Shown in pieces: positions 1 through 64,000 of a stretch of 64,000 nucleotides of DNA. The stretch lies in assembly GCF_000427095.1 (NCBI RefSeq), contig NC_021487.1:496001-560000 (forward strand). Direction: 5' to 3'. Each line of letters opens with the position of its first letter. Within the stretch, counting starts at the first letter, position 1. The position numbers and the translations under genes are program-made. Source of the stretch: Chthonomonas calidirosea T49. Lineage in GTDB: Bacteria; Armatimonadota; Chthonomonadetes; Chthonomonadales; Chthonomonadaceae. Below the pieces are notes generated by a model that saw only the letters and a program-made list of their open reading frames with translations, did no database searches and was not told the origin of the DNA.

Positions 1-1935
<1,935 letters not shown>

Positions 1936-1969
1936 TCGATGTCCTCTGCTCCTACAACAAAGATCGCCT

Positions 1970-2725
1970 CTAAAGCCCTACCTGAGTCACACGCCCGCCC
2001 GTCACGGGGATGTAGGCACCGGTAATATAGCTAGCCAAGTCGCTCATCAAAAAGGCACACGCGTTTCCTATCTCCTCGGCGCTGCCATGACGGCGTAAAG
2101 GCAAAGAGCGCGCGAAGTTTTTTGAGCCCTCCGACTCCGTATCCACCTTCTCATCCGCCATCCAACCAGGGGCCACCATGTTCACGGTTATATTGTCTGG
2201 CCCTAGCTCGCGTGCTAGGGAGCGCGAAATGCCCACCATGGCTCCCTTGCCCGCCATGTAGACCGACCACTCCTCCGGTGCTAGGTTCCACAGCTCGGTC
2301 ACAATATTGATAATCCGCCCACCTCCCTGCTCGCGCATCACGGGGCGCACGGCTCGTATCATGTGAATAATGGCCATGCAGCCGAAATCAAACGCCGTCC
2401 GGAAATCCTCATCGCTCGCCTCCGTCAACGCCCCGTGCTGTCGGCCGGCAATGGCGTTGTTCACCACGGCATCTAGGCGGCCGAAGTCGTCCCGAATTTG
2501 AGCGATCATGCGTCGCACGGCCTCCGCATCACGAACATCGGCGGCATAAGGGAGGGCCTTTCCTCCTCCCTCAACGATGCGCTGTGCCAACGCTTTCGCC
2601 TGCTCGCCACTATGCGCATAGTTGATGGCCACCGCCGCCCCCTCCCGGGCTAAAACGCGCACAATGGCCGCGCCAATCCCGCGCGCACCTCCGGTGACTA
2701 AAGCCACCTTACCCTCTAATAACAT
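1970..2725 (-). CDS. SDR-family NAD(P)-dependent oxidoreductase (FabG-like)
   Basis: A 251-residue classical short-chain dehydrogenase/reductase. The cofactor motif TGGARGIG lies at the N-terminus, an NNAIAG version of the NNAG motif follows near residue 88, and the catalytic Tyr and Lys appear as YMAGK near residue 157. A Rossmann fold covers the whole length, as usual for the family. The substrate cannot be read from sequence; 3-oxoacyl-ACP reductase or a xenobiotic/sugar alcohol dehydrogenase are both possible. It sits between mutL (20 nt upstream) and metH (34 nt downstream) on one strand, so cotranscription is likely, although no functional link to either neighbour is obvious. Confidence 0.88.
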   Translation of the reverse strand: MLLEGKVALVTGGARGIGAAIVRVLAREGAAVAINYAHSGEQAKALAQRIVEGGGKALPYAADVRDAEAVRRMIAQIRDDFGRLDAVVNNAIAGRQHGALTEASDEDFRTAFDFGCMAIIHMIRAVRPVMREQGGGRIINIVTELWNLAPEEWSVYMAGKGAMVGISRSLARELGPDNITVNMVAPGWMADEKVDTESEGSKNFARSLPLRRHGSAEEIGNACAFLMSDLASYITGAYIPVTGGRVTQVGL

Positions 2726-2745
2726 TTACGAAACTCTCCTGCTCC

Positions 2746-4572
2746 TTATGCTCGTTTAAACTGTGTCTCTATCTCTCGAAGGGTCACCATCACGATAATA
2801 GGCCGGCCGTGAGGACATAAATAGGGGTTCTCGGTCTCCGCCAGTTGGTTCAGGAGGGCCGTCATCTCCTCCATCGTAAGAGGATCTCCCGCCTTGACCG
2901 CCATTTTACACGCGTTCGTTATCGTGACATGGTCTTGTTGGACAAGCAGCCGCTTCGAAATAGACTGATTTACCAACTCATCTATCATATCTCTTAAAAT
3001 CTGCTCGTAGGGCTTTCGTGCCAGCAGAGCGGGTATGGCGCGCACCACGAAACTCTCTTTGCCAAACGGCTCGATCTCCCAGCCGGCCGGTGCAAACGAA
3101 CGATAGTGTTCGGCGAGCAGCAAGGCCTCACGACGCCCTAACTGCAGCGTTAAAGGCGGCTCAAGGCGCTGCATAGGCATCCCTTCCGACTTATGTTGAA
3201 CGGTAAGACGCTCATAAAGAACGCGTTCATGGGCCACATGTTGATCGACAATGGCAATGCCGTCTGGGGTTGCCGCAATAATGTAAGTATTCACGTATTG
3301 TCCCAGAACCCGAAACTCGCGTAACTGTTCGGCGAAGGGCTTGGGACGCTCGGGAAGTTGGGGAACAAACGCCTCCTCAACACCCGCGCCATCCTTTTCA
3401 TTGCCAAACGGGATGCTGGCAAAAGGATCGTTTTCATCGGCCTGCTGCGATCTCCCACCCTGTGCCACCGCCTCCCTCGATTCTGAGGGCAGGAAGGAGA
3501 AGTTTCCAAAAAGCGACTTCCCGAACACCTGAGGCCCGGTTTGCGGTGGAACCGAGATTCTCGGATGAGGTTTGATTCCATAGGCCTTTAGCGCCCCCTT
3601 AACGCTTTGGCTCACGGCATGGTGAACCTCTCCCTCCCGACGGAACTTCACCTCGGCTTTTGTGGGATGGACGTTCACATCCACCAAACTAGGGTCTAGT
3701 TCAATAAAAATGGCGGCGATAGGAAAACGCGATTCGGGCGTGAGCGTGCGCATCGCTTCCTCCAGCGCATGGCCGATGATACGGCTTTTAACAGGACGGC
3801 GGTTCACAAAGAAAAGCTCGTGGCTCCGGCCAGGACGCGTGCAGTCCGGTGTGGCGACAAAGCCGGTCACCTTAACCGACGTCCCCACATATTCCAGCGG
3901 AATCAGTTTTTTGGTAATGTCCCGCCCCCAAACGGCCGCGAGAGCCGGCAGGGTCTCCCCGGTGCCCGGCGTTGAAAACACCTCATGATCGTCGCTACGT
4001 ACGCGAAAGGCGATGTGAGGCTGAGCAATCGCATGCTGCCCTACCACATCCAGGGCGCGAGCGAGCTCTGTGGGCACAGATTTGAGAAAATGCAGCCTTG
4101 CGGGTGTGTTGAAGAAAAGGTGCCTTACATTCACCGTGGTACCATCGCGAACAGCGGCCTCCTCAACCGAAACGATCTCGCCACCTTTAACCTCAATACG
4201 CACCCCCACCTCCTCATCTTTCGGCTTCGTCGTCAACTCCAGCAAGGACACGGAGGCGATGGAGGGCAGCGCCTCTCCCCGAAACCCCAAGCTCTGAATG
4301 GCGAAAAGATCGTCTGCAGAACGGATCTTACTGGTCGCATGGCGCTGAAGCGCCAAGATAGCGTCGTTACGTGTCATTCCACAACCGTTATCCGAGACCA
4401 CGATCGCTTCGCGTCCCCCATCGGCGATCTCAATAGAGATATGCGTGGCCTCGGCGTCAATCGCATTTTCCACAAGCTCTTTCACAACGGAGGCCGGCCG
4501 CTCAACAACCTCGCCGGCCGCTATGCGGTTAGCCGTGTTTTCGTCTAGCAAACGCACCCGATCAACTGCCAT
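2746..4572 (-). CDS. mutL: DNA mismatch repair protein MutL
   Basis: The 608-residue product couples mismatch recognition by MutS to strand incision. The N-terminal GHKL ATPase begins RLLDENTANRIAAGEV, followed by the ATP-site motif ELVENAIDAEAT and the lid motif GFRGEALPSIASV. The central linker is poorly conserved, and the C-terminal dimerisation domain ends with the CPHGRP motif. I see no clear DQHA(X)2E(X)4E endonuclease motif, only IVDQHVAHERVLYERL, which is a close variant, so endonuclease activity is plausible. The frame is open far upstream, but the ATG at 4572 with an AAGGG site 6 nt before it matches the family N-terminus. A longer start would run across the tRNA gene on the opposite strand. 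First gene of the mutL-SDR-metH series. Confidence 0.96.
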   Translation of the reverse strand: MAVDRVRLLDENTANRIAAGEVVERPASVVKELVENAIDAEATHISIEIADGGREAIVVSDNGCGMTRNDAILALQRHATSKIRSADDLFAIQSLGFRGEALPSIASVSLLELTTKPKDEEVGVRIEVKGGEIVSVEEAAVRDGTTVNVRHLFFNTPARLHFLKSVPTELARALDVVGQHAIAQPHIAFRVRSDDHEVFSTPGTGETLPALAAVWGRDITKKLIPLEYVGTSVKVTGFVATPDCTRPGRSHELFFVNRRPVKSRIIGHALEEAMRTLTPESRFPIAAIFIELDPSLVDVNVHPTKAEVKFRREGEVHHAVSQSVKGALKAYGIKPHPRISVPPQTGPQVFGKSLFGNFSFLPSESREAVAQGGRSQQADENDPFASIPFGNEKDGAGVEEAFVPQLPERPKPFAEQLREFRVLGQYVNTYIIAATPDGIAIVDQHVAHERVLYERLTVQHKSEGMPMQRLEPPLTLQLGRREALLLAEHYRSFAPAGWEIEPFGKESFVVRAIPALLARKPYEQILRDMIDELVNQSISKRLLVQQDHVTITNACKMAVKAGDPLTMEEMTALLNQLAETENPYLCPHGRPIIVMVTLREIETQFKRA

Positions 4573-4681
4573 CTTACCCTTCGGCTCCCAAACAGCTCTT
4601 AACACACACCTATTAGCGTAGCACAAAAAGGCTTTATCTAGCAAAACAGGTGAGGGCTCTCCGCACCTAGCCCTTAAAGGC

Positions 4682-4711
4682 TTGCAAACCGCCACAGAAT
4701 TTTGGTATAAT
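4682..4711 (+). promoter_or_regulatory. Sigma-70-type promoter of tRNA-Ala
   Basis: TTGCAA at 4682-4687 and a consensus TATAAT at 4706-4711 are separated by 18 nt. The predicted start near 4718 gives a tRNA precursor with a leader of about 23 nt. Found by inspection, not tested. Confidence 0.65.
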
Positions 4712-4740
4712 GAGGGCAGAAAAGTCGAAGAGAGCACAGT

Positions 4741-4813
4741 GGGGCTGTAGCTCAGTTGGGAGAGCGCTTCAATGGCATTGAAGAGGTCAGGAGTTCGAGC
4801 CTCCTCAGCTCCA
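4741..4813 (+). tRNA. tRNA-Ala (anticodon GGC)
   Basis: The 73-nt cloverleaf has a seven-pair acceptor stem (GGGGCTG with CAGCTCC), a D-arm TAGCTCAGTTGG, a five-pair anticodon stem CTTCA/TGAAG around the loop ATGGCAT, and a T-arm containing GTTCGAG. The anticodon GGC reads GCC and GCU alanine codons. The discriminator base is A at 4813, and the CCA end is not encoded. A run of six T follows at once and may act as the 3' end signal. Confidence 0.97.
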
Positions 4814-4824
4814 TTTTTTGAAAA

Positions 4825-5577
4825 ATGCCACGCTATCCACGTAGGTCTGATATCTGGTATCAGACCTGTTTTATTTACTCTACCGCCCTGGCCTGCTGTC
4901 TCCTCCTCGCAGCAGGAAAGTTGAGGCCGGTTTTGGCCGCCCCTCCGGAGAATTCGGCCTCCACCTCCGGTAAAAAAGTGGCCGTCGTTGTTTTTGTCCA
5001 TCCTATCGGAGACGGCGCGCGCGTGGGGATCGCTTACGATCGAAGCGTGCCAAAGCAGGAGGTCCAGGCCGATGCGGATCGCCTTACCGCCGCGGGTCAT
5101 TGGCACATTGCCGATATGCAGGTTGACAACAGCCCCATGCTGCCGAATCAGCCGCCGACAACCGCAGCCCTGCTAACCCTTCAAAACGCTCCTCAATTCT
5201 CCCCTGCCGGCCCTCAGATACAACCCTATCTCCAAGCGTTTCAACGATTCAACACCATCGAGATCGATTTTTTATGGCCCTCCGCCCTAGCGCAGCCGCC
5301 TCATGTGCTCTCAACGCCAGACTATGTCGAGACGTTGCTGTGTGAAAATGGCCTGTACCGTTATATTTTTGCGATCAAAAAACACACAGGCCTCCTAGCA
5401 GACCCCAACGCCTTGCTACGGCTTACCGTCAGCCAGCCCACAAATCCCCCAAAACCGTCAGAAGAAAAATCTGGCAAGAAAACAGAAGGAATCGTGCTTC
5501 TTCGAAACGTAACAATAGGAGGATGTATTTTACTTCTCCTAGCAGTGGCGTATGTTTTGTCAAGGCGTCACCGATAG
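4825..5577 (+). CDS. Exported or membrane-anchored hypothetical protein
   Basis: I do not recognise this 250-residue family. The N-terminus looks like a signal peptide (hydrophobic ALACCLLLAAG, then a VLAA-PP cleavage-like site near residue 40). The C-terminus is a single hydrophobic span, GGCILLLLAVAYVLS, followed by RRHR. That topology puts the middle of the protein outside the cytoplasm, tethered by the C-terminal helix. The ectodomain has no cysteine cluster or repeat I can name. The gene starts 11 nt after the tRNA, so its ATG may be poorly placed; no good ribosome site precedes it. It could share the tRNA transcript. pilT follows after about 106 nt. Confidence 0.55.
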   Translation: MPRYPRRSDIWYQTCFIYSTALACCLLLAAGKLRPVLAAPPENSASTSGKKVAVVVFVHPIGDGARVGIAYDRSVPKQEVQADADRLTAAGHWHIADMQVDNSPMLPNQPPTTAALLTLQNAPQFSPAGPQIQPYLQAFQRFNTIEIDFLWPSALAQPPHVLSTPDYVETLLCENGLYRYIFAIKKHTGLLADPNALLRLTVSQPTNPPKPSEEKSGKKTEGIVLLRNVTIGGCILLLLAVAYVLSRRHR

Positions 5578-5683
5578 GGTTCGGGAACTACGCTATGTTC
5601 GCATCTGTTTTCCTTAAGAAGAGAAAGGCCTTCTACGACACCGTTGTGGCTTGTATCAGCCCAACAACCCAAGAAAGGAAACC

Positions 5684-6817
5684 ATGACGATGAGCCTAAG
5701 TCTTGACGAGATGCTCCTTTGGGCAGGAGGTAAGGGAGCGTCAGACCTCTTTATACGAGCAGATACCCCCCCGTACATTCGCCTGAACGGCCTGATCGCC
5801 CCCACAGAATTCCCGGTGCTATCGGCAAACCAGATCCGCGAGCTTGTCTACGCCAAGCTAACGGAGCGTCAGCGCCGTGAGTTTGAGAATACCCATGAAA
5901 TGGATGCCGCCTTCTCCGTGGGAGAGGACATTCGCATCCGTATGAACGTCTATTTTCAGCGCGGGGAGATCGCCGCAGCCCTACGCATTATTCCCACCCG
6001 CATCCGATCTTTAGAGGAGTTAGGTATCCCTCCGAAAGTAAAAGAGTTCACAATGCACCGAGATGGCCTTGTGCTCGTTACAGGGCCTACCGGCAGTGGA
6101 AAAACAACCACCCTGGCGGCCATGATCGATCTCATCAACAATAGCCGTCGGGTGCATATCGTCACCATTGAAGACCCCATTGAGTTTGTCCATAAGGATA
6201 AAATGGCGATTATTAGCCAACGGGAAGTAGGTATTGACACGGAAAGCTTCAACGAAGCGCTGCGCCACGTCCTACGTCAAGCGCCCGATGTCATCCTCAT
6301 CGGCGAGATGCGCGATCTGGAGACCATGAACGTGGCGCTACAGGCGGCCGAAACAGGCCACCTGGTGTTTGCAACGGTTCATACGGCGAGCGCTGCAGAA
6401 ACCCTCGACCGCCTCTCGAATATGTTCCAACCCCACGAGCGCCCGCTCCTTTGGCTGCGGCTTTCCGTCTCCTTAAGAGGTGTCGTCTCTCAAAAGCTGC
6501 TTCCCCGTGCGGACGGCACCGGTCGTATTGCGGCCACCGAGGTGATGGACGTTACGCCGACCATCGCGAAGCTCCTTGAAGAGGGCCGCTCCGACGAGAT
6601 CTATAACGCCATCCGGCAGGCCGGTATGGAGGCCTACTGGGGCATGCAGACGATGAACCAGTGCCTACTCCGCTACTTTAAAGCGGGGCTAATCACAGAA
6701 CAGGACGCCCTCGCGAACGCGGGGAACTACACCGAGCTCCGCCAAATGATCCGCATGGCCATCAACCGAGGCGAGATCAAACCGCAGCAAACGGGTACCC
6801 ACGCGCAACGGCGCTAG
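5684..6817 (+). CDS. pilT: Twitching-motility ATPase, PilT family
   Basis: A 377-residue secretion-type ATPase that powers retraction of type IV pili at the inner membrane. The Walker A motif GPTGSGKT is at about residues 134-141, the Asp/His boxes follow (EDPIEF; HTASAAETLDRL), and the Walker B region VILIGEMRD is near residue 203. Length matches PilT/PilU. The frame opens at 5651, but the ATG at 5684 has AAGAAAGGAAACC just upstream and matches the family N-terminus. No pilus assembly genes are adjacent; the prepilin-like gene at 53.5 kb is the only other related item in the window. PilU, a paralogue, is an alternative name. Confidence 0.92.
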   Translation: MTMSLSLDEMLLWAGGKGASDLFIRADTPPYIRLNGLIAPTEFPVLSANQIRELVYAKLTERQRREFENTHEMDAAFSVGEDIRIRMNVYFQRGEIAAALRIIPTRIRSLEELGIPPKVKEFTMHRDGLVLVTGPTGSGKTTTLAAMIDLINNSRRVHIVTIEDPIEFVHKDKMAIISQREVGIDTESFNEALRHVLRQAPDVILIGEMRDLETMNVALQAAETGHLVFATVHTASAAETLDRLSNMFQPHERPLLWLRLSVSLRGVVSQKLLPRADGTGRIAATEVMDVTPTIAKLLEEGRSDEIYNAIRQAGMEAYWGMQTMNQCLLRYFKAGLITEQDALANAGNYTELRQMIRMAINRGEIKPQQTGTHAQRR

Positions 6818-7401
6818 TCAAAGGCATTCCGTTCAGCGCTCGAAGCTTTGGTGCTATGGCATCTGTTGCTCTCAACGTCTACGAGTCAAACACGGGTGCT
6901 AACCTTCGGTGCCAGTTTACCGAGACAGCAGAAGCGTACGCCGACTTGTGCAGCCGCTGGGGATAGGGATAGGCTTCTTTCGGCCTCGCTACAAATTCCC
7001 TTGAACCAGCGGGGACGCGTGGGCGTCTCAACATGGAATGCCATCGGCGGCGCTTTGCGCATAAGAACTTACCCGTGCCATCCATGCAACACTTTCGAAC
7101 GAGAACCTCCTCTTTCCGCACACTATCTTGCTCGGCGGGGTCATTCAGCAGAGAGTGACCGCCGGCAGATGGCTCTGACATATCAAAAAGCAGCGCAATA
7201 AACCGCCTGACATGAGAATAACTCGCTTGCCGGTATACTGAATCTAGTTTCTAGTTCTTAGCACACGAATTGCAACGAACAACGAGAAACTTAAAACACA
7301 AAACGAAAAACACACATCTCGCCAGGCTATGCACAATCTGTGGACGATAACAGCTTGTGTGCTATCCATACATAGCATAGTGCCCTAGAGGAGATGCAAA
7401 G
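6818..7401. other. 584-bp non-coding stretch before the defence locus
   Basis: No convincing gene is seen here. Open frames in this stretch (for example 6848-7201, +) lack a ribosome site and resemble no family. The right part is A-rich (7250-7320). A TATACT box lies at 7234-7239 without a matching -35 box. A 6-bp inverted repeat TGCTAT/ATAGCA at 7360-7365 and 7372-7377, just before the helicase gene, is a possible operator. The ribosome site GAGGAG precedes the ATG at 7402. A decayed gene cannot be excluded. Confidence 0.4.
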
Positions 7402-10400
7402 ATGGACAATCTGCGTTTGGAGGAGGGACAGATCCTCACCGGCTCGCTCTTCAAAGAGCCCATGCGGGTAGTGACCGCCCGCGCGACAGGATCCGACGTC
7501 TGGGAGGTCGGACTGGTTGGCACGCAGTCCGAGCAGTTCCGCTTGGTGTCCCTTACTCAGCGCGACCTCGAAAACCTCACCATTGAGGGCACAAAGCCCA
7601 CGTATCGAGGAGATGGCCACCTCCTTCGCCTCGGTCTACAAGCGTACTCCTTAGGAATCGCCTACGAGTACGATCCCTATTTCGGCCTCTCTATCACTCG
7701 GGTAGACCCGTTGCCGCATCAGCTCGAGGCCGTCTACGAATACCTCCTCAAGCTGCCCAGAGTTCGGTTCTTGCTCGCCGACGACGCCGGCGCCGGCAAG
7801 ACCATTATGGCCGGTCTCTTGATTCGAGAACTCGAACTGCGTGGCCTTGTCGAGCGCATCCTCATCGTCTGCCCCGCCAACCTCACCTTCCAATGGCAGC
7901 GCGAGCTCAAGGAGAAGTTCGACCAGACGTTCATCGTCCTCAAGGGCAGCAACATCCGCTACCAGTACGGGATTAACCAGTGGCTGGAGCAGAATCGAGT
8001 CATCACCTCGCTCGACCTTGCCAAGCGAGAAGAGATCCTCAAAGGGTTGCGGCAAGTCCATTGGGATCTGGTGGTGGTAGACGAAGCCCATCGCATGAGC
8101 GCCACCGACTCCGATCACAAGACCGATCGTTACAAGCTGGGCGAGCTGTTACGCGACACGTCGGATCACCTGCTTTTGCTGACGGCAACGCCGCACAAGG
8201 GCGACCCGGAGAACTTTAGACTCTTCCTTCAGCTTCTCGACGCAGATGTCTACGCGGATGTCAGGTCCGTCCGAGCCGCCATGGAGCGTGGTCGCGCACC
8301 CTTCTACCTCCGTCGCACCAAAGAGGCGATGGTCTACTTTCCTGAGTCCCGCCAAGACGGCACAGGCACATGGGAAGCAAAGAAGATCTTCACGAAGCGC
8401 ATCCCCTACACGGTGCAGTTCGAGATCGAAGGGCAGGAGGACGAGCTCTACCACGCCGTCACCCGCTTCGTGAAACAGCAGAGCAAAAAGGCGGCAAGCC
8501 TGGACAGGGATCCACGCGCTCGGGCGGTGGGCTTTTTGATGTCCCTCTACCAACGGCGGCTGGCCTCGAGCACCTACGCGATGCGGCGCTCCCTCGAGAA
8601 CCGCGTGAGACGTCTTGAAGAGGGCTTGGAGAGAGCGCAGGCTCTTTTCGGTCAGGCTCCCCCAGATCTTCCCGACCCAGACGAGCAGCAGGAGATGGAG
8701 GAGAGCGAGCGCGAGCGCTTCGAGGAGATGCTGCAGGGCTTCACCCTCGCGAGCAATGCCGAGCAAATCCAGGAAGAGATCCAGGAGCTCAAGTGCCTCG
8801 CAAGTCAAGCCAAGGCGGTCGAGGACTCCGGCACCGAAGCCAAACTCTCTAAGCTCAAGCAGCTTCTCGACGAGGAAGGCTTCTTTAAGGATCCCGAAAA
8901 GCGTCTCATCATTTTCACGGAGTTCAAGGACACGCTCGATTACCTAATGGAACAGCTGCAGTCTTGGAACTTTCGTGTCGGCTGCATTCATGGGGGCATG
9001 CCGCCGGGCTCGCGAGACGAGCCGGGGACGCGCCTCTATGCCGAGCAGCAGTTTCGAGAGGGCGCCATTCAGGTGCTCGTCGCCACCGAAGCGGCCGGTG
9101 AGGGCATTAACCTGCAGGTCTGCAATACGCTCTTCAACTACGACATCCCATGGAACCCGAACCGCCTTGAGCAGCGCATGGGCCGCATCCATCGCTACGG
9201 TCAGCGCAAAGACTGCCTTATCTTTAACTTCGTGGCCACAAACACCATCGAGGGTCGCGTGTTGAAGCGGCTTCTGGAGAAGCTCCAGGAGATCCGTAAC
9301 GCGCTCGACGACGACGCCGTCTTCAACGTGGTTGGAGAGATCCTGCCTGCAGCGCACGTGGAGCGGGTGCTGCGCGACTACTACGCCGAGCGTATAGGCC
9401 CTGAAGACCTCGCAGATCGCCTCCTCCAGGATGTGGACGAACGTCATTTCCGCGAGATCTGCCAAAACGCTCTCGAAGGGCTAGCCGTGAAGAAACTCAA
9501 CCTAGAGATGCTGAAAGAGCGCCGAGCGCAGGCCAAAGAGCGACGCCTGGTGCCCGAGACCATCGCGCGATTCATTCAGGAGGCGGCTCAGATCGAGCCA
9601 AGATTCCCCCTCAAACCCGTTACCCACCTTCCCTACACCTTTGACCCGGGCAGCACTCCGCCGGGGCTGCACCGCTATGAGCGCGATCCGGATTGGAAAC
9701 TTCCCGCCCTGGCCAACAAGTACCCTCGCTTCTCTACCGACAGGGAGACGGCCGACACGAAAAACTTGGAGTGGGTGACGCCTGGCCATCCGCTTTTCGA
9801 GGCGCTTCGGCGGAACGCCTATACGCGGGCCCTCAAAGAGTTCAGAACGGGAGCGACCTTCTACTCCCTGCAGCATAACGCGCCTGCCCGGATCGACTTT
9901 TACCGAGCCCGTGTGGTAGACGGGCTTGGGCAGATTGTCCACGAGCGTCTTTTCGCGGTGGAGATCTCAACCGACCGGGAGCCGCGCCTCCGAGAGCCCC
10001 AAATACTTGGGAACTTCACGCCGGCGGAGCCGCCGGACCCGCTGCCAGCGATCGCGAACGCTCCCGAAGAGACAGAATGGCTTTACGAGCATGTGCTGAA
10101 GTCCTTCCTCGAAGAGACCAGCAAGGAGCGACGCGCGGAAGTCGACCGGATTGAAGAGCATGTCGAACTCTCGTTCAAGGCGCTTATTCAACGGGCGGAT
10201 ATGGACGTTGGTCAGGCACAGGATGCTGCAGAACGCGGCGAGCCGGGAGCGTCAGGCCGCCTTACCATGGCATGGAACCGGCAGACGGAGCTGATTGAGC
10301 GTCGGAACCGCCGTCAGGATGAGCTAAAACAGCAGCGTGCTCTCTCCATCCAAGGGGTTGAACGGCTCGCCAGCGTACTGGTGCTGCCGCATCCCGATCG

Positions 10401-10848
10401 CGCCGCGCCCGAGGTGCAGCGGCTCCTGGCGAATCCGGAGACCGAGGCCATCGCCATGGAAGTCGTCATGGCGTATGAACGCGCTCAAGGTCGGGAGGTT
10501 GAAGACGTCCATGAGCAGAACCTCGGCTATGACATCAAAAGCCTTGATCGGAACTCCGGCGAGTTGCGGCTCATCGAGATCAAGGGATTGGCCGGCGCCA
10601 CCGGGACGATCCTGCTCACTCCCAACGAACGCCGCGTCGCCGAAGACCGGCGCGACTGTTACTGGCTCTACATTGTCACGAACTGCGCCACAGAGCCCAA
10701 GCTTCAGGAGCCGATCAAAGACCCTGCTCGCCTCAACTGGCACGAGGTCACGAAGGTGGCGCACTACTCTCTTTCGGTGGATGCGCTCACCCAGCCGATG
10801 CAGGTGCGAGAGAGTTCGACGCCCTATGGAGAGGAGGAACAAGACTAA
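7402..10848 (+). CDS. SNF2/DEAH helicase with C-terminal DUF3883 domain (defence)
   Basis: An 1,148-residue superfamily-2 DNA translocase of the SNF2 type. Walker A is GAGKT at 130-134, the DEAH box is at 227-230, the LTATPHKGD motif III follows, and the helicase-C motif QRMGRIHRYGQ is at about 591-601. A long acidic helical insert separates the two lobes. The C-terminal 110 residues match the DUF3883 pattern: GYDI with D1044, then LIEIKG with E1059 and K1061, the spacing of a PD-(D/E)XK nuclease core. The layout resembles DrmD-like helicases of DISARM and the helicase of helicase-methylase-ATPase systems. First gene of the five-gene locus; 147 nt separate it from the RadA-like gene. Likely role: translocation along or sensing of invading DNA. 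The nuclease activity is inferred. Confidence 0.88.
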   Translation: MDNLRLEEGQILTGSLFKEPMRVVTARATGSDVWEVGLVGTQSEQFRLVSLTQRDLENLTIEGTKPTYRGDGHLLRLGLQAYSLGIAYEYDPYFGLSITRVDPLPHQLEAVYEYLLKLPRVRFLLADDAGAGKTIMAGLLIRELELRGLVERILIVCPANLTFQWQRELKEKFDQTFIVLKGSNIRYQYGINQWLEQNRVITSLDLAKREEILKGLRQVHWDLVVVDEAHRMSATDSDHKTDRYKLGELLRDTSDHLLLLTATPHKGDPENFRLFLQLLDADVYADVRSVRAAMERGRAPFYLRRTKEAMVYFPESRQDGTGTWEAKKIFTKRIPYTVQFEIEGQEDELYHAVTRFVKQQSKKAASLDRDPRARAVGFLMSLYQRRLASSTYAMRRSLENRVRRLEEGLERAQALFGQAPPDLPDPDEQQEMEESERERFEEMLQGFTLASNAEQIQEEIQELKCLASQAKAVEDSGTEAKLSKLKQLLDEEGFFKDPEKRLIIFTEFKDTLDYLMEQLQSWNFRVGCIHGGMPPGSRDEPGTRLYAEQQFREGAIQVLVATEAAGEGINLQVCNTLFNYDIPWNPNRLEQRMGRIHRYGQRKDCLIFNFVATNTIEGRVLKRLLEKLQEIRNALDDDAVFNVVGEILPAAHVERVLRDYYAERIGPEDLADRLLQDVDERHFREICQNALEGLAVKKLNLEMLKERRAQAKERRLVPETIARFIQEAAQIEPRFPLKPVTHLPYTFDPGSTPPGLHRYERDPDWKLPALANKYPRFSTDRETADTKNLEWVTPGHPLFEALRRNAYTRALKEFRTGATFYSLQHNAPARIDFYRARVVDGLGQIVHERLFAVEISTDREPRLREPQILGNFTPAEPPDPLPAIANAPEETEWLYEHVLKSFLEETSKERRAEVDRIEEHVELSFKALIQRADMDVGQAQDAAERGEPGASGRLTMAWNRQTELIERRNRRQDELKQQRALSIQGVERLASVLVLPHPDRAAPEVQRLLANPETEAIAMEVVMAYERAQGREVEDVHEQNLGYDIKSLDRNSGELRLIEIKGLAGATGTILLTPNERRVAEDRRDCYWLYIVTNCATEPKLQEPIKDPARLNWHEVTKVAHYSLSVDALTQPMQVRESSTPYGEEEQD

Positions 10849-10995
10849 GATGTTATCCTCTTGTCTCCTCATGAGGTCACTGGAGCGCGCATCCATTGCC
10901 TTTCATCGACTCGTGATGGTGCATCGCCGTTCCGAAGCGTCGGAAGAGTGCAATAAAAATACGTAGGAACTACGCCTTTCTTTGGGAGGAGCATC

Positions 10996-12273
10996 ATGCC
11001 GAGAATTGAAGATATTGCAGAGAAGGGACATGAACTTATCCCCGTTCCATCGCTACCTTGGTTGGGCCGCGCGATCGCTCCCGGTTTCACTCGTGGGGGT
11101 GTCTACCTTCTGGCAGGAGAACCTGGCATCGGCAAGACGACACTGGCCATGCAGGTGCTCGGCGATTTTGCGATGCAGGGCATCCGGGTGCTCTTCCTAA
11201 CCACCGAACAAGGCCTCGGTGACCTTAAACGCGCCATTCTACGTATTCACGGAGACGCAAACGGCGATCTGCCGCAGCCGATACGAGAGAACTTCTTTCT
11301 TGATGACTCGATCGACGACATCGACGCGCTTCCGCGATTTCTCGCCAGACGGGTGCTCACGGAGGGCGAGCCCTATCACGACGTTCAGGCCATTGTTGTG
11401 GACTCGGTGCAAGGCAGGGGGTTGGCGTCAACAGCTTCTCAAAAATATCGGGCGCTTTATGAATTCGCCGAAAATGCCAAGGCGCAGGGTCTGGTCTCGA
11501 TCCTGATCGGGCACGTTACCAAAAAGGGGCAGATCGCCGGCCCCAAAGATCTTGAGCACAACGTTGATTGCATCATGTACATTCGACGAGCGTTCCGTCT
11601 TCGCCCCTTCTTCGTGCCCAAAAACCGATTTGGGCCGGCCGTTCTCGATCCGCTCGTTCTCATGATGGACAACCGCGGTCGGCTCGTAGAATCCCCCCAT
11701 CGAGCGGCGAAAAGCGCCGCCGTGTTCGGCTATGCGGGCATCGGAGAGGATTTGGCCGAAGGTCAAGCCTCTGTGACTCTTCCGCGCTACGGGTCTCGAC
11801 CGGAGCTCAACGCGCCGTTCTTGCCGTCGAAGAAGGTCAAGCAGCTCCTCAGCGTTCTCAGCACCATAAAGGAGGTCGATCTAACCGATCTCTCTTATGA
11901 GATCAACTGCTACGTGCCCCGTCAGCAGCGCTACCGGGAGGAGCTGGATCTGCCGATAGCGGTCGCCCTGCTGAGTTCCTACCTGCAACGCCCCGTGCCG
12001 GAGGCCGCGCTGTTTGTTGGGGAGCTGGATCTCACGCGCCGGATCCGTCGGCCCGAAAACAAGTATCTCGCCGCCCTGGCCAAGCTCTTGACCGACCCGC
12101 AAAAGGGAAGGATCAAGAGGCTCTATATCGCGGAAGAGTGCGCTAGTGAGCTGGGTAAATTGCGGCCGAACAAAGACGAACCACCGGTCGCCGAATCGGT
12201 CGAGATCGTCCCCGTTTCCGACCTGGAGCGCCTGCTGAAGACGCTCTGGCCAGACCTTTTTGTGGAGGATTGA
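10996..12273 (+). CDS. RadA/Sms-like ATPase lacking the zinc finger, in the defence locus
   Basis: A 425-residue RecA-fold ATPase clearly of the RadA (Sms) family. Walker A is GEPGIGKT at 41-48, Walker B is AIVVDSVQ near 132-139, the stretch IGHVTKKGQIAGPKDLEH matches RadA, and the RadA signature KNRFG is at 209-213. The last 130 residues fit the Lon-protease-like P domain (LDLPIAVALLSS; FVGELDLTRRIRRP). The N-terminal four-cysteine zinc finger of ordinary RadA is missing: the protein starts directly before the RecA fold. Start chosen from GGGAGGAG 5 nt upstream. It ends 3 nt before the HNH-like gene. Housekeeping RadA moves branched DNA in recombination; here it is probably a specialised defence paralogue. 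The chromosomal radA is not in this window. Confidence 0.88.
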   Translation: MPRIEDIAEKGHELIPVPSLPWLGRAIAPGFTRGGVYLLAGEPGIGKTTLAMQVLGDFAMQGIRVLFLTTEQGLGDLKRAILRIHGDANGDLPQPIRENFFLDDSIDDIDALPRFLARRVLTEGEPYHDVQAIVVDSVQGRGLASTASQKYRALYEFAENAKAQGLVSILIGHVTKKGQIAGPKDLEHNVDCIMYIRRAFRLRPFFVPKNRFGPAVLDPLVLMMDNRGRLVESPHRAAKSAAVFGYAGIGEDLAEGQASVTLPRYGSRPELNAPFLPSKKVKQLLSVLSTIKEVDLTDLSYEINCYVPRQQRYREELDLPIAVALLSSYLQRPVPEAALFVGELDLTRRIRRPENKYLAALAKLLTDPQKGRIKRLYIAEECASELGKLRPNKDEPPVAESVEIVPVSDLERLLKTLWPDLFVED

Positions 12274-12276
12274 CAG

Positions 12277-12771
12277 ATGCCATCCAAAGCCGTGCCAGAA
12301 ATCGTTGAAGACTACATTCTCTACTACTATGCCAAGCTCGTCATCGCCGCCTCCGCGGGCGAGGGAGGCAACTACCGATTCATTATGGATCGGTATAAGA
12401 AGCTGAAGAGCGGCGAGATCAAAATGTCGGACTACGACAGGGAGATCCAAAAAGAGGCGCAGCAGCCCGGCATCTGTGCGTTCTGCCAAAGGCAGGGGCA
12501 GACAGTGCCCGTTGAGGTGATACCTCGCCGGCTGGGAGGGCCTGTCGGCGTCCAAAACCTTGTTCACGCGTGCAGCAACTGCGCCAAATCCAAGGGCGAC
12601 AAGGATCTCCTCACCTGGTGGTGTGACGAGCTCGGACGGGACAAGGACGAGCTGCCCCGGATTCCAGCGGGCCTGTTTCTTAAGATGGCCCACGAACGTC
12701 ACCAGATCGCCTTTACGCTCCATCAACGGTGCACCAACATTCGCGAGATTTGGGAAGGGGCCCAGCCGTGA
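12277..12771 (+). CDS. HNH-like zinc protein with degenerate catalytic site
   Basis: A 164-residue protein with the frame of an HNH-family zinc fold: CAFC at 67-70, CSNC at 99-102, and LGGPVGVQNLVHAC between them, followed by KSKGDKDLLTWW. The four cysteines that hold structural zinc are kept. The first catalytic His expected in the (D/E)H-I-I-P motif is missing (V79-E80-V81-I82-P83), and the CN of the last motif reads CA. A long helical N-terminal part precedes the fold. It is probably not a standard active nuclease; a DNA-binding or regulatory zinc module is possible. Start from the GGAGG site before 12277. Its stop overlaps the methylase start (GTGA), so the two are translationally coupled. 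Confidence 0.72.
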   Translation: MPSKAVPEIVEDYILYYYAKLVIAASAGEGGNYRFIMDRYKKLKSGEIKMSDYDREIQKEAQQPGICAFCQRQGQTVPVEVIPRRLGGPVGVQNLVHACSNCAKSKGDKDLLTWWCDELGRDKDELPRIPAGLFLKMAHERHQIAFTLHQRCTNIREIWEGAQP

Positions 12772-15764
12772 TTCCTAAAGGCTGCAAGCGATTGGCCGAG
12801 GTGGATTTCCCGATCGCGGAGGTTTCGAAGCAAGCGGCGCGGGAAAAGTCGATCCGACACGGACATCCCTCAACGCTGCACCTATGGTGGGCGCGGCGAC
12901 CACTGGCATCGTGCCGGGCGGTACTGCTTGGACTGCTCTTCCCCGATCCGTGCGATCCGCTCTGTCCGGGAGATTTCAAAGCGAAAGCGCGCGAACTGCT
13001 GCCGAAGGTGGGTTGCGGCAGTGGCGAGAGCGACGAGGCGTTGCGGCGAGGGCTTCTCAAGTTCATCGCCGACTTCGCCAACTGGGATCTCGCCACCAAC
13101 CAGACCTACCTTGAGGTCTCCAGGGCGCTGGTGCAGGCGGCCTATCCGGAGGAACCGCCGCTCGTTGTGGATCCCTTTGCCGGCGGGGGCTCGATCCCGC
13201 TCGAGGCGCTACGGCTCGGATGCGAAACGTTCGCCAGCGATCTCAACCCGGTTGCCTGCCTAATCCTCAAGGTCATGCTCGAAGTCATCCCGCGGCATGG
13301 GCCGAAGCTGGCCGAGGAGCTGCGCCGCGTGGGCGCGGAGATCAAGCGCCAGGCGGAGATGGAGTTGGCGGAGCTCTACCCGAAAGATCCGGATGGCGCC
13401 ACGCCCATCGCCTATCTTTGGGCGCGCACGGTGCGCTGCGAATCGCCCAACTGCGGCGCGGAGATTCCGCTCATGCGCTCGTTCTGGCTCTGCAAAAAGC
13501 CGAACCGAAAGCGGGCTCTTCGGTATCGGGTGGAGAGGGCATGGGGAAAGCCGCCGGAGGTCGTCTTTGAGGTCTTCGAGCCGGCGAGCGAGAGAGAGGT
13601 GCCCCCAGGCACCGTGAGCCGTGCGCGAGCGACCTGTCTCTGCTGCGGCATGGTGCTTCCACCCGAGCGGGTGCGAGCGCAACTGGTCGCGCAGCGCGGC
13701 GGCGGGGATGTCGTCTTCGATGATAAGGGCCGGCGCATCGGCGGGGCGCGGCTGCTCGCCGTTGTGACGCTCAAGCCCGGCGAGACGGGACGACACTACC
13801 GCCTCCCGACGGAGCGCGACTACGCAGCCGTGTACCGCGCGCAGGAACGCCTCGCGAAGCTGCTCGAGGAGTGGGAGCGCGGCGGGAAGCAGGGGCTATG
13901 CCCGGTGCCCGATGAGCCGCTGCCGCTAATGAGCGGGACCTTCAACGTCCCGATTTACGGGATGAACCGCTGGGGCGACCTCTTCACGGCGCGGCAGAAG
14001 GTAGCGCTGGTGACGCTGGCGCGGCTGGTGCGTGAGCGGCCGGCGAGCGAGGACGGCGCGGTGCGCGAGGAAATGGCGCTGGTGGTGAATCGGCTCGCGG
14101 ACGGGAATTCGTCACTGACTAGGTGGCAGAATGGCCCTGAGAAAATCAGCAACAACTATTCTCGCCAAGCCTTGCCAATCGTTTGGGATTTTGCTGAGGC
14201 TTGCATTTTCGCGGACGCGACTCGAAGCCTCGCAAGTATGTTTGAATGGGTTGCAGAATATGCTCGCGCCCAGTGCGGCTTTCACCCTGGCCAAGTCCAG
14301 CCCGCCGATGCCGCCGAGCATCCGCTGCCCGACGAGACGGCGCATGTCTGGTTTACCGACCCGCCGTACTACTTCGCGGTTCCCTACGCCGACCTCTCCG
14401 ACTTCTTCTTCGTCTGGCTCAAGCGCGCCCTGCCAGGGCATCCGCTCCTGCGCGACCCGTTCGATCCCCAGAATCCGCTCACACCCAAGGCGCGCGAGGT
14501 CTGCGAGATGAAGCACTGGAATCCCGATCGTTACGCGGATAAGGACAAAGCCTTCTTCGAGGAAGGCATGCGCCGCGCCTTCGCGGAAGGCCGCCGCGTG
14601 TTGCGGGAGGATGGCGTCGCCTCCGTGGTCTTCGCCCACAAGACCACCGAGGGGTGGGAGGCCCTGCTTTCCGGGCTCATCAAAGGCGGCTGGACGATCA
14701 CCGGCTCCTGGCCCATCGCCACCGAGATGGCCTCGCGCCTGCGTGCTCGCGAGTCCGCCGCCCTCGCCACGAGCGTCCATCTCATCTGCCGCCCACGGCC
14801 CGAAGATGCTCCGGTGGGCGACTGGGCGGATGTGCTGCGGGAGCTGCCCAAGCGCGTTGGAGACTGGATGGAGCGGCTCCAGGCCGAAGGCATCCGCGGC
14901 GCCGATCTGGTGTTTGCCTGCATCGGGCCGGCGCTCGAGATCTTCAGCCGCTACCGCAAGGTCGAGACCGCCGAGGGGCGCGAGGTGAAACTGGCCGCGT
15001 ATCTGGAAAAAGTCTGGGAGGTGGTCGGGCGCACGGCGCTCGAGAACGTCCTCGGCACGGAGGAAGCCAAAGCGCGAAACGGGGCCGCGGGAGCGCTGGA
15101 GGAGGATGCCCGACTCACGGCGCTCTTCCTCTGGACGCTGCAAACCACCGAAGGCCAGAACGGCGGAGACGAAAACCCTACCGAAGACGATGAGGAGGAG
15201 ACGGAGGAGGACGAGGAATCGCCTTCCAAGGGAGCCACGAGGGGCTACAGCCTGGTCTTCGACGTGGTGCGCCGCTTCGCCCAGCCCTTAGGGATCGACC
15301 TCCCTAGCTGGGAAAGGCGGATCATCGAGACCAACAAAGGCGTCGTCCGCTTGCTGGCCGTCAGCGAGCGTGCCGGACAGCTCTTCGCAGACGACGGCGC
15401 AATGGCCTCCGCCGAGTGGATCGCTGAGGCTCCGGCGAAGACCTCCCAGCTGACGCTCTTCTCCGAGCTGGAGGGAGAACGCGCGCCCAAGGTAGGTCGC
15501 CGAGATGGGAGGCGCAAGGCCCTCATGACCCCAGGCGACGTGGAATTCCCGCAGGATCGGGCGGCGACCACCCTCGACCGCCTCCATGCGGCCATGCTCC
15601 TGCAGGCGTGGGGCCAGACGAGCGCCCTGCGCGCGCTTCTGAAAGCCGAGCAGGAACGCGGGCCGGACTTTTTGCGCCTGGCCAACGCGCTCTCGGCCCT
15701 CTATCCGAAAGGCAGCGAGGAGAAGCGCCTGCTGGATGCGATGCTCTTGGCGGTGCCGCGATGA
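12768..15764 (+). CDS. DUF1156 DNA methylase (adenine-specific type, defence)
   Basis: A 998-residue DNA methyltransferase of the DUF1156/COG1743 family. The family N-terminus (AEVDFPIAEVSKQAAREKS, then HPSTLHLWWARRPL) is intact. The AdoMet-binding motif DPFAGGGSI begins at D135, and the catalytic motif DPPY is at 531-534. Two cysteine pairs (CESPNCG; CLCCG) suggest a zinc-bound insert between them. The GTG at 12768, overlapping the HNH-like stop as GTGA, is the best start: the upstream GGAAGGGG site fits and family similarity begins at once. An upstream ATG at 12729 lies inside the HNH-like gene. The expected role is to mark host DNA as self. Coding GC is well above the window average, with a lower-GC patch at about 14105-14270. 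Confidence 0.93.
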   Translation: MIPKGCKRLAEVDFPIAEVSKQAAREKSIRHGHPSTLHLWWARRPLASCRAVLLGLLFPDPCDPLCPGDFKAKARELLPKVGCGSGESDEALRRGLLKFIADFANWDLATNQTYLEVSRALVQAAYPEEPPLVVDPFAGGGSIPLEALRLGCETFASDLNPVACLILKVMLEVIPRHGPKLAEELRRVGAEIKRQAEMELAELYPKDPDGATPIAYLWARTVRCESPNCGAEIPLMRSFWLCKKPNRKRALRYRVERAWGKPPEVVFEVFEPASEREVPPGTVSRARATCLCCGMVLPPERVRAQLVAQRGGGDVVFDDKGRRIGGARLLAVVTLKPGETGRHYRLPTERDYAAVYRAQERLAKLLEEWERGGKQGLCPVPDEPLPLMSGTFNVPIYGMNRWGDLFTARQKVALVTLARLVRERPASEDGAVREEMALVVNRLADGNSSLTRWQNGPEKISNNYSRQALPIVWDFAEACIFADATRSLASMFEWVAEYARAQCGFHPGQVQPADAAEHPLPDETAHVWFTDPPYYFAVPYADLSDFFFVWLKRALPGHPLLRDPFDPQNPLTPKAREVCEMKHWNPDRYADKDKAFFEEGMRRAFAEGRRVLREDGVASVVFAHKTTEGWEALLSGLIKGGWTITGSWPIATEMASRLRARESAALATSVHLICRPRPEDAPVGDWADVLRELPKRVGDWMERLQAEGIRGADLVFACIGPALEIFSRYRKVETAEGREVKLAAYLEKVWEVVGRTALENVLGTEEAKARNGAAGALEEDARLTALFLWTLQTTEGQNGGDENPTEDDEEETEEDEESPSKGATRGYSLVFDVVRRFAQPLGIDLPSWERRIIETNKGVVRLLAVSERAGQLFADDGAMASAEWIAEAPAKTSQLTLFSELEGERAPKVGRRDGRRKALMTPGDVEFPQDRAATTLDRLHAAMLLQAWGQTSALRALLKAEQERGPDFLRLANALSALYPKGSEEKRLLDAMLLAVPR

Positions 15765-15926
15765 TGGCCACTCGCACGGAGACGTGGTACGGACCGATGG
15801 CTCTCGATAGCGGATTCTCTTGCTGCCATAAAGCTTGCGCAGCCGCTGCCTGCGCAAACCGCGCACAACGGAAGAGATCGGCAGCCGAGCCGTTCGCCCA
15901 TAGATAAAGACCGTAGGAGGAACGTG

Positions 15927-18740
15927 ATGGAAGCTTGGTATAAAGTTGCCACACCGCGAGAGGAAGTTCGGGAAGGAAGATCCTTCAACCCAGATGAGTT
16001 TGCCATTGCCCTGGAACAGGTCGTGGCCGGCACGGCGCCCGAAGACTATCGGGATCCTGCGCAGTTCTTCGCACGCACCTACTTCACGCGCGCGCTGCGC
16101 GAGCATGTGGGCATGGTCTTGCGCAGGCTATCGGGCCGAACCGACAACACGGCGCCGGTGTTGACCTTGATCACCCAGTTCGGCGGCGGCAAGACCCACA
16201 CGCTAACCACTCTCTACCACCTTGTCACGAGCGGCGAGAGGGCCGCCAGCTACCCAGGGGTTGGTGACCTCTTACGCGAATCGGGCCTCACGTCGGTTCC
16301 GAAGGCGCGAGTGGGCGTCTTCGTGGGAAACGCCTGGGACCCACAGGAAGGCCGGGAGACCCCGTGGATCGACCTTGCCCGCCAGCTCGCGGGCCACAAG
16401 GGCGTCGCAGCGCTTGGGACTTCCGCAAGGACGGTCCCGCCGGGAACCGAATCCCTCGCGCGCGTCTTCCAGGCGGCCGAGGCGCCGGTGCTCATCCTCT
16501 TCGACGAGGTGCTGAACTTCCTCAACCGGCATCGCGGCATGGCGGAAGCCTTCCATGCCTTCATTCAGAATCTCACCGTGGCTATGACGGGAACAACCCA
16601 CGGCGCGGCGGTGATCAGCCTCCCGCGCAGTCAGGTCGAGATGACCGACTGGGACATGCTGTGGCAGGACAGGATCACCAAGGTGGTTCGCCGCGTGTCC
16701 AAAGACCTCATCGTCAACGACGAGACGGCGATCAGCGAGGTCGTCCGGCGGCGGCTCTTCGAGCACCTGGGAAACGAGAACGTGCGGAAGAACGTGGCGA
16801 GGGCCTTCGCCGACTGGTGCTTCGAGCGACGGGCGCAACTCCCGCGGGAGTGGACGGCTGTGGACACCGTGGCGTCGGAAGCCAAGGCGAAGGAGATACT
16901 CCGCGGGCGGTTTGAGGCGTGCTATCCCTTTCACCCTGCCACCCTCTCGGTCTTTCAGCGGAAGTGGCAAGCTCTCCCGCAGTATCAGCAGACGCGTGGA
17001 ACGCTGGCGATGCTGGCTCAGTGGATCGCTTGGGCGTATCGCGACGGCTTCACGACGGCTCGGCGAGAACCGCTGATCACGCTTGGGTCGGCTCCACTTC
17101 ACGACATGGGGTTTCGCAGCACGATCTTCGGTCAACTGGGAGAATCTCGGCTTGCCGCGGCCATCGAGGCGGACATCGCCGGGCAGCATTCGCATGCGCG
17201 GGCGCTAGACGCCGACACGCAAGGGCTGCTGCGCGACATCCACCGCCGGGTGGGAACGGCGATCCTCTTCGAATCCTCAGGCGGGCAGACGGATAAGGTG
17301 GCTCATTTGCCGGAGCTGCGCTTCGCCCTCGGCGAGCCAGGCATTGACACGACGTCTGTGGACAATGCGGCCTTTGCCCTGGAAGCCCAGTCCTACTTCA
17401 TCCGCCGAATGGGCTCGGACGGGTTCAAGATCAGCTACCAGCCCACGCTGAAGAAGGTGGTCAACGACCGGCGCGCCTCTCTGGATGAAGAGGAAGAGAT
17501 CAAACCCGCCATTCGCAAGTTCGTCGAGAGCGAGTTCCGCCGTGGGGCGAGCATTCCCTTGGTTCTATTCCCTCGCGATGGGGCCGAGGTTCCCGACTCA
17601 CCTAGGCTCACGCTTATTGTCACCGATCCGGAGGCGGAGTGGAACGGAAAGAACGCGTTTCGAGAGCAGATCGCCGAATGGACGAAATACAGGGGCAAGC
17701 TGCCGCGCCTCTACCCTGGAGCGCTGGTGTGGTGTATCAAAAAGCCAGGCCGTGAGCTGCGAGAGAGGGTCGAGCTGTGGCTTGCGTGGAAGAAGGTCGC
17801 CCAGGAGTTGGCCAACGGCACGCTTGGCGGGGAGTTCGACCGAGCGGAGCGGGACGATATCCACTTGAAGGTGAAGGATGCCGAAGAGGCCGCCAGGAAC
17901 GAGGTCTGGGGAGGCTATCGGTTCGTAGTGATCGCCGACTACGAGGAGAACGATGGCCTCAAGGTGTTCGACCTCGGATCCGGTTACTCCAGCAACAATG
18001 AGACCTTGTGCAGCCGAGTCATCGACGCCCTCAAGTCGGCTGGGGAGCTCAACTTTTCATTCGAAGCAGGATATCTCGATCGGAAGTGGCCGCCCGCGCT
18101 CAAGGAAGCGGGAGCATGGCCGCTCGCTAGCTTACGGCAGAGCTTCCTCAACGGCTCGCTTACACGCTTGCCCGATCCCGACACGACCCTACGCACGAAG
18201 ATCGTTGAGTTCGTGGAGAGGGGCGACTTCGGCCTCGCTTTTGGGCAGAGACCCGATGGAACCTACGAGCGAGTCTGGTTTCAGGAGCGGATTTCACCCG
18301 ACGAAGTGGCTTTCGAGCCGGATGTGTTCCTCCTCACTAAAACCAAAGCGCAGTCGTTGACGTCGGAGGTTTCGCTAACGGCCTCCCTTGTGCTGGAACC
18401 GCAGGCAGCCCCTCCTAAAGACAGTCTTAAAGACAGTCTTAAAGACAGTCTTACAGACCGTCCAGACGTCAGCATCGCGGCCAAGCCGAGCATGGAGATT
18501 GCCCCGGAGGTTAAGACGAAAACCCTGCGTCTGGTGGGTGCCCTTCCGCCCGAAGTGTGGAGCCGTTTCGGGGTGAAGGTCTTGCCGAAGCTTCAGCCGG
18601 GCTCCGAGCTCAAGCTCCGCATTGACCTCTCCGTAAAGGTCAGCCGCGACCTAGCGGACAGCTTGTTGTCGGAGCTGCGGCAGACCCTCGCCGATCTCGC
18701 CCTGGCGGACACGGTGGAAATCCAAGAGTCTGACCTGTAG
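15927..18740 (+). CDS. DUF499 AAA-type ATPase (defence)
   Basis: A 937-residue P-loop ATPase of the DUF499/COG1483 family that typically accompanies DUF1156 methylases. It has the family N-terminus (EEVREGRSFNPDEFAIAL), Walker A FGGGKTHTL with K89, and Walker B VLILFDEV with D193. The middle part holds family motifs such as RGTLAMLAQWI. The C-terminal third carries a linker of three KDSL repeats, then a domain of about 80 residues. GTG (15924) and ATG (15927) both follow TAGGAGG; ATG has the better spacing. A 162-nt gap from the methylase contains an 8-bp inverted repeat (TTGCGCAG/CTGCGCAA, 15835-15857), so separate control is possible. The mechanism in immunity is unknown to me. Confidence 0.92.
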   Translation: MEAWYKVATPREEVREGRSFNPDEFAIALEQVVAGTAPEDYRDPAQFFARTYFTRALREHVGMVLRRLSGRTDNTAPVLTLITQFGGGKTHTLTTLYHLVTSGERAASYPGVGDLLRESGLTSVPKARVGVFVGNAWDPQEGRETPWIDLARQLAGHKGVAALGTSARTVPPGTESLARVFQAAEAPVLILFDEVLNFLNRHRGMAEAFHAFIQNLTVAMTGTTHGAAVISLPRSQVEMTDWDMLWQDRITKVVRRVSKDLIVNDETAISEVVRRRLFEHLGNENVRKNVARAFADWCFERRAQLPREWTAVDTVASEAKAKEILRGRFEACYPFHPATLSVFQRKWQALPQYQQTRGTLAMLAQWIAWAYRDGFTTARREPLITLGSAPLHDMGFRSTIFGQLGESRLAAAIEADIAGQHSHARALDADTQGLLRDIHRRVGTAILFESSGGQTDKVAHLPELRFALGEPGIDTTSVDNAAFALEAQSYFIRRMGSDGFKISYQPTLKKVVNDRRASLDEEEEIKPAIRKFVESEFRRGASIPLVLFPRDGAEVPDSPRLTLIVTDPEAEWNGKNAFREQIAEWTKYRGKLPRLYPGALVWCIKKPGRELRERVELWLAWKKVAQELANGTLGGEFDRAERDDIHLKVKDAEEAARNEVWGGYRFVVIADYEENDGLKVFDLGSGYSSNNETLCSRVIDALKSAGELNFSFEAGYLDRKWPPALKEAGAWPLASLRQSFLNGSLTRLPDPDTTLRTKIVEFVERGDFGLAFGQRPDGTYERVWFQERISPDEVAFEPDVFLLTKTKAQSLTSEVSLTASLVLEPQAAPPKDSLKDSLKDSLTDRPDVSIAAKPSMEIAPEVKTKTLRLVGALPPEVWSRFGVKVLPKLQPGSELKLRIDLSVKVSRDLADSLLSELRQTLADLALADTVEIQESDL
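18416..18451 (+). repeat. Three perfect 12-bp tandem repeats inside the DUF499 gene
   Basis: The unit TAAAGACAGTCT occurs three times in a row, followed by a degenerate fourth copy. It encodes three KDSL units in a linker after the family core. As 12 is a multiple of 3, gain or loss of a unit keeps the frame. Confidence 0.9.
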
Positions 18741-18762
18741 GGGCGCACGGCAGACTCTTGGA
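18721..18762 (+). terminator. 12-bp inverted repeat at the end of the defence locus
   Basis: TCCAAGAGTCTG (18721-18732) and CAGACTCTTGGA (18751-18762) form a perfect 12-bp stem with an 18-nt loop that includes the DUF499 stop codon. There is no T-run, so this may be an RNA-stabilising or bidirectional structure rather than a classical intrinsic terminator. The converging gene on the other strand ends at 18856. Confidence 0.5.
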
Positions 18763-18766
18763 ACGC

Positions 18767-18834
18767 TGGGAGCGCAGGCATCCCTGCCTGCAAATTAGAT
18801 TTCTTTACCTGCAGACTAGAAGTCTGCACTCCCA
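18767..18834. repeat. Three-stem inverted-repeat element (REP-like)
   Basis: An outer stem TGGGAG (18767-18772) with CTCCCA (18829-18834) encloses two perfect hairpins: GCAGGCA/TGCCTGC (18774-18791, 4-nt loop) and TGCAGACT/AGTCTGCA (18810-18828, 3-nt loop). The T-shaped layout is typical of dispersed intergenic palindromic repeats. It lies between convergent genes. No second copy is seen in this window. Confidence 0.6.
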
Positions 18835-18855
18835 GGAGGGTTGCCTATACCTCTG

Positions 18856-20001
18856 CTAATTCCCCGTATCGGACATATCCGACGTGGAACTGGTCTGAAT
18901 GATCACGGTCTGACTCGCCGAATCGTACTGCACCGGCTGCCCCGTGACGCTCTCAAAGAAACGCATCGGCACGTACAATGTGCCGTTCAAAACCTGAGCC
19001 GGAGCTTCCAGTAACTTGCGCTCGCCATCGTTCACAATGGCGACGCGGCTGCCCACGGCCAGACTCACGGTGCGCCCCGTCGCATCCACATGCAACACGC
19101 GACCGTCGAACTTAAAAGGAATGCCCGCCGCTTCCAACACCGGACGTACCGGCACCAGAATGGCCTTTCCATCCCGCACAGGCGTTGCATTCGAGGTGAA
19201 ATCTACGTTCCGGTTGCCAATGAGCACGCCGATGTTCGCTGCAGACGTGTAGGTGTGGGACGTGTTCGTGATCGGAGTGACCTCGCGCTCAACCGCTGGC
19301 CGTGCCCGGCTATCGCCCTCCTCATGAAAACGATAGCCGCTCTGCTCATCCATGTTCAGAGCCACTTCACGGTCTAATCGGACTCCCAACTCCGTTCCCG
19401 ATTTCAAAACCACGTCACGTGCGGTGGCGTGAGATTTCTGCAAGGAGCCGAACAGATAGCCCAAGCCGCCCCCGATGAGAAGATCCTCAAAGGTATGCTT
19501 GGTAAGCAGGCCGACGAGCAGCCCGGCTCCAGCCCCGTAGCCAACATAGGTCCAGCGCTTATCCGTGTGCCCTGGGGTGGCGATGAGACGACCATCGGAG
19601 GTCTTCTCCACGCTCTTATTGTCTAGGCCGATGAGCGCACCGTCAATGAGATAGGTGCGGCCATCTGGCAGACGAATGCGCCGAAAGCTCAATGCGAGCA
19701 TTCCCGGCTGATTCCCCTCATGCCGACGTACATCATCGACGTAACCGTCAATGCGGGTGCCAGGTGGCAAACCGTAGTCCACCCCGTTGTCTGTAACCAC
19801 CGTGGCGGTGAAAAGATCGCCCTTCACCGCTGTCGCGGAGCTAAGCGTGGTGTTGAGCTTAACGGGTATGACGGAGTTCGCGGGCAGCACCACGCGACCG
19901 CCCGAATCGGCCAGAGCCGGCGCCAAACCGGCAAGCCCAACCGCCAGAACCCCGCAGAGCAACCCTTTCTGAAATAGGTTTGCCGCAAAACTGTTTTTCA
20001 T
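18856..20001 (-). CDS. Exported protein with copper amine oxidase-like (stalk) domain
   Basis: A 381-residue secreted protein. A signal peptide is clear (hydrophobic GLLCGVLAVGLAGLAPALA, cleavage after ALA near residue 31). The N-terminal part is beta-rich (VILPANSVIPVKL-type) and contains two glycine-rich hydrophobic stretches (YGAGAGLLVGLL; IGGGLGYLFG). The C-terminal 110 residues match the copper amine oxidase N-domain, PF07833 (ILVPVRPVLEAAGIPF, then LYVPMRFFESVTG). That domain usually serves as a cell-surface stalk or peptidoglycan-associated module, not as an oxidase. The ATG at 20001 has AGGAGGGTC upstream. It converges on the defence locus and seems to be a single-gene unit. Confidence 0.75.
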   Translation of the reverse strand: MKNSFAANLFQKGLLCGVLAVGLAGLAPALADSGGRVVLPANSVIPVKLNTTLSSATAVKGDLFTATVVTDNGVDYGLPPGTRIDGYVDDVRRHEGNQPGMLALSFRRIRLPDGRTYLIDGALIGLDNKSVEKTSDGRLIATPGHTDKRWTYVGYGAGAGLLVGLLTKHTFEDLLIGGGLGYLFGSLQKSHATARDVVLKSGTELGVRLDREVALNMDEQSGYRFHEEGDSRARPAVEREVTPITNTSHTYTSAANIGVLIGNRNVDFTSNATPVRDGKAILVPVRPVLEAAGIPFKFDGRVLHVDATGRTVSLAVGSRVAIVNDGERKLLEAPAQVLNGTLYVPMRFFESVTGQPVQYDSASQTVIIQTSSTSDMSDTGN

Positions 20002-20239
20002 CTGTAGACCCTCCTTACTCGGTCTGTTTCAGCTGTCTATCTGAGTCTCTGTTTCAATCCTACGAAAAGGAGCCATCGATCGTGACGTTCTCTTTGAGCT
20101 CCCTCCGCAATTTCTAATAGTCTGACTAGCGCCGCACGAAATAAGTTCCTCCTATCCCCATATCCGATCCGCAAACATCCAAAATGGGCTCCTCTCCAAG
20201 TAAAATTTAATGGCTAAAAACTTTTGTCGGGAGACGCTG

Positions 20240-21358
20240 ATGGTCGCACTCTATGGGCAGTCCTTCACCAAAGAACAGTTGCTAACCTATGTTGGCGATC
20301 TATCGCAGATCGCGCGTGTCCTTCCCTACAGGCTGCAGGAAGGCAAAGAAGACGGAGTCTATGCGCTGGATGTCTTCAACGGTTCAGGGCTACGCTACAC
20401 GGTGCTGGCCAGTCGAGGTATGGACATCTCTTCCGCCTCCTTCAACGGATGCGCGCTTGCCTGGCGCTCTGCCACAACCGATGCGCATCCGGCTTACTTC
20501 GATCACGAAGGGGAAGGAGGTCGCGGCTGGCTTCGCAGTTTTTATGGGGGGCTGGTGGTCACCTGTGGCCTTACCTACGCGGGCGCAAATGGCGAGGATG
20601 AAGGCCGGCTCTATGGGCTTCATGGGCGCATTAGCAACCTTCCCGCCTATAATGTCTCTTACGAAACCCGATGGGAAGGCGACGAGTATGCCCTGACGGT
20701 ACGGGGCAAGGTACGGGAAGCCACCGTCTTCGGCGAAAACCTTGAGCTAACCCGCACGATAACCACCTATCTGGGCTCACCCTCCCTGCATATTCATGAC
20801 GAAGTGGCGAATCTGGGCTATCGTACCACGGAACATATGATTCTCTATCATATCAACATCGGATTTCCTATCATCGCCGATGGCGCTCGCCTGATTGCCC
20901 CCACCCTCAACGCAACGCCTCGCGACGCCGATGCCGAAGAGGATGCCGAACGCTATGCCGAGTTCGATGCCCCCAAAGCGGGATATCGGGAAAAGGTCTA
21001 TTTCCATCAGTTCCCACCCCAAACCGATCAGGTGGCCGTCTCTTTGGTAAACCCAAACCTACAGGTAGGGGGCGTCAAAGGGCTCGGCTTTCGGTGCCGT
21101 TACCGTCCGTCGCAGCTGCCGCGGTTTTCCGAGTGGAAAATGCTGGATGCCGGCACCTATGTGGTTGGGTTGGAACCGGCAAACTGTCTGGTGTTGGGGC
21201 GCGCCCATGAGCGCAAAGCGGGGACACTGCAGTTCCTCGAGCCGGGCGAGGTGCGCCAATACGACATCACGTTAGACGTCTTATGGGGCATGGAGGCGAT
21301 TCACGACGCGGAACAAGAGTGCCAGCACATGCTCGAGGCCGCCGGGCAGCCGGCATGA
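20240..21358 (+). CDS. DUF4432 family protein (aldose 1-epimerase fold)
   Basis: A 372-residue beta-sandwich protein of the galactose-mutarotase superfamily, DUF4432 branch. Visible family features are SRGMDISSASFNGCALAW near the N-terminus, GGLVVTCGL and LHGRISNLPA in the middle, and the C-terminal PANCLVLGR followed by PGEVRQYDI. The family is thought to act on sugars or sugar acids; the substrate here is unknown. The frame opens at 20210, but the ATG at 20240 follows CGGGAGACGCTG with good spacing and fits the family N-terminus. Its stop overlaps the next start as ATGA, so the membrane protein downstream is likely coupled. Confidence 0.82.
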   Translation: MVALYGQSFTKEQLLTYVGDLSQIARVLPYRLQEGKEDGVYALDVFNGSGLRYTVLASRGMDISSASFNGCALAWRSATTDAHPAYFDHEGEGGRGWLRSFYGGLVVTCGLTYAGANGEDEGRLYGLHGRISNLPAYNVSYETRWEGDEYALTVRGKVREATVFGENLELTRTITTYLGSPSLHIHDEVANLGYRTTEHMILYHINIGFPIIADGARLIAPTLNATPRDADAEEDAERYAEFDAPKAGYREKVYFHQFPPQTDQVAVSLVNPNLQVGGVKGLGFRCRYRPSQLPRFSEWKMLDAGTYVVGLEPANCLVLGRAHERKAGTLQFLEPGEVRQYDITLDVLWGMEAIHDAEQECQHMLEAAGQPA

Positions 21359-23112
21359 AACCAACGGTTTTGCGGGAATCGGAAAATAGATGGGCGCTGT
21401 CGCTTATAGGGCTAACGCTTTTGCTAACCCTTATCCCCTATCTCATTGGATACGGGCTGTCGAACGGGCGCCACTATCTCTGGCTCGGATATAACCTCGA
21501 CGATGCCTGCGTCTATCTCTCCTGGATGAAGCAAGCAGCCCAGGGACACCTGCGCCAACACAACCTGTTTACAACCGAGCCGCAGCCGGGAATGTTTCCA
21601 AACCCGCTCTTTTTTCTTCTGGGGCTTGTCGCCTCCCTTTTGCATCTGCCCCTCATTGCCGTGTTTCACCTGGCTCGCCTTGCAGCGGGTTTCGCTCTCT
21701 TGTGGGTGGTGTGGCTGCTTCTTCGCAACACGCTCTCCTCATTGCTGGCCCGCAGAGCGGCGTTTCTCTTCGTCTGCTTTTCGTCCGGGTTTGGTTGGTT
21801 GCCGCTCTTTTGGCCATCTGGCGGAGCTGTCAACATCTTCCACACCCCTGTAGACGTCTGGCAACCCGAGGCCATCACGTTTCTATCGCTCTACCTTAGC
21901 CCCCTGTTTGCCTTCTCCATGTTGCTGCAGGTGGCGTTCTTGCTGCTTTCCCTCAAAGCGGAGCAGGAGCGCAGCTGGAAGCTCGCCATGGCGGCAGGGC
22001 TCATTGGACTGCTGATCGGCCTCACGCACACCTACGATGTGGTGGGATTGGCCCTCACCTGGGGATGTTTCCTCCTCGTGCGCGCCCGGTCTGTCTCGTT
22101 GCAAGACAACGTGTCGTCGTGGCTACGAGCCGCGCTGACGGCCCTGGTGGCCTTACCAGGCACGGCCCTCATCGCGTATGAGCTCCATGCAAACCCCATC
22201 TTTCGTGATAGAGCCAACGTCCCAACGCTATCCGCCGGCCTACCGTGGGTCTTCTTGGGTTATGGCGGTGAGCTGCTGATAACGCTGTATACGCTCTACC
22301 TGCTGACCAAAGCGACCACGGATCCGGAGAGCGTGCCGGTTAACTCCTCTTTTCAGAGCGGGGACGCCGTTCGGCTCTATGTCTGTTGGGCCATCGCTCA
22401 GCTGTGTGTGGCCTATCTGCCGGTTTCGTTCCAGCGAAAAATGCTGCAGGGAGAGCACTTCCCTCTTGCTATCTTAGCCGGGGTTGGAGCCGCCTATCTC
22501 CTCGAACAGCGGTTGCGTGGGAAAGTGGCCCCGCGGCAGCGTATGCTGATCTTAAGCATCGCCACCCTGCTGCTGAGCCTCACCAACATGCGGTTTGTGG
22601 TGAGAGACATCTATAACGACACGCTCAACAAGGTGCAAACGGATCTGCAGCGCGCCTATATAAGCCAAGGGGAGCTGCAAGCGCTGGGCTGGATAGCCCA
22701 CCACACGCGACCTTCAGAGGCCATTCAGCCGCTGCCGTGGGTGCATATCCTGCAGTCACCCGACGGAACGCACCGCTACCTCGCTCCCACCGACATGACC
22801 ATGGCCTGCATCCTCCCAGGGTATACGGGGCGTCATGTCTATTGTGGGCACTGGGGAGAGACACCGGACTACGGTTCCAAGTTAAAAGAGCTGATGAATT
22901 TCGGCCTTGAGTCAACCTCGGACGCAGAACGCATCGCCCTGCTTGAGAAAATGCATGTGCAGTATCTGCTGTTTAGCCAAAAAGCCCCCGACGATATGGA
23001 CGCCGATAGGCTCTACCCCATCTTCCGCGGGCTTTCCCCACTGCCCTCTTATCTGAAGGAGGTCTATTCGAACCAAGAGGCCAGCATCTACCGAGTCGAG
23101 CTGGGACGCTAA
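21355..23112 (+). CDS. Multi-pass membrane protein, GT-C glycosyltransferase-like
   Basis: A 585-residue integral membrane protein with roughly ten hydrophobic helices over residues 10-420, then a soluble C-terminal domain. An early loop carries LGYNLDDACVYLSWMKQA, the position where GT-C enzymes place their acidic catalytic motif. The C-terminal GRHVYCGHWGETPDY resembles a motif seen in uncharacterised GT-C-type proteins. I infer a lipid-linked-sugar-dependent glycosyltransferase, but no activity can be assigned. The ATG at 21355 overlaps the stop of the DUF4432 gene by ATGA; the frame is open upstream, but that part is in the coding region of the neighbour. Confidence 0.65.
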   Translation: MKPTVLRESENRWALSLIGLTLLLTLIPYLIGYGLSNGRHYLWLGYNLDDACVYLSWMKQAAQGHLRQHNLFTTEPQPGMFPNPLFFLLGLVASLLHLPLIAVFHLARLAAGFALLWVVWLLLRNTLSSLLARRAAFLFVCFSSGFGWLPLFWPSGGAVNIFHTPVDVWQPEAITFLSLYLSPLFAFSMLLQVAFLLLSLKAEQERSWKLAMAAGLIGLLIGLTHTYDVVGLALTWGCFLLVRARSVSLQDNVSSWLRAALTALVALPGTALIAYELHANPIFRDRANVPTLSAGLPWVFLGYGGELLITLYTLYLLTKATTDPESVPVNSSFQSGDAVRLYVCWAIAQLCVAYLPVSFQRKMLQGEHFPLAILAGVGAAYLLEQRLRGKVAPRQRMLILSIATLLLSLTNMRFVVRDIYNDTLNKVQTDLQRAYISQGELQALGWIAHHTRPSEAIQPLPWVHILQSPDGTHRYLAPTDMTMACILPGYTGRHVYCGHWGETPDYGSKLKELMNFGLESTSDAERIALLEKMHVQYLLFSQKAPDDMDADRLYPIFRGLSPLPSYLKEVYSNQEASIYRVELGR

Positions 23113-23164
23113 AAGCCAGAAGTTGAAAACTTACGTTACGGGTATAAACTTCCGATAAAGTTTG

Positions 23165-23695
23165 TTATTGACCCGAAATATATCCCCCGAACGCCTCCTC
23201 TAAACGTCCCTGAGCCTCTAAAATTAACTCGCACGCCTCGCGTACCGCACCGTGACCGCCAGGACGAGTCGTCACATAGTCCGCGAAACGCTTTATACGC
23301 TCCGTCGCATCACAGGGCGCTAGCCGTACCCCAACTACCCGCATCACCTCGTAATCGTTCCAATCATCCCCCATGTAGGCTACCTGACCGCTATCTATAC
23401 CCCACCCCTGCAAAACGTCTCGCAACACCCCAGATTTGTCGTGGACTCCCTGCACCAAGTAGACCCCTAACTCCGATGCCCTTGCCCTTACCCCTTCGTG
23501 CTGCCGCCCCGATAGCCATAACGCGCGTATTCCAACCTGCTGCAGCATCACTAGCCCCAGTCCGTCGTGGACATGAAACCGCTTCAACTCGCTGCCGTCA
23601 CTTCCAAAATAGAGGCCCCCGTCGGTCAAAACACCGTCCACGTCCATGGCGAACACCTGAACCGCCCTAAGCTTGCAACGTAAGCTCTCCTCCAT
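23165..23695 (-). CDS. HAD-IIIA phosphatase, KdsC/YrbI family
   Basis: A 176-residue HAD phosphatase. The nucleophile motif is AMDVDGVLTDGG near residue 18, motif II is ALWLSGR, the conserved Lys lies in HDKSGVL, and the acidic motif is YMGDDWNDYEVM. A GGHGAVREACELIL tail is typical of KDO-8-phosphate phosphatases, which free KDO for lipopolysaccharide core synthesis. NeuA-fused or other sugar-acid phosphatases share these motifs, so the substrate is not certain. It supports an outer membrane with KDO-like sugars. Start ATG 23695 follows AAGGAGG with 7-nt spacing. It faces the GT-C-like gene tail to tail across 52 nt. Confidence 0.82.
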   Translation of the reverse strand: MEESLRCKLRAVQVFAMDVDGVLTDGGLYFGSDGSELKRFHVHDGLGLVMLQQVGIRALWLSGRQHEGVRARASELGVYLVQGVHDKSGVLRDVLQGWGIDSGQVAYMGDDWNDYEVMRVVGVRLAPCDATERIKRFADYVTTRPGGHGAVREACELILEAQGRLEEAFGGYISGQ

Positions 23696-23801
23696 ATCGC
23701 TTCCTCCTTCTATCTAGGGTACATTATATAGTTGGGTACGTTGCCCTCTGCAAGGCAAAGCAGCCCACCCTATAGTCTTAGCATAAAAGGAGTATGAGAA
23801 C

Positions 23802-24530
23802 ATGCTTGCTCGCGATACCGCGATCACTTTTCTGGGTCATGCCACGCTGCTCGTGGAAACGCCCGGACATAAACGCCTCCTCATCGATCCCTGGCTTCGC
23901 TCCAATCCCGCTTGCCCCGCCGAGTGGCACTCGCCTAGCCGGCTAGGAAAGCTCGATGCCATCCTGGTTACCCACCTTCACGCAGACCATGTGGCGGATT
24001 TCGAAGAGGTCATCCAGGCGAACCCGGACGCCACGGTGGTGGGCATTATTGAGACCGTACGCTTCTTGACAAAGAAAGGCGCCAAGAAAACCGAGCAGCT
24101 CAATATCGGCGGCAGTATCCTTTTCGATGGAATTCGCATTACCCTTACGCAGGCCGTTCACTCCAACGGTGGAGAAGACGCCCATGGCAACATGGTCTAT
24201 GGAGGCTTCCCAACCGGCTTTATTCTTAAAATGGAGAACGGCTTTACCTTCTATGTCGCCTCGGATACCGGCGTATTTGGAGACATGGCGCTGCTAAAGG
24301 AGATCTATGCGCCCGAGTTGGCTTTCCTGCCTATCGGCGATCGCTTTACGATGGGCCCCTTAGAGGCGGCTCATGCGACCAAACTCCTTGGCGTTCGCCA
24401 TGTCGTCCCCTATCACTACAACTCGATGCCCATGCTTACCGGAACCGTAGAAGAGTTCCAGAAGCATTTGAGAGAGTTGCTTGTTAACGTGAACGTTCAC
24501 ATCCTTCAACCCGGCGAGACCCTTAAATAA
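23802..24530 (+). CDS. UPF0173 metallo-hydrolase (metallo-beta-lactamase fold)
   Basis: A 242-residue member of the UPF0173/YtkL family. It opens with ITFLGHATLLVET and carries the dinuclear metal motif THLHADH near residues 57-63, then a distal His in QAVHSN, an Asp in VASDTGVFGDM, and the closing VVPYHYNSMP. The fold is that of metallo-beta-lactamase-like hydrolases; the natural substrate is unknown. Start from AAGGAG 9 nt upstream. A strong hairpin at 24556-24582 ends the unit, just before the left copy of the direct repeat bracketing the nuclease cassette. Confidence 0.88.
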   Translation: MLARDTAITFLGHATLLVETPGHKRLLIDPWLRSNPACPAEWHSPSRLGKLDAILVTHLHADHVADFEEVIQANPDATVVGIIETVRFLTKKGAKKTEQLNIGGSILFDGIRITLTQAVHSNGGEDAHGNMVYGGFPTGFILKMENGFTFYVASDTGVFGDMALLKEIYAPELAFLPIGDRFTMGPLEAAHATKLLGVRHVVPYHYNSMPMLTGTVEEFQKHLRELLVNVNVHILQPGETLK

Positions 24531-24555
24531 AAAACGACCTCATCGCGATCGACAG

Positions 24556-24582
24556 GCTAGGGGCGCCATCGGCGCCCCTAGC
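24556..24582 (+). terminator. Terminator hairpin after the UPF0173 gene
   Basis: GCTAGGGGCGCC and GGCGCCCCTAGC pair perfectly over 12 bp around a 3-nt loop. The following TTGCCTT is only moderately T-rich. It lies 26 nt after the stop codon. Confidence 0.75.
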
Positions 24583-24592
24583 TTGCCTTCAA

Positions 24593-24607
24593 CGCTTGAC
24601 AATTTGG
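24593..24607 (+). repeat. Left copy of a 15-bp direct repeat (CGCTTGACAATTTGG)
   Basis: Identical to 27025-27039, 2.43 kb away. The two copies bracket the low-GC nuclease/lipoprotein cassette. The right copy contains the working -35 box of the miaA promoter; this left copy has no fitting -10 box. It looks like a duplicated insertion target. Confidence 0.7.
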
Positions 24608-24625
24608 GCGGATACTATCGCTCTA

Positions 24626-24782
24626 TCATTTCGGCTTGTCTTCGTGAAGCAACCAACCGGGCGTAACACCTAACGCCTTTGAGATAGCGAGCGGCTAACG
24701 GTTCCTGCGTCACCGCCGGTTTCGCCGATAGTCTTGCCCGCCGTACTCGTTCCACGATAATGTTGTCCTTGTGGGGCGTCAT
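24626..24782 (-). pseudogene. Frameshifted small helix-turn-helix remnant (XRE-like)
   Basis: Reading leftward from the ATG at 24782, the product runs VERVRRARLSAKPAVTQEPLA. One extra base near 24680-24700 then breaks the frame. In the shifted frame the text continues ISKALGVTPGWLLHEDKPK and stops at 24626. Joined, this is about 51 residues with the look of an XRE helix-turn-helix (TQE-LA, then ALGVTPGWLL). I infer a decayed or frameshifted regulator in the cassette. The rest of the 478-nt gap (24531-25008) shows only the hairpin and direct repeat listed separately. Confidence 0.35.
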
Positions 24783-25008
24783 ACGAAAATACTCCGATTG
24801 ACTGACCGGAGCATTGTACAGGCGCGAAGCCTCTTGGAATATATACACCACACATATTTACAAACATTGGGATTCCGTGTACAATACGAACTGCCAGGCG
24901 TGCATACTCCTTCCCATCGCGAAGGAGAACGGAAGGTAGCAATACGCTCGATCGGCAGAGAACGAAGGGATTAAGCAACAACCAGCAGCACACTGAGGAG
25001 GTTCCGTC

Positions 25009-25656
25009 ATGGCCCGGCGACGAAAACGAAGATACGATGACTCTCAATCTTTGTTGCTGGTTAGGATCTCGTTAGCGTTTATTCTAATGGCCATTTTTTC
25101 ACAACTGGTATTACTTTGGTTATCATCTGAACTGTTCCGTTGTTTTCTGATTTTCGCTGTTTTCGTCGGCCTGCCGGCTCTCTATTTCTTCGTTAAAGTC
25201 TATCCACATTGGGTGCGAATGGAACGCTTGCGGTGTCTGCGTCTGGCCGATGTAGACACTATGTCCGGTCACACATTCGAGCATTATGTTGCGCGGCTGA
25301 TGGAACATCAAGGTTTCAAAACGACCGTTACCAAAGGTTCCGGTGACTTAGGTGTAGATATAATCGCACGCAAGAACGGCGTTAGTTATGCCGTGCAGTG
25401 CAAGCGGTCCAGTGACAATATTCCGAGAAATGCCGTTAGCGACGCTGTAGCCGGGAAACAGCACTACGGTTGTCAGGAAGCAATGGTTGTCACCAACTGG
25501 TATTTTACGTCGGGCGCAAAAGAGTTAGCGCGGTCTACGCATTGCGTACTCGTTGACCGCGAAACGTTAGCCCGATGGATACAAAGCTTTCAACGTCGCA
25601 CCCTGGCAGAAAGTAACCTACAGCAGACCGAGGGAAACGGGAGAATATCACCATGA
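25009..25656 (+). CDS. Membrane-anchored Mrr-type restriction endonuclease
   Basis: A 215-residue protein. Two hydrophobic helices occupy about residues 16-38 and 45-65, and an Mrr_cat (PF04471) nuclease domain fills residues 80-190. It starts with MSGHTFEHYVARLMEHQGF and carries the PD-(D/E)XK-type core: GDLGVDIIA with the catalytic Asp, then YAVQCKR with the Gln-x-Lys of Mrr enzymes. Mrr-like nucleases are type IV restriction enzymes that cut modified DNA; the membrane anchor suggests action at the cell envelope. Start from GAGGAGG. The stop overlaps the lipoprotein start as ATGA. GC is clearly lower than in the flanking genes, a sign of transfer. Confidence 0.82.
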   Translation: MARRRKRRYDDSQSLLLVRISLAFILMAIFSQLVLLWLSSELFRCFLIFAVFVGLPALYFFVKVYPHWVRMERLRCLRLADVDTMSGHTFEHYVARLMEHQGFKTTVTKGSGDLGVDIIARKNGVSYAVQCKRSSDNIPRNAVSDAVAGKQHYGCQEAMVVTNWYFTSGAKELARSTHCVLVDRETLARWIQSFQRRTLAESNLQQTEGNGRISP

Positions 25657-26804
25657 AGGGCCTAAGTAAACAAAGGTTCCTTGTTGGCTGTCTGTTACTG
25701 CCCCTGCTCACATTGACCGGTTGCTTTGGTAGACACGCCACGGTAACCGGAACCTACATGTATAAAACAGACACCGTCTTACGATGCCTCGAACTAACAC
25801 AAGTAGATAAGACGGTCAAGGGTCAAGCGATAGCATTGAAGGCTGCTGTGGATCAACCCGGAGGTATTGAAATCAGCAAAGTCGATATATCCGGCGAAGT
25901 TGACGGTGAAGCGATCCGACTCGGCTTACAGTCTGAAGTGACTTGGCTTCAAGGAACCACACTTACCGGCAAGTGGGGAAATGACCAGATAACTCTTAAC
26001 ATCCCAGACGCTAACGGCACCATAGAACAGCTTCGCTACAAGCGGGTAACGGTCGAAGAGTGGAACGATCAAGTCAGGAAGTTTCGCGACAAATGCGCCC
26101 AACAGGCAGCAGAATGGCAACGGGAACGCGAAATACAGGCGACGATTAAACAGTTACGCGAAGAACAAGACACCATATACACCGACCTTGTTCGCGCATG
26201 GAGATCCTTGGCTGACAACATGAACGGTCTTCACTTTACGCTTCAAGCCTTAGCGATTCAGAACCGCAACATTAAGACCATGGAACGCAGGCTTGAGCGC
26301 GCGAATGCAGCAGCAGACAAAGCGGCAAGAGAGGCTCGGAACGCTTTCGAAATGCATCAAGCCGATCAATTTCGCTTTATGTCTCAAGCCGATCAAGTTC
26401 GCTCTGCCGCCATTGAGATAAACTCCGAATTGGTATCGTTAAAAGGTCAACGTGAGCAAATACAAGCAGCCGTCGACAGTTATACCAACGGTATCTCACA
26501 GAGCAAGCAGGAGATAGCGGAAGATAACGCGAAGCTGAGCAGTATAGCAGAACAACTGCACACGCTTTCACCTGATCACAACGATTCTGGCACGTCAATC
26601 CATTTTTCACTTGGTCAAACGATCAGAAACACACCCTGCTACTCCGCACCGGATGTTAACTCGTCGATTGTAGGAACAGATCCTGCCGGTTGCTATGTGG
26701 CGGTTGTTGGAAAGAATCAGAATTGGTGTTTCGTCATCTCAAGGAACCTTTCAATAATCTACCTTCCTGCTGGTGACGTGAAGATTTTAGACGAACAGCC
26801 ATAG
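25653..26804 (+). CDS. Coiled-coil lipoprotein with C-terminal SH3-like part
   Basis: A 383-residue lipoprotein of no recognised family. The signal peptide ends in a lipobox (LLTLTGC, lipidated Cys at about residue 24). A beta-rich segment follows (to residue 130), then long charged helices with heptad-like spacing (about 135-305, rich in Gln, Glu and Arg), and last a bacterial SH3-like segment (NTPCYSAPDVNSSIVG, then YVAVVGKNQNWCFVI). It should sit in the outer leaflet of the inner membrane or in the outer membrane. It is coupled to the Mrr-type nuclease by the ATGA overlap, which suggests one system. Function unknown; phage-entry sensing is a speculation from context. Confidence 0.68.
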   Translation: MKGLSKQRFLVGCLLLPLLTLTGCFGRHATVTGTYMYKTDTVLRCLELTQVDKTVKGQAIALKAAVDQPGGIEISKVDISGEVDGEAIRLGLQSEVTWLQGTTLTGKWGNDQITLNIPDANGTIEQLRYKRVTVEEWNDQVRKFRDKCAQQAAEWQREREIQATIKQLREEQDTIYTDLVRAWRSLADNMNGLHFTLQALAIQNRNIKTMERRLERANAAADKAAREARNAFEMHQADQFRFMSQADQVRSAAIEINSELVSLKGQREQIQAAVDSYTNGISQSKQEIAEDNAKLSSIAEQLHTLSPDHNDSGTSIHFSLGQTIRNTPCYSAPDVNSSIVGTDPAGCYVAVVGKNQNWCFVISRNLSIIYLPAGDVKILDEQP

Positions 26805-27024
26805 GAGAGAGCCGAAGAGCGCCGGCGAGCCATGAGCGACGCGCCAGCGGAAGACCGCCAGACGAGACAAACCGCGTCAACAGCAGGCAGGATGGAGCCA
26901 GAGCGGGAGAGCCGGAGGGAAAACCGAAAGACGAGCCGCATCAACGTTGATGCTGAGCCGAGCAATCGAAACGACAGCAGTAAAGAGTTGTGACGCGGGA
27001 AAGTCGCACGTGAAAGGTAAGCCC
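26805..27024. other. Purine-rich non-coding stretch with a 16-bp palindrome
   Basis: The 220 nt after the lipoprotein gene are strongly purine-biased on the + strand, with recurring GAG, GAC and GCCG triplets. A perfect 16-bp palindrome, GCATCAACGTTGATGC, lies at 26938-26953. No open frame with a ribosome site is convincing. It ends at the right copy of the direct repeat. Confidence 0.45.
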
Positions 27025-27039
27025 CGCTTGACAATTTGG
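27025..27039 (+). repeat. Right copy of the 15-bp direct repeat (CGCTTGACAATTTGG)
   Basis: Exact copy of 24593-24607. It includes the TTGACA box of the miaA promoter. Together the copies mark the limits of the cassette that holds the HTH remnant, the Mrr-type nuclease and the lipoprotein. Confidence 0.7.
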
Positions 27040-27056
27040 TGCCCCATGGATATACT
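27028..27056 (+). promoter_or_regulatory. Near-consensus promoter of miaA-hfq-dapF
   Basis: TTGACA (27028-27033) and TATACT (27051-27056) are 17 nt apart. The expected start near 27063 leaves a leader of about 38 nt before the miaA ATG. Confidence 0.8.
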
Positions 27057-27100
27057 CAAAACAAAAACGCCAGAAAAGCGGCTTGCGGCCGCTCGCCAAA

Positions 27101-28051
27101 ATGGATCGACCCATTATTGTCATCACAGGCCCCACGGCGGTCGGTAAGACCGATGTGGCCATGGCGCTTGCAGAGCGCGTGGCCGGAGAGATCGTAAATG
27201 CCGACTCGATGCAAGTCTACATTGGCATGGACATCGGTACCGCCAAACCCACCCCCGACCAACGACAGCGGATTCCCTTCCATCTCATAGATATCGTCCC
27301 GCCAGACTACCCTTTTAGCGTTGCCGAATGGAAAGAGCGTGCCCTTGCGGCCATTGCCGATATCACCGCGCGTGGCAAGCAGGCCATCTTATGCGGCGGC
27401 ACGGGGATGTATCTTCGAGCCCTTTTGGAGGATTGGAACCTGGCGGGAACCCCCCGCGATCCGAAGCTTCGAGAACAGCTTCACCATGAGGCGCAACAGC
27501 AGGGGCGAGCTAGCTTACACGCTCGGCTGCAGGAGGTGGATCCGGAAACCGCAGCGCGCCTTCATCCAAACGACCTCGTACGAGTCGTCCGCGCGCTCGA
27601 GGTGTACTACCTAACAGGCAAACCGCTCTCTGAGTGGCAGCGCGTGAACAAAGCGGAGGCCAGACCGCTCCAGGCACGCCAGTTTATCCTTACCATGCCC
27701 CGGCCTCTCCTTTATCAACGCATTGAACAACGCGTGGAGGCCATGCTGGCGGCCGGTTGGGAGGAAGAGGTGCGTCAGCTGCTTGCACAAGGCTACTCCC
27801 CAAACCTTACCTCTATGCAATCGCTAGGGTACCATGAACTTGTATGTTATATAACGGGTAAAATAACGAGGGAGCAAGCCGTAGAACTCATTAAGCAAAA
27901 TACCCGCCGCTTCGCCAAGAGACAGCTGACCTGGTTCCGTGCCGTTCCCTGTGCAGAGTGGCTTTCCATCGAAAATAAGGAGCATGCAGAGGTTGCAGAG
28001 GCCATTATCCAACGTCTAGTCACACAAGACACCACGTGCGCGGTGTGTTAA
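27101..28051 (+). CDS. miaA: tRNA dimethylallyltransferase
   Basis: The 316-residue enzyme adds a dimethylallyl group to A37 of tRNAs that read UNN codons. The P-loop VITGPTAVGKTDVAMALA is near residue 8, followed by NADSMQVYIGMDIGTAKP, the DMAPP/tRNA-binding region GGTGMYLRALLEDW, and the C-terminal TRRFAKRQLTWFR typical of MiaA. The ATG at 27101 starts at the family N-terminus; a TTG start at 27083 is possible, but neither has a good ribosome site. The near-consensus promoter is just upstream. hfq follows after 42 nt, the same order as in many Proteobacteria. Confidence 0.95.
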   Translation: MDRPIIVITGPTAVGKTDVAMALAERVAGEIVNADSMQVYIGMDIGTAKPTPDQRQRIPFHLIDIVPPDYPFSVAEWKERALAAIADITARGKQAILCGGTGMYLRALLEDWNLAGTPRDPKLREQLHHEAQQQGRASLHARLQEVDPETAARLHPNDLVRVVRALEVYYLTGKPLSEWQRVNKAEARPLQARQFILTMPRPLLYQRIEQRVEAMLAAGWEEEVRQLLAQGYSPNLTSMQSLGYHELVCYITGKITREQAVELIKQNTRRFAKRQLTWFRAVPCAEWLSIENKEHAEVAEAIIQRLVTQDTTCAVC

Positions 28052-28093
28052 AAATTCGATTTCCCTTACAACTTTTTGGGGAGGAGCAAAATA

Positions 28094-28399
28094 ATGAACA
28101 AATCACCATTAAACCTTCAGGATATGTTCCTGAATCAAGTTCGCAAAGAAAATATTGGAGTCACCATCTATCTCATCGGCGGAGTTCAATTAAGAGGACA
28201 TGTGCGTGGTTTCGATGCCTTTACGATCCTGCTCGAATCGGTAGGCAAACCCACACAACTCGTTTACAAACATGCGGTTACCTCCATCGTCCCTGCCCGC
28301 CCCGTTCCTAACTTCTATTCGGAAGTGCATCGAGAACTCAGCGGCGAAAAACTGGAGCGAGAACAACAACCCGCTTCCACCACAACCTCACAAAGCTGA
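28094..28399 (+). CDS. hfq: RNA chaperone Hfq
   Basis: A 101-residue Sm-like protein that pairs small RNAs with messages. Residues 1-65 form the Sm core: [20 protein letters not shown] is the first helix and Sm1 strand, and [14 protein letters not shown] is the Sm2 motif (the classic YKHAIST). A hydrophilic C-terminal tail rich in Glu, Gln and Thr follows. The ATG at 28094 has a strong GGGGAGGAG site; a longer frame from 28076 would remove that logic. It lies 42 nt after miaA and 24 nt before dapF. Its presence implies sRNA-based regulation in this organism. Confidence 0.95.
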
Positions 28400-28423
28400 T
28401 TTTTTGAGAGACGGTATGGCCCT

Positions 28424-29263
28424 ATGAAATTCACAAAAATGCATGGCATTGGCAACGATTTTATCGTAGTAAATGCCATTCATCAGCCCATCGAAGAGGC
28501 GATGCTGCCGGAACTTAGCCGACGCATGAATCATCGTAAATTCGGCATTGGAGGGGATGGCCTCATCCTCATCTTGCCCTCTCGCGTGGCCGACTATCGC
28601 ATGCGTATGTTCAATCCCGATGGCAGCGAGGCGGAGATGTGCGGCAACGGAATCCGCTGCTTTGCCAAATACGTCTATGAGCACGGCCTCCACCCAGAGA
28701 CCCAACTGAAGGTGGAGACGCTAGCCGGCATCAAGAACCTTAAACTACAAACCCGAGGCGGCAAGGTGGAATCCGTACGCGTGGATATGGGAACCCCGCG
28801 CCTGAGGCGTTCCGAGATTCCCATGCGCGGCGAAGATAGCGAACAGGTGCTTAATGAACCGCTGAAGGTGGAAGGACAACGTTTCGATATCACGGCCGTC
28901 TCTATGGGAAACCCTCATGTGGTTATCTTTGTGGACAACATAGACCACTTTCCTGTATCTCGATTCGGCCCGCTCATAGAAAACCATCGGGCGTTCCCCG
29001 AGCGCACAAACGTTCAGTTCGTCCAGGTGTGCAGCCCAACCGAGATCATCCTGCGGACATGGGAACGCGGAGCTGGCGAAACGCTTGCCTGCGGCACGGG
29101 CGCCTGCGCCGCGGTCGTGGCCTCTGTCCTGAATAATAAAACCACACGCCACGTGCTCGTTCATCTGCCCGGAGGTGACCTGCGCATTGAATGGATGGGC
29201 GACCAACGTGTTATGATGACCGGCCCAGCGGAAGAGGTGTTCGAAGGCGATTTTCCAATCTAA
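28424..29263 (+). CDS. dapF: Diaminopimelate epimerase
   Basis: The 279-residue cofactor-independent racemase converts LL- to meso-diaminopimelate for lysine and peptidoglycan synthesis. The two catalytic cysteines are visible in the mirrored motifs: EMCGNGIRCFAKYV near residue 73 and GETLACGTGACAAVV near residue 220. The N-terminus FTKMHGIGNDFIVV is exact for the family. Length is standard. It follows hfq by 24 nt on the same strand, so it is probably part of the miaA operon; the FGGY kinase begins 20 nt after its stop. Confidence 0.96.
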   Translation: MKFTKMHGIGNDFIVVNAIHQPIEEAMLPELSRRMNHRKFGIGGDGLILILPSRVADYRMRMFNPDGSEAEMCGNGIRCFAKYVYEHGLHPETQLKVETLAGIKNLKLQTRGGKVESVRVDMGTPRLRRSEIPMRGEDSEQVLNEPLKVEGQRFDITAVSMGNPHVVIFVDNIDHFPVSRFGPLIENHRAFPERTNVQFVQVCSPTEIILRTWERGAGETLACGTGACAAVVASVLNNKTTRHVLVHLPGGDLRIEWMGDQRVMMTGPAEEVFEGDFPI

Positions 29264-29283
29264 AACCTAGTCGGTGAATCAGC

Positions 29284-30936
29284 ATGAGTGACTATGTCAT
29301 CGGTGTAGATGTCGGCACAGGTAGCGCACGTGCGGGGATCTTTGACCTTCGTGGCAAACTCCTCGCAATGGCCGCTGAGCCGATACAGATTTGGCGGCCT
29401 CGCCCACTCCACGTAGAGCAGTCTTCAGAGGATATCTGGAGGGCGGTTTCTATCGCCGTGCGCACCTGCTGCCAACGCGCTGGATGTCGGCCTGAAGAGG
29501 TTCGAGGCATCAGCTTCGATGCCACCTGCTCGCTCGTGGTGCTCGGCGATCAAGATAGACCCCTGCCTGTGAACTTTGAGGGAGATGCCAACCGCAACAT
29601 CATCGTATGGATGGATCATCGCGCGCTTGCCGAGGCGGAAGAGATCAACGCAGGACACTATGAGGTTCTCCGCTACGTCGGGTGGAAGATCTCCCCGGAG
29701 ATGGAGACGCCCAAACTGCTTTGGTTAAAGCGACATCTGCCAGACACGTGGCAAAAGGCTCGTCGCTTCTTCGATCTTGCCGACTATCTTACCTATCGCG
29801 CCACAGGCAACGACACACGCAGCTTCTGCACCGTCGTCTGTAAATGGACCTACCTTGGACACAGTGGCGAGAACGGCACATGGGATCGCAACTACTTTAG
29901 CGCCATTGGCCTTGAAGATGTTTTGGAGCGAGACCTTGCCGGCCACGTCATTCGTCCCATGGGAAGCCCGCTGGGCAAGCTGTTGCCACAAGCGGCCGCG
30001 GATCTGGGCCTAACCACTGAATGTCGCGTGGGAGTGGGAATCATTGATGCCCACGCTGGTGGCATTGGGCTGCTCGGCGCCGTTTGGGAAGAGGGCGAGC
30101 CCCTCGATCCCGCCCGTCTTGATACGGCCCTCGCCTACATCGGAGGCACAAGCGGATGCCACATGGCGGTCTCACAAGAGCCCCGTTTTCTGCAGGGCGT
30201 GTGGGGCCCTTACTACAGCGCCATGATCCCGGGCATGTGGCTGATCGAAGCAGGCCAAAGCTCGGCAGGGAGCGCTATAGACCAAGCGGTCATCGATCAT
30301 GCCAACGCCCCCTCCTTGCAGGCCGAGGCCGCGGAGCGCGGCTGCACCCCCCATGAAATTCTTAACTCCTATCTTCTAACACAGGCCAATGACAGCCATT
30401 GGGCGCTTCTTAGCAAAGACGTCCACATCCTTCCGTTCTATCTCGGAAATCGCTCGCCCTACGCCGATCCGCATGCGCGCGCAGTGCTCGATGGATTGAC
30501 CCTCGATAACTCGATCCACTCGCAGGCCCTGCGCTACCTAGCCACCATACAGGGCGTTTGCTCGGTGGACTATCTTGTTATTAAAGCGCTTAATGAGGCC
30601 GGCTTCAACATAGGCACGCTCTTTGTAACCGGCGGCATTACGAAAAACCCGCTCTGGCTGCAGACATTGGCCGACGCTACCGGCCTTCCCTGCGTCCTAC
30701 CCGCCGAAGAGGAGGCCGTGCTGCTTGGAACCGCGATCTTGGCAGCAGTGGGCTCGCAAGCCTATCCGGATGTCTTAACCGCCATGCGCGCCATGTGCCA
30801 CCGTGGGCGCGTGGTGCAGCCGAACCTCACGCTTAAACCCTACTATGAGGCGCGCCATCGCATTGTTGAAAACCTTTATCAACAACAGGTTGCCCATCGT
30901 AACCTGATGAAACCTTTTGAAGCTGACTCAGCATGA
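29284..30936 (+). CDS. FGGY-family carbohydrate kinase (ribulokinase-like)
   Basis: A 550-residue sugar kinase with the two actin-like domains of the FGGY family. The phosphate-1 motif is IGVDVGTGSARAGIFD at the N-terminus, a catalytic Asp lies in IVWMDHRA, and the adenosine motif is FVTGGITKNPLWLQTLADATG near residue 445. Length and the DATCSLVVL segment suit the D-ribulokinase/FGGY pentulose kinase branch better than glycerol or xylulose kinases. It overlaps the asparaginase-like gene by ATGA. The substrate is inferred only by family resemblance. Confidence 0.88.
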   Translation: MSDYVIGVDVGTGSARAGIFDLRGKLLAMAAEPIQIWRPRPLHVEQSSEDIWRAVSIAVRTCCQRAGCRPEEVRGISFDATCSLVVLGDQDRPLPVNFEGDANRNIIVWMDHRALAEAEEINAGHYEVLRYVGWKISPEMETPKLLWLKRHLPDTWQKARRFFDLADYLTYRATGNDTRSFCTVVCKWTYLGHSGENGTWDRNYFSAIGLEDVLERDLAGHVIRPMGSPLGKLLPQAAADLGLTTECRVGVGIIDAHAGGIGLLGAVWEEGEPLDPARLDTALAYIGGTSGCHMAVSQEPRFLQGVWGPYYSAMIPGMWLIEAGQSSAGSAIDQAVIDHANAPSLQAEAAERGCTPHEILNSYLLTQANDSHWALLSKDVHILPFYLGNRSPYADPHARAVLDGLTLDNSIHSQALRYLATIQGVCSVDYLVIKALNEAGFNIGTLFVTGGITKNPLWLQTLADATGLPCVLPAEEEAVLLGTAILAAVGSQAYPDVLTAMRAMCHRGRVVQPNLTLKPYYEARHRIVENLYQQQVAHRNLMKPFEADSA

Positions 30937-31874
30937 ACCCTCTTATCCTCGCCACATGGCGCTTTGGGCAAGCCGCCTGCGCAAAAGGCTTTTCGCTGCT
31001 CGCAGAAGGCCTCTCTGCCCTCGACGCAATCGAGGCTGCAGCCAATGTCGTGGAAGAGGACCCCAACGTGAACTCCGTTGGCTATGGGGGGCTTCCAAAT
31101 GCGGAAGGCGTCGTAGAGCTCGACGCGGCGATCATGGATGGAGCCCAACACACCGCCGGAGCGGTGGCTGCCCTCACGGGTTTTCGCCGCCCCATATCCG
31201 TTGCCCGGTGCGTGATGGAGCGCACACCGCATGTGATGCTTGTTGGTGAAAATGCCAAACGCTTCGCTTTGCAGGCGGGGTTTGTCGAGGAGGAGCTGCT
31301 GACCGAGGCCGCAAGACAGCGTTGGCTCGCATGGAGATCGAACCAAACAGGGGCGGAAGTGGCGCATTTCGACCGGCTCTCGAAAGAGGGGCACGACACC
31401 ATTGGGCTTTGCGCCCTTGATAAAAACGGCAACCTTGCTGCCGGTTGCACCACCAGCGGGCTGGCCTGGAAGCTTCCCGGCCGAGTCGGCGACTCGCCGA
31501 TCGTTGGGTCGGGGCTGTACGTGGATAACGAACTGGGAGCCGCAGCGGCCACCGGCGATGGGGACGAGATCATGAAAGTCTGCCTCTCATATCGTGCCGT
31601 CATGTTGCTAGAGAGAGGCTACACGGCCCAGCAAGCCTGCGAAGAGGCGCTACGTTACCTCCTCCGTAAAAGACCTCCCGAAACATGCCGTCCCTATGGG
31701 GCCGCCCTTATTGCCCTTCGCAAAGATGGAGATTGCGGAGCCGCCGCTACGCGAACCGGCTTTCAGGCACCGGATCGCCTCTGGATTTGGGCGATCGCCT
31801 CGACAGAGCACCCTGAAGGGCTTCTCCAAGAGGGTAGCTACGTTACGTTGACGCAGAGCCTACCGCATCTTTGA
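30933..31874 (+). CDS. N4-(beta-N-acetylglucosaminyl)-L-asparaginase family hydrolase
   Basis: A 313-residue Ntn-hydrolase of the glycosylasparaginase/isoaspartyl peptidase family. The autoprocessing site is HDTIGLCALDKNGNLAAGCTTSG: the chain would cut before the Thr of HDT, leaving Thr as nucleophile. Upstream VGYGGLPNAEGVVELDA and downstream RVGDSPIVGSGLYVDNELGAAAATGDGDE are family signatures. It may cleave N-linked GlcNAc-Asn or isoaspartyl dipeptides. No signal peptide is visible, so it seems cytoplasmic. It is coupled by ATGA to the sugar kinase, which hints at breakdown of glycoconjugates, and selB starts 10 nt after it. Confidence 0.88.
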   Translation: MNPLILATWRFGQAACAKGFSLLAEGLSALDAIEAAANVVEEDPNVNSVGYGGLPNAEGVVELDAAIMDGAQHTAGAVAALTGFRRPISVARCVMERTPHVMLVGENAKRFALQAGFVEEELLTEAARQRWLAWRSNQTGAEVAHFDRLSKEGHDTIGLCALDKNGNLAAGCTTSGLAWKLPGRVGDSPIVGSGLYVDNELGAAAATGDGDEIMKVCLSYRAVMLLERGYTAQQACEEALRYLLRKRPPETCRPYGAALIALRKDGDCGAAATRTGFQAPDRLWIWAIASTEHPEGLLQEGSYVTLTQSLPHL

Positions 31875-31884
31875 GCCGCTACCG

Positions 31885-33798
31885 ATGAAACATGTCATCA
31901 TTGGCACCGCAGGACATGTAGACCACGGAAAGACAACCCTCATCCAAGCGTTGACCGGCGTTAACCCCGATAGGCTGAAGGAAGAGCAGGCACGGGGCAT
32001 GACGATTGACATCGGCTTTGCCCCCCTTACCCTGCCCGACGGCACTACGGTAAGCATTGTGGATGTGCCCGGCCACGAACGGTTTTTAAAAAATATGCTG
32101 GCTGGGGCTACTGGCGTGGATGTCGTCTTGCTCGTCGTCGCCGCCGATGAATCCGTTATGCCTCAAACCGTGGAGCACTTGAACATCCTGCGCTTTCTCG
32201 ATGTCCGCCAGGGCGTCGTGGCCGTCACGAAAAGCGATCTGGTGGATGAGGCGTGGATGCAGGCGGTTCAAGAGGATATTCGCGAACACCTTAAGGATAC
32301 GTTCTTAGCTCAAGCTCCCATCATCCCCGTCTCGGCGATAACGGGTAAAGGCCTTGAAAAACTTCGGCATGCGCTGCTATCGGCGGTCAGTCGGGCGAGG
32401 GCTAGAAACACCGCCCTCCCCTATCGCCTCCCTATAGACCGCGTCTTTACCGTACAAGGCTTTGGAACCGTCGTTACAGGCACGCTGGTATCGGGCACCA
32501 TCCAAGTGGGCGATCCTGTGGAGATCCTGCCGCAAAAGCTTATCAGCCGCGTGCGTGGACTACAAATTCATGGCGTCAAAGTCGATCGAGCGGAAGCAGG
32601 CTCCCGGGTGGCTGTAAATCTGGCCGGCATCTCTCCCGAACAACTCGAAAGAGGGGCTCAGATCAGCGCACCTGGCGTTCTTGTGCCGACCGTTCGAATG
32701 GACGCGGTGCTTCAAATACTGGGCGAGGCGCCCAAACCTGTTCGCACGCACGACCGCGTTCGGCTCTATGTTGGAACGGATGAGGTTATTGGACGCCTGG
32801 TCGTTCTCAACGATTCAAAGCAGATACCTCCAGGCGATCAAGGCTACATTCAGTTCCGAGCCGAGAAGCCCTTTGTCTGCGCGCGGGGCGATCGCTTCGT
32901 CATCCGCTCCTACTCTCCGATGCAACTGCTCGGCGGAGGGATGGTGCTCGACCCCAATGCCCCCCTCCACCGCAAAGTAACTCCACAGCTGCTTCAAGCC
33001 CTTCAGGCCCGCGAAAAGGGGCGGGTGGAGGATATGTTGGAGAGCGTCTTGCTTGCCGCCCCTCATGGGCTGTCTCGAAGAGAGCTCGCGATGAAACTTT
33101 CGGTTGAGGAGGACAAGCTAGAGGCGCTTCTGCAACAGGCTCAAGAGAAGGTGATCCATCTCCAAGAGAGCTATGTCATCCACACCACCTGCTTGCAAGC
33201 CCTTACCGAACGGCTTCAGCACCTCTTGCAAACCTACCATCAACGCTATCCTCTCCGCGCGGGCATGCCTAAAGAGGAGCTGAAAACCGCCCTTGGCCTG
33301 CCACCCGATGGCAAGGCGCTGAACCACCTTCTTGCCTACTGGACATCTCGCGAGATCGTCAAATCGGCCGCAGGTATCGTGCGCCTTAGCAACTTCGTGG
33401 TACAACTTAACCCGCACCAAGAGAGGCTACTTCAGCGCATTGAGAAGTTCTACACCGAATGCGATCTGATCATCCCATCCATTGAGGAGGTCAGCCGAGC
33501 GGTAAAAGCTCCCCCCGACGCCATTGCCACACTTTTACGAATTGGGCTGGAGCAAGGGCGCTTTGTACGCGTCGCAGAGGGACTCTACTACCCGCAAAGC
33601 ACCCTGAACAGACTGAAGGCTACCGTGCGGAACTACATCCAACAGCATGGCTCGATCACGGTGGCAAAGCTCCGAGATATTACACAGACCAACCGAAAAG
33701 CCTGCCTCATCGCGCTCGAATATCTGGACGCCTGCGGCTTCACCCGCCGCATCAACGACACGGAACGCATCCTGGTTAACGCATCAGCCGAGGAGTAG
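31885..33798 (+). CDS. selB: Selenocysteine-specific elongation factor SelB
   Basis: A 637-residue translational GTPase that delivers selenocysteyl-tRNA to UGA codons. The G1 motif GHVDHGKTTL, G3 motif DVPGHERFLKNM and G4 motif TKSDL mark the EF-Tu-like domain. Domains II and III follow, and the C-terminal half consists of winged-helix repeats (for example SITVAKLRDITQTNRKACLIALEYLD at the end) that bind SECIS RNA. Length is standard. It lies 10 nt after the asparaginase-like gene. selA, selD, tRNA-Sec and selenoprotein genes are not seen in this window, so the rest of the pathway must be elsewhere. Confidence 0.95.
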   Translation: MKHVIIGTAGHVDHGKTTLIQALTGVNPDRLKEEQARGMTIDIGFAPLTLPDGTTVSIVDVPGHERFLKNMLAGATGVDVVLLVVAADESVMPQTVEHLNILRFLDVRQGVVAVTKSDLVDEAWMQAVQEDIREHLKDTFLAQAPIIPVSAITGKGLEKLRHALLSAVSRARARNTALPYRLPIDRVFTVQGFGTVVTGTLVSGTIQVGDPVEILPQKLISRVRGLQIHGVKVDRAEAGSRVAVNLAGISPEQLERGAQISAPGVLVPTVRMDAVLQILGEAPKPVRTHDRVRLYVGTDEVIGRLVVLNDSKQIPPGDQGYIQFRAEKPFVCARGDRFVIRSYSPMQLLGGGMVLDPNAPLHRKVTPQLLQALQAREKGRVEDMLESVLLAAPHGLSRRELAMKLSVEEDKLEALLQQAQEKVIHLQESYVIHTTCLQALTERLQHLLQTYHQRYPLRAGMPKEELKTALGLPPDGKALNHLLAYWTSREIVKSAAGIVRLSNFVVQLNPHQERLLQRIEKFYTECDLIIPSIEEVSRAVKAPPDAIATLLRIGLEQGRFVRVAEGLYYPQSTLNRLKATVRNYIQQHGSITVAKLRDITQTNRKACLIALEYLDACGFTRRINDTERILVNASAEE

Positions 33799-33886
33799 CT
33801 GGGCGCTTTCATAACGTCCGATAATGTTTGTTAAGGTAGACCAAATTAAAAAAGCGAATCGAGTAACCCCCGCCTCAACGCCCTAC

Positions 33887-34861
33887 CTAATGCTGGGAGT
33901 TTACATAGTCTACCAAAGATTGCGCGGCCTCTTTGTCCCGAATGTTGGTTAAATCCCACTCGTTGGTGTCTAACACGTCGCGAATGTAACCCGCCGCAAC
34001 CACCGTCCCTTTTAAAATAAAGAGGAGATTCTCACCCCGATGCGCGTGAGACCACTGGAAGAAGCGAGAACGCCCCTCCGGCGTTAAATGAAGTGAGACC
34101 GTATACGACGGCCCCACCAGCAACGTTGGAGGCTGCTCCTCCAACTGGGCACTCGTAAACATGCGGCCTGTAAGGACGACAGGGAGAGTCTCCGCTGCTA
34201 CCTCCGGCGTAAGCGTAATGACATCTTCCACGCTTCGCCCACTCGCGCTCTGATTGCTCTCTTCCTCAGTGGAAGCCATCATGCCCGAATCCCCGTTGCC
34301 GCTGTAGGTCTTGATCAGCGCCGCTAAGGTCATCGTCTTCGGTTTGCCGCCTTCTCGATCGGGGGGAACCGTTATGAGCTGATCGGGACGGATCTCCTTG
34401 AAAGCGTTCTTATCCCCACCAAGAAAGCGAACGGCGGCGCGGATATAAGGGGCTAACATCGCGTACCCCGCCCTATCGTTGACCTGGAGAGCCGCCTTAA
34501 TGGCTCCGGCCACCTGGGGGCTGCACATCGGTCCGTTGCGCGGATCAAAAATCGAGTTCCAGCCATACTCCGTTAGGCAGACTCTCGATGCCGTGTTCTC
34601 CGTGAAGATTTTGAAAAAGTTGCGGTCATAGTCCGTATGCGGGTTCAGGGCCCCGACAACGGTTAAACCGTTGAGGTCGGGCTGCAACGGCGGCCAGTGC
34701 CGCGAGAGTAGAAAATGATCCTGTATCTGGCCTGCAACATACCAAATGGCAAGGAGGGCGACAAAAACCGTCAATAAACGACGAGTGCCAAGCTCGCGTG
34801 TCAGTCGCATACGCGCGGGCGCGTCGGCCGGTGAAACCGCTTCTGCCGGAAAAAGGGGCAT
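33887..34861 (-). CDS. Single-TM protein with SecD P1-head-like C-terminal domain
   Basis: A 324-residue protein. One membrane helix lies near residues 29-46 (LLTVFVALLAIWYVAG), so most of the chain is extracytoplasmic. The central part is unrecognised and has a Ser/Glu-rich linker near residue 195. The last 95 residues resemble the head part of the SecD P1 domain: a VVLTGRMFTSAQ segment, then LTPEGRSRFFQWSHAHRG, LLFILKGTVVAAGYI, and a closing DKEAAQSLVDYVNS. None of the SecD transport helices are present, so this is not SecD itself. Function unknown; a periplasmic protein-handling role is an inference. It follows the aminotransferase and fabI on the same strand. Confidence 0.6.
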   Translation of the reverse strand: MPLFPAEAVSPADAPARMRLTRELGTRRLLTVFVALLAIWYVAGQIQDHFLLSRHWPPLQPDLNGLTVVGALNPHTDYDRNFFKIFTENTASRVCLTEYGWNSIFDPRNGPMCSPQVAGAIKAALQVNDRAGYAMLAPYIRAAVRFLGGDKNAFKEIRPDQLITVPPDREGGKPKTMTLAALIKTYSGNGDSGMMASTEEESNQSASGRSVEDVITLTPEVAAETLPVVLTGRMFTSAQLEEQPPTLLVGPSYTVSLHLTPEGRSRFFQWSHAHRGENLLFILKGTVVAAGYIRDVLDTNEWDLTNIRDKEAAQSLVDYVNSQH

Positions 34862-34892
34862 ATCTGCTTTATCTCCTAAAACGATCGCTTTT

Positions 34893-35993
34893 CTAATTCA
34901 ATACGGTTCTTAAGGCCGCGGATAGCAGCAAAACATTACGAGGTGTGGCCGAACTTCCCATCGTTCCAATGCGCCAAATCTTGCCCTTTAGCTTGCCAAG
35001 GCCTCCCCCTATCTCGATGCCATAGTCTTGAAGCAGCCGGGCCCGAACGTTCGCTTCATTGTCAACGGCATCCGGAACGTAAAAGGCGTTTAATGTCGGC
35101 AGCCGATGTTCAGCCCGGCCAAAGGCTTTAATGCCAAGCTCCTTCAGCTGCTCTCTCAAAAGCGTGCTGACAGCCACATGGCGCCGCCATCGATCCTCCA
35201 ATCCCTCCTCCTCGATCTCCTCTAGAGCGGCGTCCAGGGCGTAGAGTAGATTCGCCGGCACGGTGTGGTGATAAGTATGTGGCGCATCGTAGTAATCTTT
35301 GAGAAGAACCCAGTCAAAGTACCACTCTACCGGCGCTCGCCGCTGCTGCCTTACCGCCCATGCGCGCTCAGAAACGGTGATCGGCGAGATCCCTGAAGGG
35401 GCTCCAATGCATTTCTGGGTCGCGGAGTAGCTTATGTCTATTCCGAGGCGATCGACCTCCACAGGCATCCCTCCCAAAGAGGTCACCGTATCTACCAAAA
35501 ACAGGGCACCGTGTTCCCTAGCCAACTTCGCAATCTCCTCCAACGGCTGGCAAATGCCTGTAGAGGTCTCGGCATGAACGCAGGCAACCAGCTTCACTTT
35601 GCCTGCAGCGTCTAGCGCCTTGGCGATCGCGGCTGGCTCTAGCACCTCGCCCCATTCGGCCTCAACGGTTATGACTTCGGCCCCAAGGCGCCGCGTGATC
35701 TCGGCCATGCGATGCCCGAAGAAGCCATGAATCCCTACGAGCACCTTATCGGCGGGCTCGATAACGTTGGCAAAACAGCACTCCATGCCCGCCATTCCTG
35801 TGCCTGTTAAGGGGATCGTGAACGCATTTTGCGTCCCAAACACCGTTCGTAAACGCGCGCGGATCCTATCCGTGATCTCAAAGAGCTCCGGATCAAGATA
35901 GCCGATGGGAGCCCGACTAAGGGCCTCCTGCACCTTTGGGCTAATGCTGCTCGGCCCAGGTCCTAATAGCACTCTTGGTAAAGGGGTTTGCAT
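34893..35993 (-). CDS. Class V aminotransferase (alanine/serine-glyoxylate type)
   Basis: A 366-residue PLP enzyme. It begins LLGPGPSSISPKVQEAL, with TGTGMAGMECCFANV binding the cofactor phosphate, and carries HAETSTGICQPL, LVDTVTSLGG (Asp that contacts the PLP nitrogen) and SATQKCIGAPSG with the Schiff-base Lys. This is the pattern of alanine-glyoxylate and serine-glyoxylate aminotransferases. The precise amino donor cannot be told. The frame is open to 36038, but the ATG at 35993 follows GCAGGAGC and matches the family start. It sits 16 nt after fabI and is likely cotranscribed. Confidence 0.88.
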   Translation of the reverse strand: MQTPLPRVLLGPGPSSISPKVQEALSRAPIGYLDPELFEITDRIRARLRTVFGTQNAFTIPLTGTGMAGMECCFANVIEPADKVLVGIHGFFGHRMAEITRRLGAEVITVEAEWGEVLEPAAIAKALDAAGKVKLVACVHAETSTGICQPLEEIAKLAREHGALFLVDTVTSLGGMPVEVDRLGIDISYSATQKCIGAPSGISPITVSERAWAVRQQRRAPVEWYFDWVLLKDYYDAPHTYHHTVPANLLYALDAALEEIEEEGLEDRWRRHVAVSTLLREQLKELGIKAFGRAEHRLPTLNAFYVPDAVDNEANVRARLLQDYGIEIGGGLGKLKGKIWRIGTMGSSATPRNVLLLSAALRTVLN

Positions 35994-36009
35994 CCTATGC
36001 TCCTGCTTA

Positions 36010-36795
36010 CTAGACCATGCCCATGATGTGGTAGCCACAATCTACATAGATAACCTCCCCGGTCACTGCCCTTGCAAGAGGGCTCAGCAGATACAAGATC
36101 GTGTCTCCCACCTCTTCGATCGTAACGCGTCTCCGCAATGGGGCGGTCTGCTCGACACGCTGCAACATGGCATCGAACCCCGCTATGGCCGAAGCCGCTA
36201 AGGTTTTAATAGGCCCGGACGAAACGGCGTTGACGCGTATCTGATCGGGGCCGAGATCCGCTGCCAAATAGCGAACGCTCGCTTCTAAAGCAGCCTTGGC
36301 CACCCCCATCACGTTGTAGTTCGGCACGACACGCTCGGAGCCAAGGTAGGTCAGCGTAACGATGGAACCACCATTTGCCGCCTGCATCAGAGGTCTTGCG
36401 GCACGTGCCATGCGCACTAAGGTGTAGACACTGCGATCGTGGGCCAGAGCGAATCCCTCACGGGAGGTGTTAATGTATTCGCCGGAAAGCTCATCTTTAT
36501 TGGCGAAAGCAATGGAGTGGACGAATCCGTCGAGGGCTCCATCAAAATGGCGCCCAACCTGCTCAAACAGCGCATCTATCTGTGCATCATCCGAGGCATC
36601 GCATTGAAAGATGGGCGCCTCCAGCTTCTCCTCTTCAAGGAGTTTTTTAACGTTTCCCTCTTCACGATCGCCCATCACGGAAAAAGCCAGCGAGGCTCCC
36701 TCTCGTCGCAGAGCGCTCGCAGCTCCCCACGCAATACTCCATTTATTGCGCACCCCCGTCACAAGAATGCGCTTCCCCTCCATTAGTTGCGGCAT
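36010..36795 (-). CDS. fabI: Enoyl-ACP reductase (NADH), FabI type
   Basis: The 261-residue enzyme performs the last reduction of each fatty-acid elongation cycle. It shows the FabI N-terminus MEGKRILVTGVRNKWSIAWG, the segment DGFVHSIAFA, and an active site YNVMGVAKA, where Tyr and Lys are spaced as in FabI. The usual second Tyr (YLGSERV) is kept. The C-terminus ends in EVIYVDCGYHIMGM, as in the family. ATG 36795 follows AAGGAG with 6-nt spacing. This is the main fatty-acid reductase and the target of triclosan-type inhibitors in relatives. Confidence 0.93.
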   Translation of the reverse strand: MPQLMEGKRILVTGVRNKWSIAWGAASALRREGASLAFSVMGDREEGNVKKLLEEEKLEAPIFQCDASDDAQIDALFEQVGRHFDGALDGFVHSIAFANKDELSGEYINTSREGFALAHDRSVYTLVRMARAARPLMQAANGGSIVTLTYLGSERVVPNYNVMGVAKAALEASVRYLAADLGPDQIRVNAVSSGPIKTLAASAIAGFDAMLQRVEQTAPLRRRVTIEEVGDTILYLLSPLARAVTGEVIYVDCGYHIMGMV

Positions 36796-36865
36796 CCATA
36801 TCTCCTTGTCGTCATTTTTAGATGATCCCAGCTTAGACCATCGGCCATTCTACCCGAAATCTACG

Positions 36866-37585
36866 TCAAGCCTCTACCGTGCAGCTCACAATCCCGTCGA
36901 GATTCACGATGTGGTGCTGAAAAGCCACTAGGTCAAAGTCATCAGGTACACGAACTCGCAGCCGAACCTGTGTGTAAGGTTCGCCCTGGGCGCTTTTCTG
37001 AGTCTCCAACTGAAACGACAACACCCCGATGCGCCGCTCCTCCAGAATCTTTAGTAGCCTATCGGGCCGCAGCAGTGCGGGATTCACGCCTATCTCCATT
37101 TCGCGAAAGCGCCCCTTTAGCTTCAAGATCTGCTCAAAACGATTTAACAGGGTCAGTGTGGTTAATACGATAACAAAGCAGATACAAGCCACCTCGCCAA
37201 GACGAGGAGAGGTTCCGATAGCCATTCCCATCGCAGCAACGACCCAAATACTCGCGGCCGTGGTGAGTCCACGAATGCTCATTCCCTCGCGCACAATGGC
37301 ACCGGCTCCTAAAAAACCTATACCCACCACCACATTGGCTGCTACGCGGGCTGGACTGTCCTGTATACGCCCGGCGAGGCCATTGCCATAGCCTTGTGAG
37401 ACGATCGCAATAAGGGCCGCGCCTGCACAAACAAGCGCATGCGTGCGTAAGCCAGCCGGCTGGCCACGCCGTTCCCGCTCGAAACCGATCACACCCCCTA
37501 CGATCACGGACAGCAGCAGCGCAAACACCTGTCCCCACATCGTCTGAGATGGAATATGGAACCAAAAAAATCTCTCTGCCTCCAC
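36866..37585 (-). CDS. MgtC/SapB family membrane protein
   Basis: A 239-residue protein with four to five membrane helices in its first 140 residues and a soluble ACT-like C-terminal domain. Family motifs are GGVIGFERERRGQPAGLRTH, ANVVVGIGFLGAGAI and RGLTTAASIWVVAAMGMAIG. MgtC proteins are linked to growth in low Mg2+ and to control of ATP synthase or membrane potential; the length with a C-terminal domain fits the MgtC-like group. Two GTG codons (37588, 37585) follow AGGAGG; the second has better spacing. It is separate from the M-box operon at 57 kb, but both point to Mg2+ homeostasis. Confidence 0.88.
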   Translation of the reverse strand: MEAERFFWFHIPSQTMWGQVFALLLSVIVGGVIGFERERRGQPAGLRTHALVCAGAALIAIVSQGYGNGLAGRIQDSPARVAANVVVGIGFLGAGAIVREGMSIRGLTTAASIWVVAAMGMAIGTSPRLGEVACICFVIVLTTLTLLNRFEQILKLKGRFREMEIGVNPALLRPDRLLKILEERRIGVLSFQLETQKSAQGEPYTQVRLRVRVPDDFDLVAFQHHIVNLDGIVSCTVEA

Positions 37586-37740
37586 CACGCCCTCCTCGTC
37601 TCACATCGGCTTTTCTATGCACCCATTTCAACGACGACACGCTATCCGATGGGAACCCAGAACGCCTGAGCCCTGTATGTAGTAAAATGTTACACAAACT
37701 CTCTTGAACCTCCTGCTTTAAAGGAATGTTCTGAAAGCCC

Positions 37741-39219
37741 ATGCCAACTGCAGCCTTCATGACATTGGGGTGTAAAGTCAATCAGTACGAAACGCAGCGT
37801 ATCCTAGACGATTTCGAACGTCACGGTTTCACGATTACCGAGTTTCACCGACCTGCTGACATCTATGTGGTTAACACCTGCTCCGTTACCCAGGCAGCCG
37901 AAAGAAAATCGCGCAATACCCTCCGCCGTGCTCGCCGCCTCAACCCGAACGCTATCGTTGTTATGACTGGTTGCTATGCAGAGATGGCGCGCATTAAGGG
38001 GGAAGCTTTTGAAGAGGTCAACCTGATCGTTCCTAACCCCCATAAGATGCAGACCCTTAACCGCCTCCTAGAGGCGTTTCCCGAGATTCGTGCCTCTCTT
38101 CAGAACAGTCGGCCCCCATCCTCAACAGCACCTACCCTCCATCGCCGTACACGGGCCACCATCAAGGTTCAGGATGGATGCGATGTCTTCTGCACCTTTT
38201 GCTCGATCCCCTATACCCGTACCCAAATGGTTTCTAGACCGATGGGGGAGATCGTCTCCGAAGTGGAGAGGCTTGCCGATCAGGGTTTCACCGAGATCGT
38301 TATAACTGGTGTGCTCGTGGGAGCCTACGGTCAAGAGCCAGGTTTCGAAGGGCGTTCTGAAGGATTGCCGCGCGGTACGGCCTGGACACCAGACCGTATT
38401 TATCAACGCCCCGATCTGGCCGATCTCCTGCTAGCGCTAGCTAAGGTAGAAGGGATTCGGCGGATTCGGCTCTCTTCGATCGAGCCCACCCAGATTACGG
38501 ATCGGCTCCTCGAAGCCTTTGCGTCGGAACAAAAGCTATGTCCGCACCTGCATATTCCGCTGCAAAGCGGCTCCGACAAAATTCTCGCTGCCATGAACCG
38601 ACCCTATAACCAGCGCTTCTACTTAGAACGCTGTGCCGCGGCTAAAGCTCGCATTCCCGACTTGGCCATAACCGCCGATATCATGGTCGGCTTTCCCGGA
38701 GAAGACCGTAAGGATTTCGAACAGACTCTCTACGTCGCTCGTGAAGTGGGTTATGCGCGCGCCCACGTCTTCCGGTACTCTCCACGCCCCAACACGCCGG
38801 CAGCAACCATGGCGGATCAGGTTAGCGACGCCGAAAAGGAGGCTCGCAGTCAGGAACTGATCGCGCTCTGTCGTGAAACCCAAAAGCGGTTTATCCAAAG
38901 CTACCTCGGCCGTACAATGGAGGTTCTTGTGGAGGGAAAAGGCGCTGCAGTCGAACCTTCCTCCGAGAACGAATCGATCCCTCTTATAAAAGAGGAGCCC
39001 TCTGGCCTGCTTGGAGGCTATACGGGAAACTATATTCGGGTGCAGTTCACCGGAGGTTCTCACCTTATTGGAAAACTCGTACAAGTACGACTGCTTGAGA
39101 CCACCCTTGACGGAGCCATAGGGGAGATCGGCGACGATACGCTAGAACCAATGCCAGAACCTCCTGCAGATTCCCATTCTCTTCCCCTAGCAACCCTATC
39201 CGGCCAGCTTCTCTCTTGA
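37741..39219 (+). CDS. mtaB: tRNA t6A37 methylthiotransferase MtaB
   Basis: A 492-residue radical-SAM enzyme that adds a methylthio group to t6A37 of tRNA. The N-terminal UPF0004 domain has its three iron-sulfur cysteines in MTLGCKVNQYE, VNTCSVTQAAERKS and MTGCYAEM. The radical-SAM cluster is CDVFCTFCSIPYTR near residue 142. The GCKVNQYE signature marks the MtaB branch, as against MiaB or RimO. A TRAM-type domain closes the chain near residue 400-460. It is the first gene of a rightward pair with namZ, 24 nt apart. The last 40 residues (MPEPPADSHSLP) are an unconserved tail. Confidence 0.92.
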   Translation: MPTAAFMTLGCKVNQYETQRILDDFERHGFTITEFHRPADIYVVNTCSVTQAAERKSRNTLRRARRLNPNAIVVMTGCYAEMARIKGEAFEEVNLIVPNPHKMQTLNRLLEAFPEIRASLQNSRPPSSTAPTLHRRTRATIKVQDGCDVFCTFCSIPYTRTQMVSRPMGEIVSEVERLADQGFTEIVITGVLVGAYGQEPGFEGRSEGLPRGTAWTPDRIYQRPDLADLLLALAKVEGIRRIRLSSIEPTQITDRLLEAFASEQKLCPHLHIPLQSGSDKILAAMNRPYNQRFYLERCAAAKARIPDLAITADIMVGFPGEDRKDFEQTLYVAREVGYARAHVFRYSPRPNTPAATMADQVSDAEKEARSQELIALCRETQKRFIQSYLGRTMEVLVEGKGAAVEPSSENESIPLIKEEPSGLLGGYTGNYIRVQFTGGSHLIGKLVQVRLLETTLDGAIGEIGDDTLEPMPEPPADSHSLPLATLSGQLLS

Positions 39220-39243
39220 CGCCCATTTAAGGAAATCTAAAAG

Positions 39244-40371
39244 ATGGCTGTACTTCTTGGAATCGATCGCTGCTCCCAAGAGAACTTCTCCCTACTGAAG
39301 GGCAAACGAGTGGGGCTTATCACCAATCACTCTGGACGCGATAGCAACGGGCGATCAACCATAGACCTTCTCTATAACGCTAACGGTGTTAAACTCACGG
39401 CTCTTTTCACTCCAGAACACGGCCTTCGGGGCGTTGCCGATGATGCTGTATCCGACGCACACGATCCCATCACCGGGCTTCCTATCTACAGCTTGTATGG
39501 AACACGACTACGCCCTCAACCCGAGCAACTCCTGGAGGTGAATGTTCTCGTCTACGATATCCAAGATATCGGAGTACGCTTTTATACCTATATCAGCACG
39601 CTGAAATACGCTATCGAGGCGGCCGCCGAGGCCCAAATCGCTTTCCTCGTTCTTGACCGCCCAAACCCACTTGGGGGTCAGCAGATCGAAGGGCCGCTGG
39701 CCGATGCCGATCGACTCGACTTCACCGCCTGTCACCCTATTCCGATCCGCCACGGGCTTACCTTAGGTGAACTGGCTACCCTCTATGTGCGGGAGCTGAA
39801 ACTACCTCTCCAGCTCGACGTCGTTCGCCTCGAGGGGTGGAAGCGCAGCGACTATTGGGATGCCACAAATTTAACCTGGATCAATCCTTCGCCCAATATG
39901 CGTTCCCTGCGCCAGGCACTCCTCTATCCCGGCATCGGCCTGTTAGAGTTCACGAACCTCTCGGTAGGGCGGGGGACGGATACCCCCTTCGAATGGATTG
40001 GCGCCCCCTGGATAGATGCCAGAAAACTTGCTGCGGCTCTCAATGCAGCCTCCCTGCCGGGGGTCTGCTTCATCCCCGTCCAATTCCAACCTTCTACCCG
40101 CCAGTATGCGGGGCAAACCTGCTCTGGGGTGGAGATCATCGTTACTCATCGAGAGGTGTTTCGCCCCGTGCGAACCGGCCTCACGATCGCTTTAGCGCTA
40201 CGCCAACTGTTCCCAGAACATTGGGAACCGGAGAACTATCTTAGACTTCTGGCGAATCAAAAGGTCTTCCAGGCTATAATCCAGGGCGCCCCCAAAGAGG
40301 AGATCTTTACGATGCTCGAAGAAGACGAGCAGGCATTCCGCGAGCGCATCGCTGCTTGCCTGCTCTATTGA
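39244..40371 (+). CDS. namZ: Exo-beta-N-acetylmuramidase NamZ family (DUF1343)
   Basis: A 375-residue DUF1343 protein. Signatures are KGKRVGLITNHSGRDSNG, LFTPEHGLRG, YSLYGTRLRPQPEQL, VLVYDIQDIGVRFYTYI, LDRPNPLGG and the RGTDTPFEWIGAPW segment. The founding NamZ releases terminal MurNAc from peptidoglycan fragments, so this is likely a wall-recycling enzyme. No signal peptide is visible, unlike many secreted relatives, so it may act in the cytoplasm. Start from AAGGAAA 8 nt upstream. It follows mtaB by 24 nt; the combination with the nagA gene at 56 kb would fit amino-sugar salvage. Confidence 0.9.
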   Translation: MAVLLGIDRCSQENFSLLKGKRVGLITNHSGRDSNGRSTIDLLYNANGVKLTALFTPEHGLRGVADDAVSDAHDPITGLPIYSLYGTRLRPQPEQLLEVNVLVYDIQDIGVRFYTYISTLKYAIEAAAEAQIAFLVLDRPNPLGGQQIEGPLADADRLDFTACHPIPIRHGLTLGELATLYVRELKLPLQLDVVRLEGWKRSDYWDATNLTWINPSPNMRSLRQALLYPGIGLLEFTNLSVGRGTDTPFEWIGAPWIDARKLAAALNAASLPGVCFIPVQFQPSTRQYAGQTCSGVEIIVTHREVFRPVRTGLTIALALRQLFPEHWEPENYLRLLANQKVFQAIIQGAPKEEIFTMLEEDEQAFRERIAACLLY

Positions 40372-40409
40372 GATGTGAACTCCGTGATGACGGCAATAGC
40401 GGCCAGATC

Positions 40410-41627
40410 CTAACGGTCTAAGAACGCCCCTCTTTCCGTTAGATTCGAGGTTGGATTTTGGACATGCAAGCGAATGACATAGACGACTGTCCCACCAGGC
40501 CCCACCGGGTTAGCAAGAGATATACCCGATGGCTGCTGACGATGCGGCGGGAGATCAGGCGACGGTTGCGCAGAGGGCCTCTTTGCTTCGTGGCTTTTCT
40601 GCGTGGGGACAGGCGAATCGAACAGAAATGGCGACGGCTTCACAAAGGCGATCGGCGGTCTGAACCCATTCAAGGCTGAAGCGCTTTCCTTCAAGGCCGT
40701 TTCAGGCGGGCTCGTTGACGGCTTGCTGGTCTGCATAGGGCGTCCGGGCAGACCGGTTGCCATCCGACGCAACTCCAGGTAGAAAGCTTTTGCATGGCTC
40801 GCTGGCAGGCGAACCAACAGGTAACAAGCTTCTGGGTCAGAATCCACCGGCAAATTGTAAGCGCTATCTATCGGCTTGCTGGCCATTGTAAGCGCCCCCC
40901 CATAGCGCTGTACAACGTCCATTAAGTGGGCACAAGAGGCACCGATGTTGTCAACGGCCACGGAAAGACGCAGGGGATCGCTGGGCGTTCCGCTCCCAAA
41001 AGGCGTCGCATGAGGAGTGGGAGGAAGGATTTCGCCCTCCCGACGCTTTTGAGCGAGCTGGGTGGAAGGCTCTTCCGTCTTAGGGCTTGCTATCGGTAGC
41101 TTCTGACGGTTTCGAGCTCCACTCTCCGCCAAAAACGGATCTTTCACCAATGGCCTATTTGAAGTTGCCGTTTGGGATTGGGACGACGTTCGGTTGGAGT
41201 CCGCCGAAATGCGAGAACTTGAAGGCATCTGCTGCCTCCCTGGCGCTCTCAGATAAGGCAGGTAGCTTTGGGCGAGAGCCCACAAACCGATAGCGCCAAC
41301 AACGCCCGCTATCGCAAATCCGCCGCGCTGCCACGACAGCCCCTTCTTCTTGTCTGTTGATTGGGACGGTCTCACGGGCTGTTCAGGAATAACGCTTAAA
41401 ATCTGTGACGCCAGCCCAGGCCACGGGGTCGGTTCCTGCACACCCACCTGAAGCAGCGAGCCAATACGGCGCAAGGCGCCGAGCTCATCTCGACACTCCC
41501 TACATCGTGCAATATGATGGCGCAAGAGGGCATAGACCAGCGGAGAAACCTCCCCATCCAAACAGGCCTTTAACTGACCTCTATACCAAGCATGCAGCTG
41601 AGATCGCAAATAATGATAATAGCGCAT
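40410..41627 (-). CDS. Anti-sigma factor with zinc-finger (zf-HC2-like) N-terminus
   Basis: A 405-residue membrane protein. The N-terminal cytoplasmic part contains HHIARCRECRDEL (His-x3-Cys-x2-Cys), the zinc-binding motif of ZAS anti-sigma domains. A single membrane helix, GFAIAGVVGAIGLWALAQSYL, follows near residue 105. The extracytoplasmic remainder is low-complexity and Pro/Ser-rich, with a DUF4349-like short segment (YLLVRLPASHAKAFYLELRR). The gene starts 17 nt after the ECF sigma gene, the classical arrangement. ATG 41627 follows GAGGTGTTTT; a GTG at 41639 is a weaker choice. It should hold the sigma factor inactive until an envelope signal arrives. Confidence 0.85.
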   Translation of the reverse strand: MRYYHYLRSQLHAWYRGQLKACLDGEVSPLVYALLRHHIARCRECRDELGALRRIGSLLQVGVQEPTPWPGLASQILSVIPEQPVRPSQSTDKKKGLSWQRGGFAIAGVVGAIGLWALAQSYLPYLRAPGRQQMPSSSRISADSNRTSSQSQTATSNRPLVKDPFLAESGARNRQKLPIASPKTEEPSTQLAQKRREGEILPPTPHATPFGSGTPSDPLRLSVAVDNIGASCAHLMDVVQRYGGALTMASKPIDSAYNLPVDSDPEACYLLVRLPASHAKAFYLELRRMATGLPGRPMQTSKPSTSPPETALKESASALNGFRPPIAFVKPSPFLFDSPVPTQKSHEAKRPSAQPSPDLPPHRQQPSGISLANPVGPGGTVVYVIRLHVQNPTSNLTERGAFLDR

Positions 41628-41644
41628 AAAACACCTCACTCTAC

Positions 41645-42367
41645 CTAGGAGACCTCATCCTCCTCGTCCTCTACATAATCTCTCAGGAGCTCCCTAAGCT
41701 GTCGAAAAGCGTTCGACAAGCGCGATTTCACCGTGCCCACCGGTATCTGTAGCACCTTGGCCACCTCGGTATAGGTTAGCCCGTGCAGTTCGTGCAATAT
41801 GACAACTTCGCGATGGTGCGGAGCAAGATGCGATAACGCCTCCTCGATCTGCCTTCCCAGCTCCTCCTTATGGAGCGCTTCTTGAGGGTTATCGCACCAC
41901 CTATCCGTCACTACAATGAGCTGCTCATCAAGCGACAGAGTCTGTGGACGATGTCTTCGTTGAAAATCTACACAGTGATTCATCGCAATCCGATAGACCC
42001 AAGTGGAGAGAGAAGAGTCGCCCCGAAAGCTCTGCAGGCTCCGATAGATCGCGAGAAATATCTCTTGGGTTAGGTCTTCTGCATCCATCGTAGATCCGCA
42101 CATCCGGTAAGCCAAGCGGTAGATACGAACGCTGAAGCGATCTACAATTTGGGCAAATGCCTCCTTGTCGCCCGCAACGATCTTGGCGACCAGCTCCTGG
42201 TCCGCCAACCTAAGCGAACGGGAAGCAACCTCGTTCTTTACAGGTCTTTGCGCCGGCAGCGATTTGCCGTGTTCCGGATAAGCAGACATGACGGATGCTC
42301 TCTGTGCTTCTGTCTCACTTGCAGCAGCTCCATCCTTTTTGTTGTATTTAGGCGGCAAAGGGTTCAT
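41645..42367 (-). CDS. ECF-family RNA polymerase sigma factor
   Basis: A 240-residue group-4 sigma factor. Region 2 spans about residues 55-125 (FAQIVDRFSVRIYRLAYRM, then DAEDLTQEIFLAIYRSLQSFRGDSSLSTWVYRIA). Region 4 spans about 170-230 with the helix-turn-helix TYTEVAKVLQIPVGTVKSRL. An N-terminal extension of 50 unconserved residues precedes region 2. The anti-sigma gene follows 17 nt downstream. The gene is divergent from the one at 42455, across an 87-nt gap that holds a good vegetative promoter for that gene. The regulon is unknown. Confidence 0.95.
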   Translation of the reverse strand: MNPLPPKYNKKDGAAASETEAQRASVMSAYPEHGKSLPAQRPVKNEVASRSLRLADQELVAKIVAGDKEAFAQIVDRFSVRIYRLAYRMCGSTMDAEDLTQEIFLAIYRSLQSFRGDSSLSTWVYRIAMNHCVDFQRRHRPQTLSLDEQLIVVTDRWCDNPQEALHKEELGRQIEEALSHLAPHHREVVILHELHGLTYTEVAKVLQIPVGTVKSRLSNAFRQLRELLRDYVEDEEDEVS

Positions 42368-42399
42368 ACAAGCCTTACTTTCGCTCTCCTACGATCCAC

Positions 42400-42428
42400 T
42401 TGACGTGCTACCGCATCTAGAATACAAT
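42400..42428 (+). promoter_or_regulatory. Promoter of the gene at 42455
   Basis: TTGACG (42400-42405) and TACAAT (42423-42428) are 17 nt apart, in the gap between the divergent sigma gene and the NTF2-like gene. The start point would be near 42435, about 20 nt before the ATG. Confidence 0.75.
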
Positions 42429-42454
42429 GTTACACTGCACAAAGGGGAAAAGAT

Positions 42455-42964
42455 ATGCAACGCAGCTCCTGGATCGCCTTGGGATTGAGTGTGCTCCTTA
42501 TCGCAATCCTGGTGGTGAGTTATTTCGTCTCTCAAGCAAGACCAAAGCCGTTTGACGCCACCCAAGCGCAGCAGATTCTGCACGATCTGCAAGTGGCGGT
42601 GCGTCAAAAAGACGTCGAAGGCATTATGCACTATGTTGCTCCAAACGCACGCCTTATTGGCGATATGGACACCCAGAAAGCCAGGCTGCTGTTGGCACGA
42701 GCCTTCCGCACCATGCAGAACCCCGAACCCAGTGTTAGCGACGTCCAGTTCCATGCCGATGCCGACGAACCGTCGGTGTCTTTCGACCTCAATCTGCGCG
42801 ATCAAGGGCCAGACTATACCTCCGACGAGTACGAAGGGCGCATTACGCTCTACTTTCGCCAGGTCACAATAACGCATCTCTTTGGACTGTATCACACGGT
42901 TGAATGGCGCATTGTGCACGCGGAAACCACCGGCCCAAACCCCGATAACTTTGGTGATTTCTGA
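42455..42964 (+). CDS. Membrane-anchored protein with NTF2/SnoaL-like domain
   Basis: A 169-residue protein. One N-terminal membrane helix (WIALGLSVLLIAILVVSYFV) anchors it, leaving about 140 residues outside the cytoplasm. That part has the alternating pattern of an NTF2-like cone fold (ILHDLQVAVRQKDVEGIMHYVAPNARL, then beta strands ending WRIVHAETT). No catalytic residues can be assigned. A good promoter and an AAAGGGG ribosome site lie just upstream, so it is likely a single-gene unit. The ThuA-like gene converges, 7 nt away. The NTF2 call is moderate; the family is diverse. Confidence 0.62.
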   Translation: MQRSSWIALGLSVLLIAILVVSYFVSQARPKPFDATQAQQILHDLQVAVRQKDVEGIMHYVAPNARLIGDMDTQKARLLLARAFRTMQNPEPSVSDVQFHADADEPSVSFDLNLRDQGPDYTSDEYEGRITLYFRQVTITHLFGLYHTVEWRIVHAETTGPNPDNFGDF

Positions 42965-42971
42965 ACTTTAC

Positions 42972-43718
42972 CTACAGCTGCTCGTACCACCCTAACGGAG
43001 AGTGGATGCACGTTGAAGTGGCATAGCGGGGCTTCGGCGGCGAATAGGCCCACTCCACGGCGTTAGCAATAACCTGTTGAACCTCCTTTTGATGATACAC
43101 CGGATATGTCTCGTGCCCAGGGCTAAAATAGAAAATGCGTCCTTGTCCTCTCGTGAAACAACAGCCGCTGCGAAATACTTCTCCGCCTCGAAAAGAGCTA
43201 ATAAAAATCAGTTCGTCCGGCTGAGGAATATCAAAGTACTCTCCATACATCTCCTGCTGAGGGATAATAAAAACTGGTGGCACATTGCGCGTGATGGGGT
43301 GCCCCGGATTCACCGTATAGACGATCTCCCTATCGTCGTCACGCCAACGCAAGGCACAGGTCGTTCCCATAAGGCGGATAAAGATTTTCGACCAATGGCC
43401 GGAATGAAGCACGATCAATCCCATTCCACTTAACACGCGCTCATGCACTCTCTCAACAACTCTATCTTCCACCTCATGATGGGCCATGTGCCCCCACCAT
43501 GTCAGGACATCGGTGGTATCTAATACCTCTTCTGTTAACCCATGTTCGGGCTGATCCAGTGTGGCCGTCCGAACCTCTACCCTATCTCCCAAATGCTTTT
43601 TAATACCCTCTGCTATCGTGGTGTGCATGCCTTGAGGATAGATCGCCCGTACCTCCGGTTGACGCTTCTCATGCACATTTTCACCCCATACAGTAACGCG
43701 AATGAAACGGTTCTCCAA
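42972..43718 (-). CDS. ThuA-like domain protein
   Basis: A 248-residue protein of the ThuA/class I glutamine amidotransferase-like fold. It starts with [19 protein letters not shown] and contains [55 protein letters not shown] and [16 protein letters not shown]. These match ThuA-type proteins found near sugar catabolism genes; the biochemical activity is not settled (a role in trehalose or sucrose use was first proposed). No signal peptide is present. It converges with the NTF2-like gene and is divergent from sdhA across a 218-nt AT-rich gap. Confidence 0.85.
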
Positions 43719-43850
43719 GATCGCTTCCTCCCTTACAGGTCTGTAGACCAGTCTATCAAATTTTGGTGTATTCTTATTCTACTTTCAAATATCAAGTTCC
43801 TCGACGCGCCATCTATTAGAATAACTTCTAATTCCTATTTTAACATTTCA

Positions 43851-43880
43851 TTCACTTTTATGTCGGATCTGTGCTATTAT
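43851..43880 (+). promoter_or_regulatory. Possible sdhAB promoter in an AT-rich gap
   Basis: TTCACT (43851-43856) and TATTAT (43875-43880) are 18 nt apart, 57 nt before the sdhA start. The -35 match is partial. The gap from 43719 to 43936 is otherwise AT-rich without a gene. Confidence 0.45.
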
Positions 43881-43936
43881 CATTCTAGATAGACGTAGAA
43901 AGGGTTTGAGAGCGCTAGAAACTAGGTGCAGCAGTC

Positions 43937-45745
43937 ATGGAAAACTACGAGACATACGACTACGACGTACTGGTCATCGGGGCAGGCGGCGCGGGCCTTC
44001 GAGCGGTTATAGCGGCTAGAGAGGCCGGTTGTCGTGTTGCGGTGGTCTGCAAGTCGCTTCTGGGCAAAGCCCACACGGTTATGGCCGAAGGCGGTGTCGC
44101 CGCAGCACTTGGCAATATGGATCAGCCCGACGGTACCAAAGAGCCGGACAGCTGGGAAGTTCATTTCGTTGATACCATGAAGGGCGGTGCCTTCCTTAAC
44201 AATTGGCGGATGGTTGAGATCTTCACGAAAGAGGCACCGGAACGTGTATTGGAACTCGAGCAATATGGTGCCGTGTTCGACCGAACGCCTGACGGCCTCA
44301 TAGCGGAACGCCCCTTTGGAGGTCACAAATATCGTCGTCTCAACCATGTAGGCGACCGTACGGGTCTGGAGATCATCAGAACCCTCCAAGATAAAGCGGT
44401 CAGCCTCGGCATAGATGTCTTCATGGAGGTCGTGATCACTCGCCTCCTCAAAGATGGGGATAGGGTCGTAGGAGCCTTTGGCTACTATCGCGAATCCGGC
44501 AACTTCATTGTTTTTCGAGCGAAGGCCATCGTCCTCGCAACCGGTGGTTGGGGGCGCATGTACCGCTATACCTCCAACTCTTGGGAGGGAACCGGCGACG
44601 GTGTGATGATGGCCTTTGAGGCCGGAGCCGAACTGCTCGATATGGAGATGGTGCAGTTCCACCCCACCGGCATGGTCTGGCCTCCTGGCATGCGCGGCAT
44701 CCTCGTGACGGAAGGAGTGCGCGGAGAAGGCGGCATTCTGCGCAATGGTAAGGGAGAGCGTTTTATGTTTAACCCTAAATACATGCCAGAGCTCTATCGA
44801 GGCCAGTTTGCAGAGACCGAAGAGGAAGCGGAGCGATGGCTCACCGACAAACAGAACAACCGTCGTCCCCCAGAACTGCTGCCAAGAGACGTTGTATCCC
44901 GCGCGATCTATCGTGAGGTCGAAGAGGGACGTGGCTCTGAACACGGCGGCGTCTACCTTGATATTAGTCATCGCGGTGCGGACTACATCAAACGGAAACT
45001 ACCAAGCATGTACGAACAGTTTCATGCCCTCGGTGACGTGGATATCACCAAACAACCCATGGAGGTCTATCCGACGATTCACTATACCATGGGTGGGGTG
45101 AAGGTAGACCCAGAAACGTGCGCAACGACGGTACCAGGGCTCTATGCGGCGGGAGAGGTCGCGGCAGGGCTTCATGGGGCCAATCGGCTCGGCGGTAACT
45201 CTTTGTCCGACATTCTTGTCTTCGGAAAGCGCGCAGGTGAACATGCGGCTCTCTATGCGAAAACCGTGAACTTGGGTAAGATAGACGAACAACAGATCGC
45301 CGAAGAGGAAGACTATCTTCTCCTACCGCTGGAGACAAAAGAGGGTGAAAACCCCTACGACATCCATCGTGAGCTTCAGGAGACCATGCAAAAACACGCA
45401 ATGATCGCTCGCACGGAGAAAGGACTCCTAGAAGCCTTGGAGAAGATTCAAGAGCTGCAAAAACGTGCAGAACATCTCCATGTAGATGGGGATCGCTGCT
45501 TCAATCCGGGTTGGCATGCTGCACGTGAGATACGCTTTATGCTCAAAACTTCCGAAATCATTGTACGCTGCGCCCTAGAACGTAAAGAGAGCCGCGGTGC
45601 CCAATGGCGTCTCGATTATCCCGACCGCGATGATGAGTTCTGGGGCAAACACAACCTTATCGCGGTAAAGGATGGACAGCACATTAAGATAGAGCCGCGC
45701 CCCCTGCCAGAAATGCCCGAACGCCTGAAAGCGCTCTTTAAGTGA
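43937..45745 (+). CDS. sdhA: Succinate dehydrogenase/fumarate reductase flavoprotein subunit
   Basis: A 602-residue flavoprotein that interconverts succinate and fumarate. The FAD Rossmann motif VIGAGGAGLRAVIAA opens the chain, the segment HTVMAEGGVAAALGN covers the FAD-linkage region (the His linkage motif is present), and the active-site stretch includes QFHPTGMVWPPGMRG and HYTMGGVKV. HGANRLGGNSLSDILVFG is the second FAD-contact motif. The closing sequence matches the non-classical (actinobacterial-like) SdhA branch. sdhB follows after 19 nt; no membrane-anchor gene is adjacent. Confidence 0.94.
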   Translation: MENYETYDYDVLVIGAGGAGLRAVIAAREAGCRVAVVCKSLLGKAHTVMAEGGVAAALGNMDQPDGTKEPDSWEVHFVDTMKGGAFLNNWRMVEIFTKEAPERVLELEQYGAVFDRTPDGLIAERPFGGHKYRRLNHVGDRTGLEIIRTLQDKAVSLGIDVFMEVVITRLLKDGDRVVGAFGYYRESGNFIVFRAKAIVLATGGWGRMYRYTSNSWEGTGDGVMMAFEAGAELLDMEMVQFHPTGMVWPPGMRGILVTEGVRGEGGILRNGKGERFMFNPKYMPELYRGQFAETEEEAERWLTDKQNNRRPPELLPRDVVSRAIYREVEEGRGSEHGGVYLDISHRGADYIKRKLPSMYEQFHALGDVDITKQPMEVYPTIHYTMGGVKVDPETCATTVPGLYAAGEVAAGLHGANRLGGNSLSDILVFGKRAGEHAALYAKTVNLGKIDEQQIAEEEDYLLLPLETKEGENPYDIHRELQETMQKHAMIARTEKGLLEALEKIQELQKRAEHLHVDGDRCFNPGWHAAREIRFMLKTSEIIVRCALERKESRGAQWRLDYPDRDDEFWGKHNLIAVKDGQHIKIEPRPLPEMPERLKALFK

Positions 45746-45764
45746 GAAATGAGGAGAAAAACCT

Positions 45765-46583
45765 ATGGAGAAAGTTACCCTCCGTGTTTTTCGAGGAGAT
45801 ATCCATGGAGGTCACATGGTCTCCTACGAGGTACCTGTGCAACCAAGCATGGTTGTGCTTGACGCCATCCACTATATTCAACAGCATATTGACCCAACCT
45901 TAGCCTGCCGGTGGAACTGTAAGGCAGCCAAATGCGGCTCTTGCAGCGCTGAGATCGATGGAAAACCACGCCTGATGTGCAAAACTCGCGTGGATCAATT
46001 TCCCTCCGGGGTTATTACCGTCGGTCCTATGCGCACCTTCCCGCTCATTAAAGATCTTGTGACTGATGTCTCTTGGAACTATCGCGTTGCAGCAAAAATC
46101 CCACCTCTGCAGCCCAAACCCGAGGTTGCAGGAAAACCCTTCCGAATGCAACAAGCCGATGTAGACCGCATTCAGGAGTTCCGTAAATGCATCGAATGCT
46201 TCTTATGTCAGGATGTGTGTCATATTCTGCGTGAGCACAATCGCCAAGATGCGTTCTTCGGCCCTCGTCAGATGGTTCGCATCGCTGCACTCGACATGCA
46301 TCCTATGGATAACCTCAATCGGCGTGAACAACTTGTGGGCGAGGCAGGAGTCGGTATGTGTAACATCACCAAATGCTGTACCGAGGTCTGCCCCGAACAT
46401 ATCCACATTACGGATAACGCCATCATTCCGCTAAAGGAACGCGTCGCTGACGATTACTTCGATCCGGTTACTCGTATCCTCCGACGCATTGGCGTTATTC
46501 AGCACGAACAGAAGCAACCTATGAGCAGTGTGCCTCAAAGCACAACGCAAATTATGAGCAAAAGTCCGCGTCCCGGAAAGTAG
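45765..46583 (+). CDS. sdhB: Succinate dehydrogenase/fumarate reductase iron-sulfur subunit
   Basis: A 272-residue ferredoxin-type protein carrying electrons from SdhA. The [2Fe-2S] site is ACRWNCKAAKCGSCSAEIDG with a later LMC; its spacing is longer than the common CREGICGSC and fits the actinobacterial-type subunit. The C-terminal clusters are CIECFLCQDVCHI and CNITKCCTEVCPEHIHI. The last 30 residues are a Ser/Gln-rich tail. An AGGAG site precedes the start. The next gene is on the other strand, so the complex II membrane anchor must be encoded elsewhere or be absent. Confidence 0.94.
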   Translation: MEKVTLRVFRGDIHGGHMVSYEVPVQPSMVVLDAIHYIQQHIDPTLACRWNCKAAKCGSCSAEIDGKPRLMCKTRVDQFPSGVITVGPMRTFPLIKDLVTDVSWNYRVAAKIPPLQPKPEVAGKPFRMQQADVDRIQEFRKCIECFLCQDVCHILREHNRQDAFFGPRQMVRIAALDMHPMDNLNRREQLVGEAGVGMCNITKCCTEVCPEHIHITDNAIIPLKERVADDYFDPVTRILRRIGVIQHEQKQPMSSVPQSTTQIMSKSPRPGK

Positions 46584-46630
46584 AAGAGCGTGTCTTTGTG
46601 ACAGGCCGGCACCAGCAACGAGGTAGCCGG

Positions 46631-47059
46631 CTAAACTATTTTTGGGCTCATAAATCGCTCGTACAATGCTTCAGAAAAACGACGTGGTTTGCCGCTCGCC
46701 CGCTCGATCAACATCTGCAACGTCTCGGCCTCCGTCAAAAGCTCTTCCCCACGCCATACCTCATAGCCCATTCTTAGTAAACTGCGCCGACACTCTATAG
46801 GCCATGTTCGTACAACGACTAAGTCCTCATAATACGCCGGTTTTATAAAACGGCAATGCAGTTCCAGCACGGGCATGGCGTAGCCGTCGCGCTCCATCTG
46901 TGCGTAGTCAATGCCCCGCTCTCTGCAAAATGTGCTGCGTGCAGCCTCAAACCAAATGGGATAGTTCGAATGATGAACCACCCCCATAGGATCACACTCC
47001 GCATATCGAACACGAATCTCCGTCTGAGAGCCCCTCTCAAGCGGCATACGTCCCTTCAT
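46631..47059 (-). CDS. Acyl-CoA thioesterase, 4HBT (YbgC-like) hot-dog family
   Basis: A 142-residue hot-dog fold thioesterase. The motif VRYAECDPMGVVHHSNYPIWFEAAR holds the catalytic Asp of the 4-hydroxybenzoyl-CoA thioesterase branch, and the middle part (ELHCRFIKPAYYEDLVVVRTWP) is typical. The acyl substrate is not known; YbgC proteins of the Tol-Pal cluster are close in pattern. It overlaps the histidine kinase stop by ATGA. An ATG at 47047 with AAGGGA close by is an alternative start. It is the last gene of the leftward purN-led series; a GCCGGC inverted repeat near 46602-46632 could end transcription. Confidence 0.87.
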   Translation of the reverse strand: MKGRMPLERGSQTEIRVRYAECDPMGVVHHSNYPIWFEAARSTFCRERGIDYAQMERDGYAMPVLELHCRFIKPAYYEDLVVVRTWPIECRRSLLRMGYEVWRGEELLTEAETLQMLIERASGKPRRFSEALYERFMSPKIV

Positions 47060-48246
47060 GGCTGGTTCGACTCCATCGTCGCCTCGTAGTCCACATGAAT
47101 ACGCACCGGCAGGTGTATAGTGAAGACATTGCCGCTATTGTCCTCGTTGGCCTTTACCTCCAGTCTTCCTTGATGCAATGCGATGTAACGACAGGCTAAC
47201 GACAGACCAAAATCCCACTCAAGACCTCCAGCAGCATACGGCTCCCTCTCCAACGAAAGACCATAGATGGTCGAAAGCTTTTGCTGGGAAATGGGTGCCG
47301 CCGAATCGGACACCACAAGGATAAGCTCCTCTCCCCCCACATGGGCTCTCAGGTCAACAACCCCCTCCGTTCTACTTGAGCGAAGGCTCTCGTGTACTAT
47401 CTGGTAGACAATATGCCGTATGAGGCTCTCGTCGGCGATAATCCAGCACGACGGGAGGTTCGCATCGTACCTCAGCTGCACATCTTGTCGCTGAGCTAAC
47501 GGTTGCAACATTTCGACGATCTCCCTTAGAGAGCTGTTGAGATCAAAGACCCTGGGATGAAGTTCCCGTCGTTGATCTTGTATTCTCAACAGATCGAAGA
47601 GATTATCAAGTATCTCTTGCAGATGGAGGGAAGCGTGGTAGATATGCCCAAGAGCAGTCTGCTGTGCCTCGTTTAAAGGTCCATAGGTCTCCTCTTGCAA
47701 AAGTTCTGTAAAACCTAGCAAGGTCGTAAGAGGGGCTCGGGCATCGTGGGAAGCGTTAGAGAGAAACCGCATGAGTTGATGGCGCCTTACCACCTCCGCA
47801 TCACGCCGAGCGATCTCTATTGCCTCGCTTTTATGCAGGCGTAGCGAGGCAGCACGCAAGAGGAAGTCGTTAATGCACGCACTACATAGATAGGCGGCTG
47901 TAGCTCCACCCTCTGGCATCGAATCAAGTTGTTTCGTAACCAACCGTGCGAGAGTCTTGAAACAAGCGCCCAAATCGCCCCATTCAAGCGGCATTTCAGC
48001 GATCTTTTCCGCCAGAAGCGCCTCCTCTTCTGTTACCGGGTCGAGCGACTGTTGAAGTAAATGGTTCCGCACGACACAGTCATAGATTTGGGATACCGCC
48101 TGTCTCAGCTCACCGCGAGGCCCAAGCAAGGAAGGATCTAAATGCCATAAAATTCGGCTAACCTGTTGACACCATTCGCTCAACAGCTTGCGGCGATGAG
48201 AGAGAAGAGCTTGGGCGGCAGCCTCCATCGCTGTTACGCTCTGCAT
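47056..48246 (-). CDS. Histidine kinase-like protein with degenerate ATP-binding domain
   Basis: A 396-residue protein. The first 150 residues are helical and soluble, with no membrane span. A HisKA dimerisation segment follows, with the phosphoacceptor in SNASHDARAPLTTLLGFTELL (near residue 170). The C-terminal third matches a HATPase domain in length and order, but its motifs are broken: the N-box reads VYQIVHESLRSS without the key Asn, the G1 box DxGxG reads VVSDSAAPIS, and the G2 region reads LEWDFGLSLA. It may not bind ATP normally and could act as a scaffold or phosphatase-like partner. ATG 48246 (after AAAGGT) is preferred over GTG 48252. No response regulator is adjacent. Confidence 0.78.
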   Translation of the reverse strand: MQSVTAMEAAAQALLSHRRKLLSEWCQQVSRILWHLDPSLLGPRGELRQAVSQIYDCVVRNHLLQQSLDPVTEEEALLAEKIAEMPLEWGDLGACFKTLARLVTKQLDSMPEGGATAAYLCSACINDFLLRAASLRLHKSEAIEIARRDAEVVRRHQLMRFLSNASHDARAPLTTLLGFTELLQEETYGPLNEAQQTALGHIYHASLHLQEILDNLFDLLRIQDQRRELHPRVFDLNSSLREIVEMLQPLAQRQDVQLRYDANLPSCWIIADESLIRHIVYQIVHESLRSSRTEGVVDLRAHVGGEELILVVSDSAAPISQQKLSTIYGLSLEREPYAAGGLEWDFGLSLACRYIALHQGRLEVKANEDNSGNVFTIHLPVRIHVDYEATMESNQP

Positions 48247-48257
48247 GGGCACTACCT

Positions 48258-48932
48258 TTAGTGTTTCTTCTGCAAGACCTGAATAACGTCATTCGTAATG
48301 TCGTTGTCGGAATAGACGAGGGAGTCGGCGCTCCATACCTCATGAATTCCCTTTTTTCTCGCCACCTCGGCGACCAGGTTGCGTAACTGCTCTAACTGAT
48401 CTTTACGGCAATCATCCACCGTCTGAAGCGCCTTATCGCTAAGCTCCTTGTCAATGCCCGGCAATATGTCTTGTAGATACTGTTGTTGACGCGCTTGCAG
48501 CGTCTGCATGGTGGTGCGATCGGCAGCGGTCAACTCTTTATCCGGCTTCGTAATTAGAGCGTTCAGCTGTGCACTGCGCTGATCGGAAAGGTTCTGCAGC
48601 TCCTTTATTCGCGCCTGCTGCGCCGGCGTGGGGTTGTCCAAGGTGATAAGATGTAAAAACTCGCCTAGCTCCTCCGGAGTGAGAAAGGCCACACGCCGCG
48701 CTTGGCGCGACTGATCGGCCGCTTTCAGCATGGCGTCCTGATACTTCTGCTCTACAACCGTCGGCGCATCTGAGGCCTCATAGACCCGTTGCATATCTAC
48801 TCTTGCAATGTCAGACCGGAGCAGTGGCGATGAAGCGCTCTGGTTATCTCCCGCGTTGACTCGCAGTCCTCCCGCCGCAATCAACAGAGCCAGCGTAAAT
48901 GCGCCCATATGTAAAAACGGTGTTACCTTCAC
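48258..48932 (-). CDS. OmpH/Skp-like periplasmic protein
   Basis: A 224-residue exported protein. The signal peptide is GAFTLALLIAAGGLRVNAG. The mature part is nearly all helical, with ARVDMQRVYEASDAPTVVEQKYQDAM resembling the start of OmpH/Skp chaperones, a Gln-rich coiled-coil stretch (RTTMQTLQARQQQYLQDI), and a C-terminal strand-like EVWSADSLVYSDNDITNDVIQVL, as in Skp proteins that end with a beta segment. I infer a chaperone for outer-membrane proteins. The GTG at 48932 has AAAGGAGG before it and is the best start; the frame is open to 48971. It lies 16 nt after purN. Confidence 0.72.
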   Translation of the reverse strand: MKVTPFLHMGAFTLALLIAAGGLRVNAGDNQSASSPLLRSDIARVDMQRVYEASDAPTVVEQKYQDAMLKAADQSRQARRVAFLTPEELGEFLHLITLDNPTPAQQARIKELQNLSDQRSAQLNALITKPDKELTAADRTTMQTLQARQQQYLQDILPGIDKELSDKALQTVDDCRKDQLEQLRNLVAEVARKKGIHEVWSADSLVYSDNDITNDVIQVLQKKH

Positions 48933-48948
48933 TCTCTTTCCTCCTTTA

Positions 48949-49620
48949 CTAGCACGACTTGAAAGGATCATATACGAGCACTCGACGCCCCTTCACGCAC
49001 AACCATCTCGACGTGCGTATGTCCACAGCCTCCACATAGGCCCGATGCTCTTCGGGTAAAAGCCTCGCGGCCAACGTTTCCGGCGTATCCTCATCGAACA
49101 CCGGTATCGCACGCTGCACGAGGATCGGCCCCGTATCGTAATCATTATCCACAAAATGCACGGTACAACCGGTTACCTTCATACCGCTCTCAATGACGGC
49201 CTCATGAACCCGTCTCCCATACATTCCCTTCCCTCCGAATAGCGGCAATAAGGCCGGATGGATGTTAAGCACGCGGTAGGAATAAGCCGCTACGATCGGC
49301 GCCGGTAGCCGTAGGAGGTAGCCCGCTAAACAGACTAAGTTGATCTCATAGCGGCGCAACAGGCGTAGAAGGGCGTGCGCATACGCTTCTTCTTGCCCCT
49401 CATACTTTTTTGGAGAAACGACATGAACGGCCACTCCGGCCTCGCGCGCTCGTGTCAACGCAGGAGCCTCTGCTCGCGTTCCGATCACAACACGAACTTC
49501 ACCCTTAATCCGCTGCTCCATACAGGCATCTAGCAGCGCTTGCATGTTGCTGCCTCGGGCTTCTCCCGACACGAATACAGCTATCTGTGCCTCTCCCAGA
49601 GGCTCCAAAATCTCAGTCAA
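48949..49620 (-). CDS. purN: Phosphoribosylglycinamide formyltransferase
   Basis: A 223-residue enzyme of purine synthesis that formylates GAR. Motifs: IAVFVSGEARGSNMQALLDAC at the N-terminus (usually SGxGSN), CLAGYLLRLPAPIV, the catalytic NIHPALLPLFGGKGMYG with Asn and His, and HFVDNDYDTGPILVQRAIPV with the catalytic Asp. The insertion EAR in the first glycine loop is unusual. The start at 49620 is TTG; the in-frame alternative ATG would remove the first strand, and GGGGGGAA upstream can serve as ribosome site. First gene of a leftward operon with the OmpH-like, kinase-like and thioesterase genes. Confidence 0.9.
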   Translation of the reverse strand: MTEILEPLGEAQIAVFVSGEARGSNMQALLDACMEQRIKGEVRVVIGTRAEAPALTRAREAGVAVHVVSPKKYEGQEEAYAHALLRLLRRYEINLVCLAGYLLRLPAPIVAAYSYRVLNIHPALLPLFGGKGMYGRRVHEAVIESGMKVTGCTVHFVDNDYDTGPILVQRAIPVFDEDTPETLAARLLPEEHRAYVEAVDIRTSRWLCVKGRRVLVYDPFKSC

Positions 49621-49753
49621 GCTGCGTTCCCCCCGACTAGGTGCCCCTTACGTGTTAACGCGAGATCACCCGTTCTCTTAGACGCTCTGTAAAGCGCTGT
49701 GTTAGAAGATTCTAGCGTATCCAAAGGCCAATTCGTGCCGATGAAATGAACTA

Positions 49754-49762
49754 TGCTATAAT
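49754..49762 (+). promoter_or_regulatory. Extended -10 promoter of the zinc-ribbon gene
   Basis: TGCTATAAT combines a TG extension with a consensus -10 box (49757-49762). No -35 box is evident, as expected for extended -10 promoters. The start would be near 49769, giving a leader of about 64 nt. Confidence 0.6.
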
Positions 49763-49832
49763 AACTGAGGTAAGGGCCGTTTTCAGCAAGGATAGGCTTC
49801 CCTCAATTTGGGTGAGGAGATAGATTTTAGCG

Positions 49833-50954
49833 ATGATCTGCAAACACTGCGGCATGGAAAGCACCACCACCGATCGGTGTAGCGTTTGTGGTCTTCCTCT
49901 ACAGCCGACCCAAGAAACCGCAGAACAAACCACCACAGAGGCTACCCAAGAGAGCGTGCCTGTGGCCGATTCCACGGTAACGCCCCCCCAAAAGAAGGAG
50001 ATCATTAAAGCACATCGTCCCGCTCCGGCCATCGTTCCACCAGCCAAAAAGCATTCCACTCCTGCTTTTGGTGGTGCAAAACATAGCCCCCCTCCCGCAG
50101 TCCCTCCTCCGTCCCGCCGCGTGGCCTCCCTCTCGGAGATTCTTGAATCGAAAACGACCATAGACAACACGCCCGCCCCGGCCTACTCCAATAAAGCTCC
50201 TGATCCGCTCGCCTCGGTTCTGTCTAACCTTAAGCTACCTCAAAAGGAAACCATTGAAACCCAGGCCCCTGCGGTTGCCGATGCCCCCCAAGCTTCAACG
50301 GAAACTTCTCTGCCACCAGCATCCAACCTTCCATCTCAAACGTCAACATCCGCTGAGTCGGCGCCTTCCATAACTCCTCTTCCTCAACAAGAGCCATCTC
50401 AACCTACGCAACCAACTCCACGCCCAACTGCGGCGGAAGAGCTAGAGGCCTACGCCCCGCCAAATCCTTGGCCTATCACCGCCCGCTATGCCGCCGTCCT
50501 TGCCCTACTCCTCGCTTTTGCCGGGCTATTCCCCATCTATCAGAAACATCTGTTTTGGGCGCCCATGCTGCTCGCGCAGTTTCTTGGAGGTCTCCTGCTG
50601 CCCGTCATGCGGGTGGTGCCCTGGTTCGATGAAGATCCTGACGATCTCCCTTTGGTCATCGGTCTCGTCTTCTTCTTCGGTCCTCTCATTGGTCTTGTCA
50701 TCTACATTATCCTCTCCCTACTGCGCCATAACACGAACCCTGGTCTCATGGGCTGTCTCATCGTCGGCAGCCTGTCGCTCCTGGTCGTTCAGCCGGCATG
50801 GCTTGGACACCTCGATGCGCAATGGCTCGCCCCTTTCGCCGGAGTACAAACCAATCCACTGCAGCTCATAGCCCACCTCGCTATGGGTTGGTCACCCATC
50901 GTGGTCATCGTCGGCTGGATATTTGCAGGAGTCTTCCGCAAACTGTATGAGTAA
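49833..50954 (+). CDS. Zinc-ribbon membrane protein of unknown function
   Basis: A 373-residue protein in three parts. Residues 1-25 form a zinc ribbon with two CxxC pairs (MICKHCGME and RCSVCGLPL). Residues 25-200 are a low-complexity linker rich in Pro, Thr, Ser and Gln. The last 170 residues hold about five membrane helices (for example YAAVLALLLAFAGLFPI and LVIGLVFFFGPLIGLVIYIIL). I do not recognise a family beyond the common zinc-ribbon/membrane design, so no function is given. It is preceded by an extended -10 promoter and stands alone. The 284 nt that follow, up to cheB, hold no gene I can support. Confidence 0.7.
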   Translation: MICKHCGMESTTTDRCSVCGLPLQPTQETAEQTTTEATQESVPVADSTVTPPQKKEIIKAHRPAPAIVPPAKKHSTPAFGGAKHSPPPAVPPPSRRVASLSEILESKTTIDNTPAPAYSNKAPDPLASVLSNLKLPQKETIETQAPAVADAPQASTETSLPPASNLPSQTSTSAESAPSITPLPQQEPSQPTQPTPRPTAAEELEAYAPPNPWPITARYAAVLALLLAFAGLFPIYQKHLFWAPMLLAQFLGGLLLPVMRVVPWFDEDPDDLPLVIGLVFFFGPLIGLVIYIILSLLRHNTNPGLMGCLIVGSLSLLVVQPAWLGHLDAQWLAPFAGVQTNPLQLIAHLAMGWSPIVVIVGWIFAGVFRKLYE

Positions 50955-51238
50955 ACGACCGTGCGCCTTAAGCCGGCGGCTTTGCTCTGGCGCGACAGAC
51001 GAGGCTGCCTCCGAGTCGCATGGCTGGTTTACAGCGGCCGACTGGCAATAGGGCCAGCCGCAATCTCATCCGCTAGCCCAGCCAAACAGGTGCGAATGGA
51101 GGACGCAAGGCGTTGCGCCCGTACTAGCCCTGCGCCCCTACCCCAGTGCACATTTTACGAAGAACCACACTTAAGACCCCTCCGCACATAGCCAACAATA
51201 GAGTAGATTTCACGGAGTCAAGGGGAGGCTCTCCTTGT

Positions 51239-52297
51239 ATGGAGAAACGGATTCGAGTTCTTATTGTGGACGATAGCGCGCTTATACGTCTCTTGCTCAC
51301 TAAGCTGCTTACCTCCGACCCACAAATTGAGGTGGTGGGTACCGCCTCAGATCCCCTACAAGCCTCACAGAAAATTGAAGAGCTCTCGCCCGACGTGCTC
51401 ACGCTCGATGTTGAGATGCCTCATATGGATGGGCTAACCTTCCTAGCCGATCTCATGAACCACCATCCATTGCCTGTCGTCATGGTCTCCTCCCTAACCC
51501 AACATGGGTGCGAAACAACGATTAAAGCGCTGGAGCTTGGGGCAGTAGATTTCTTCCCAAAGCCTACTCTACAACAGCTCAACACGTCAAACGACGCCGC
51601 CCTAGAGCTACTTGCAAAAGTGAAGGCTGCCGCCTCTGCTCGCGTTGTTCGCCGATCAGCAAGTAGATCCGAGGCGCTCGTAGCGAAACTAGCGCCTCAG
51701 CAGCTCATGCATCAAGTGATTCTCATCGGCGCTTCCACCGGCGGCACGGAGGCCATACGCGAAATCCTCACCTCACTTCCCCCTAATATTCCCGGCATCG
51801 TCATGGTACAACACATGCCTCCTGGCTTCACGTCCTCCTTCGCACAGCGCCTCGATAAGCTATGCCCCTTCCATGTAAAGGAGGCACAAGATGGCGACAG
51901 AGTTCAACCTGGACTCGCCCTGCTTGCTCCAGGTGACTTTCAAACCACCCTGCATCGTGCCTACACAGGCTATTATGTTCAGGTCCAAAAATCCGAGCCG
52001 GTCAATCGGCATCGGCCTTCCGTAGATGCCCTCTTCAACTCGGCTGCAGATAGCGCCAAGGCCAACGTCATTGCCGTACTGCTTACCGGTATGGGAGAGG
52101 ATGGAGCCCGTGGGCTTTATCAACTACGGCAAGCTGGGGCCCTCACCATCGCTCAAGACGAGGCAACAAGTGTCGTTTTCGGGATGCCGCGAGCGGCCAT
52201 CGCGCTGGGAGCTGCCGAGTTCGTTCTCCCCTTGCCGCGCATCGCGCAAGAGATTGTTCGCCTTCTAGAAAACATGCGGCCCCCCATGAGTGCTTAA
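51239..52297 (+). CDS. cheB: Chemotaxis response regulator protein-glutamate methylesterase
   Basis: A 352-residue CheB. The receiver domain (RVLIVDDSALIRLLL; phosphoacceptor Asp in LTLDVEMPHMDG) is followed by a linker and the methylesterase domain, with the catalytic Ser in IGASTGGTEAIREIL, a His in VMVQHMPPGFT, and an Asp in LLTGMGEDGARGL. All three catalytic residues are present. It should demethylate or deamidate chemoreceptors. No cheA, cheW, cheR or receptor genes are nearby, so it is an orphan here. ATG 51239 follows AGGGGAGG with 10-nt spacing; the frame opens earlier at 51146. Its last four bases overlap the converging TPR gene. Confidence 0.94.
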   Translation: MEKRIRVLIVDDSALIRLLLTKLLTSDPQIEVVGTASDPLQASQKIEELSPDVLTLDVEMPHMDGLTFLADLMNHHPLPVVMVSSLTQHGCETTIKALELGAVDFFPKPTLQQLNTSNDAALELLAKVKAAASARVVRRSASRSEALVAKLAPQQLMHQVILIGASTGGTEAIREILTSLPPNIPGIVMVQHMPPGFTSSFAQRLDKLCPFHVKEAQDGDRVQPGLALLAPGDFQTTLHRAYTGYYVQVQKSEPVNRHRPSVDALFNSAADSAKANVIAVLLTGMGEDGARGLYQLRQAGALTIAQDEATSVVFGMPRAAIALGAAEFVLPLPRIAQEIVRLLENMRPPMSA

Positions 52298-53283
52298 TCC
52301 CTAATAGGTGCCTTATCTGCTCTCTGCGAAAGAACTTGGCATTCCGTGAACATCTTCTGTGCGGCATCCGGCTTATGCATTCGCAAAAACGCGATCCCAA
52401 GTAACCGAGCTACACGCGCGCGAGCTAGAAGATGCTTCTGACTGTAGCCCCCATTCGCATCGGGAACAGCGGTAACATGAAGAGCATTCAACAGAGTCTG
52501 CACGGCCTCACGATTTCTTTGCAACTTCAAGTAGACAGCACCTAGTTCCGCCAACGCAAGAGGATCTTGTGGTTGCAGCGCAGTTGCACGCTGTAGGGCA
52601 TGCAGCGCCTCTAGGCTCTCTGGTCTTCCTGGCTCGTTGTTCAGTGCCCATCCGAGAAGGTACCACGCCCGCGCGTTGTTAGGATCGAGCTGAATACAAC
52701 GTCGTGCCTGCTGCTCTGTAAGACGGACGTCTTGCGCCTGCTGGAAAATGTTGGCTCCATGCAGCCATATTGCTGCATTGGAGGGAGCATAACGCTCCGC
52801 CGTTAGAACTTCTCGGATACAATCCCCAAGATCACCACTTTTACCATAGGCAGCAGAGAGTAGATCATGAGCTGTCCCCGAATGGGGCGATTGGGCCACA
52901 GCTTGTTTCGCGGCCTGTAAGGCGCATTGTCCATCACCTATTGCCAAACAGGCCTCTGCTAAAGTCTGTTGTGCCTCCGGAAACGTGGGATGTTCACTTA
53001 CGAGGCTCTGCAATAGGGGAACGGCCTGTGCGGCATGTCCGGTTTTCGTGTAAAAACGTCCTAGCTGAAAGTAGGTGTAAGGAAAAGAGGGATACTCCAC
53101 CATTAGACGCCGCCAAATGGCAATGGCATCTTCGTAGTCGCCAGTCTCCGCAAGATGAACAGCCTCCATATAGCGCTGCATAAGAAGGGTGGGCTCAGTA
53201 AAGCGCATCCGGAACCAGAGTGCAGCGCCAACAAGAAAAGCTGCGACGATAAGGCCGCCCTTGATCCGAGCCGTAGAGTCCAT
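52294..53283 (-). CDS. Tetratricopeptide-repeat protein with N-terminal membrane helix
   Basis: A 329-residue protein. One membrane helix (GGLIVAAFLVGAALWF) is followed by about seven TPR-like helical hairpins: AETGDYEDAIAIWRRLMVEYPSFPYTYFQLGRFY, then repeats with A at positions 8 and 20 and P at 32, up to the YSQKHLLARARVARLLGIAFLRM segment. Such repeats mediate protein contacts; the partner is not known. It would face the periplasm or the cytoplasm side of the membrane according to the positive-inside rule (few positives before the helix). The small membrane-protein gene on its left end is 10 nt further up the same strand. Confidence 0.75.
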   Translation of the reverse strand: MDSTARIKGGLIVAAFLVGAALWFRMRFTEPTLLMQRYMEAVHLAETGDYEDAIAIWRRLMVEYPSFPYTYFQLGRFYTKTGHAAQAVPLLQSLVSEHPTFPEAQQTLAEACLAIGDGQCALQAAKQAVAQSPHSGTAHDLLSAAYGKSGDLGDCIREVLTAERYAPSNAAIWLHGANIFQQAQDVRLTEQQARRCIQLDPNNARAWYLLGWALNNEPGRPESLEALHALQRATALQPQDPLALAELGAVYLKLQRNREAVQTLLNALHVTAVPDANGGYSQKHLLARARVARLLGIAFLRMHKPDAAQKMFTECQVLSQRADKAPIRD

Positions 53284-53292
53284 TCTTCCTAT

Positions 53293-53481
53293 CTAAGGGG
53301 AAGTTGGATGTTTGATCTCCGAGTGCGCGGCACTAGCCGCGGGCGGCGGAATCTTATAGTCCATCGGCTGCGGCTTTGAGCCGCCTCCTCCTCCAAACAC
53401 CTTGATCCCGATAAGGATCAGGATAACGACGATCACAGCAAATATGATCCCAGCAACAACCGGGTTCACGTTCTGGCGCAT
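53293..53481 (-). CDS. Small single-TM protein with Pro-rich tail
   Basis: A 62-residue protein. The N-terminal helix PVVAGIIFAVIVVILILIGIKVF is followed by GGGGGSKPQP and a Pro/Ala/His-rich tail. A short flexible linker after the helix suggests the tail protrudes from the membrane. The gene ends 9 nt before the TPR gene starts on the same strand, so they are probably read together. No family is recognised. A strong hairpin lies upstream at 53505-53532. Confidence 0.6.
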   Translation of the reverse strand: MRQNVNPVVAGIIFAVIVVILILIGIKVFGGGGGSKPQPMDYKIPPPAASAAHSEIKHPTSP

Positions 53482-53504
53482 TTTTCTTCTCCTAGAGCTA
53501 ATTA

Positions 53505-53532
53505 CATAGGGAGGAATGGAATCCTCCCTATG
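53505..53532 (-). terminator. Terminator of the prepilin-like gene
   Basis: CATAGGGAGGA and TCCTCCCTATG form a perfect 11-bp stem around a 6-nt loop. It begins 15 nt after the prepilin-like stop on the - strand. The trailing sequence on that strand is TAATTAG, so termination by a T-run is weak. Confidence 0.6.
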
Positions 53533-53547
53533 CTTTTAGATCGGCTG

Positions 53548-54348
53548 CTAGTTCGTTGGTTGGCTACAACCTTTGTCGCTGTAGTTCTGGTCGTACACCT
53601 TGGCACTACGAAAGGCTCCGTAGTACAACCCATTTGCAAAACCCTGTCCAGCATCTGGTGCAGGAACACTCAGCACGCCAAACTTCGCGTGGCCGTCGGC
53701 ATAAGCGAAGTTTTGTCCATTGAAATGACGCGGGTTTCGCGAATTCCCCTTGAAGTCGCCATAACCAGCCCATATGGATAGAGGATCCGACCAATCCCAA
53801 TAAAAGGCATACCCTCCTGTACCGTTTGGTTGACAGGTATGCCAATTCCATCCATAACGATCATCGCTAATAATCGCTAAATCAGCTGGGCTTTGAAGAC
53901 GAGCTAAAGTATAAGGTCCTCCCTGATCGTTATTTTCATCGAAAATAAAATCGCTCAAACCATACGTTACACGATAGTTAGGTGGAGTATATCCCCACGT
54001 ACTGAATAGCGTATCGCTATTGCTAGGGCAGCTGAAGAGCTGCTGGTTCTTAATATAGGGCATCAGTAGATCGCTCCACCATACAGTTGGGCAGGGAGCG
54101 TTCGGGTTTGGGGGACATCCTGTGTCTCCAGGGTTTTGATGCCAGGGCAGCTGGAAGAAGGTTTCATCGTAATCTTGCACATACATCATCGTCGCTAGCC
54201 CGATCTGTTTGAGATTTGACAGACATGAGATCGAGCGCGCTTTTTCGCGTGCCTGCGCAAACACCGGAAACAGAATTGCTGCAAGAATCGCTATTATTGC
54301 GATCACAACAAGCAATTCGATCAATGTAAACGCCTTTTTGGTTTTCAT
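53548..54348 (-). CDS. Prepilin-type N-methylation protein with H-X9-DG motif
   Basis: A 266-residue pseudopilin-like protein. The type III leader is [25 protein letters not shown]: cleavage after the Ala, Phe methylated, with the Glu at +5. The segment [21 protein letters not shown] is shared by the DUF1559/H-X9-DG families, and [13 protein letters not shown] gives His, nine residues, then Asp-Gly. These families are much expanded in Armatimonadota and Planctomycetota; the function is surface or secretion related but undefined. ATG 54348 has a better distance to TAGGAGGT than the ATG at 54354. A hairpin follows the stop. It is downstream of the GntR-type gene. Confidence 0.88.
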
Positions 54349-54421
54349 TACCATACCTCCTATAGTGTTTTTGATAGCTCTGTGCGTTGTTGTTTGGCAC
54401 AGACAGTGGTTCGTTCACGCC

Positions 54422-55609
54422 TTATGGCGGAGGCGGAGCCGTCGATTCACGTGTGACGAGGCTACAAGATAGAAAGACTCGATCAGGCTCGGTGAGCTTG
54501 ATCATGCCTTTCGCGTGCATCTCCTGCAGCTTTTTGATCGCCTCTCGTCCCATAGCTTCCAATGGTTGTTTAACGGTCGTTAGCTTAGGTACTGCCTGAG
54601 CCATCGCCGTCGGATCGTCAAACCCAACGATAGAAAGCTGTTCCGGAACACTTATGCCCTCTTCCTGAGCAAGCTCCAGCAAAGTCCGCGCCAAAAAGGG
54701 ACCGGCAGCCAAAAAGGCTGTTGGACGCTCCGGCGCGCTAAGAAGCTCACGCAGCCTGGAGCGGGCAGATTCCGCAATACCCTCTGGAGTTCCAGCGTCT
54801 ATCATCCAATCCGGCCGAAACGGCAAAACCTTTGCTTGTAAGGCGGCCTGAAAACCAAGAATTCGATCTTGGGTGTTGATCGCATTTGGCTCGGCATAAA
54901 CTAAACCAAGCTTGCGGTGCCCTAAACGAAATAGGTAATCCACGGCCATTTCCGCGCCTTCGCGGTTATTACTATCCACACAGGGAAGCGGCACACCCTG
55001 CCAGGATGCTCCAACAACCACCGCTCTTGCTCCCTCTGCAGCAAGAGCATACAGTCCCTCTACGTCCTCCTGGCGCGGCGCTACAATGATCCAACCAGCA
55101 CTATGATCAGCGCGCCAGAAACGCACATAATCCTGCCCACGCACCTGTTGAAGCATCAGGGTTACCTCTAGGGGACTTACCTGACAGCGCATCGCTAACA
55201 GGAGCGCGCAAAGGTACTCGTTGTCAGCAACCATCTCGGTAGGGCCCACCGTTATCACATGATAGATGGTGGACGTTTGACGGCGAGGCCAATCGGAAAC
55301 CCGTTTACGATGCGTACGAACCCCACTAGCAGAAGTGTCCTTCACAAAGGTGCCTCGTCCCACTTCTCGGTAGAAAAGCCCCTCTTCTACTAAAGCCAAG
55401 ATGGCCTTATTCACCGTCATTTTGCTGACTCCCAAACTGCTAGCGATCTCTGTCTCCGCCGGTATTTTGTCACCCGCCTTCCACACCCCACGGTGCACAA
55501 GATCGCGAAGAATCTGCTTTACTTGGAGATGACGCGGCAAAGGCCCGTCTCTCACGACACGCACGGCTCCGAGCTCAACCGTCATTGGCTTTAACAACTG
55601 CGATGACAT
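54422..55609 (-). CDS. GntR/LacI-type hybrid transcription regulator
   Basis: A 395-residue regulator. The N-terminal GntR winged helix spans about residues 20-90 (LPRHLQVKQILRDLVHRGVWKAGDKIPAETEIASSLGVSKMTVNKAI, then the wing GRGTFV). The rest is a LacI-type periplasmic-binding-protein domain (VDSNNREGAEMAVDYLFRLGHRKLGLVYAEP; PTAFLAAG; VPEQLSIVGFDDPTAMAQAVPKLTTVKQP). This layout is AraR-like: DNA binding released by a sugar or nucleoside. It lies just before nagA on the same strand but has its own consensus promoter, so it could control nagA or sugar-uptake genes elsewhere. Confidence 0.9.
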   Translation of the reverse strand: MSSQLLKPMTVELGAVRVVRDGPLPRHLQVKQILRDLVHRGVWKAGDKIPAETEIASSLGVSKMTVNKAILALVEEGLFYREVGRGTFVKDTSASGVRTHRKRVSDWPRRQTSTIYHVITVGPTEMVADNEYLCALLLAMRCQVSPLEVTLMLQQVRGQDYVRFWRADHSAGWIIVAPRQEDVEGLYALAAEGARAVVVGASWQGVPLPCVDSNNREGAEMAVDYLFRLGHRKLGLVYAEPNAINTQDRILGFQAALQAKVLPFRPDWMIDAGTPEGIAESARSRLRELLSAPERPTAFLAAGPFLARTLLELAQEEGISVPEQLSIVGFDDPTAMAQAVPKLTTVKQPLEAMGREAIKKLQEMHAKGMIKLTEPDRVFLSCSLVTRESTAPPPP

Positions 55610-55639
55610 ATTTTCCTAGCTACCTAGTAGTATAGACTC

Positions 55640-55668
55640 ATTATATCACCAATTCCAGATCTTGTCAA
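55640..55668 (-). promoter_or_regulatory. Perfect consensus sigma-70 promoter of the GntR-type gene
   Basis: On the - strand TTGACA (55663-55668), a 17-nt spacer and TATAAT (55640-55645) match consensus at all 12 positions. The start would be near 55633, about 24 nt before the ATG. A short CTAC/GTAG symmetry lies in the leader and could be an operator. Confidence 0.85.
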
Positions 55669-55690
55669 GCGTTTTTCTGAATTTTTTCGC

Positions 55691-56848
55691 TTAATTCTCC
55701 CGTTTATCGTAAACGATACGCCCCCCTACTATCGTCAGGCGTACCGTTCCCTCTTCATCTAAAACCACTAAGTCGGCATCATAGCCAGGGGCGATGCGCC
55801 CCTTTCGATGATTCAACCCCAAAGCGCATAGGGCGTTATAGGATGACATGCAGGTACGTTTCCGTAAGTCATAGTCTCCTGCATTGGAAAATGCGCGATC
55901 GAGGGTCAATAAGCTGCCGGCTAAAGTTCCATCCGGCAAACGCGCTGCACCGCTAGCTACCACCACGGGTAGATCGCCCAAGGAGAAGGTATATCCATCT
56001 GGCATGCCCGCCCCCGGAATACCGTCGGAAATCAGGATAACCCCGTGTGCTCCCTTTGCCTCTATAATAGCTTTACAAACGGCAGGATGCACATGGATGT
56101 TATCCCAAATCAGCTCTGCCACTAACTCTGATCGGGCGAGTGCAGCCCCCAAAACCCCTGGCTCTCGGCTCTCCATACCACGCATTGCATTGCCACAATG
56201 CGTTACATGACGTGCTCCAAATCCAATAGCCCTATCAACTTCCACATAGGTGGCGTTGGTATGCCCAATAGATACAATAACTCCTGCTGTCGCTAAGATA
56301 CTCATCATCTGTTCCGCACCCGGCAACTCCGGCGCCAGCGTCATGATCCGCACCGTTTCCAAATAGGGCCCAGCCCAACGCAAGAAATCACCACCATCTG
56401 GCTCCAAAATGTACGCTTCGGGCTGTGCCCCCTTTTTCTGCGGATTGATATAAGGCCCCTCAAGATGACAACCGAGAATTTGAGCCCCCTCGTAATCCCC
56501 ACTTTGCATTAGACGAGTGACTACCTCTAAAACGGATGCTAAACGATCTCGAGGGCCGGTGATCGTTGTCGGTAAAAAACTAGTCACTCCATGCTGTGCA
56601 AGATGGTACGAAATTTCCTGTATCGCCTCCTCATCTGCCTCCATTACCGAGCGCCCCGCCCCACCATGAACATGGATATCTACAAACCCTGGAACAAGTC
56701 TCCACCTGCGCACATCCAAGTCCCCCGTTTGCGCTGTGGTCGCATTGTTCCAAGTTTCAACCGAACGGATTCGGCCCTCTTCAAGCGATACAAGAGCATT
56801 TTCCCTAAAGGATAGGGCATCCGCAGCTACGCTCGCCAAAATACGCAT
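55691..56848 (-). CDS. nagA: N-acetylglucosamine-6-phosphate deacetylase
   Basis: A 385-residue amidohydrolase that removes the acetyl group from GlcNAc-6-P in amino-sugar use and wall recycling. The metal-site stretch is VPGFVDIHVHGGAGRSVMEA. Further motifs are GCHLEGPYINPQKKGAQ, SIGHTNATYVEVDRAI, RHVTHCGNAMRGM and ILISDGIPGAGMPDG with the catalytic Asp. ATG 56848 follows AGGAGG by 6 nt; the frame is open much further upstream (to 57049), into the divergent riboswitch. A GntR/LacI-type regulator gene lies 81 nt downstream on the same strand. Confidence 0.93.
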   Translation of the reverse strand: MRILASVAADALSFRENALVSLEEGRIRSVETWNNATTAQTGDLDVRRWRLVPGFVDIHVHGGAGRSVMEADEEAIQEISYHLAQHGVTSFLPTTITGPRDRLASVLEVVTRLMQSGDYEGAQILGCHLEGPYINPQKKGAQPEAYILEPDGGDFLRWAGPYLETVRIMTLAPELPGAEQMMSILATAGVIVSIGHTNATYVEVDRAIGFGARHVTHCGNAMRGMESREPGVLGAALARSELVAELIWDNIHVHPAVCKAIIEAKGAHGVILISDGIPGAGMPDGYTFSLGDLPVVVASGAARLPDGTLAGSLLTLDRAFSNAGDYDLRKRTCMSSYNALCALGLNHRKGRIAPGYDADLVVLDEEGTVRLTIVGGRIVYDKREN

Positions 56849-56899
56849 TGTAAACCTCCTGATCGTCTGTAGAGTGGGATAAAACATGGCGAAATTGAC

Positions 56900-56929
56900 T
56901 TGACAAGTGGAACTCAGATTTAGTATACT
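56900..56929 (+). promoter_or_regulatory. Promoter of the M-box operon
   Basis: TTGACA (56900-56905) and TATACT (56924-56929) are 18 nt apart. Transcription would begin near 56936, about 50 nt before the riboswitch aptamer. It diverges from nagA. Confidence 0.8.
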
Positions 56930-56984
56930 TCGTATGAAAATCTGGCGTAGTCTACTTGGCGCGCCGATAATCGAAAAAGGGAAT

Positions 56985-57204
56985 TCACCTCGATAGGTGA
57001 GGCTCCCGCATACATAGATGCCACTGCCCTTTCGTGTCCAGAGACACAAGGAGGGTTTAACAGGTATTCCCGTTTGAAGGGTCTACCTAACGTGGCTGAG
57101 GCTTTAAGCCTCTAGGGTACGCGGTGCCAAATCTTGAGCGAGTGGGTTGTTGTGGACGTTAGCTTCGAGTACAAAGCCCGCCTCTCGCTCAAAAGGCGGG
57201 CTTT
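56985..57204 (+). promoter_or_regulatory. M-box (ykoK) magnesium riboswitch with expression platform
   Basis: The sequence carries the M-box core: ATAGGTGAGGCTCC at 56993-57006, then ATACATAGATGCC, CTGCCC, and TGTCCAGAGACAC with GGAGGGTTTAACAG up to 57063. These match the Mg2+-sensing riboswitch of B. subtilis mgtE in order and spacing. The 3' closing strand TTGAGCGAG (57134-57142) is exactly complementary to CTCGCTCAA (57184-57192) inside the terminator loop, so aptamer closure and antitermination exclude each other. High Mg2+ should fold the aptamer and allow termination; low Mg2+ should permit expression of the NRAMP-type operon. Recognised from memory of the motif; a covariance search was not run. 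Confidence 0.88.
57173..57204 (+). terminator. Riboswitch-controlled intrinsic terminator
   Basis: AAAGCCCGCCT (57173-57183) and AGGCGGGCTTT (57194-57204) form a perfect 11-bp stem with a 10-nt loop, followed by ATTGCG. The loop contains the strand that pairs with the aptamer's 3' closing strand. Confidence 0.85.
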
Positions 57205-57615
57205 ATTGCGTCGTAAACGTCTTAAAGCCCTTGGCACACGGAGATATCTGTAGCACTATGGATACCAACAGTATCGAGCCTCCGCATGAAGGAGGCAAAG
57301 CACAACTTGGCCGTGTAGCCGACGGAATGCTTCTCTAGCCTCATAGGTTATTACCTGGCACTCCCGCTCGGCTCACGGCAGGGCCGACGGGACGTGCGAG
57401 GTATGTCCTCTCTTCACCTCTACCTCTTGCCCGTCCCTCCTTCTAAAACGCCGCGTGCGCCGCCTTCTAGGCAGGTGACCGCAGTGTGTTACATCTTGCA
57501 TGAATGATTTCTTCCTCCATTCATGCATTCATGTAACACGCGCCTACTCCCGCCTGTTAAGGCAGCGCACGACGGGATAAGATCGACCTCAACTAGCTAG
57601 AGAGGAGGGCGCACT
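57205..57615 (+). other. Long structured leader between riboswitch terminator and operon
   Basis: No credible gene lies here. Several stable hairpins do: GATAC/GTATC (57261-57275), GCCTCC/GGAGGC (57278-57296), a branched stem GCAC...GTGC with inner CCCG/CGGG and CGGC/GCCG (57358-57397), and the very long hairpin at 57486-57539. The segment would only be made when the M-box terminator is bypassed, or from a start site of its own. I do not recognise it as a known riboswitch class. Confidence 0.5.
57486..57539 (+). promoter_or_regulatory. Long two-part hairpin in the operon leader
   Basis: GTGTTACAT (57486-57494) pairs with ATGTAACAC (57531-57539), and inside it GCATGAATG (57498-57506) pairs with CATTCATGC (57518-57526). 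All 18 pairs are perfect, with small internal loops and an 11-nt terminal loop. It lies 76 nt before the first coding start. Without a T-run it is not an obvious terminator. Confidence 0.65.
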
Positions 57616-57849
57616 ATGCTCAAAATGGTCTGGTTTAAGAATGAAATGGGGCAGCTGGTGCCCAAATGGGTGGTTGCCGCAGAGGCACCTCCGCTTACCT
57701 ATCTGTTGGAAGCGTCTCAGCCCCAGCCGATCCATCAGCCCATTCATACCCCCAATCGCGCAAACGACTTGATGGAGACGCAAACGGAAGAACCCGCCGA
57801 ATGGGAACCCTTGAGTCGACCGCAAAACATCGGCATAGCTGCAGTTTAA
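57616..57849 (+). CDS. Small protein in the NRAMP-type operon
   Basis: A 77-residue soluble protein with no recognised family: MLKMVWFKNEMGQLVPKWV at the start, then a Pro- and Gln-rich middle (SQPQPIHQPIHTPN) and an acidic end. The ribosome site GAGGAGGGCGCACT before the ATG is strong. It lies under M-box control, 36 nt ahead of the transporter gene. A role as transporter accessory or in coupling is possible; nothing in the sequence shows it. It could also be a mere leader peptide, but the length and ribosome site favour a real product. Confidence 0.55.
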   Translation: MLKMVWFKNEMGQLVPKWVVAAEAPPLTYLLEASQPQPIHQPIHTPNRANDLMETQTEEPAEWEPLSRPQNIGIAAV

Positions 57850-57885
57850 GCTTAAGGTGAATAACAGCAATGCGAGGACGAGAAA

Positions 57886-59190
57886 ATGACTATTCTTAAA
57901 GAGCAAACAAAAACCAAAGGCCATGTGGTACGTCACCGCTGGCAAAAGGAGCTACTCACCTTTCTTCTCGTGTTTGGGCCTGGGCTTATCGTTATGGAGG
58001 CCGACAATGATGCCGGAGCGGTATCAACCTACACGCAGGCAGGAGCGCAGTATGGAACCCACCTCTTATGGGTACTCCTTCTGCTCCTGCCCATTACCTA
58101 CTTCGTTCAAGAGATGGTAGCACGGCTTGGAATCGCCACCGGTCAAGGCCATGCAGCCATGATCTATCGGCGATTTGGAAAATGGTGGGGGTTCTTCTCC
58201 CTGATGGATCTCCTCATCGTTAATTTTCTAACCATCGTCACTGAGTTTGCAGCGATTGCTCTGGCTTGGGAAAAAATGGGCGTCAGCCCCTATATCGCCG
58301 TACCGGTCTTCGCCATTGGCTTGATCGTGCTAGTTGTTACTGGTCACTACCTGCGATGGGAGCGCCCCACTATCGTTCTCTGCCTACTCGATAGTATCTG
58401 GCTCATTGTCGCAATGCTTTGCCATCCTGTCTCCAAACAAGTTGTCCACGACTCGATCGTACCCAACATTCCGCCCGGAGGCCTCACGTCAAACTTGGTG
58501 TTTCTCGTTATCGCCCTGGTGGGAACAACGATCGCACCGTGGCAGCTCTTCTTCCAACAGTCCTGCGTGGCCGATAAACGCCTTCGCTTCTCCGATCTTA
58601 AATGGGAACGTCTAGACACTTTTCTTGGTGCCTGCTTTACCATTATTGTGGCTGGCTGCATGATGCTTGCCGGCGATGCGGCCTATCGGCACCATATCAA
58701 CTATACGGATCCAGCTCAAATGGCTGTGGCGCTTGGGCCAATTATTGGCCCCTTCGTGAAATACGCCATTCTGTTGCTCATGTGCAATGCTGCCGTTTTA
58801 GGCGCTACCGCAGTCTCTCTTTCTAGCGCATGGGCTTTTGGAGAAGTGAAAGGCTGGAAGCACACCCTCAATGCGACATTTAAGGAAGCGCCAGGCTTTT
58901 ATAGCATCTATGCCATCTGCGTGCTTTTGGCAGCAGGTATCGTCCTCATCCCAGGAGCCCCACTGCAGCTTATCATTATCAGCGTGCAGGTGCTCGCGGG
59001 CATTATGCTCCCTGCCGCCATCGTCTTCCTGCAACTGCTGCTCAACGATCGCGAGCTTTTAGGAGAAGAGTTCACCAATAAGCCTTGGAACAACTGGATC
59101 AACTGGATCATTATCATCCTGTTGTTCGCGCTCTCCTTTATCCTCGCAGCTCAAGTGATCGCACCGAACCTGTTTCCCGCATCGTCCTAA
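57886..59190 (+). CDS. NRAMP-related transporter, probable Mg2+ type (NRMT)
   Basis: A 434-residue membrane protein with about 11 helices of the NRAMP/SLC11 fold. The helix-1 motif DPGN reads DAGA (D42-A45, in EADNDAGAVSTYTQAGAQYG), and the helix-6 MPHN reads APWQ (A217-Q220), so the soft-metal ligand Met and the helix-1 Asn are absent. GAQYG and the other packing motifs are kept. These changes suit a hard ion, as in the NRAMP-related magnesium transporters (NRMT), a group known to be controlled by M-box riboswitches. The M-box upstream supports the same view. Mn2+ or Fe2+ transport is unlikely. It is followed after 29 nt by a small membrane protein. Confidence 0.85.
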   Translation: MTILKEQTKTKGHVVRHRWQKELLTFLLVFGPGLIVMEADNDAGAVSTYTQAGAQYGTHLLWVLLLLLPITYFVQEMVARLGIATGQGHAAMIYRRFGKWWGFFSLMDLLIVNFLTIVTEFAAIALAWEKMGVSPYIAVPVFAIGLIVLVVTGHYLRWERPTIVLCLLDSIWLIVAMLCHPVSKQVVHDSIVPNIPPGGLTSNLVFLVIALVGTTIAPWQLFFQQSCVADKRLRFSDLKWERLDTFLGACFTIIVAGCMMLAGDAAYRHHINYTDPAQMAVALGPIIGPFVKYAILLLMCNAAVLGATAVSLSSAWAFGEVKGWKHTLNATFKEAPGFYSIYAICVLLAAGIVLIPGAPLQLIIISVQVLAGIMLPAAIVFLQLLLNDRELLGEEFTNKPWNNWINWIIIILLFALSFILAAQVIAPNLFPASS

Positions 59191-59219
59191 AAACAATTTA
59201 GTGTCAAGGAGGTTAAAAA

Positions 59220-59456
59220 ATGACCGTGTCTGAACTGAAAAACAATGACAATCTTGTCTACTATGTGGTTCATCCGCTTGAGGATGAACCGGAAGAGAAG
59301 TGCGATCCCGAGAAGGCCGGGCCTATGCCCATGAGCCGCAGCGTGAAGTTCTCTCTGATCACCCTTCGAGCCTACCTGATCATTATGGGGCTGCTGCTGC
59401 TCTATCGCCTTATTGTCCAAATGCACCTCTTCGGCAGCCACGGCCCACATAGCTAG
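59220..59456 (+). CDS. Small single-TM protein after the NRAMP-type transporter
   Basis: A 78-residue protein. The first 45 residues are hydrophilic and acidic (HPLEDEPEEKCDPEKAG), followed by one membrane helix, LRAYLIIMGLLLLYRLIVQMHLF, and a short His-rich tail. The ribosome site AAGGAGGTTAAAAA is strong. It is the last gene of the M-box operon. I see no family match; a regulatory or stabilising subunit of the transporter is an inference from position only. Confidence 0.58.
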   Translation: MTVSELKNNDNLVYYVVHPLEDEPEEKCDPEKAGPMPMSRSVKFSLITLRAYLIIMGLLLLYRLIVQMHLFGSHGPHS

Positions 59457-59462
59457 ATTGCC

Positions 59463-59559
59463 CTCTATCGTCCCGAACAATAACATAAAAAAGTTGGGAT
59501 GTTACCACCTACTGATGTCCTATAGATACCTATGCTTGTAAAAATTCGGGACGATAGAG
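59463..59559. repeat. 15-bp perfect inverted repeat spanning 97 bp
   Basis: CTCTATCGTCCCGAA (59463-59477) and TTCGGGACGATAGAG (59545-59559) are exact inverted copies, 67 nt apart. No coding sequence lies between. There is no obvious target-site duplication. It could be a miniature inverted-repeat element, a long-range RNA stem ending the transporter operon, or a paired binding site. Confidence 0.6.
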
Positions 59560-59623
59560 TTCTCTATACAGTAATTTTCGTGCGAAGTAACCCCAAAAAC
59601 AGATATGTCAAAGGAGAGATGAA

Positions 59624-60265
59624 ATGATGAAACGCTTTCAACTCGCATCCTGCCCAATCCTCCTCGGCATCCTCTGCGCCTTAAAACCGCAAGCCCATGC
59701 CGATGTAATCGGGCTTAACCAAATACCAACTCCGCCAACCCACCCCAAAGGCGTACTCAGCATAACCCTCCAAGCTCAAGATGCTCACATCGGTACCCCT
59801 TGGCAGACTCAGTTCGAACTTGGGCTCACAAAAAATTTTTCAATAGACTGGTTCCATAACTTCACTCCCACACAAGAAGATCTAATAAACTTTCAGTATG
59901 CCCTTGTTCAACTCAAAACCGGTTTCACTGTTACCACAGGTCTTCTAAACTGGCCCATCTCCCATGGCGGGCCTCAAGAACTGTTTGAGTTTGGTACCAA
60001 TGCGGGCCGTCAACAATGGGTATTAGGCGCAATATATACAGGGCACAGTACTGAGCCTATCGTCGGCTTTGGGTACCAAATATCCTCGCACTTCACGCTC
60101 ATGCTTGACCACCAAGGTGGAGGGGAAAATGCCAGCACGATCGGTGGCACCTACTACCTCACCCCAAACCTCAGTCTCAATCCGGCTGTCTACATCAGCA
60201 ATCATGGCCACCATCGCCTCTTTCCCTATGCCGTCATCACTTGGAGCGTGCAGCTGTTTAAATAG
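59624..60265 (+). CDS. Exported beta-rich (outer-membrane-like) hypothetical protein
   Basis: A 213-residue protein with a signal peptide (CPILLGILCALKPQAHA, cleavage near residue 26). The mature chain alternates aromatic and small residues in short strands separated by turns (GVLSITLQAQDAH, FELGLTKNFSIDWFHNF, TVTTGLLNWP, PIVGFGYQISSHFTLMLDHQ), and it ends YAVITWSVQLF, with Phe near the C-terminus as in outer-membrane barrels. No named family is seen. Start from AAAGGAGAG. A hairpin follows 20 nt after the stop codon. Confidence 0.6.
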   Translation: MMKRFQLASCPILLGILCALKPQAHADVIGLNQIPTPPTHPKGVLSITLQAQDAHIGTPWQTQFELGLTKNFSIDWFHNFTPTQEDLINFQYALVQLKTGFTVTTGLLNWPISHGGPQELFEFGTNAGRQQWVLGAIYTGHSTEPIVGFGYQISSHFTLMLDHQGGGENASTIGGTYYLTPNLSLNPAVYISNHGHHRLFPYAVITWSVQLFK

Positions 60266-60285
60266 TGGCTTGTAACTCCTATCTA

Positions 60286-60307
60286 GAGATACCCTTATGG
60301 GTATCTC
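60286..60307 (+). terminator. Terminator hairpin after the beta-rich protein gene
   Basis: GAGATACCC and GGGTATCTC form a perfect 9-bp stem with loop TTAT, followed by ACCCTTTCTACTTTTG. The T content is moderate. Confidence 0.65.
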
Positions 60308-60465
60308 ACCCTTTCTACTTTTGCTCAGTTGCTTAAATGTTTGAAGGGTTCTAGGCACTCAATACAGCACTAGCAGCACCCGATCAAGGTATACCATTCT
60401 CTTCGCCCCTTAACCCCCTCTCCATCTCGCGAAAAAATCATTTTTCCGGTAAAATAGATCCTGCT

Positions 60466-61905
60466 ATGTCAGAAATCTTTGTAAAAAATCTCAATGCTCT
60501 GGTTGTATCGCAGGTGGTACCCCACAGTCCAGCTGCACAAGTCGGCATTCGTCCGGGCGACCTGCTAAAACGCATCAATGGAAAACAGATACTCGATATT
60601 TTGGATTATCGATTCTACGCTGCAGAGGAACAGCTGCGTCTCACCATCCAACGGAGCGAACATGAACTAGAGTTCGAGCTATACAAAGAGCCTGAAGAGG
60701 ACTTAGGTCTCGAATTTGAGCATGAACTTGGTGATAAGGTGCATACCTGCAAAAACCGCTGCGTCTTCTGCTTCATTCACCAACAACCTAAAGGTATGCG
60801 CCGCTCTCTCTATCTCATGGATGACGATTTTCGACTCTCCTTCATGCATGGCAACTACGTTACCCTAACTAATATCACCACACAGGAGTGGGAACGCATT
60901 CTTGAACAGCGCCTCTCCCCCCTCTATGTCTCCGTCCATGCCACCGATCCCATCCTACGTGGCCGGCTTTTGGGCAGAAAAGAGCCAGCTCCTATTCTGC
61001 CCCAACTACGCATGCTCGCAGATAACCGCATTGATGTCCACGCCCAAATCGTTCTCTGCCCCGATCTTAACGATGGTCCCGCGCTCGATCAGACTCTTGT
61101 TGAACTTGCCGCAGAACATCGTGCTATCACCGGCAAGCGAGCTGGCGTCTGCTCCGTTGCCATTGTGCCTGTAGGGCTTACCCGTTTCCGCACAAAACTT
61201 ACGCCGCTTCGCTGTGCCGATCGAGACTATGCACGTACGCTCATTGCGCAAGTACAACGTCATACACGCCGATTTCGTAAAATGCTAGGAACTCGCTTCG
61301 CATGGCTCGGCGACGAGTGGTACTACGTAGCTCAATATCCCTATCCGGGTCGCGCGCACTATGAAGAGTTTCCTCAACTAGAAGACGGCATCGGCACCAT
61401 GCGCCTCTTCCTCGAAGAACTGCGTCGTATAGCACCACGACTGCCTCGCAAAGCGCCTTACCCAGTTTCCGCTACCCTTGTTACGGCCGAGCTGCCCGCC
61501 GCTCAAATCCAGCAATTGGCCGCTCTATTTAATCGTATTGAGGGAATCGAGCTAAACGTCTGTGTGGTTCAAAACCATTTCTTTGGAGGCAACATACACA
61601 TCGCCGGACTCCTTACAGCACAAGATATTCTTCATCACCTCGCGCAGTTTCCTGACTGCCGTCAAACGGTATTTATTCCGAGTATCTGCCTTCGGGATAA
61701 TACCCTCTTTCTCGATGACCTTACCGTCGCACAGGCACGAGAACTATCGGGCCTCGACCTTCAGATCGTAGGCAACTCGCCACGCGCGCTCGCCTCTGCT
61801 CTAGGTCTGCTTCCTTCCTACTCCGCTTCCCCTAAAACACAGGGATCAGCTTGGGTTGTAAACGAACATCTCGCAGAACACCAGCTGGACGCACAAACCT
61901 CGTGA
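60466..61905 (+). CDS. DUF512 protein: PDZ, radical-SAM-like and DUF512 domains
   Basis: A 479-residue protein of the DUF512 family. An N-terminal PDZ-like part (VVPHSPAAQVGIRPGDLLKRINGK) is followed by the cluster motif CKNRCVFCFIHQQPKGMRRSLYLMDDDFRLSF, a CxxxCxxC of radical-SAM type, and then the DUF512 region (RFAWLGDEWYYVAQYPYPGRAHYEEFPQLEDGIG). The activity is unknown. The family occurs widely in Gram-positive bacteria and thermophiles, often as a single gene. Start ATG 60466 lacks a strong ribosome site, but the family match begins within 10 residues. ppk follows after 71 nt. Confidence 0.88.
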   Translation: MSEIFVKNLNALVVSQVVPHSPAAQVGIRPGDLLKRINGKQILDILDYRFYAAEEQLRLTIQRSEHELEFELYKEPEEDLGLEFEHELGDKVHTCKNRCVFCFIHQQPKGMRRSLYLMDDDFRLSFMHGNYVTLTNITTQEWERILEQRLSPLYVSVHATDPILRGRLLGRKEPAPILPQLRMLADNRIDVHAQIVLCPDLNDGPALDQTLVELAAEHRAITGKRAGVCSVAIVPVGLTRFRTKLTPLRCADRDYARTLIAQVQRHTRRFRKMLGTRFAWLGDEWYYVAQYPYPGRAHYEEFPQLEDGIGTMRLFLEELRRIAPRLPRKAPYPVSATLVTAELPAAQIQQLAALFNRIEGIELNVCVVQNHFFGGNIHIAGLLTAQDILHHLAQFPDCRQTVFIPSICLRDNTLFLDDLTVAQARELSGLDLQIVGNSPRALASALGLLPSYSASPKTQGSAWVVNEHLAEHQLDAQTS

Positions 61906-61976
61906 CTACTAGTCGTTGACAAAAATCGAAAAATAGTTTCTAGCGCTGATACGTACTTATATGAGGGGCAGCTTCC

Positions 61977-64000
61977 ATGCAGCACGAACCGCTCGAAAGC
62001 CGCAAACCAAACCGTAGATTGAAACAAAAAGTTCAGTCACCCCTTTTCTTCAATCGGGAACTGAGCTGGCTTGAATTTAATGCACGTGTACTCGATGAAG
62101 CAAACAACCCCAGGAATCCACTGCTGGAACGCTTGAAGTTTCTGGCCATCTTTAGTAGCAATCTCGATGAGTTTTTCATGATCTATGTTTCCGGCATGCG
62201 CGAACGGGTGAGCCAAGAAACCGGCAAACTGCCCACCGAACAGAGTTATCTCGACGATCTTCGTGCTATCAAAGCGCGCCTCGAGCCGCTTCTTAAAGCA
62301 CAGTACGACTGCTATCGCGCCCTGCTCCCCTGCCTAGCCCAACACGGTGTCCATATTGATAGTTACCAGGACCTCGGTGATAAAGAAAAAGCGGCATTAA
62401 CAACCTACTTTGAAAAACAGGTCTTCCCTGTGCTAACCCCGCTCGCGGTGGATCCCGGCCACCCCTTCCCCTATATATCGAACTTAAGTCTTAGCTTGGC
62501 GGTCATCGTTCGAGACCCTCTATCGGGTCAACAACGTTTCGCCCGTGTTAAAGTGCCTGAATCCTCTACGCTCCCTCGCATGGTACCCGTACCTGGCCAT
62601 ACCTACCGTTACATCTACCTAGAAGAGCTGATCATGGCGCATCTCGACCGGCTCTTCGTCGGTATGGAGATACTAGGTGCCTATCCTTTTCGTATCACGC
62701 GTAACGCCGACCTCGAGCTACCAGAACACGTCGCAACCGACCTCCTTGAGTTCATCGAAGAGGCCCTCGTTCGTCGCCGTTTTGGTGAGGTCGAGCGCGT
62801 GGAGCTTTCCAGTCAAATGCCTTGCGAGATTCGTCGTACGATTATAGCCGGAGTGAAAGCTTTGGAAGAAGAAGTTTACACTGTAGATGGCCCGCTCGCT
62901 CTTAACGATCTCATGCCTATCGCCTCGCTCGATATCCCTGAGCTACGCGATCCCCCTTTTACACCATCTATTCCCCCAGCCCTGCGAGGTGCCCAAAACC
63001 CGTTCGACGCAATTAAGAAACAAGACATCCTGCTTCATCATCCCTATCAGTCCTTCGACTGCGTTACCGACTTTCTGCGCGCCGCTGCAGACGATCCGAA
63101 CGTGCTCACTATCAAACACACCCTCTACCGCACCAGCGGCGACTCGCCTATCCTAAACGCTCTCATGGACGCCGCCCTTAATGGAAAACAAGTGGCTTGT
63201 CTTGTAGAACTTAAAGCGCGCTTTGATGAGGCAAATAACATCACCTGGGCGCGACAGCTGGAAAACGCCGGCGTTCATGTGGTCTATGGGCTGCTCGGCC
63301 TTAAGACACACTGCAAAGTGACTCTTGTCGTGCGCCGAGAGTCACATGGCCTGCGACGCTACCTTCATGTCGGAACCGGAAACTATAATCCTCGTACCGC
63401 CACCGTCTACACGGATATCGGGCTTCTTACGTGCGATGACGACTTCGGCGCCGATGCTACTGAGCTTTTTAACTACCTTACCGGTTATTCTCATCAAAAA
63501 AACTATCGTCGCTTCCTCGTGGCTCCCATTAATCTCCGATCTCGCCTGTTGGAGCTTATTGAACGAGAGATCTCTGTCCATCGCCCTGATACCCCAGGGC
63601 GTATCATTGCAAAAATGAATGCGCTCGTAGACCCAGAGATCATCCAAAGCCTCTATCGAGCATCTCAAGCGGGCGTGCAAATTGATCTTATTGTTCGCGG
63701 TATGTGCTGCCTTCGCCCAGGTGTACCTGGGCTATCCGAGAACATTCGAGTCATCAGCATCGTAGGGCGCTTCCTAGAACATAGCCGAATCTTCTACTTC
63801 CGTAATGGCGGAAGTGAAGACATCTACATTGGCAGCGCGGATTGGATGCCGCGCAATCTCGATCGCCGTATCGAAGTAGTTGTTCCCATTCTTGACCCTA
63901 ACAATCGTAAAGAGCTCCTAGAGGTCCTCCAGATCATGCTCGAAGATAACATTCAAGCCTGGGACCTCCACCCCGATGGATGCTACACACGACGTCACCC
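61977..64000 (+). CDS. ppk1: Polyphosphate kinase 1 (cut by right edge)
   Basis: The enzyme polymerises the terminal phosphate of ATP into polyphosphate at the membrane. From the ATG at 61977 the frame is open to the window edge, giving 674 residues; a full enzyme is about 700, so little is missing. Domains in order: N-terminal helical domain (FFNRELSWLEFNARVLDEA; IFSSNLDEFFMIYVSGMRERV), head domain (FPVLTPLAVDPGHPFPYISNLS), and PLD-like catalytic domains (HHPYQSFDCVTDFLRAAADDPNV; CKVTLVVRRE; RYLHVGTGNYNPRTATVYTDIGL with the catalytic His; and RNLDRRIEVVVPI). Upstream a TTGACA box occurs at 61916 without a good -10 partner; an AGGGG site precedes the ATG. Confidence 0.95.
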   Translation, partial: MQHEPLESRKPNRRLKQKVQSPLFFNRELSWLEFNARVLDEANNPRNPLLERLKFLAIFSSNLDEFFMIYVSGMRERVSQETGKLPTEQSYLDDLRAIKARLEPLLKAQYDCYRALLPCLAQHGVHIDSYQDLGDKEKAALTTYFEKQVFPVLTPLAVDPGHPFPYISNLSLSLAVIVRDPLSGQQRFARVKVPESSTLPRMVPVPGHTYRYIYLEELIMAHLDRLFVGMEILGAYPFRITRNADLELPEHVATDLLEFIEEALVRRRFGEVERVELSSQMPCEIRRTIIAGVKALEEEVYTVDGPLALNDLMPIASLDIPELRDPPFTPSIPPALRGAQNPFDAIKKQDILLHHPYQSFDCVTDFLRAAADDPNVLTIKHTLYRTSGDSPILNALMDAALNGKQVACLVELKARFDEANNITWARQLENAGVHVVYGLLGLKTHCKVTLVVRRESHGLRRYLHVGTGNYNPRTATVYTDIGLLTCDDDFGADATELFNYLTGYSHQKNYRRFLVAPINLRSRLLELIEREISVHRPDTPGRIIAKMNALVDPEIIQSLYRASQAGVQIDLIVRGMCCLRPGVPGLSENIRVISIVGRFLEHSRIFYFRNGGSEDIYIGSADWMPRNLDRRIEVVVPILDPNNRKELLEVLQIMLEDNIQAWDLHPDGCYTRRH

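Follow-up and report, generated by a model that had tools for sequence, protein, structure and literature searches.

A protein resembling the recombination motor RadA, and lacking its zinc finger, is encoded in a 64,000-nucleotide stretch of Chthonomonas calidirosea T49 DNA (the window). Is it a housekeeping RadA whose finger has been overlooked, or a paralogue that has been recruited into defence, as an earlier reading made from the sequence alone had proposed? We refer to the protein as RadL; the features of its locus are collected in Table 1.

Table 1. Features of the RadL locus, in window coordinates
Feature	Position	Strand	Details
HmaA, SNF2-type helicase with C-terminal NOV_C domain	7402..10848	+	PADLOC HmaA 4.8e-176; Pfam
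hmaA-RadL gap	10849..10995	+	No finger; ribosome site GGGAGGAG ahead of RadL ATG
RadL, RadA-derived ATPase without C4 zinc finger	10996..12273	+	425 aa; RecA domain ~1-235, Lon-like domain ~240-420
RadL Walker A, GEPGIGKTT, residues 41-49	11116..11142	+	Read in translation
RadL KNRFG motif, residues 209-213	11620..11634	+	Read in translation
HNH-fold partner, 164 aa	12277..12771	+	Pfam HNH_5 1.1e-4; CxxC pairs C67/C70 and C99/C102
HmaB, DUF1156 adenine methylase	12729..15764	+	PADLOC HmaB 9.7e-119
HmaC, DUF499 AAA+ ATPase	15924..18740	+	PADLOC HmaC 1.5e-94; Pfam DUF499

The RadL protein and its missing zinc finger

The RadL open reading frame is real and complete. Its top match among curated families is RadA/Sms (TIGR00416, 1.7e-30 over residues 24-353), with a score, 106 bits, that falls well short of the family's 403-bit cut-off, and solved RadA structures are matched at ~1e-22. 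The Pfam and fold matches are to ATPases of the KaiC/RadA/RecA/DnaB type, and none of PADLOC, Pfam and NCBIfam lists a RadL family. An AF2 monomer model (pLDDT 88.5) has the RadA fold, aligning 363 residues with S. pneumoniae RadA at Z = 29.4; the rmsd is 18, the relative placement of the two domains being different. The alignment extends over residues 11-418, and thus the Lon-like domain is present. The motifs (Walker B is VVDS), the model and the upstream sequence together bear out the description of a protein that has kept the Walker A and B, KNRFG and Lon-like elements of RadA and has no C4 finger.

Could the finger have been missed by assigning the wrong start? Upstream of the ATG the RadL frame is open for 13 codons only, and there is no paired CxxC...CxxC motif in any frame within 400 bp. 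The ATG is preceded by a ribosome site, and an 'MP(K/R)I' start is common to the RadL relatives. Taken together, these observations rule out an overlooked finger. RadL is also not the sole RadA of its genome; when the genome was searched (one contig, 3,437,861 bases) a complete RadA with a finger of the form CQNCG...CPEC was found at C1:1435829-1436884. The sequence-only reading had named two ways in which it might fail, namely that this was the only radA of the genome or that a finger-bearing start lay in the gap upstream. The second RadA and the finger-free gap exclude both.

The same pattern is seen throughout the family. The N-terminal C4 finger is absent from all seven RadL proteins and present in each of 100 other RadA homologs examined. 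A normal RadA is found beside RadL in the three cellular genomes checked (G000, G291 and G292), in the last two as a further match, at RadA level, of 458-465 aa.

The RadL family and the residues lost from RadA

RadL has at least seven members, from several phyla and one virus-like contig. The relatives are 52-74% identical to the window protein; the identity with any RadA is 34% or lower. In a tree with 43 RadAs, a comparison that had been proposed along with structure prediction, the seven RadL proteins form one clade on a long stem with 100% SH-aLRT support. The tree sets RadL apart as a lineage of its own, which either descends from RadA or is its sister.

The family is rare. Seeds aside, each phylum that was searched had at most two RadL genomes among up to several hundred (2 of ~344, 0 of ~346, 1 of 350 and none of 132). 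Among the matches listed in a scan of genome contigs, two were RadL proteins of 52% identity, in a Deltaproteobacteria MAG (L094) and an Aminicenantes MAG (L095), after which the identity falls to 34% or less. Whole-genome searches added RadL in G351, G303 and G1296; the G1296 protein, from the phylum of an Anaerolineae MAG (L166), is 74% identical to that of the window. Viral contigs, searched with a RadA-wide pattern, gave one relative of 55% identity (L082). The virus collection gave no match with a single RadL protein; with alignments it gave the L082 contig and no other. A search of the window's own phylum with P0001 gave RadA-level matches only, apart from the window itself, as did plasmids and phages (below 32% identity; those of the listed matches that were read are housekeeping RadA). 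An Aeromonas candidate (L080) was rejected because it has a finger.

We mapped the residues of the seven RadL proteins on the numbering of S. pneumoniae RadA. The equivalents of K101, E124, D170, K251 and R253, i.e., the Walker A lysine, catalytic glutamate, Walker B aspartate, lysine piston and arginine finger, are kept in all seven. The Mg-binding E125 is replaced by Q, R133 by A or V, and R191, which contacts the second strand, by Y or F, again in every member. The bridge between R301 and E239 couples the Lon ring of RadA to its ATPase, and a RadA R301A variant uses ATP futilely, binds DNA weakly and loses function (PMC11612176). This bridge is gone from all seven RadL proteins, with R301 changed to G and E239 deleted. 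As for the finger, in S. pneumoniae RadA it is required for the partnership with RecA and not for helicase activity (PMC5512693), and in E. coli RadA it is required for DNA binding (PMC4786428). Since the core ATPase residues are kept while those of coupling are lost, we predict that RadL forms a ring with ATPase activity and is not a branch-migration motor of the RadA type.

The HNH-fold partner and the settings of RadL

In six of the seven loci the gene 3′ of RadL encodes a zinc protein of 152-165 aa with an HNH fold, at a distance of 3, 3, 20, 24, 26 or 27 bp (3 bp in the window). L082 has no HNH gene downstream of RadL, and a search of viral contigs for the partner found none. The pairwise identities of the RadL and HNH proteins are correlated (r = 0.97, Mantel 2/720), indicating that the two have been inherited together. 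These comparisons show a pair that is transmitted as a unit and that neighbours unrelated defence loci in different phyla. The sequence-only reading was silent on the HNH-like gene; the conserved partner, together with the cassette slot described below, is the key addition of the present analysis.

The partner has departed from the standard HNH motif. Three relatives that are not beside RadL (L081, L198 and L199) all keep DH...N...CN, whereas none of the six RadL-linked proteins is canonical at all of the DH...N...C..(N/H) positions. In the window and L187 the DH pair is replaced by VE or ME, in the others by VH or TH, and the CN position is CA, CC or CH; the window partner has VE and CA. From general knowledge of HNH enzymes, these changes would be expected to impair cleavage by the partner. 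The L187 protein has histidine at the last position of the motif; histidine is permitted there in HNH motifs, so this partner may still be active. The model of the window partner is poor (pLDDT 59), and a fold search with this unreliable model returned nothing at E ≤ 0.001.

The operon surrounding the pair in the window is an Hma system, with HmaA, HmaB and HmaC all present. Hma is a Type-1 BR system, DUF499-centred and related to BREX (PMC12839542, PMC8565338). RadL and its partner are located between hmaA and hmaB; the listed HmaB start overlaps the HNH gene, and a start slightly downstream is likely. Two side observations were made further along. Near its C-terminus HmaC has a linker encoded by in-frame 12-nt repeats (TCTTAAAGACAG, KDSL; window 18413-18460). 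Beyond it, ARAGORN calls an 85-nt tRNA-Pro at 19870-19954 on the minus strand, inside the ORF 18856-20001; either the call is doubtful or the start of the ORF is wrong.

Among the loci examined, this genome is the only one with the pair at the hmaA-hmaB junction. RadL is missing from this junction in the further Hma regions retrieved for the phylum, and in the two closest (L062 and L066) hmaA and hmaB are contiguous. Elsewhere the gap holds genes of other defence systems: a CBASS cyclase with a phospholipase effector (L039, 5201-7733), a cyclase (L049), HEC-07 (L058), an OLD-like ATPase with HEC-09 (L048), PDC-M48B-like proteins (L047) and Schlafen-type proteins (L033 and L060). Thus the RadL-HNH pair lies in a slot that accommodates defence cassettes. 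In this phylum the junction often contains genes of other defence systems, and an ORF of at least 150 aa was present there in about half of the Hma loci read.

Restriction or defence genes are found near RadL in all seven loci, and they belong to differing systems. The pair lies with an SbcCD-like pair and AbiE in L094, with a type I R subunit and PDC-S14 in L095, with OLD/AriA-like and LmuB-like genes and a type II methylase in L184, and with a NucS_C-type nuclease/PDC-S02 and PDC-S01 in L183. The L187 pair comes after a helicase gene that is 28% identical to HmaA, and on the virus-like contig L082 RadL is near a type IIG-like methylase. Three further observations were made in these neighbourhoods. 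On L082 (6294-7953), a DUF4411 protein and one of HTH-ImmA/IrrE type are encoded between the methylase and RadL. In L094 (3-1787) the contig end truncates a protein of no clear family, at least 594 aa long, which lies 15 bp upstream of RadL. At ~62-117 of L095, ~500 bp ahead of RadL, there is a sequence that by eye resembles the 3′ end of a tRNA, for which ARAGORN made no call; it is a possible site of island integration.

The sequence-only reading had suggested that a translocase with a Lon-like domain beside a methylase might be a repeated theme in immunity. A DNA methylase does occur within a few kb of RadL in three of the seven loci (HmaB in the window, and those of L184 and L082). In the form proposed the idea finds no support: RadL of the window follows the helicase gene hmaA, and the methylase comes after the HNH-like gene; RadL is absent from other methylase systems of this type; and the steadiest neighbour of RadL is the HNH-like gene.

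Function of the RadL-HNH pair and comparison with known systems

The results suggest that RadL and its partner constitute an undescribed two-gene antiviral module, and their genomic context makes a role in defence likely. We place at roughly 0.55 the probability that the pair is a mobile module that is itself antiviral, a reading that draws its defence element from context and its evidence from seven loci, one of which (L082) has no HNH gene. Defence genes cluster, and so neighbourhood alone is no proof that each member defends. Of the original proposal, the finger-less paralogue, its defence setting and its distinction from housekeeping RadA have all stood, and the role in defence is argued from the setting.

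If the pair is antiviral, RadL would assemble into a RadA-like ring and hydrolyse ATP, and would no longer perform the RecA-coupled branch migration of RadA. The HNH-derived partner would take over the engagement of DNA or target from the lost finger, and the pair would act on invading DNA. A more specific version is offered tentatively: the finger-less ring ATPase may take its zinc module in trans from a degraded HNH protein, giving a new type of two-gene antiviral system in which a housekeeping recombination motor would have been converted for immunity and provided with a separate recognition subunit. Given the poor model of the partner, this idea comes from sequence only.

The pair might instead serve the restriction-like system beside it, here Hma, as a helper motor and adaptor working with the helicase, methylase and DUF499 ATPase. 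Its place inside the Hma operon of the window and behind an HmaA-like helicase gene in L187 would fit such a role, as would the methylases of L184 and L082 and the type I R subunit of L095. Yet the systems that neighbour RadL are unrelated to one another, the remaining Hma loci retrieved for this phylum have no RadL between hmaA and hmaB (contiguous in the closest, L062 and L066), and elsewhere that slot contains genes of other defence systems. We consider an accessory role doubtful. It is unlikely that RadL serves a mobile island in repair or recombination, whether to mend cut DNA or for the element's own recombination, and is no defence effector; the RadA core and fold are retained and one copy is on a virus-like contig, but the residues that couple ATP use to DNA are lost in all seven proteins, the cell already has a RadA, and every context includes restriction or defence genes. 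Homing elements often contain HNH proteins and the pair is mobile and patchy, but a selfish homing-type insertion that landed in the Hma operon by chance is very improbable, given the degraded catalytic positions in all six linked proteins, the operon-like gene order with its 3-bp gap in the window, and hmaA and hmaB left at full length.

How does the proposed antiviral module compare with known systems? RadL shares with bacterial RadA/Sms (TIGR00416; PDB 5LKM, 8RXC) the RecA-type ATPase, KNRFG motif, Lon-like domain, catalytic core and fold. It differs from them in the absence of the C4 finger, the changes at E125, R133, R191, R301 and E239, its own clade, the pairing with an HNH-like gene, and a patchy distribution in defence islands. 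If our reading is correct, immunity has recruited RadA, a recombination motor that is nearly universal, and the lost residues can be tested individually. RadL and the HNH-like gene fall outside the described core of Hma/Type-1 BR (PMC8565338, PMC12839542), and 'RadA' is absent from the main texts of both papers. In the open-access literature we found no paper linking a RadA paralogue and an HNH protein in defence. The hmaA-hmaB junction is a place where defence cassettes may be found by position.

The likeness to BrxL of BREX that had been pointed out earlier extends to the general design, in which a Lon-like domain that lacks the protease dyad comes after a motor domain. The motors differ; that of BrxL is an MCM AAA+ preceded by N-terminal DNA-binding domains (PMC12839542), while that of RadL is of the RecA/KaiC/DnaB type. 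With Septu, in which the ATPase PtuA is combined with the HNH protein PtuB, the pair shares a two-gene ATPase and HNH design. PtuA gave no match for RadL at the cut-off used, and PtuB was matched only weakly (8.4e-5 for the partner of L094). PtuA is an ABC/OLD-type ATPase, whereas RadL is of RadA type with a Lon-like domain, and the HNH proteins linked to RadL lack the canonical residues. RadL-HNH is thus a candidate module with the ATPase and HNH design of Septu, built on a different motor.

Follow-up and report, generated by a model that had tools for sequence, protein, structure and literature searches.

A nuclease-lipoprotein cassette between direct repeats in the miaA promoter region of Chthonomonas calidirosea T49

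How did a membrane-anchored nuclease and a lipoprotein come to lie between a hydrolase gene and miaA in the hot-soil bacterium Chthonomonas calidirosea T49, and in what form did they arrive? We analyzed a stretch of 64,000 nucleotides (bases 496001-560000 of the genome, henceforth the window, to whose first base all positions refer). A prior reading of the letters alone (the sequence-only reading) had proposed that a mobile or recombined cassette, bracketed by a direct repeat, was inserted in front of miaA and left the miaA promoter working. We assessed this proposal by comparing the site with related genomes and by searching the cassette for signs of mobility.

Gene order and repeats at the miaA locus

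The resident neighbors are both encoded on the forward strand: a UPF0173-type metallo-beta-lactamase-fold hydrolase gene on the left (23802-24530; PF12706, E 6e-23) and miaA on the right (27104-28051; PF01715, E 5e-95). The hydrolase gene is followed by a perfect GC-rich inverted repeat of 15 pairs (24553-24585, forward strand), a resident hairpin that is terminator-like and without a T-run (fold z -4.6 for 24531-24610). The bracketing 15-bp direct repeat, CGCTTGACAATTTGG, is exact in both of the copies first reported (24593-24607 and 27025-27039, forward strand). The identity extends by 0 bases on either side, and a search of the whole closed genome (3,437,861 bp) returned no third exact copy.

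The right copy, a proposed attR or right target duplicate, carries the -35 box of the miaA promoter, as the sequence-only reading had stated. This promoter, TTGACA-17-TATACT (27028-27056, forward strand), matches the consensus at 11 of 12 positions and is the top promoter match of the region. The left copy, a proposed attL or left target duplicate, lies 62 bp past the UPF0173 gene and has TTGACA with no -10 box at 16-18 bp, which is expected for a promoter half severed from its other half.

By itself the repeat is weak evidence, because arithmetic predicts about 0.3 exact 15-mer pairs at most 5 kb apart per 64-kb window, and because the window holds a second non-tandem exact 15-bp direct pair (GCCTCTGCTCGCGTT, 49466-49480 and 51632-51646, 2.2 kb apart). 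That second pair is probably due to chance, given that its right copy lies within an ORF. The repeat is informative through its placement: when the 200 bp from the UPF0173 stop and the 300 bp before the miaA start were dinucleotide-shuffled, the two flanks shared a word of at least 15 bp in 1 of 5,000 shuffles, a figure that is somewhat generous because 6 of the 15 repeat bases are -35 consensus. Elsewhere in the window, a short tandem repeat with the 12-base unit TAAAGACAGTCT occupies 18416-18453.

The uninterrupted site in related genomes

The UPF0173 gene and miaA are directly adjacent, with no cassette and with gaps of 31-163 bp, in nine relatives (G001, G003, G005, G007, G008, G011, G013 and G014 of the same family, and G030 of the same order). 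The search of the phylum recovered no relative with the cassette genes between UPF0173 and miaA. The two patterns named beforehand as arguing against an insertion were not seen: no cassette-free relative showed a doubled promoter half, and the cassette was not conserved at this place across the phylum.

The most similar UPF0173 (53%) and miaA (59%) genes of all relatives are those of G010. Its UPF0173 stop is followed by 31 bp and a single TTGAAC-17-TATACT, and the contig ends 73 bp past UPF0173; its miaA starts right at the edge of a different contig. Because the genes lie at the ends of separate contigs, their adjacency in G010 is consistent with the uninterrupted order rather than proof of it. 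Subtracting the insert from the window reproduces the G010 layout of UPF0173, a short spacer and one promoter. In G015, miaA lies at a different place behind the promoter CAACGCTTGACAA...TATACT, also with 17-bp spacing, and 13 bases of CAACGCTTGACAA are identical to the left flank plus repeat of the window. The spacing of 17 and the -10 box are thus common to the window, G010 and G015, and an alignment of the joined empty site with the DNA of these two relatives showed a conserved promoter layout and no overall sequence conservation.

Since relatives lack the cassette at this site, the nuclease is absent from all other family genomes searched and the lipoprotein has its only full-length relative in G004 at another place, sequence comparison lends good support to a lineage-specific insertion before miaA that preserved the promoter sequence. 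This part of the sequence-only reading was borne out, both by the uninterrupted arrangement in relatives and by the intact promoter sequence at the right copy.

Contents of the cassette

The cassette spans 24608-27024 (2417 bp). Its left part, about 400 bp between the left repeat and the nuclease gene, contains on the reverse strand a stretch in two reading frames (24629-24785) that might be a decayed XRE/repressor-like gene. This weak assignment comes from reading the sequence. The stretch had been called a frameshifted HTH remnant; the two short frames are present, but the repressor identity did not hold up, as both frames read together gave only chance-level matches to PHROG repressors (E 0.13-0.18). 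Downstream lies a likely promoter of the gene pair, TTTACA-17-TACAAT (24857-24885, forward strand; 10 of 12 consensus positions).

The first gene of the pair (25009-25656, forward strand) encodes a membrane-anchored Mrr-type nuclease of 215 aa, in agreement with the initial description. The gene is intact and its domain complete: PF04471 (Mrr_cat) matches with E 1.4e-30 and 106 bits against a cut-off of 21, over profile positions 2-115 of 115. Two N-terminal TM helices precede the Mrr_cat domain, in which a D...QxK motif was identified by reading. The predicted structure contains two long N-terminal helices with pLDDT of about 90, and the single-sequence model is poor beyond the TM helices.

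The second gene (25653-26804, forward strand) starts within the nuclease stop (ATGA) and encodes a lipoprotein of 383 aa with the lipobox LTGC, so the coupling noted earlier is real. The lipobox is followed by an eight-strand beta domain, a long helical hairpin and an SH3b-like C-terminus. The PF08239 SH3 match is weak (13.5 bits, cut-off 27), and the C-terminus resembles SH3b-NlpC/P60 proteins of relatives. Fold comparison pointed to coiled coils and lipocalin-like barrels at low TM-scores, and the matches to ZorA, JetC and LmuB reflect coiled-coil similarity. A 27-bp near-repeat within the helical hairpin (26352-26403; MHQADQFRF / MSQADQVRS) is a small internal duplication.

The right end (26805-27024) is purine-rich and holds no recognized gene or RNA. 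An RNA at this end (group II intron, retron or other), suggested by a domain-V-like string, was rejected for want of an Rfam match to it at E ≤ 5; the only matches were chance microRNA matches on hairpins, and folding was weak (z -1.7).

The cassette had been described as having lower GC than its neighbors throughout. This is true of the two genes (48.8% versus 55.4 ± 3.7% for 43 window ORFs) but not of the final 220 bp, whose GC is 61%. Nor is low GC peculiar to the cassette, because several ORFs at 52294-57049 and 60466-61905 have third-position GC equal to or lower than that of the cassette.

Relatives of the two proteins

The phylum search, which covered 16 further genomes of the family, detected no relative of the nuclease in them; other families of the phylum yielded distant relatives only (best 39% identity). 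Relatives were found in 272 plasmid records and 11 phage records. In a small hand-inspected sample of 4 phage records and 8 plasmids, an integrase lay within 4 kb of the nuclease in all four annotated phage records, one of which has a transcriptional regulator and one an XRE-type gene beside the nuclease; a tyrosine recombinase adjoined the nuclease on two of the plasmids and on none of the other six. Among viral contigs, no relative of the nuclease or lipoprotein was confirmed. The plasmid and phage proteins are membrane-anchored Mrr-type "restriction endonucleases" (COG1787-like, PF04471) that share the two TM helices and the Mrr_cat domain of the cassette nuclease; those from Priestia, Brevibacillus and Paenibacillus plasmids align with it along most of its length at about 30-34% identity. 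They differ in that the cassette nuclease is coupled to a lipoprotein and these records have no such lipoprotein.

The lipoprotein has a single full-length relative among 291 phylum genomes, a protein of G004 that is 43% identical. Its gene (L122:5938-7071) stands alone elsewhere, adjoined by neither the nuclease nor miaA, and is flanked only by short, chance-level direct pairs. Scanning genome contigs for the lipoprotein recovered the G004 record only. The lipoprotein is an orphan family, present here in just two Chthonomonadaceae genomes.

Tests for mobility

Neither the cassette nor its ends have another copy in the genome, and no cassette or same-ended element was found at other sites in the 291 phylum genomes (one sample per species). 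We detected no recombinase or integrase ORF or domain within 24608-27024 and no transposase domain in the cassette. The terminal inverted-repeat score was no better than that of shuffles (p 0.90). An insertion sequence or transposon was rejected on the last two counts. Judged as an integrative element, the cassette has an empty site in relatives and terminal direct repeats, and it has neither its own integrase nor a related same-ended element elsewhere; lacking an integrase gene, it was not filed as an intact element. The suggested search for the cassette at further sites returned none, and of the proposed "mobile or recombined cassette" the insertion is well supported and the mobility is not.

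Origin of the cassette

The evidence for and against is finely balanced for the reading that we nevertheless consider the best, in which the cassette is a decayed integrated element flanked by att sites, with an intact cargo operon left. It is favored by the repeat length, 15 bp being common for an attachment core, and by the integrases and tyrosine recombinases close to nuclease relatives on the four phage records and two of the plasmids. Counted against it are the missing recombinase, inverted ends and second copy, the weakness of the HTH remnant, and the six inspected plasmids that lack a recombinase beside the nuclease.

Ancestrally, one miaA promoter would have followed UPF0173 after a short spacer, an order still seen in relatives, and the uninterrupted site would have read UPF0173-CGCTTGACAATTTGG-TGCCCCATGGATATACT-miaA, with one repeat copy. 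In the lineage leading to the T49 genome, a foreign element would have entered the miaA promoter, leaving 15 identical bases that include the -35 box on both sides, so that the right copy and the old -10 box together make up a whole miaA promoter. Most likely, a tyrosine or serine recombinase would have integrated the element, phage-like or otherwise integrative, at a specific site, making the repeats attL and attR. Later losses would have taken the recombinase and the bulk of the element and spared the cargo operon, which is intact. We infer the recombinase-mediated entry, the loss of the recombinase and the defense function of the cargo alike. An attachment core and a target duplication predict the same copy numbers, one before insertion and two after, and so are not separable here.

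Remnants of prophages or integrative elements with attL and attR resemble the cassette in having a flanking direct repeat, a resident gene that stays functional via one copy, and a cargo nuclease whose type also neighbors integrases on phages and plasmids. The cassette differs in that it is only 2.4 kb long, occurs once, and lacks a recombinase as well as structural and transfer genes. Islands are also known to integrate at tRNA-modification genes, at the 5' end of dusA and the 3' end of trmE (PMC4482086, PMC8409611). There too the target adjoins a tRNA-modification gene that stays usable, as at miaA; this is a likeness only, since the site here is the miaA promoter, outside the coding region, and integrases of those families are absent.

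A rather less probable account, though one to be taken seriously, is capture without a site-specific recombinase, in which template switching or a staggered break let in a foreign fragment and the target was duplicated when about 15 nt were filled in. Such capture would need no recombinase, terminal inverted repeats or second copy, and both repeat copies fit the expected resident promoter. We placed it second because a profile search found no Ku gene in the genome; moreover, repair less often produces an exact 15-bp duplication than attachment cores have this length, and the relatives of the nuclease accompany integrases.

It is unlikely that the insertion is genuine and the repeat coincidental, a second TTGACA-containing stretch happening to match near the left boundary. 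The -35 consensus bases make such matches cheaper than random ones, the window has its comparable unrelated 15-mer pair, and CTTGACAATTTG-like strings with two mismatches occur at other places in the genome. Nevertheless, a match of 15 bp is rarely reached by the shuffled flanks, the left copy is no promoter on its own, and it sits near the position of the miaA promoter in relatives (31 bp past UPF0173 in G010, against 62 bp here). An ancestral block between UPF0173 and miaA, with later loss in the relatives, is extremely improbable despite the lipoprotein relative in same-family G004, as it requires many independent losses, the G004 gene lies elsewhere without nuclease or miaA, and the nuclease was found in none of the other family genomes searched.

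Possible function of the gene pair

That the nuclease domain is complete and its frame intact, while the left end of the cassette seems decayed, suggests that selection may have maintained the pair. The cargo nuclease would be anchored in the cytoplasmic membrane with its domain facing inward and attack incoming DNA, with the co-expressed envelope lipoprotein as its partner; a membrane nuclease and an envelope lipoprotein would be well placed to act on entering DNA. The nuclease matches ZorD of Zorya (E 1e-21) and the PADLOC candidate PDC-S02 (E 5e-15), a likeness confined to the nuclease domain, as the cassette has no helicase, ZorA or ZorB. No Zorya type I gene set (ZorA, ZorB, ZorC/ZorD) adjoins the nuclease, the ZorD nuclease domain being the sole match. 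PADLOC includes the nuclease domain but not the nuclease-lipoprotein pair. There is a very slim chance that the pair is an undescribed two-gene envelope defense unit whose spread, as a small cassette without a recombinase of its own, relies on resident recombinases and takes a promoter half as attachment site.

The locus is a clear example of a promoter that an insertion has split and yet left whole, the -35 half having been carried in or copied, and relatives show the site uninterrupted. The pairing of this lipoprotein family with a nuclease is a small lead for envelope-located defense. The event is ordinary in kind, part of ordinary genome turnover, and the orphan lipoprotein is its sole unusual part. 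When four C. calidirosea isolates were compared, the few features that varied included restriction genes and mobile elements; two putatively transferred regions, of which region A comprises CCALI_00447-00449, occurred in only some of the isolates (PMC4959169).

An integrase might also have acted from outside the cassette: the genome has three tyrosine-recombinase genes and one resolvase. About 61 kb to the left of the cassette (L125, G000:C1:459212-459682), a 347-aa tyrosine recombinase follows an ABC transporter permease and is itself followed by a 163-aa, excisionase-like HTH protein. This recombinase is outside the two stronger Xer-like matches and is possibly a mobile-element recombinase of the genome.

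Follow-up and report, generated by a model that had tools for sequence, protein, structure and literature searches.

We read the transporter locus of the window (the whole 64,000-nucleotide stretch analysed), with confidence a little on the favourable side of even, as a Mg2+-uptake operon in whose leader two Mg2+ responses are stacked: an M-box, followed by a proline-stalling attenuator. The combination of M-box, terminator and NRMT-type transporter is already published (PMC4072509; this and the other papers cited were available only in part, and what rests on them is limited to those parts), as the sequence-only reading of this DNA had recognized. The new parts of the locus are two small proteins and a second leader, which that reading flagged and left unexplained. 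Inside the second leader lies a uORF of 26 codons (uORF1, peptide starting MDTNSIEPPHEGG), not noticed earlier. A proline-proline leader of this type recurs before unrelated Mg2+-linked genes in distant bacteria and therefore suggests a second, ribosome-based Mg2+ sensor. The features of the locus are as follows.

56900 to 56929, + strand: promoter-like site TTGACA-18-TATACT, from a consensus scan (11 of 12 matches).
56982 to 57153, + strand: M-box aptamer (RF00380), from cmscan, covering the whole model (1-169).
57134 to 57142, + strand: predicted antiterminator strand TTGAGCGAG, exact complement of 57184-57192, read from the sequence.
57173 to 57207, + strand: predicted intrinsic terminator of the M-box, read from the sequence and in part also listed by the scan that gave the promoter-like site.
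57258 to 57338, + strand: uORF1, putative leader peptide MDTNSIEPPHEGGKAQLGRVADGMLL, with Glu-Pro-Pro at codons 7-9 (57276-57284, GAG CCT CCG); from the conserved XPP uORF, the coding test and codon bias.
57278 to 57296, + strand: hairpin GCCTCC-N7-GGAGGC across the Pro-Pro codons (local fold -12.3 kcal/mol, z -2.9).
57405 to 57452, + strand: C-rich, G-poor stretch (23 C and 4 G in 48 nt, counted from the sequence), by inference a candidate Rho-loading site.
57486 to 57539, + strand: long A+T-rich hairpin GTGTTACAT...ATGTAACAC upstream of orfA, from sequence and fold.
57616 to 57849, + strand: orfA, 77 aa, N-terminal motif MLxMxW-x5-GxLxxxW; recurrent N-terminus and synonymous excess in its own frame.
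57886 to 59190, + strand: NRMT-type transporter, 434 aa, motif D42xxA45-T214xxA217; from Pfam, comparison with solved structures and a motif check.
59220 to 59456, + strand: orfB, 78 aa, one predicted TM helix matching the final TM segment found in the long-form homologues.
59624 to 60265, + strand: orfC, 213 aa, signal-like start, beta-rich; a single homologue (37%) in the corresponding position of G047, low-confidence model.

The sequence-only reading had proposed a promoter, an M-box aptamer and a terminator ahead of the transporter, and all three are borne out, the promoter as a promoter-like site on sequence alone. The covariance search with the Rfam M-box model was strongly positive (125.6 bits against a gathering score of 44, E 9.3e-28), and the same search across the whole genome found no other M-box. 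The terminator is a G+C-rich hairpin with a T-run, GCCCGCC...GGCGGGC-TTTATT. The strand TTGAGCGAG, in the 3' part of the aptamer, is exactly complementary over 9 nt to CTCGCTCAA (57184-57192) in the terminator, and this predicted pairing is the usual antiterminator arrangement. Both marks of an M-box are thus met: a covariance match above the gathering score across the full aptamer, and an expression platform with antiterminator and terminator. The sequence of the element is directly evident, while its function here (Mg2+-dependent folding and repression) is inferred from the family.

The second structured leader claimed in the same reading is real: positions 57205-57620 fold at -173.4 kcal/mol, against -130.4 (sd 6.5) for 100 shuffles (z -6.6). 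No credible second known riboswitch was found in it by cmscan at E up to 5, scans of 55 loci at gathering thresholds returned M-boxes and tRNAs only and no other riboswitches, and no intrinsic terminator is listed on the + strand 3' of uORF1.

The uORF belongs to a recurrent class, [E/Q/K/R]-Pro-Pro-(Ser), upstream of a transporter subclade that spans Armatimonadota, Acidobacteriota and others. Scorable loci numbered 52 (54 minus two incomplete ones). An [EQ]PP uORF occurs in 39 of these 52 upstream regions, 33 of them with PPS; uORF1 itself has PPH, not PPS. The controls gave 1/48 far upstream, 1/49 downstream, 1/52 in antisense and 40/1040 in shuffled sequence, and distant homologues (<55%) stand at background with 2/35. 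G023 counts among the 39 through a chance ORF, with its true leader slightly outside the interval used, and with the K/R variants L104 and L065 added the tally is 42/52. The uORF is absent from the remaining ten loci, including three armatimonads (G025, G078 and G094), and the two other Nramp paralogues of the window's genome have no Pro-Pro uORF upstream. Because of the relatedness among loci, these counts suggest more independence than there is. A 13-aa QPP ORF 3' of the M-box in L005 was taken as chance.

An M-box lies close upstream in 16 of the 54 loci, and 15 of these 16 also have the uORF. A survey of Acidobacteriota with stricter filters found an M-box in 0 of 247 genomes, which means only rarity in that sample; other acidobacterial-labelled loci carry one. 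We consider it quite improbable that the M-box alone matters and that regulation here owes little to uORF1, orfA and the second structured region. The M-box does come with its own full terminator platform, and published NRMT loci are described, in the available part of the source, with an M-box only (PMC4072509), but the uORF is kept in 27 loci without an M-box, and the second leader folds strongly.

In three of four groups of loci, synonymous change reaches about twice the expectation in the uORF frame only: the excess in frames 0, +1 and +2 is 1.79, 0.46 and 0.86 in one group, 2.05, 0.88 and 1.00 in another, and 2.16, 0.56 and 1.05 in the third. The fourth, small group (L083, L084, L088 and L094; 24 differences) fails the coding test, with 0.35 in frame 0 and 2.0 in +1. 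Codon choice is strongly constrained at the first proline, which in 45 uORFs is CCT in 42, CCC in three and never CCA or CCG, with C as the next base. In the transporters of the same loci, CCT makes up 84 of 776 Pro codons. CC[C/U]-C is a slow codon pair. The second Pro codon is free (CCG 21, CCC 11, CCT 7, CCA 6). The residue preceding the two prolines stands at codon 6-9 in 39/45, with acidic residues before the motif and basic ones after it.

The conserved element could instead be an RNA, with a CCUCC hairpin or anti-Shine-Dalgarno sequence hiding a ribosome site or binding a protein and the open frame incidental. The CCUCC sequence is near-fixed in nucleotides and in many loci faces a GGAGG further downstream with which it pairs; the stem of L174 is compensatory (GCCCCC/GGGGGC), and the mean local z is -1.4. 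We nevertheless judge this reading improbable: the synonymous excess is confined to the uORF frame in three groups, the third base of the second Pro codon varies, Ser is written as AGT or TCN, and CCT is retained in 10/10 loci where its third base is locally unpaired. There is good support, as an inference from sequence comparison, for translation of uORF1 and for its retention on account of both peptide and codons.

Under the two-response reading, high Mg2+ would fold the M-box, and the terminator would halt transcription. At low Mg2+ the 3' strand of the aptamer would pair with the terminator and RNA polymerase would continue into uORF1, with its acidic-polar start, X-Pro-Pro at codons 7-9 and more basic tail. 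The ribosome may then slow at CCU-CCN under low Mg2+, possibly since m1G37 methylation of tRNA-Pro by TrmD requires Mg2+, and/or since acidic-Pro nascent chains destabilize the ribosome, as in enterobacterial MgtL. Its position on the CCUCC/GGAGG hairpin would set the fold of the next structured, C-rich ~280 nt, and this fold would determine whether transcription is ended by Rho ahead of orfA and the transporter. The products would be the NRMT-type transporter and orfB. The reading has precedents (PMC6335274, PMC11282234, PMC3641672, PMC8129111); Mg2+ sensing and attenuation by uORF1 remain an inference, without expression, ribosome-profiling or Mg2+ data.

Spacers are C-richer than coding sequence in 38/42 loci. 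Support is only weak for the long-range pairing that a classical attenuator needs (mean z -0.62, control -0.12; rank within 10 of 200 shuffles in 7/45 loci against 1/45), and we do not claim a general attenuator helix between uORF tail and downstream segment, the signal being weak across the 45 loci. A uORF-tail helix is visible by eye in G048, G049 and G050 (GCCGTGA/TCACGGC) and in G032 and G033 (GCCATGA/TCATGGC).

The same leader is also found upstream of a CorA gene, of an MgtE_N-CBS gene and of members of one ABC permease family from two phyla, although in just 3/40 acidobacterial loci of the latter. A look-alike in L191 was rejected as chance (antisense gene downstream), and L176, L177 and L180 (short in-frame ORFs, no fitting gene) and L178 and L179 (long ORFs) were set aside. 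Mg2+ might not be what the peptide senses; charged tRNA-Pro, EF-P activity and osmotic state are alternatives. Stalling at X-Pro-Pro is a general phenomenon, and proline limitation elicits a response from Salmonella mgtP (PMC3641672), but the genes behind the leader are linked by Mg2+ (NRMT, CorA, MgtE_N) and the leader accompanies nearly every close M-box of the subclade, and we hold this alternative to be unlikely. More broadly, and only tentatively, we propose a class of Mg2+-sensing leader peptides in Armatimonadota, Acidobacteriota and others, independent of enterobacterial MgtL. It would combine early acidic residues, X-Pro-Pro and an obligatory CC[U/C]-C pair, read Mg2+ via m1G37-tRNA-Pro, be portable among NRMT, CorA and MgtE_N, and form a second gate behind M-boxes; the two-domain ABC permease family would be a candidate unrecognized Mg2+ transporter.

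An NRAMP-fold transporter with the metal-site motifs DAGA and APWQ had been predicted, and the ORF agrees on both points (Pfam Nramp, E 8.6e-70; D42-A-G-A45 and T214-T-I-A217-P-W-Q). Comparison with NRMT proteins places it with them and not with classical NRAMPs: its top solved relative is EleNRMT (7qia, E 1.5e-61; runner-up E 1.5e-16), and TT[IV]AP is present in 49/49 subclade members. It meets the family requirement for an NRMT, namely an NRAMP-family protein nearer to NRMTs than to classical NRAMPs. The ion-site requirement, DxxG-TxxA/T, is not met: TxxA is present, and Gly is replaced by Ala here and in all 49 subclade members. By its motifs, the transporter is a member of a variant subclade working like an NRMT, not a canonical NRMT.

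Mg2+ as its substrate stays an inference: in Acidobacterium capsulatum, an NrmT without an M-box complemented a mutant in Mn2+ uptake (PMC4072509). An upstream regulator that by eye looks MntR-type is present in G026, a 42% relative. That the transporter carries mainly Mn2+, with an indirect Mg2+ link, nonetheless seems to us a poor prospect. It is under M-box control, the soft Met ligand is absent, and the nearest solved protein is a Mg2+ transporter; the A. capsulatum gene lies 3' of an MgtE_N gene, a gene order that we could confirm only for the long-form clade (L106, L107), and the ion site of G026 differs (DGPS, ATVT).

The two small ORFs noted earlier exist, and both are conserved. The orfA N-terminus is shared by 7/15 armatimonad loci; Pfam and NCBIfam searches gave no match, and orfA is a small translated protein with no role assigned. 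The one-helix protein orfB has its counterpart in the C-terminal helix of longer homologues and is therefore probably the detached last transmembrane helix of the transporter. A possible outer-membrane protein, orfC is of uncertain operon membership, and its predicted model (mean pLDDT 38.9) is too poor for a fold search.

If the two-response reading is true, ribosome-based Mg2+ sensing via proline codons recurs in distant phyla, is not an enterobacterial speciality, and can be stacked on top of a riboswitch that responds to the same ion. With a codon rule that allows CC[U/C]-C and excludes CCA and CCG, the tRNA m1G37 hypothesis becomes open to direct test in organisms other than Salmonella. 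The leader also offers a handle for finding Mg2+-related genes by sequence search and has already led to the ABC family, and the finding on orfB suggests that one helix of a transporter can have a small gene of its own.

Among known systems, the M-box (ykoK leader)/NrmT locus of Clostridium acetobutylicum (PMC4072509) likewise has an aptamer and intrinsic terminator before an NRAMP-related transporter; the locus here adds the conserved X-Pro-Pro uORF, orfA and orfB, has DxxA-TxxA in place of the published consensus DxxG-TxxA/T, and has no adjoining MgtE_N gene in the window. EleNRMT of Eggerthella lenta (PMC8806188) shares the fold family, the Met to Ala change and the TxxA motif, but has DxxG. 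Salmonella mgtP (mgtCBR; PMC3641672) is also a Pro-rich uORF in a tandem attenuator leader, but contains a run of three Pro codons, and its response is to proline. In M. tuberculosis pe20 (PMC12810186) an M-box is likewise followed by a conserved uORF, in a system with uORFs and Rho-dependent termination; in contrast, that system has a translational platform, a genus-specific peptide and a PE/PPE target, and the available part of the source proposes no Pro-Pro stall. Also comparable is MgtL of enterobacterial mgtA (PMC11282234, PMC6335274), a short uORF with early acidic residues and CC[C/U] Pro codons before a Mg2+ transporter, also combined with other Mg2+ control. There is no visible sequence relation, the phyla differ, uORF1 is stacked behind an M-box with Rho control only inferred, and its X-Pro-Pro-(Ser) stands at codons 7-9, whereas the EPDP near the start codon of MgtL is absent. 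The conserved, m1G37-dependent CC[C/U] Pro codons are nevertheless present (first Pro CCT or CCC in 45/45), and uORF1 works like the MgtL type without being a member of it.

Database searches bear out the arrangement proposed by the sequence-only reading, in which a promoter, an M-box riboswitch and a terminator precede an NRAMP-fold transporter. The Rfam model, whose gathering score is 44, yields a full-length RF00380-type M-box match of 125.6 bits (E 9.3e-28) at 56982-57153 on the forward strand, the only M-box in this genome. The transporter ORF (57886-59190) encodes a member of the Nramp family (Pfam, E 8.6e-70); among solved structures it is closest to EleNRMT (7qia, E 1.5e-61), the second-best match having E 1.5e-16. 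The surrounding features are:

56900-56929, promoter-like TTGACA-18-TATACT
57134-57142, antiterminator strand TTGAGCGAG, within the 3' part of the aptamer
57173-57207, terminator read from the sequence, stem GCCCGCC/GGCGGGC with a T-rich tail
57616-57849, small ORF orfA, N-terminus MLxMxW-x5-GxLxxxW
59220-59456, small ORF orfB, directly after the transporter

The antiterminator strand is exactly complementary to CTCGCTCAA (57184-57192) within the terminator, and aptamer, complementary strand and terminator together form, as far as base pairing can tell, a standard M-box OFF switch. M-boxes placed before NRMT genes are already on record (PMC4072509). Divergent from the M-box promoter lies the gene for NagA, N-acetylglucosamine-6-phosphate deacetylase (55691-56848, reverse strand; NCBIfam TIGR00221, E 5.6e-82).

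Close orthologues of the transporter occur in 15 of 291 genomes of the phylum including this one, the other 14 at 63-72% identity. A scan of genome contigs returned 80 loci, 43 of them close; after four duplicates among these were dropped, the close loci total 54. On a FastTree tree with truncated members excluded, 49 close, short-form proteins group together with support 0.83; 37 long-form proteins (44-49% identity, record titles mostly actinobacterial) form a separate clade with support 0.999. DAGA in helix 1 and TT[IV]AP in helix 6 are found in all 49 short-form proteins, and 36 of the 37 long-form proteins have DAGG rather than DAGA. Set against the published consensus DxxG-TxxA/T (PMC8806188, accessible text), the transporter is by its predicted protein a DxxA variant of the NRMT motif. 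A 42% relative, locus L058 of genome G026, has a different ion site (DGPS and ATVT), by eye a DtxR/MntR-like gene upstream, and a small one-helix ORF downstream in an orfB-like position. One genome (loci L116, L187 and L188; record title of L116, Alicyclobacillus ferrooxydans) carries three M-boxes, and two or more of these immediately precede long-form NRMT genes.

Transport is inferred, and Mg2+ is favoured as the substrate by the M-box, the absence of a Met ligand, the closeness of EleNRMT among solved proteins and the association of the other leader targets with Mg2+. On the other side, a Mn2+-uptake mutant was rescued by a related NrmT that has no M-box and whose gene sits after an MgtE_N gene (PMC4072509); we confirmed that gene order only in the long-form clade (loci L106 and L107).

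The segment 57205-57620 folds far better than shuffled sequence (z -6.6) and contains uORF1, a 26-codon X-Pro-Pro ORF starting at 57258, about 50 nt past the terminator, with GGAGA upstream and the peptide MDTNSIEPPHEGGKAQLGRVADGMLL. The seven further M-box loci that the subclade has in this phylum all carry a counterpart at the same position, among them MAHSTEPPHLGGVHNLP (genome G049), MDQSTEPPSCGGISKLP (G050), MDADKQEPPSKHGSKYRHDKR (G033) and MGTGRGEPPSYGGLLQPDVA (G058); counterparts also occur without an M-box, as in MSYDSSSSTDKSQPPSCELDTRGSVLGVWLL (G090) and the acidobacterial MSKESAQEPPSTRRSFLCCDERSDNLL (locus L071). An ORF of 10-60 codons with [EQ]PP, at most 730 nt upstream, is present in 39 of 52 short-form loci, 33 times with PPS. 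Controls gave 1/48 far upstream, 1/49 downstream, 1/52 antisense and 40/1040 in shuffles; more distant homologues are at background (2/35). The ORF counted in G023 is a chance match, the true leader lying at -773. After this check, and with K/R variants in L104 and L065 and the leader of L073, which had too little upstream sequence for the first count, the total is 42 of the 52 scorable loci (of 54, L110 and L112 being truncated). No uORF was found in the other ten (G025, G078, G094, L070, L086, L089, L093, L095, L097, L102). At the G025 locus (L047), which has no M-box, an ORF upstream of orfA and ahead of the NRMT gene looks MgtC/SapB-like by eye. An inverted repeat resembling TACCC-N-GGGGGTATGGTA immediately precedes the leader at six acidobacterial NRMT loci (L076, L079, L081, L082, L084, L087) and also just ahead of the leader of an ABC permease (L260); we take it to resemble a CsoR-type operator.

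By cmscan, 16 of the 54 loci have an M-box a short way upstream, and 15 of these carry the uORF (exception L086); in L102 the M-box lies about 2.1 kb upstream, and the remaining 27 uORF loci have none. The leader is therefore an independent device, often stacked behind an M-box. Within the phylum, nine of 13 M-box loci have the uORF; L002, L004, L005 and L006 lack it.

Coding was assessed from single-base codon differences, as observed over expected synonymous changes per frame. In three groups, of 9, 8 and 8 sequences, synonymous changes in the uORF frame reach 1.79, 2.05 and 2.16 times expectation, with 0.46-1.05 in frames +1 and +2; a fourth, small group (4 sequences, 24 differences) fails the test (frame 0, 0.35; +1, 2.0). 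Of 45 uORFs (42 from NRMT loci and three others), 39 place the X of X-Pro-Pro at codon 6-9. For the first Pro, 42 use CCT and three CCC, and none has CCA or CCG; the second Pro is encoded by any of the four codons. In the transporters of these loci, only 84 of 776 prolines are CCT. Where the third base of CCT is unpaired in the local fold (10 loci), CCT is retained in all ten. CC[C/U] followed by C is a slow, frameshift-prone pair avoided by genomes (PMC8129111, accessible text). Residues before the Pro pair include 96 acidic and 26 basic of 383, and those after it 48 and 106 of 591. Many loci have a hairpin over the Pro codons (mean z -1.4), and constraint may therefore fall on both the RNA and the peptide.

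The same leader stands before other genes. In genome G204, MDAGKQEPPSKGGGQNRPWQKR stands behind a weak M-box (42.9 bits, slightly under the gathering score) and ahead of a CorA gene (Pfam E 3.8e-22). When the 291 genomes were scanned with a DNA pattern, 49 had matches, and in-frame cases were picked by eye: MEVGEDQPPSRGGSRDTLRSGRD precedes a PRC-MgtE_N-CBS gene in G213, and MDAEYGEPPSTGGQRTSLGRRRRR a two-domain ABC permease and an ABC ATPase (AAA_assoc_C) in G215. Eight of the 13 sites picked precede transport-related genes (five NRMT, CorA, MgtE_N, ABC); the other five, three short and two long ORFs, have no such gene. A fixed pattern gave nine sites in 247 acidobacterial genomes, seven of them short ORFs: three precede NRMT, including a Terriglobus locus known already, MTIENTQEPPSISTVFLCCVLSPQESL precedes a permease gene homologous to that of G215 (37%, E 7e-56), and three have no fitting gene. 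With a second fixed pattern, 24 of the 291 armatimonad genomes showed 25 sites, 15 being short ORFs and six of these lying before known targets. Since only three of 40 acidobacterial loci of the permease family (L250, L260, L261) have an EPPS uORF, this link is suggestive, not general. RPP ORFs at two of the 40 were dismissed as chance.

By motif, 14 of 15 armatimonad loci have orfB directly 3' of the transporter, with a similar ORF in G078, and orfB follows nearly all other short-form genes; no match was found in L088, L094 and L103, at contig ends, or in L100. It has one predicted TM helix, and 48 of 49 family members exceed the hydropathy cut. The transporter's C-terminal extension has a median of 93.5 residues in long-form and 1 in short-form proteins, and the last long-form segment aligns with orfB over 37 columns (hhalign probability 94.1, E 1.2e-7); orfB is thus probably a detached last helix of the transporter, an inference from sequence comparison. 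The orfA N-terminus is common to this and six other armatimonad loci, with divergent tails, and its own frame has a synonymous excess of 1.76 versus 1.15 and 0.83 in the others. Between orfB and the next ORF, orfC, lies a perfect 15-bp inverted repeat, CTCTATCGTCCCGAA (59463-59477) and TTCGGGACGATAGAG (59545-59559), with a 67-nt loop, which may mark where the operon ends or a processing site. Of ten short-form loci tested, eight (L065, L067, L068, L069, L073, L099, L104, L112) have a gene for an OprB-type outer-membrane porin downstream of the transporter, a place taken here by the beta-rich orfC (59624-60265, forward strand); through such a porin the same ion might cross the outer membrane.

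We infer that the M-box would gate early transcription and the leader peptide what remains of it; Rho involvement, stalling and a Mg2+ response have not been shown. Alternative pairing of the classical attenuator type has only weak support. Among the openly available papers searched, we recognised no description of this leader, subscription papers and supplements being outside the search. A leader peptide gating transcription has a parallel in enterobacteria, where, according to PMC6335274 and PMC11282234, Rho halts transcription once a rut site has been exposed by fast translation of the mgtA leader ORF. When Mg2+ is scarce, transcription is kept on by slow reading of CC[C/U], tied to the Mg2+-dependent methylase TrmD, or alternatively by ribosome drop-off at EPDP (same sources). 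The present leader has an ingredient akin to that of mgtA, a long spacer (118-696 nt) richer in C than G: in 38 of 42 loci the best 78-nt C-minus-G window of the spacer exceeds that of the coding start, and 57405-57452 counts 23 C and 4 G. Early acidic residues, the obligatory CC[U/C]-C and a more basic tail are further ingredients of this similar kind. We rate it as MgtL-like in logic, with no visible sequence relation to MgtL, and stacked on an M-box.
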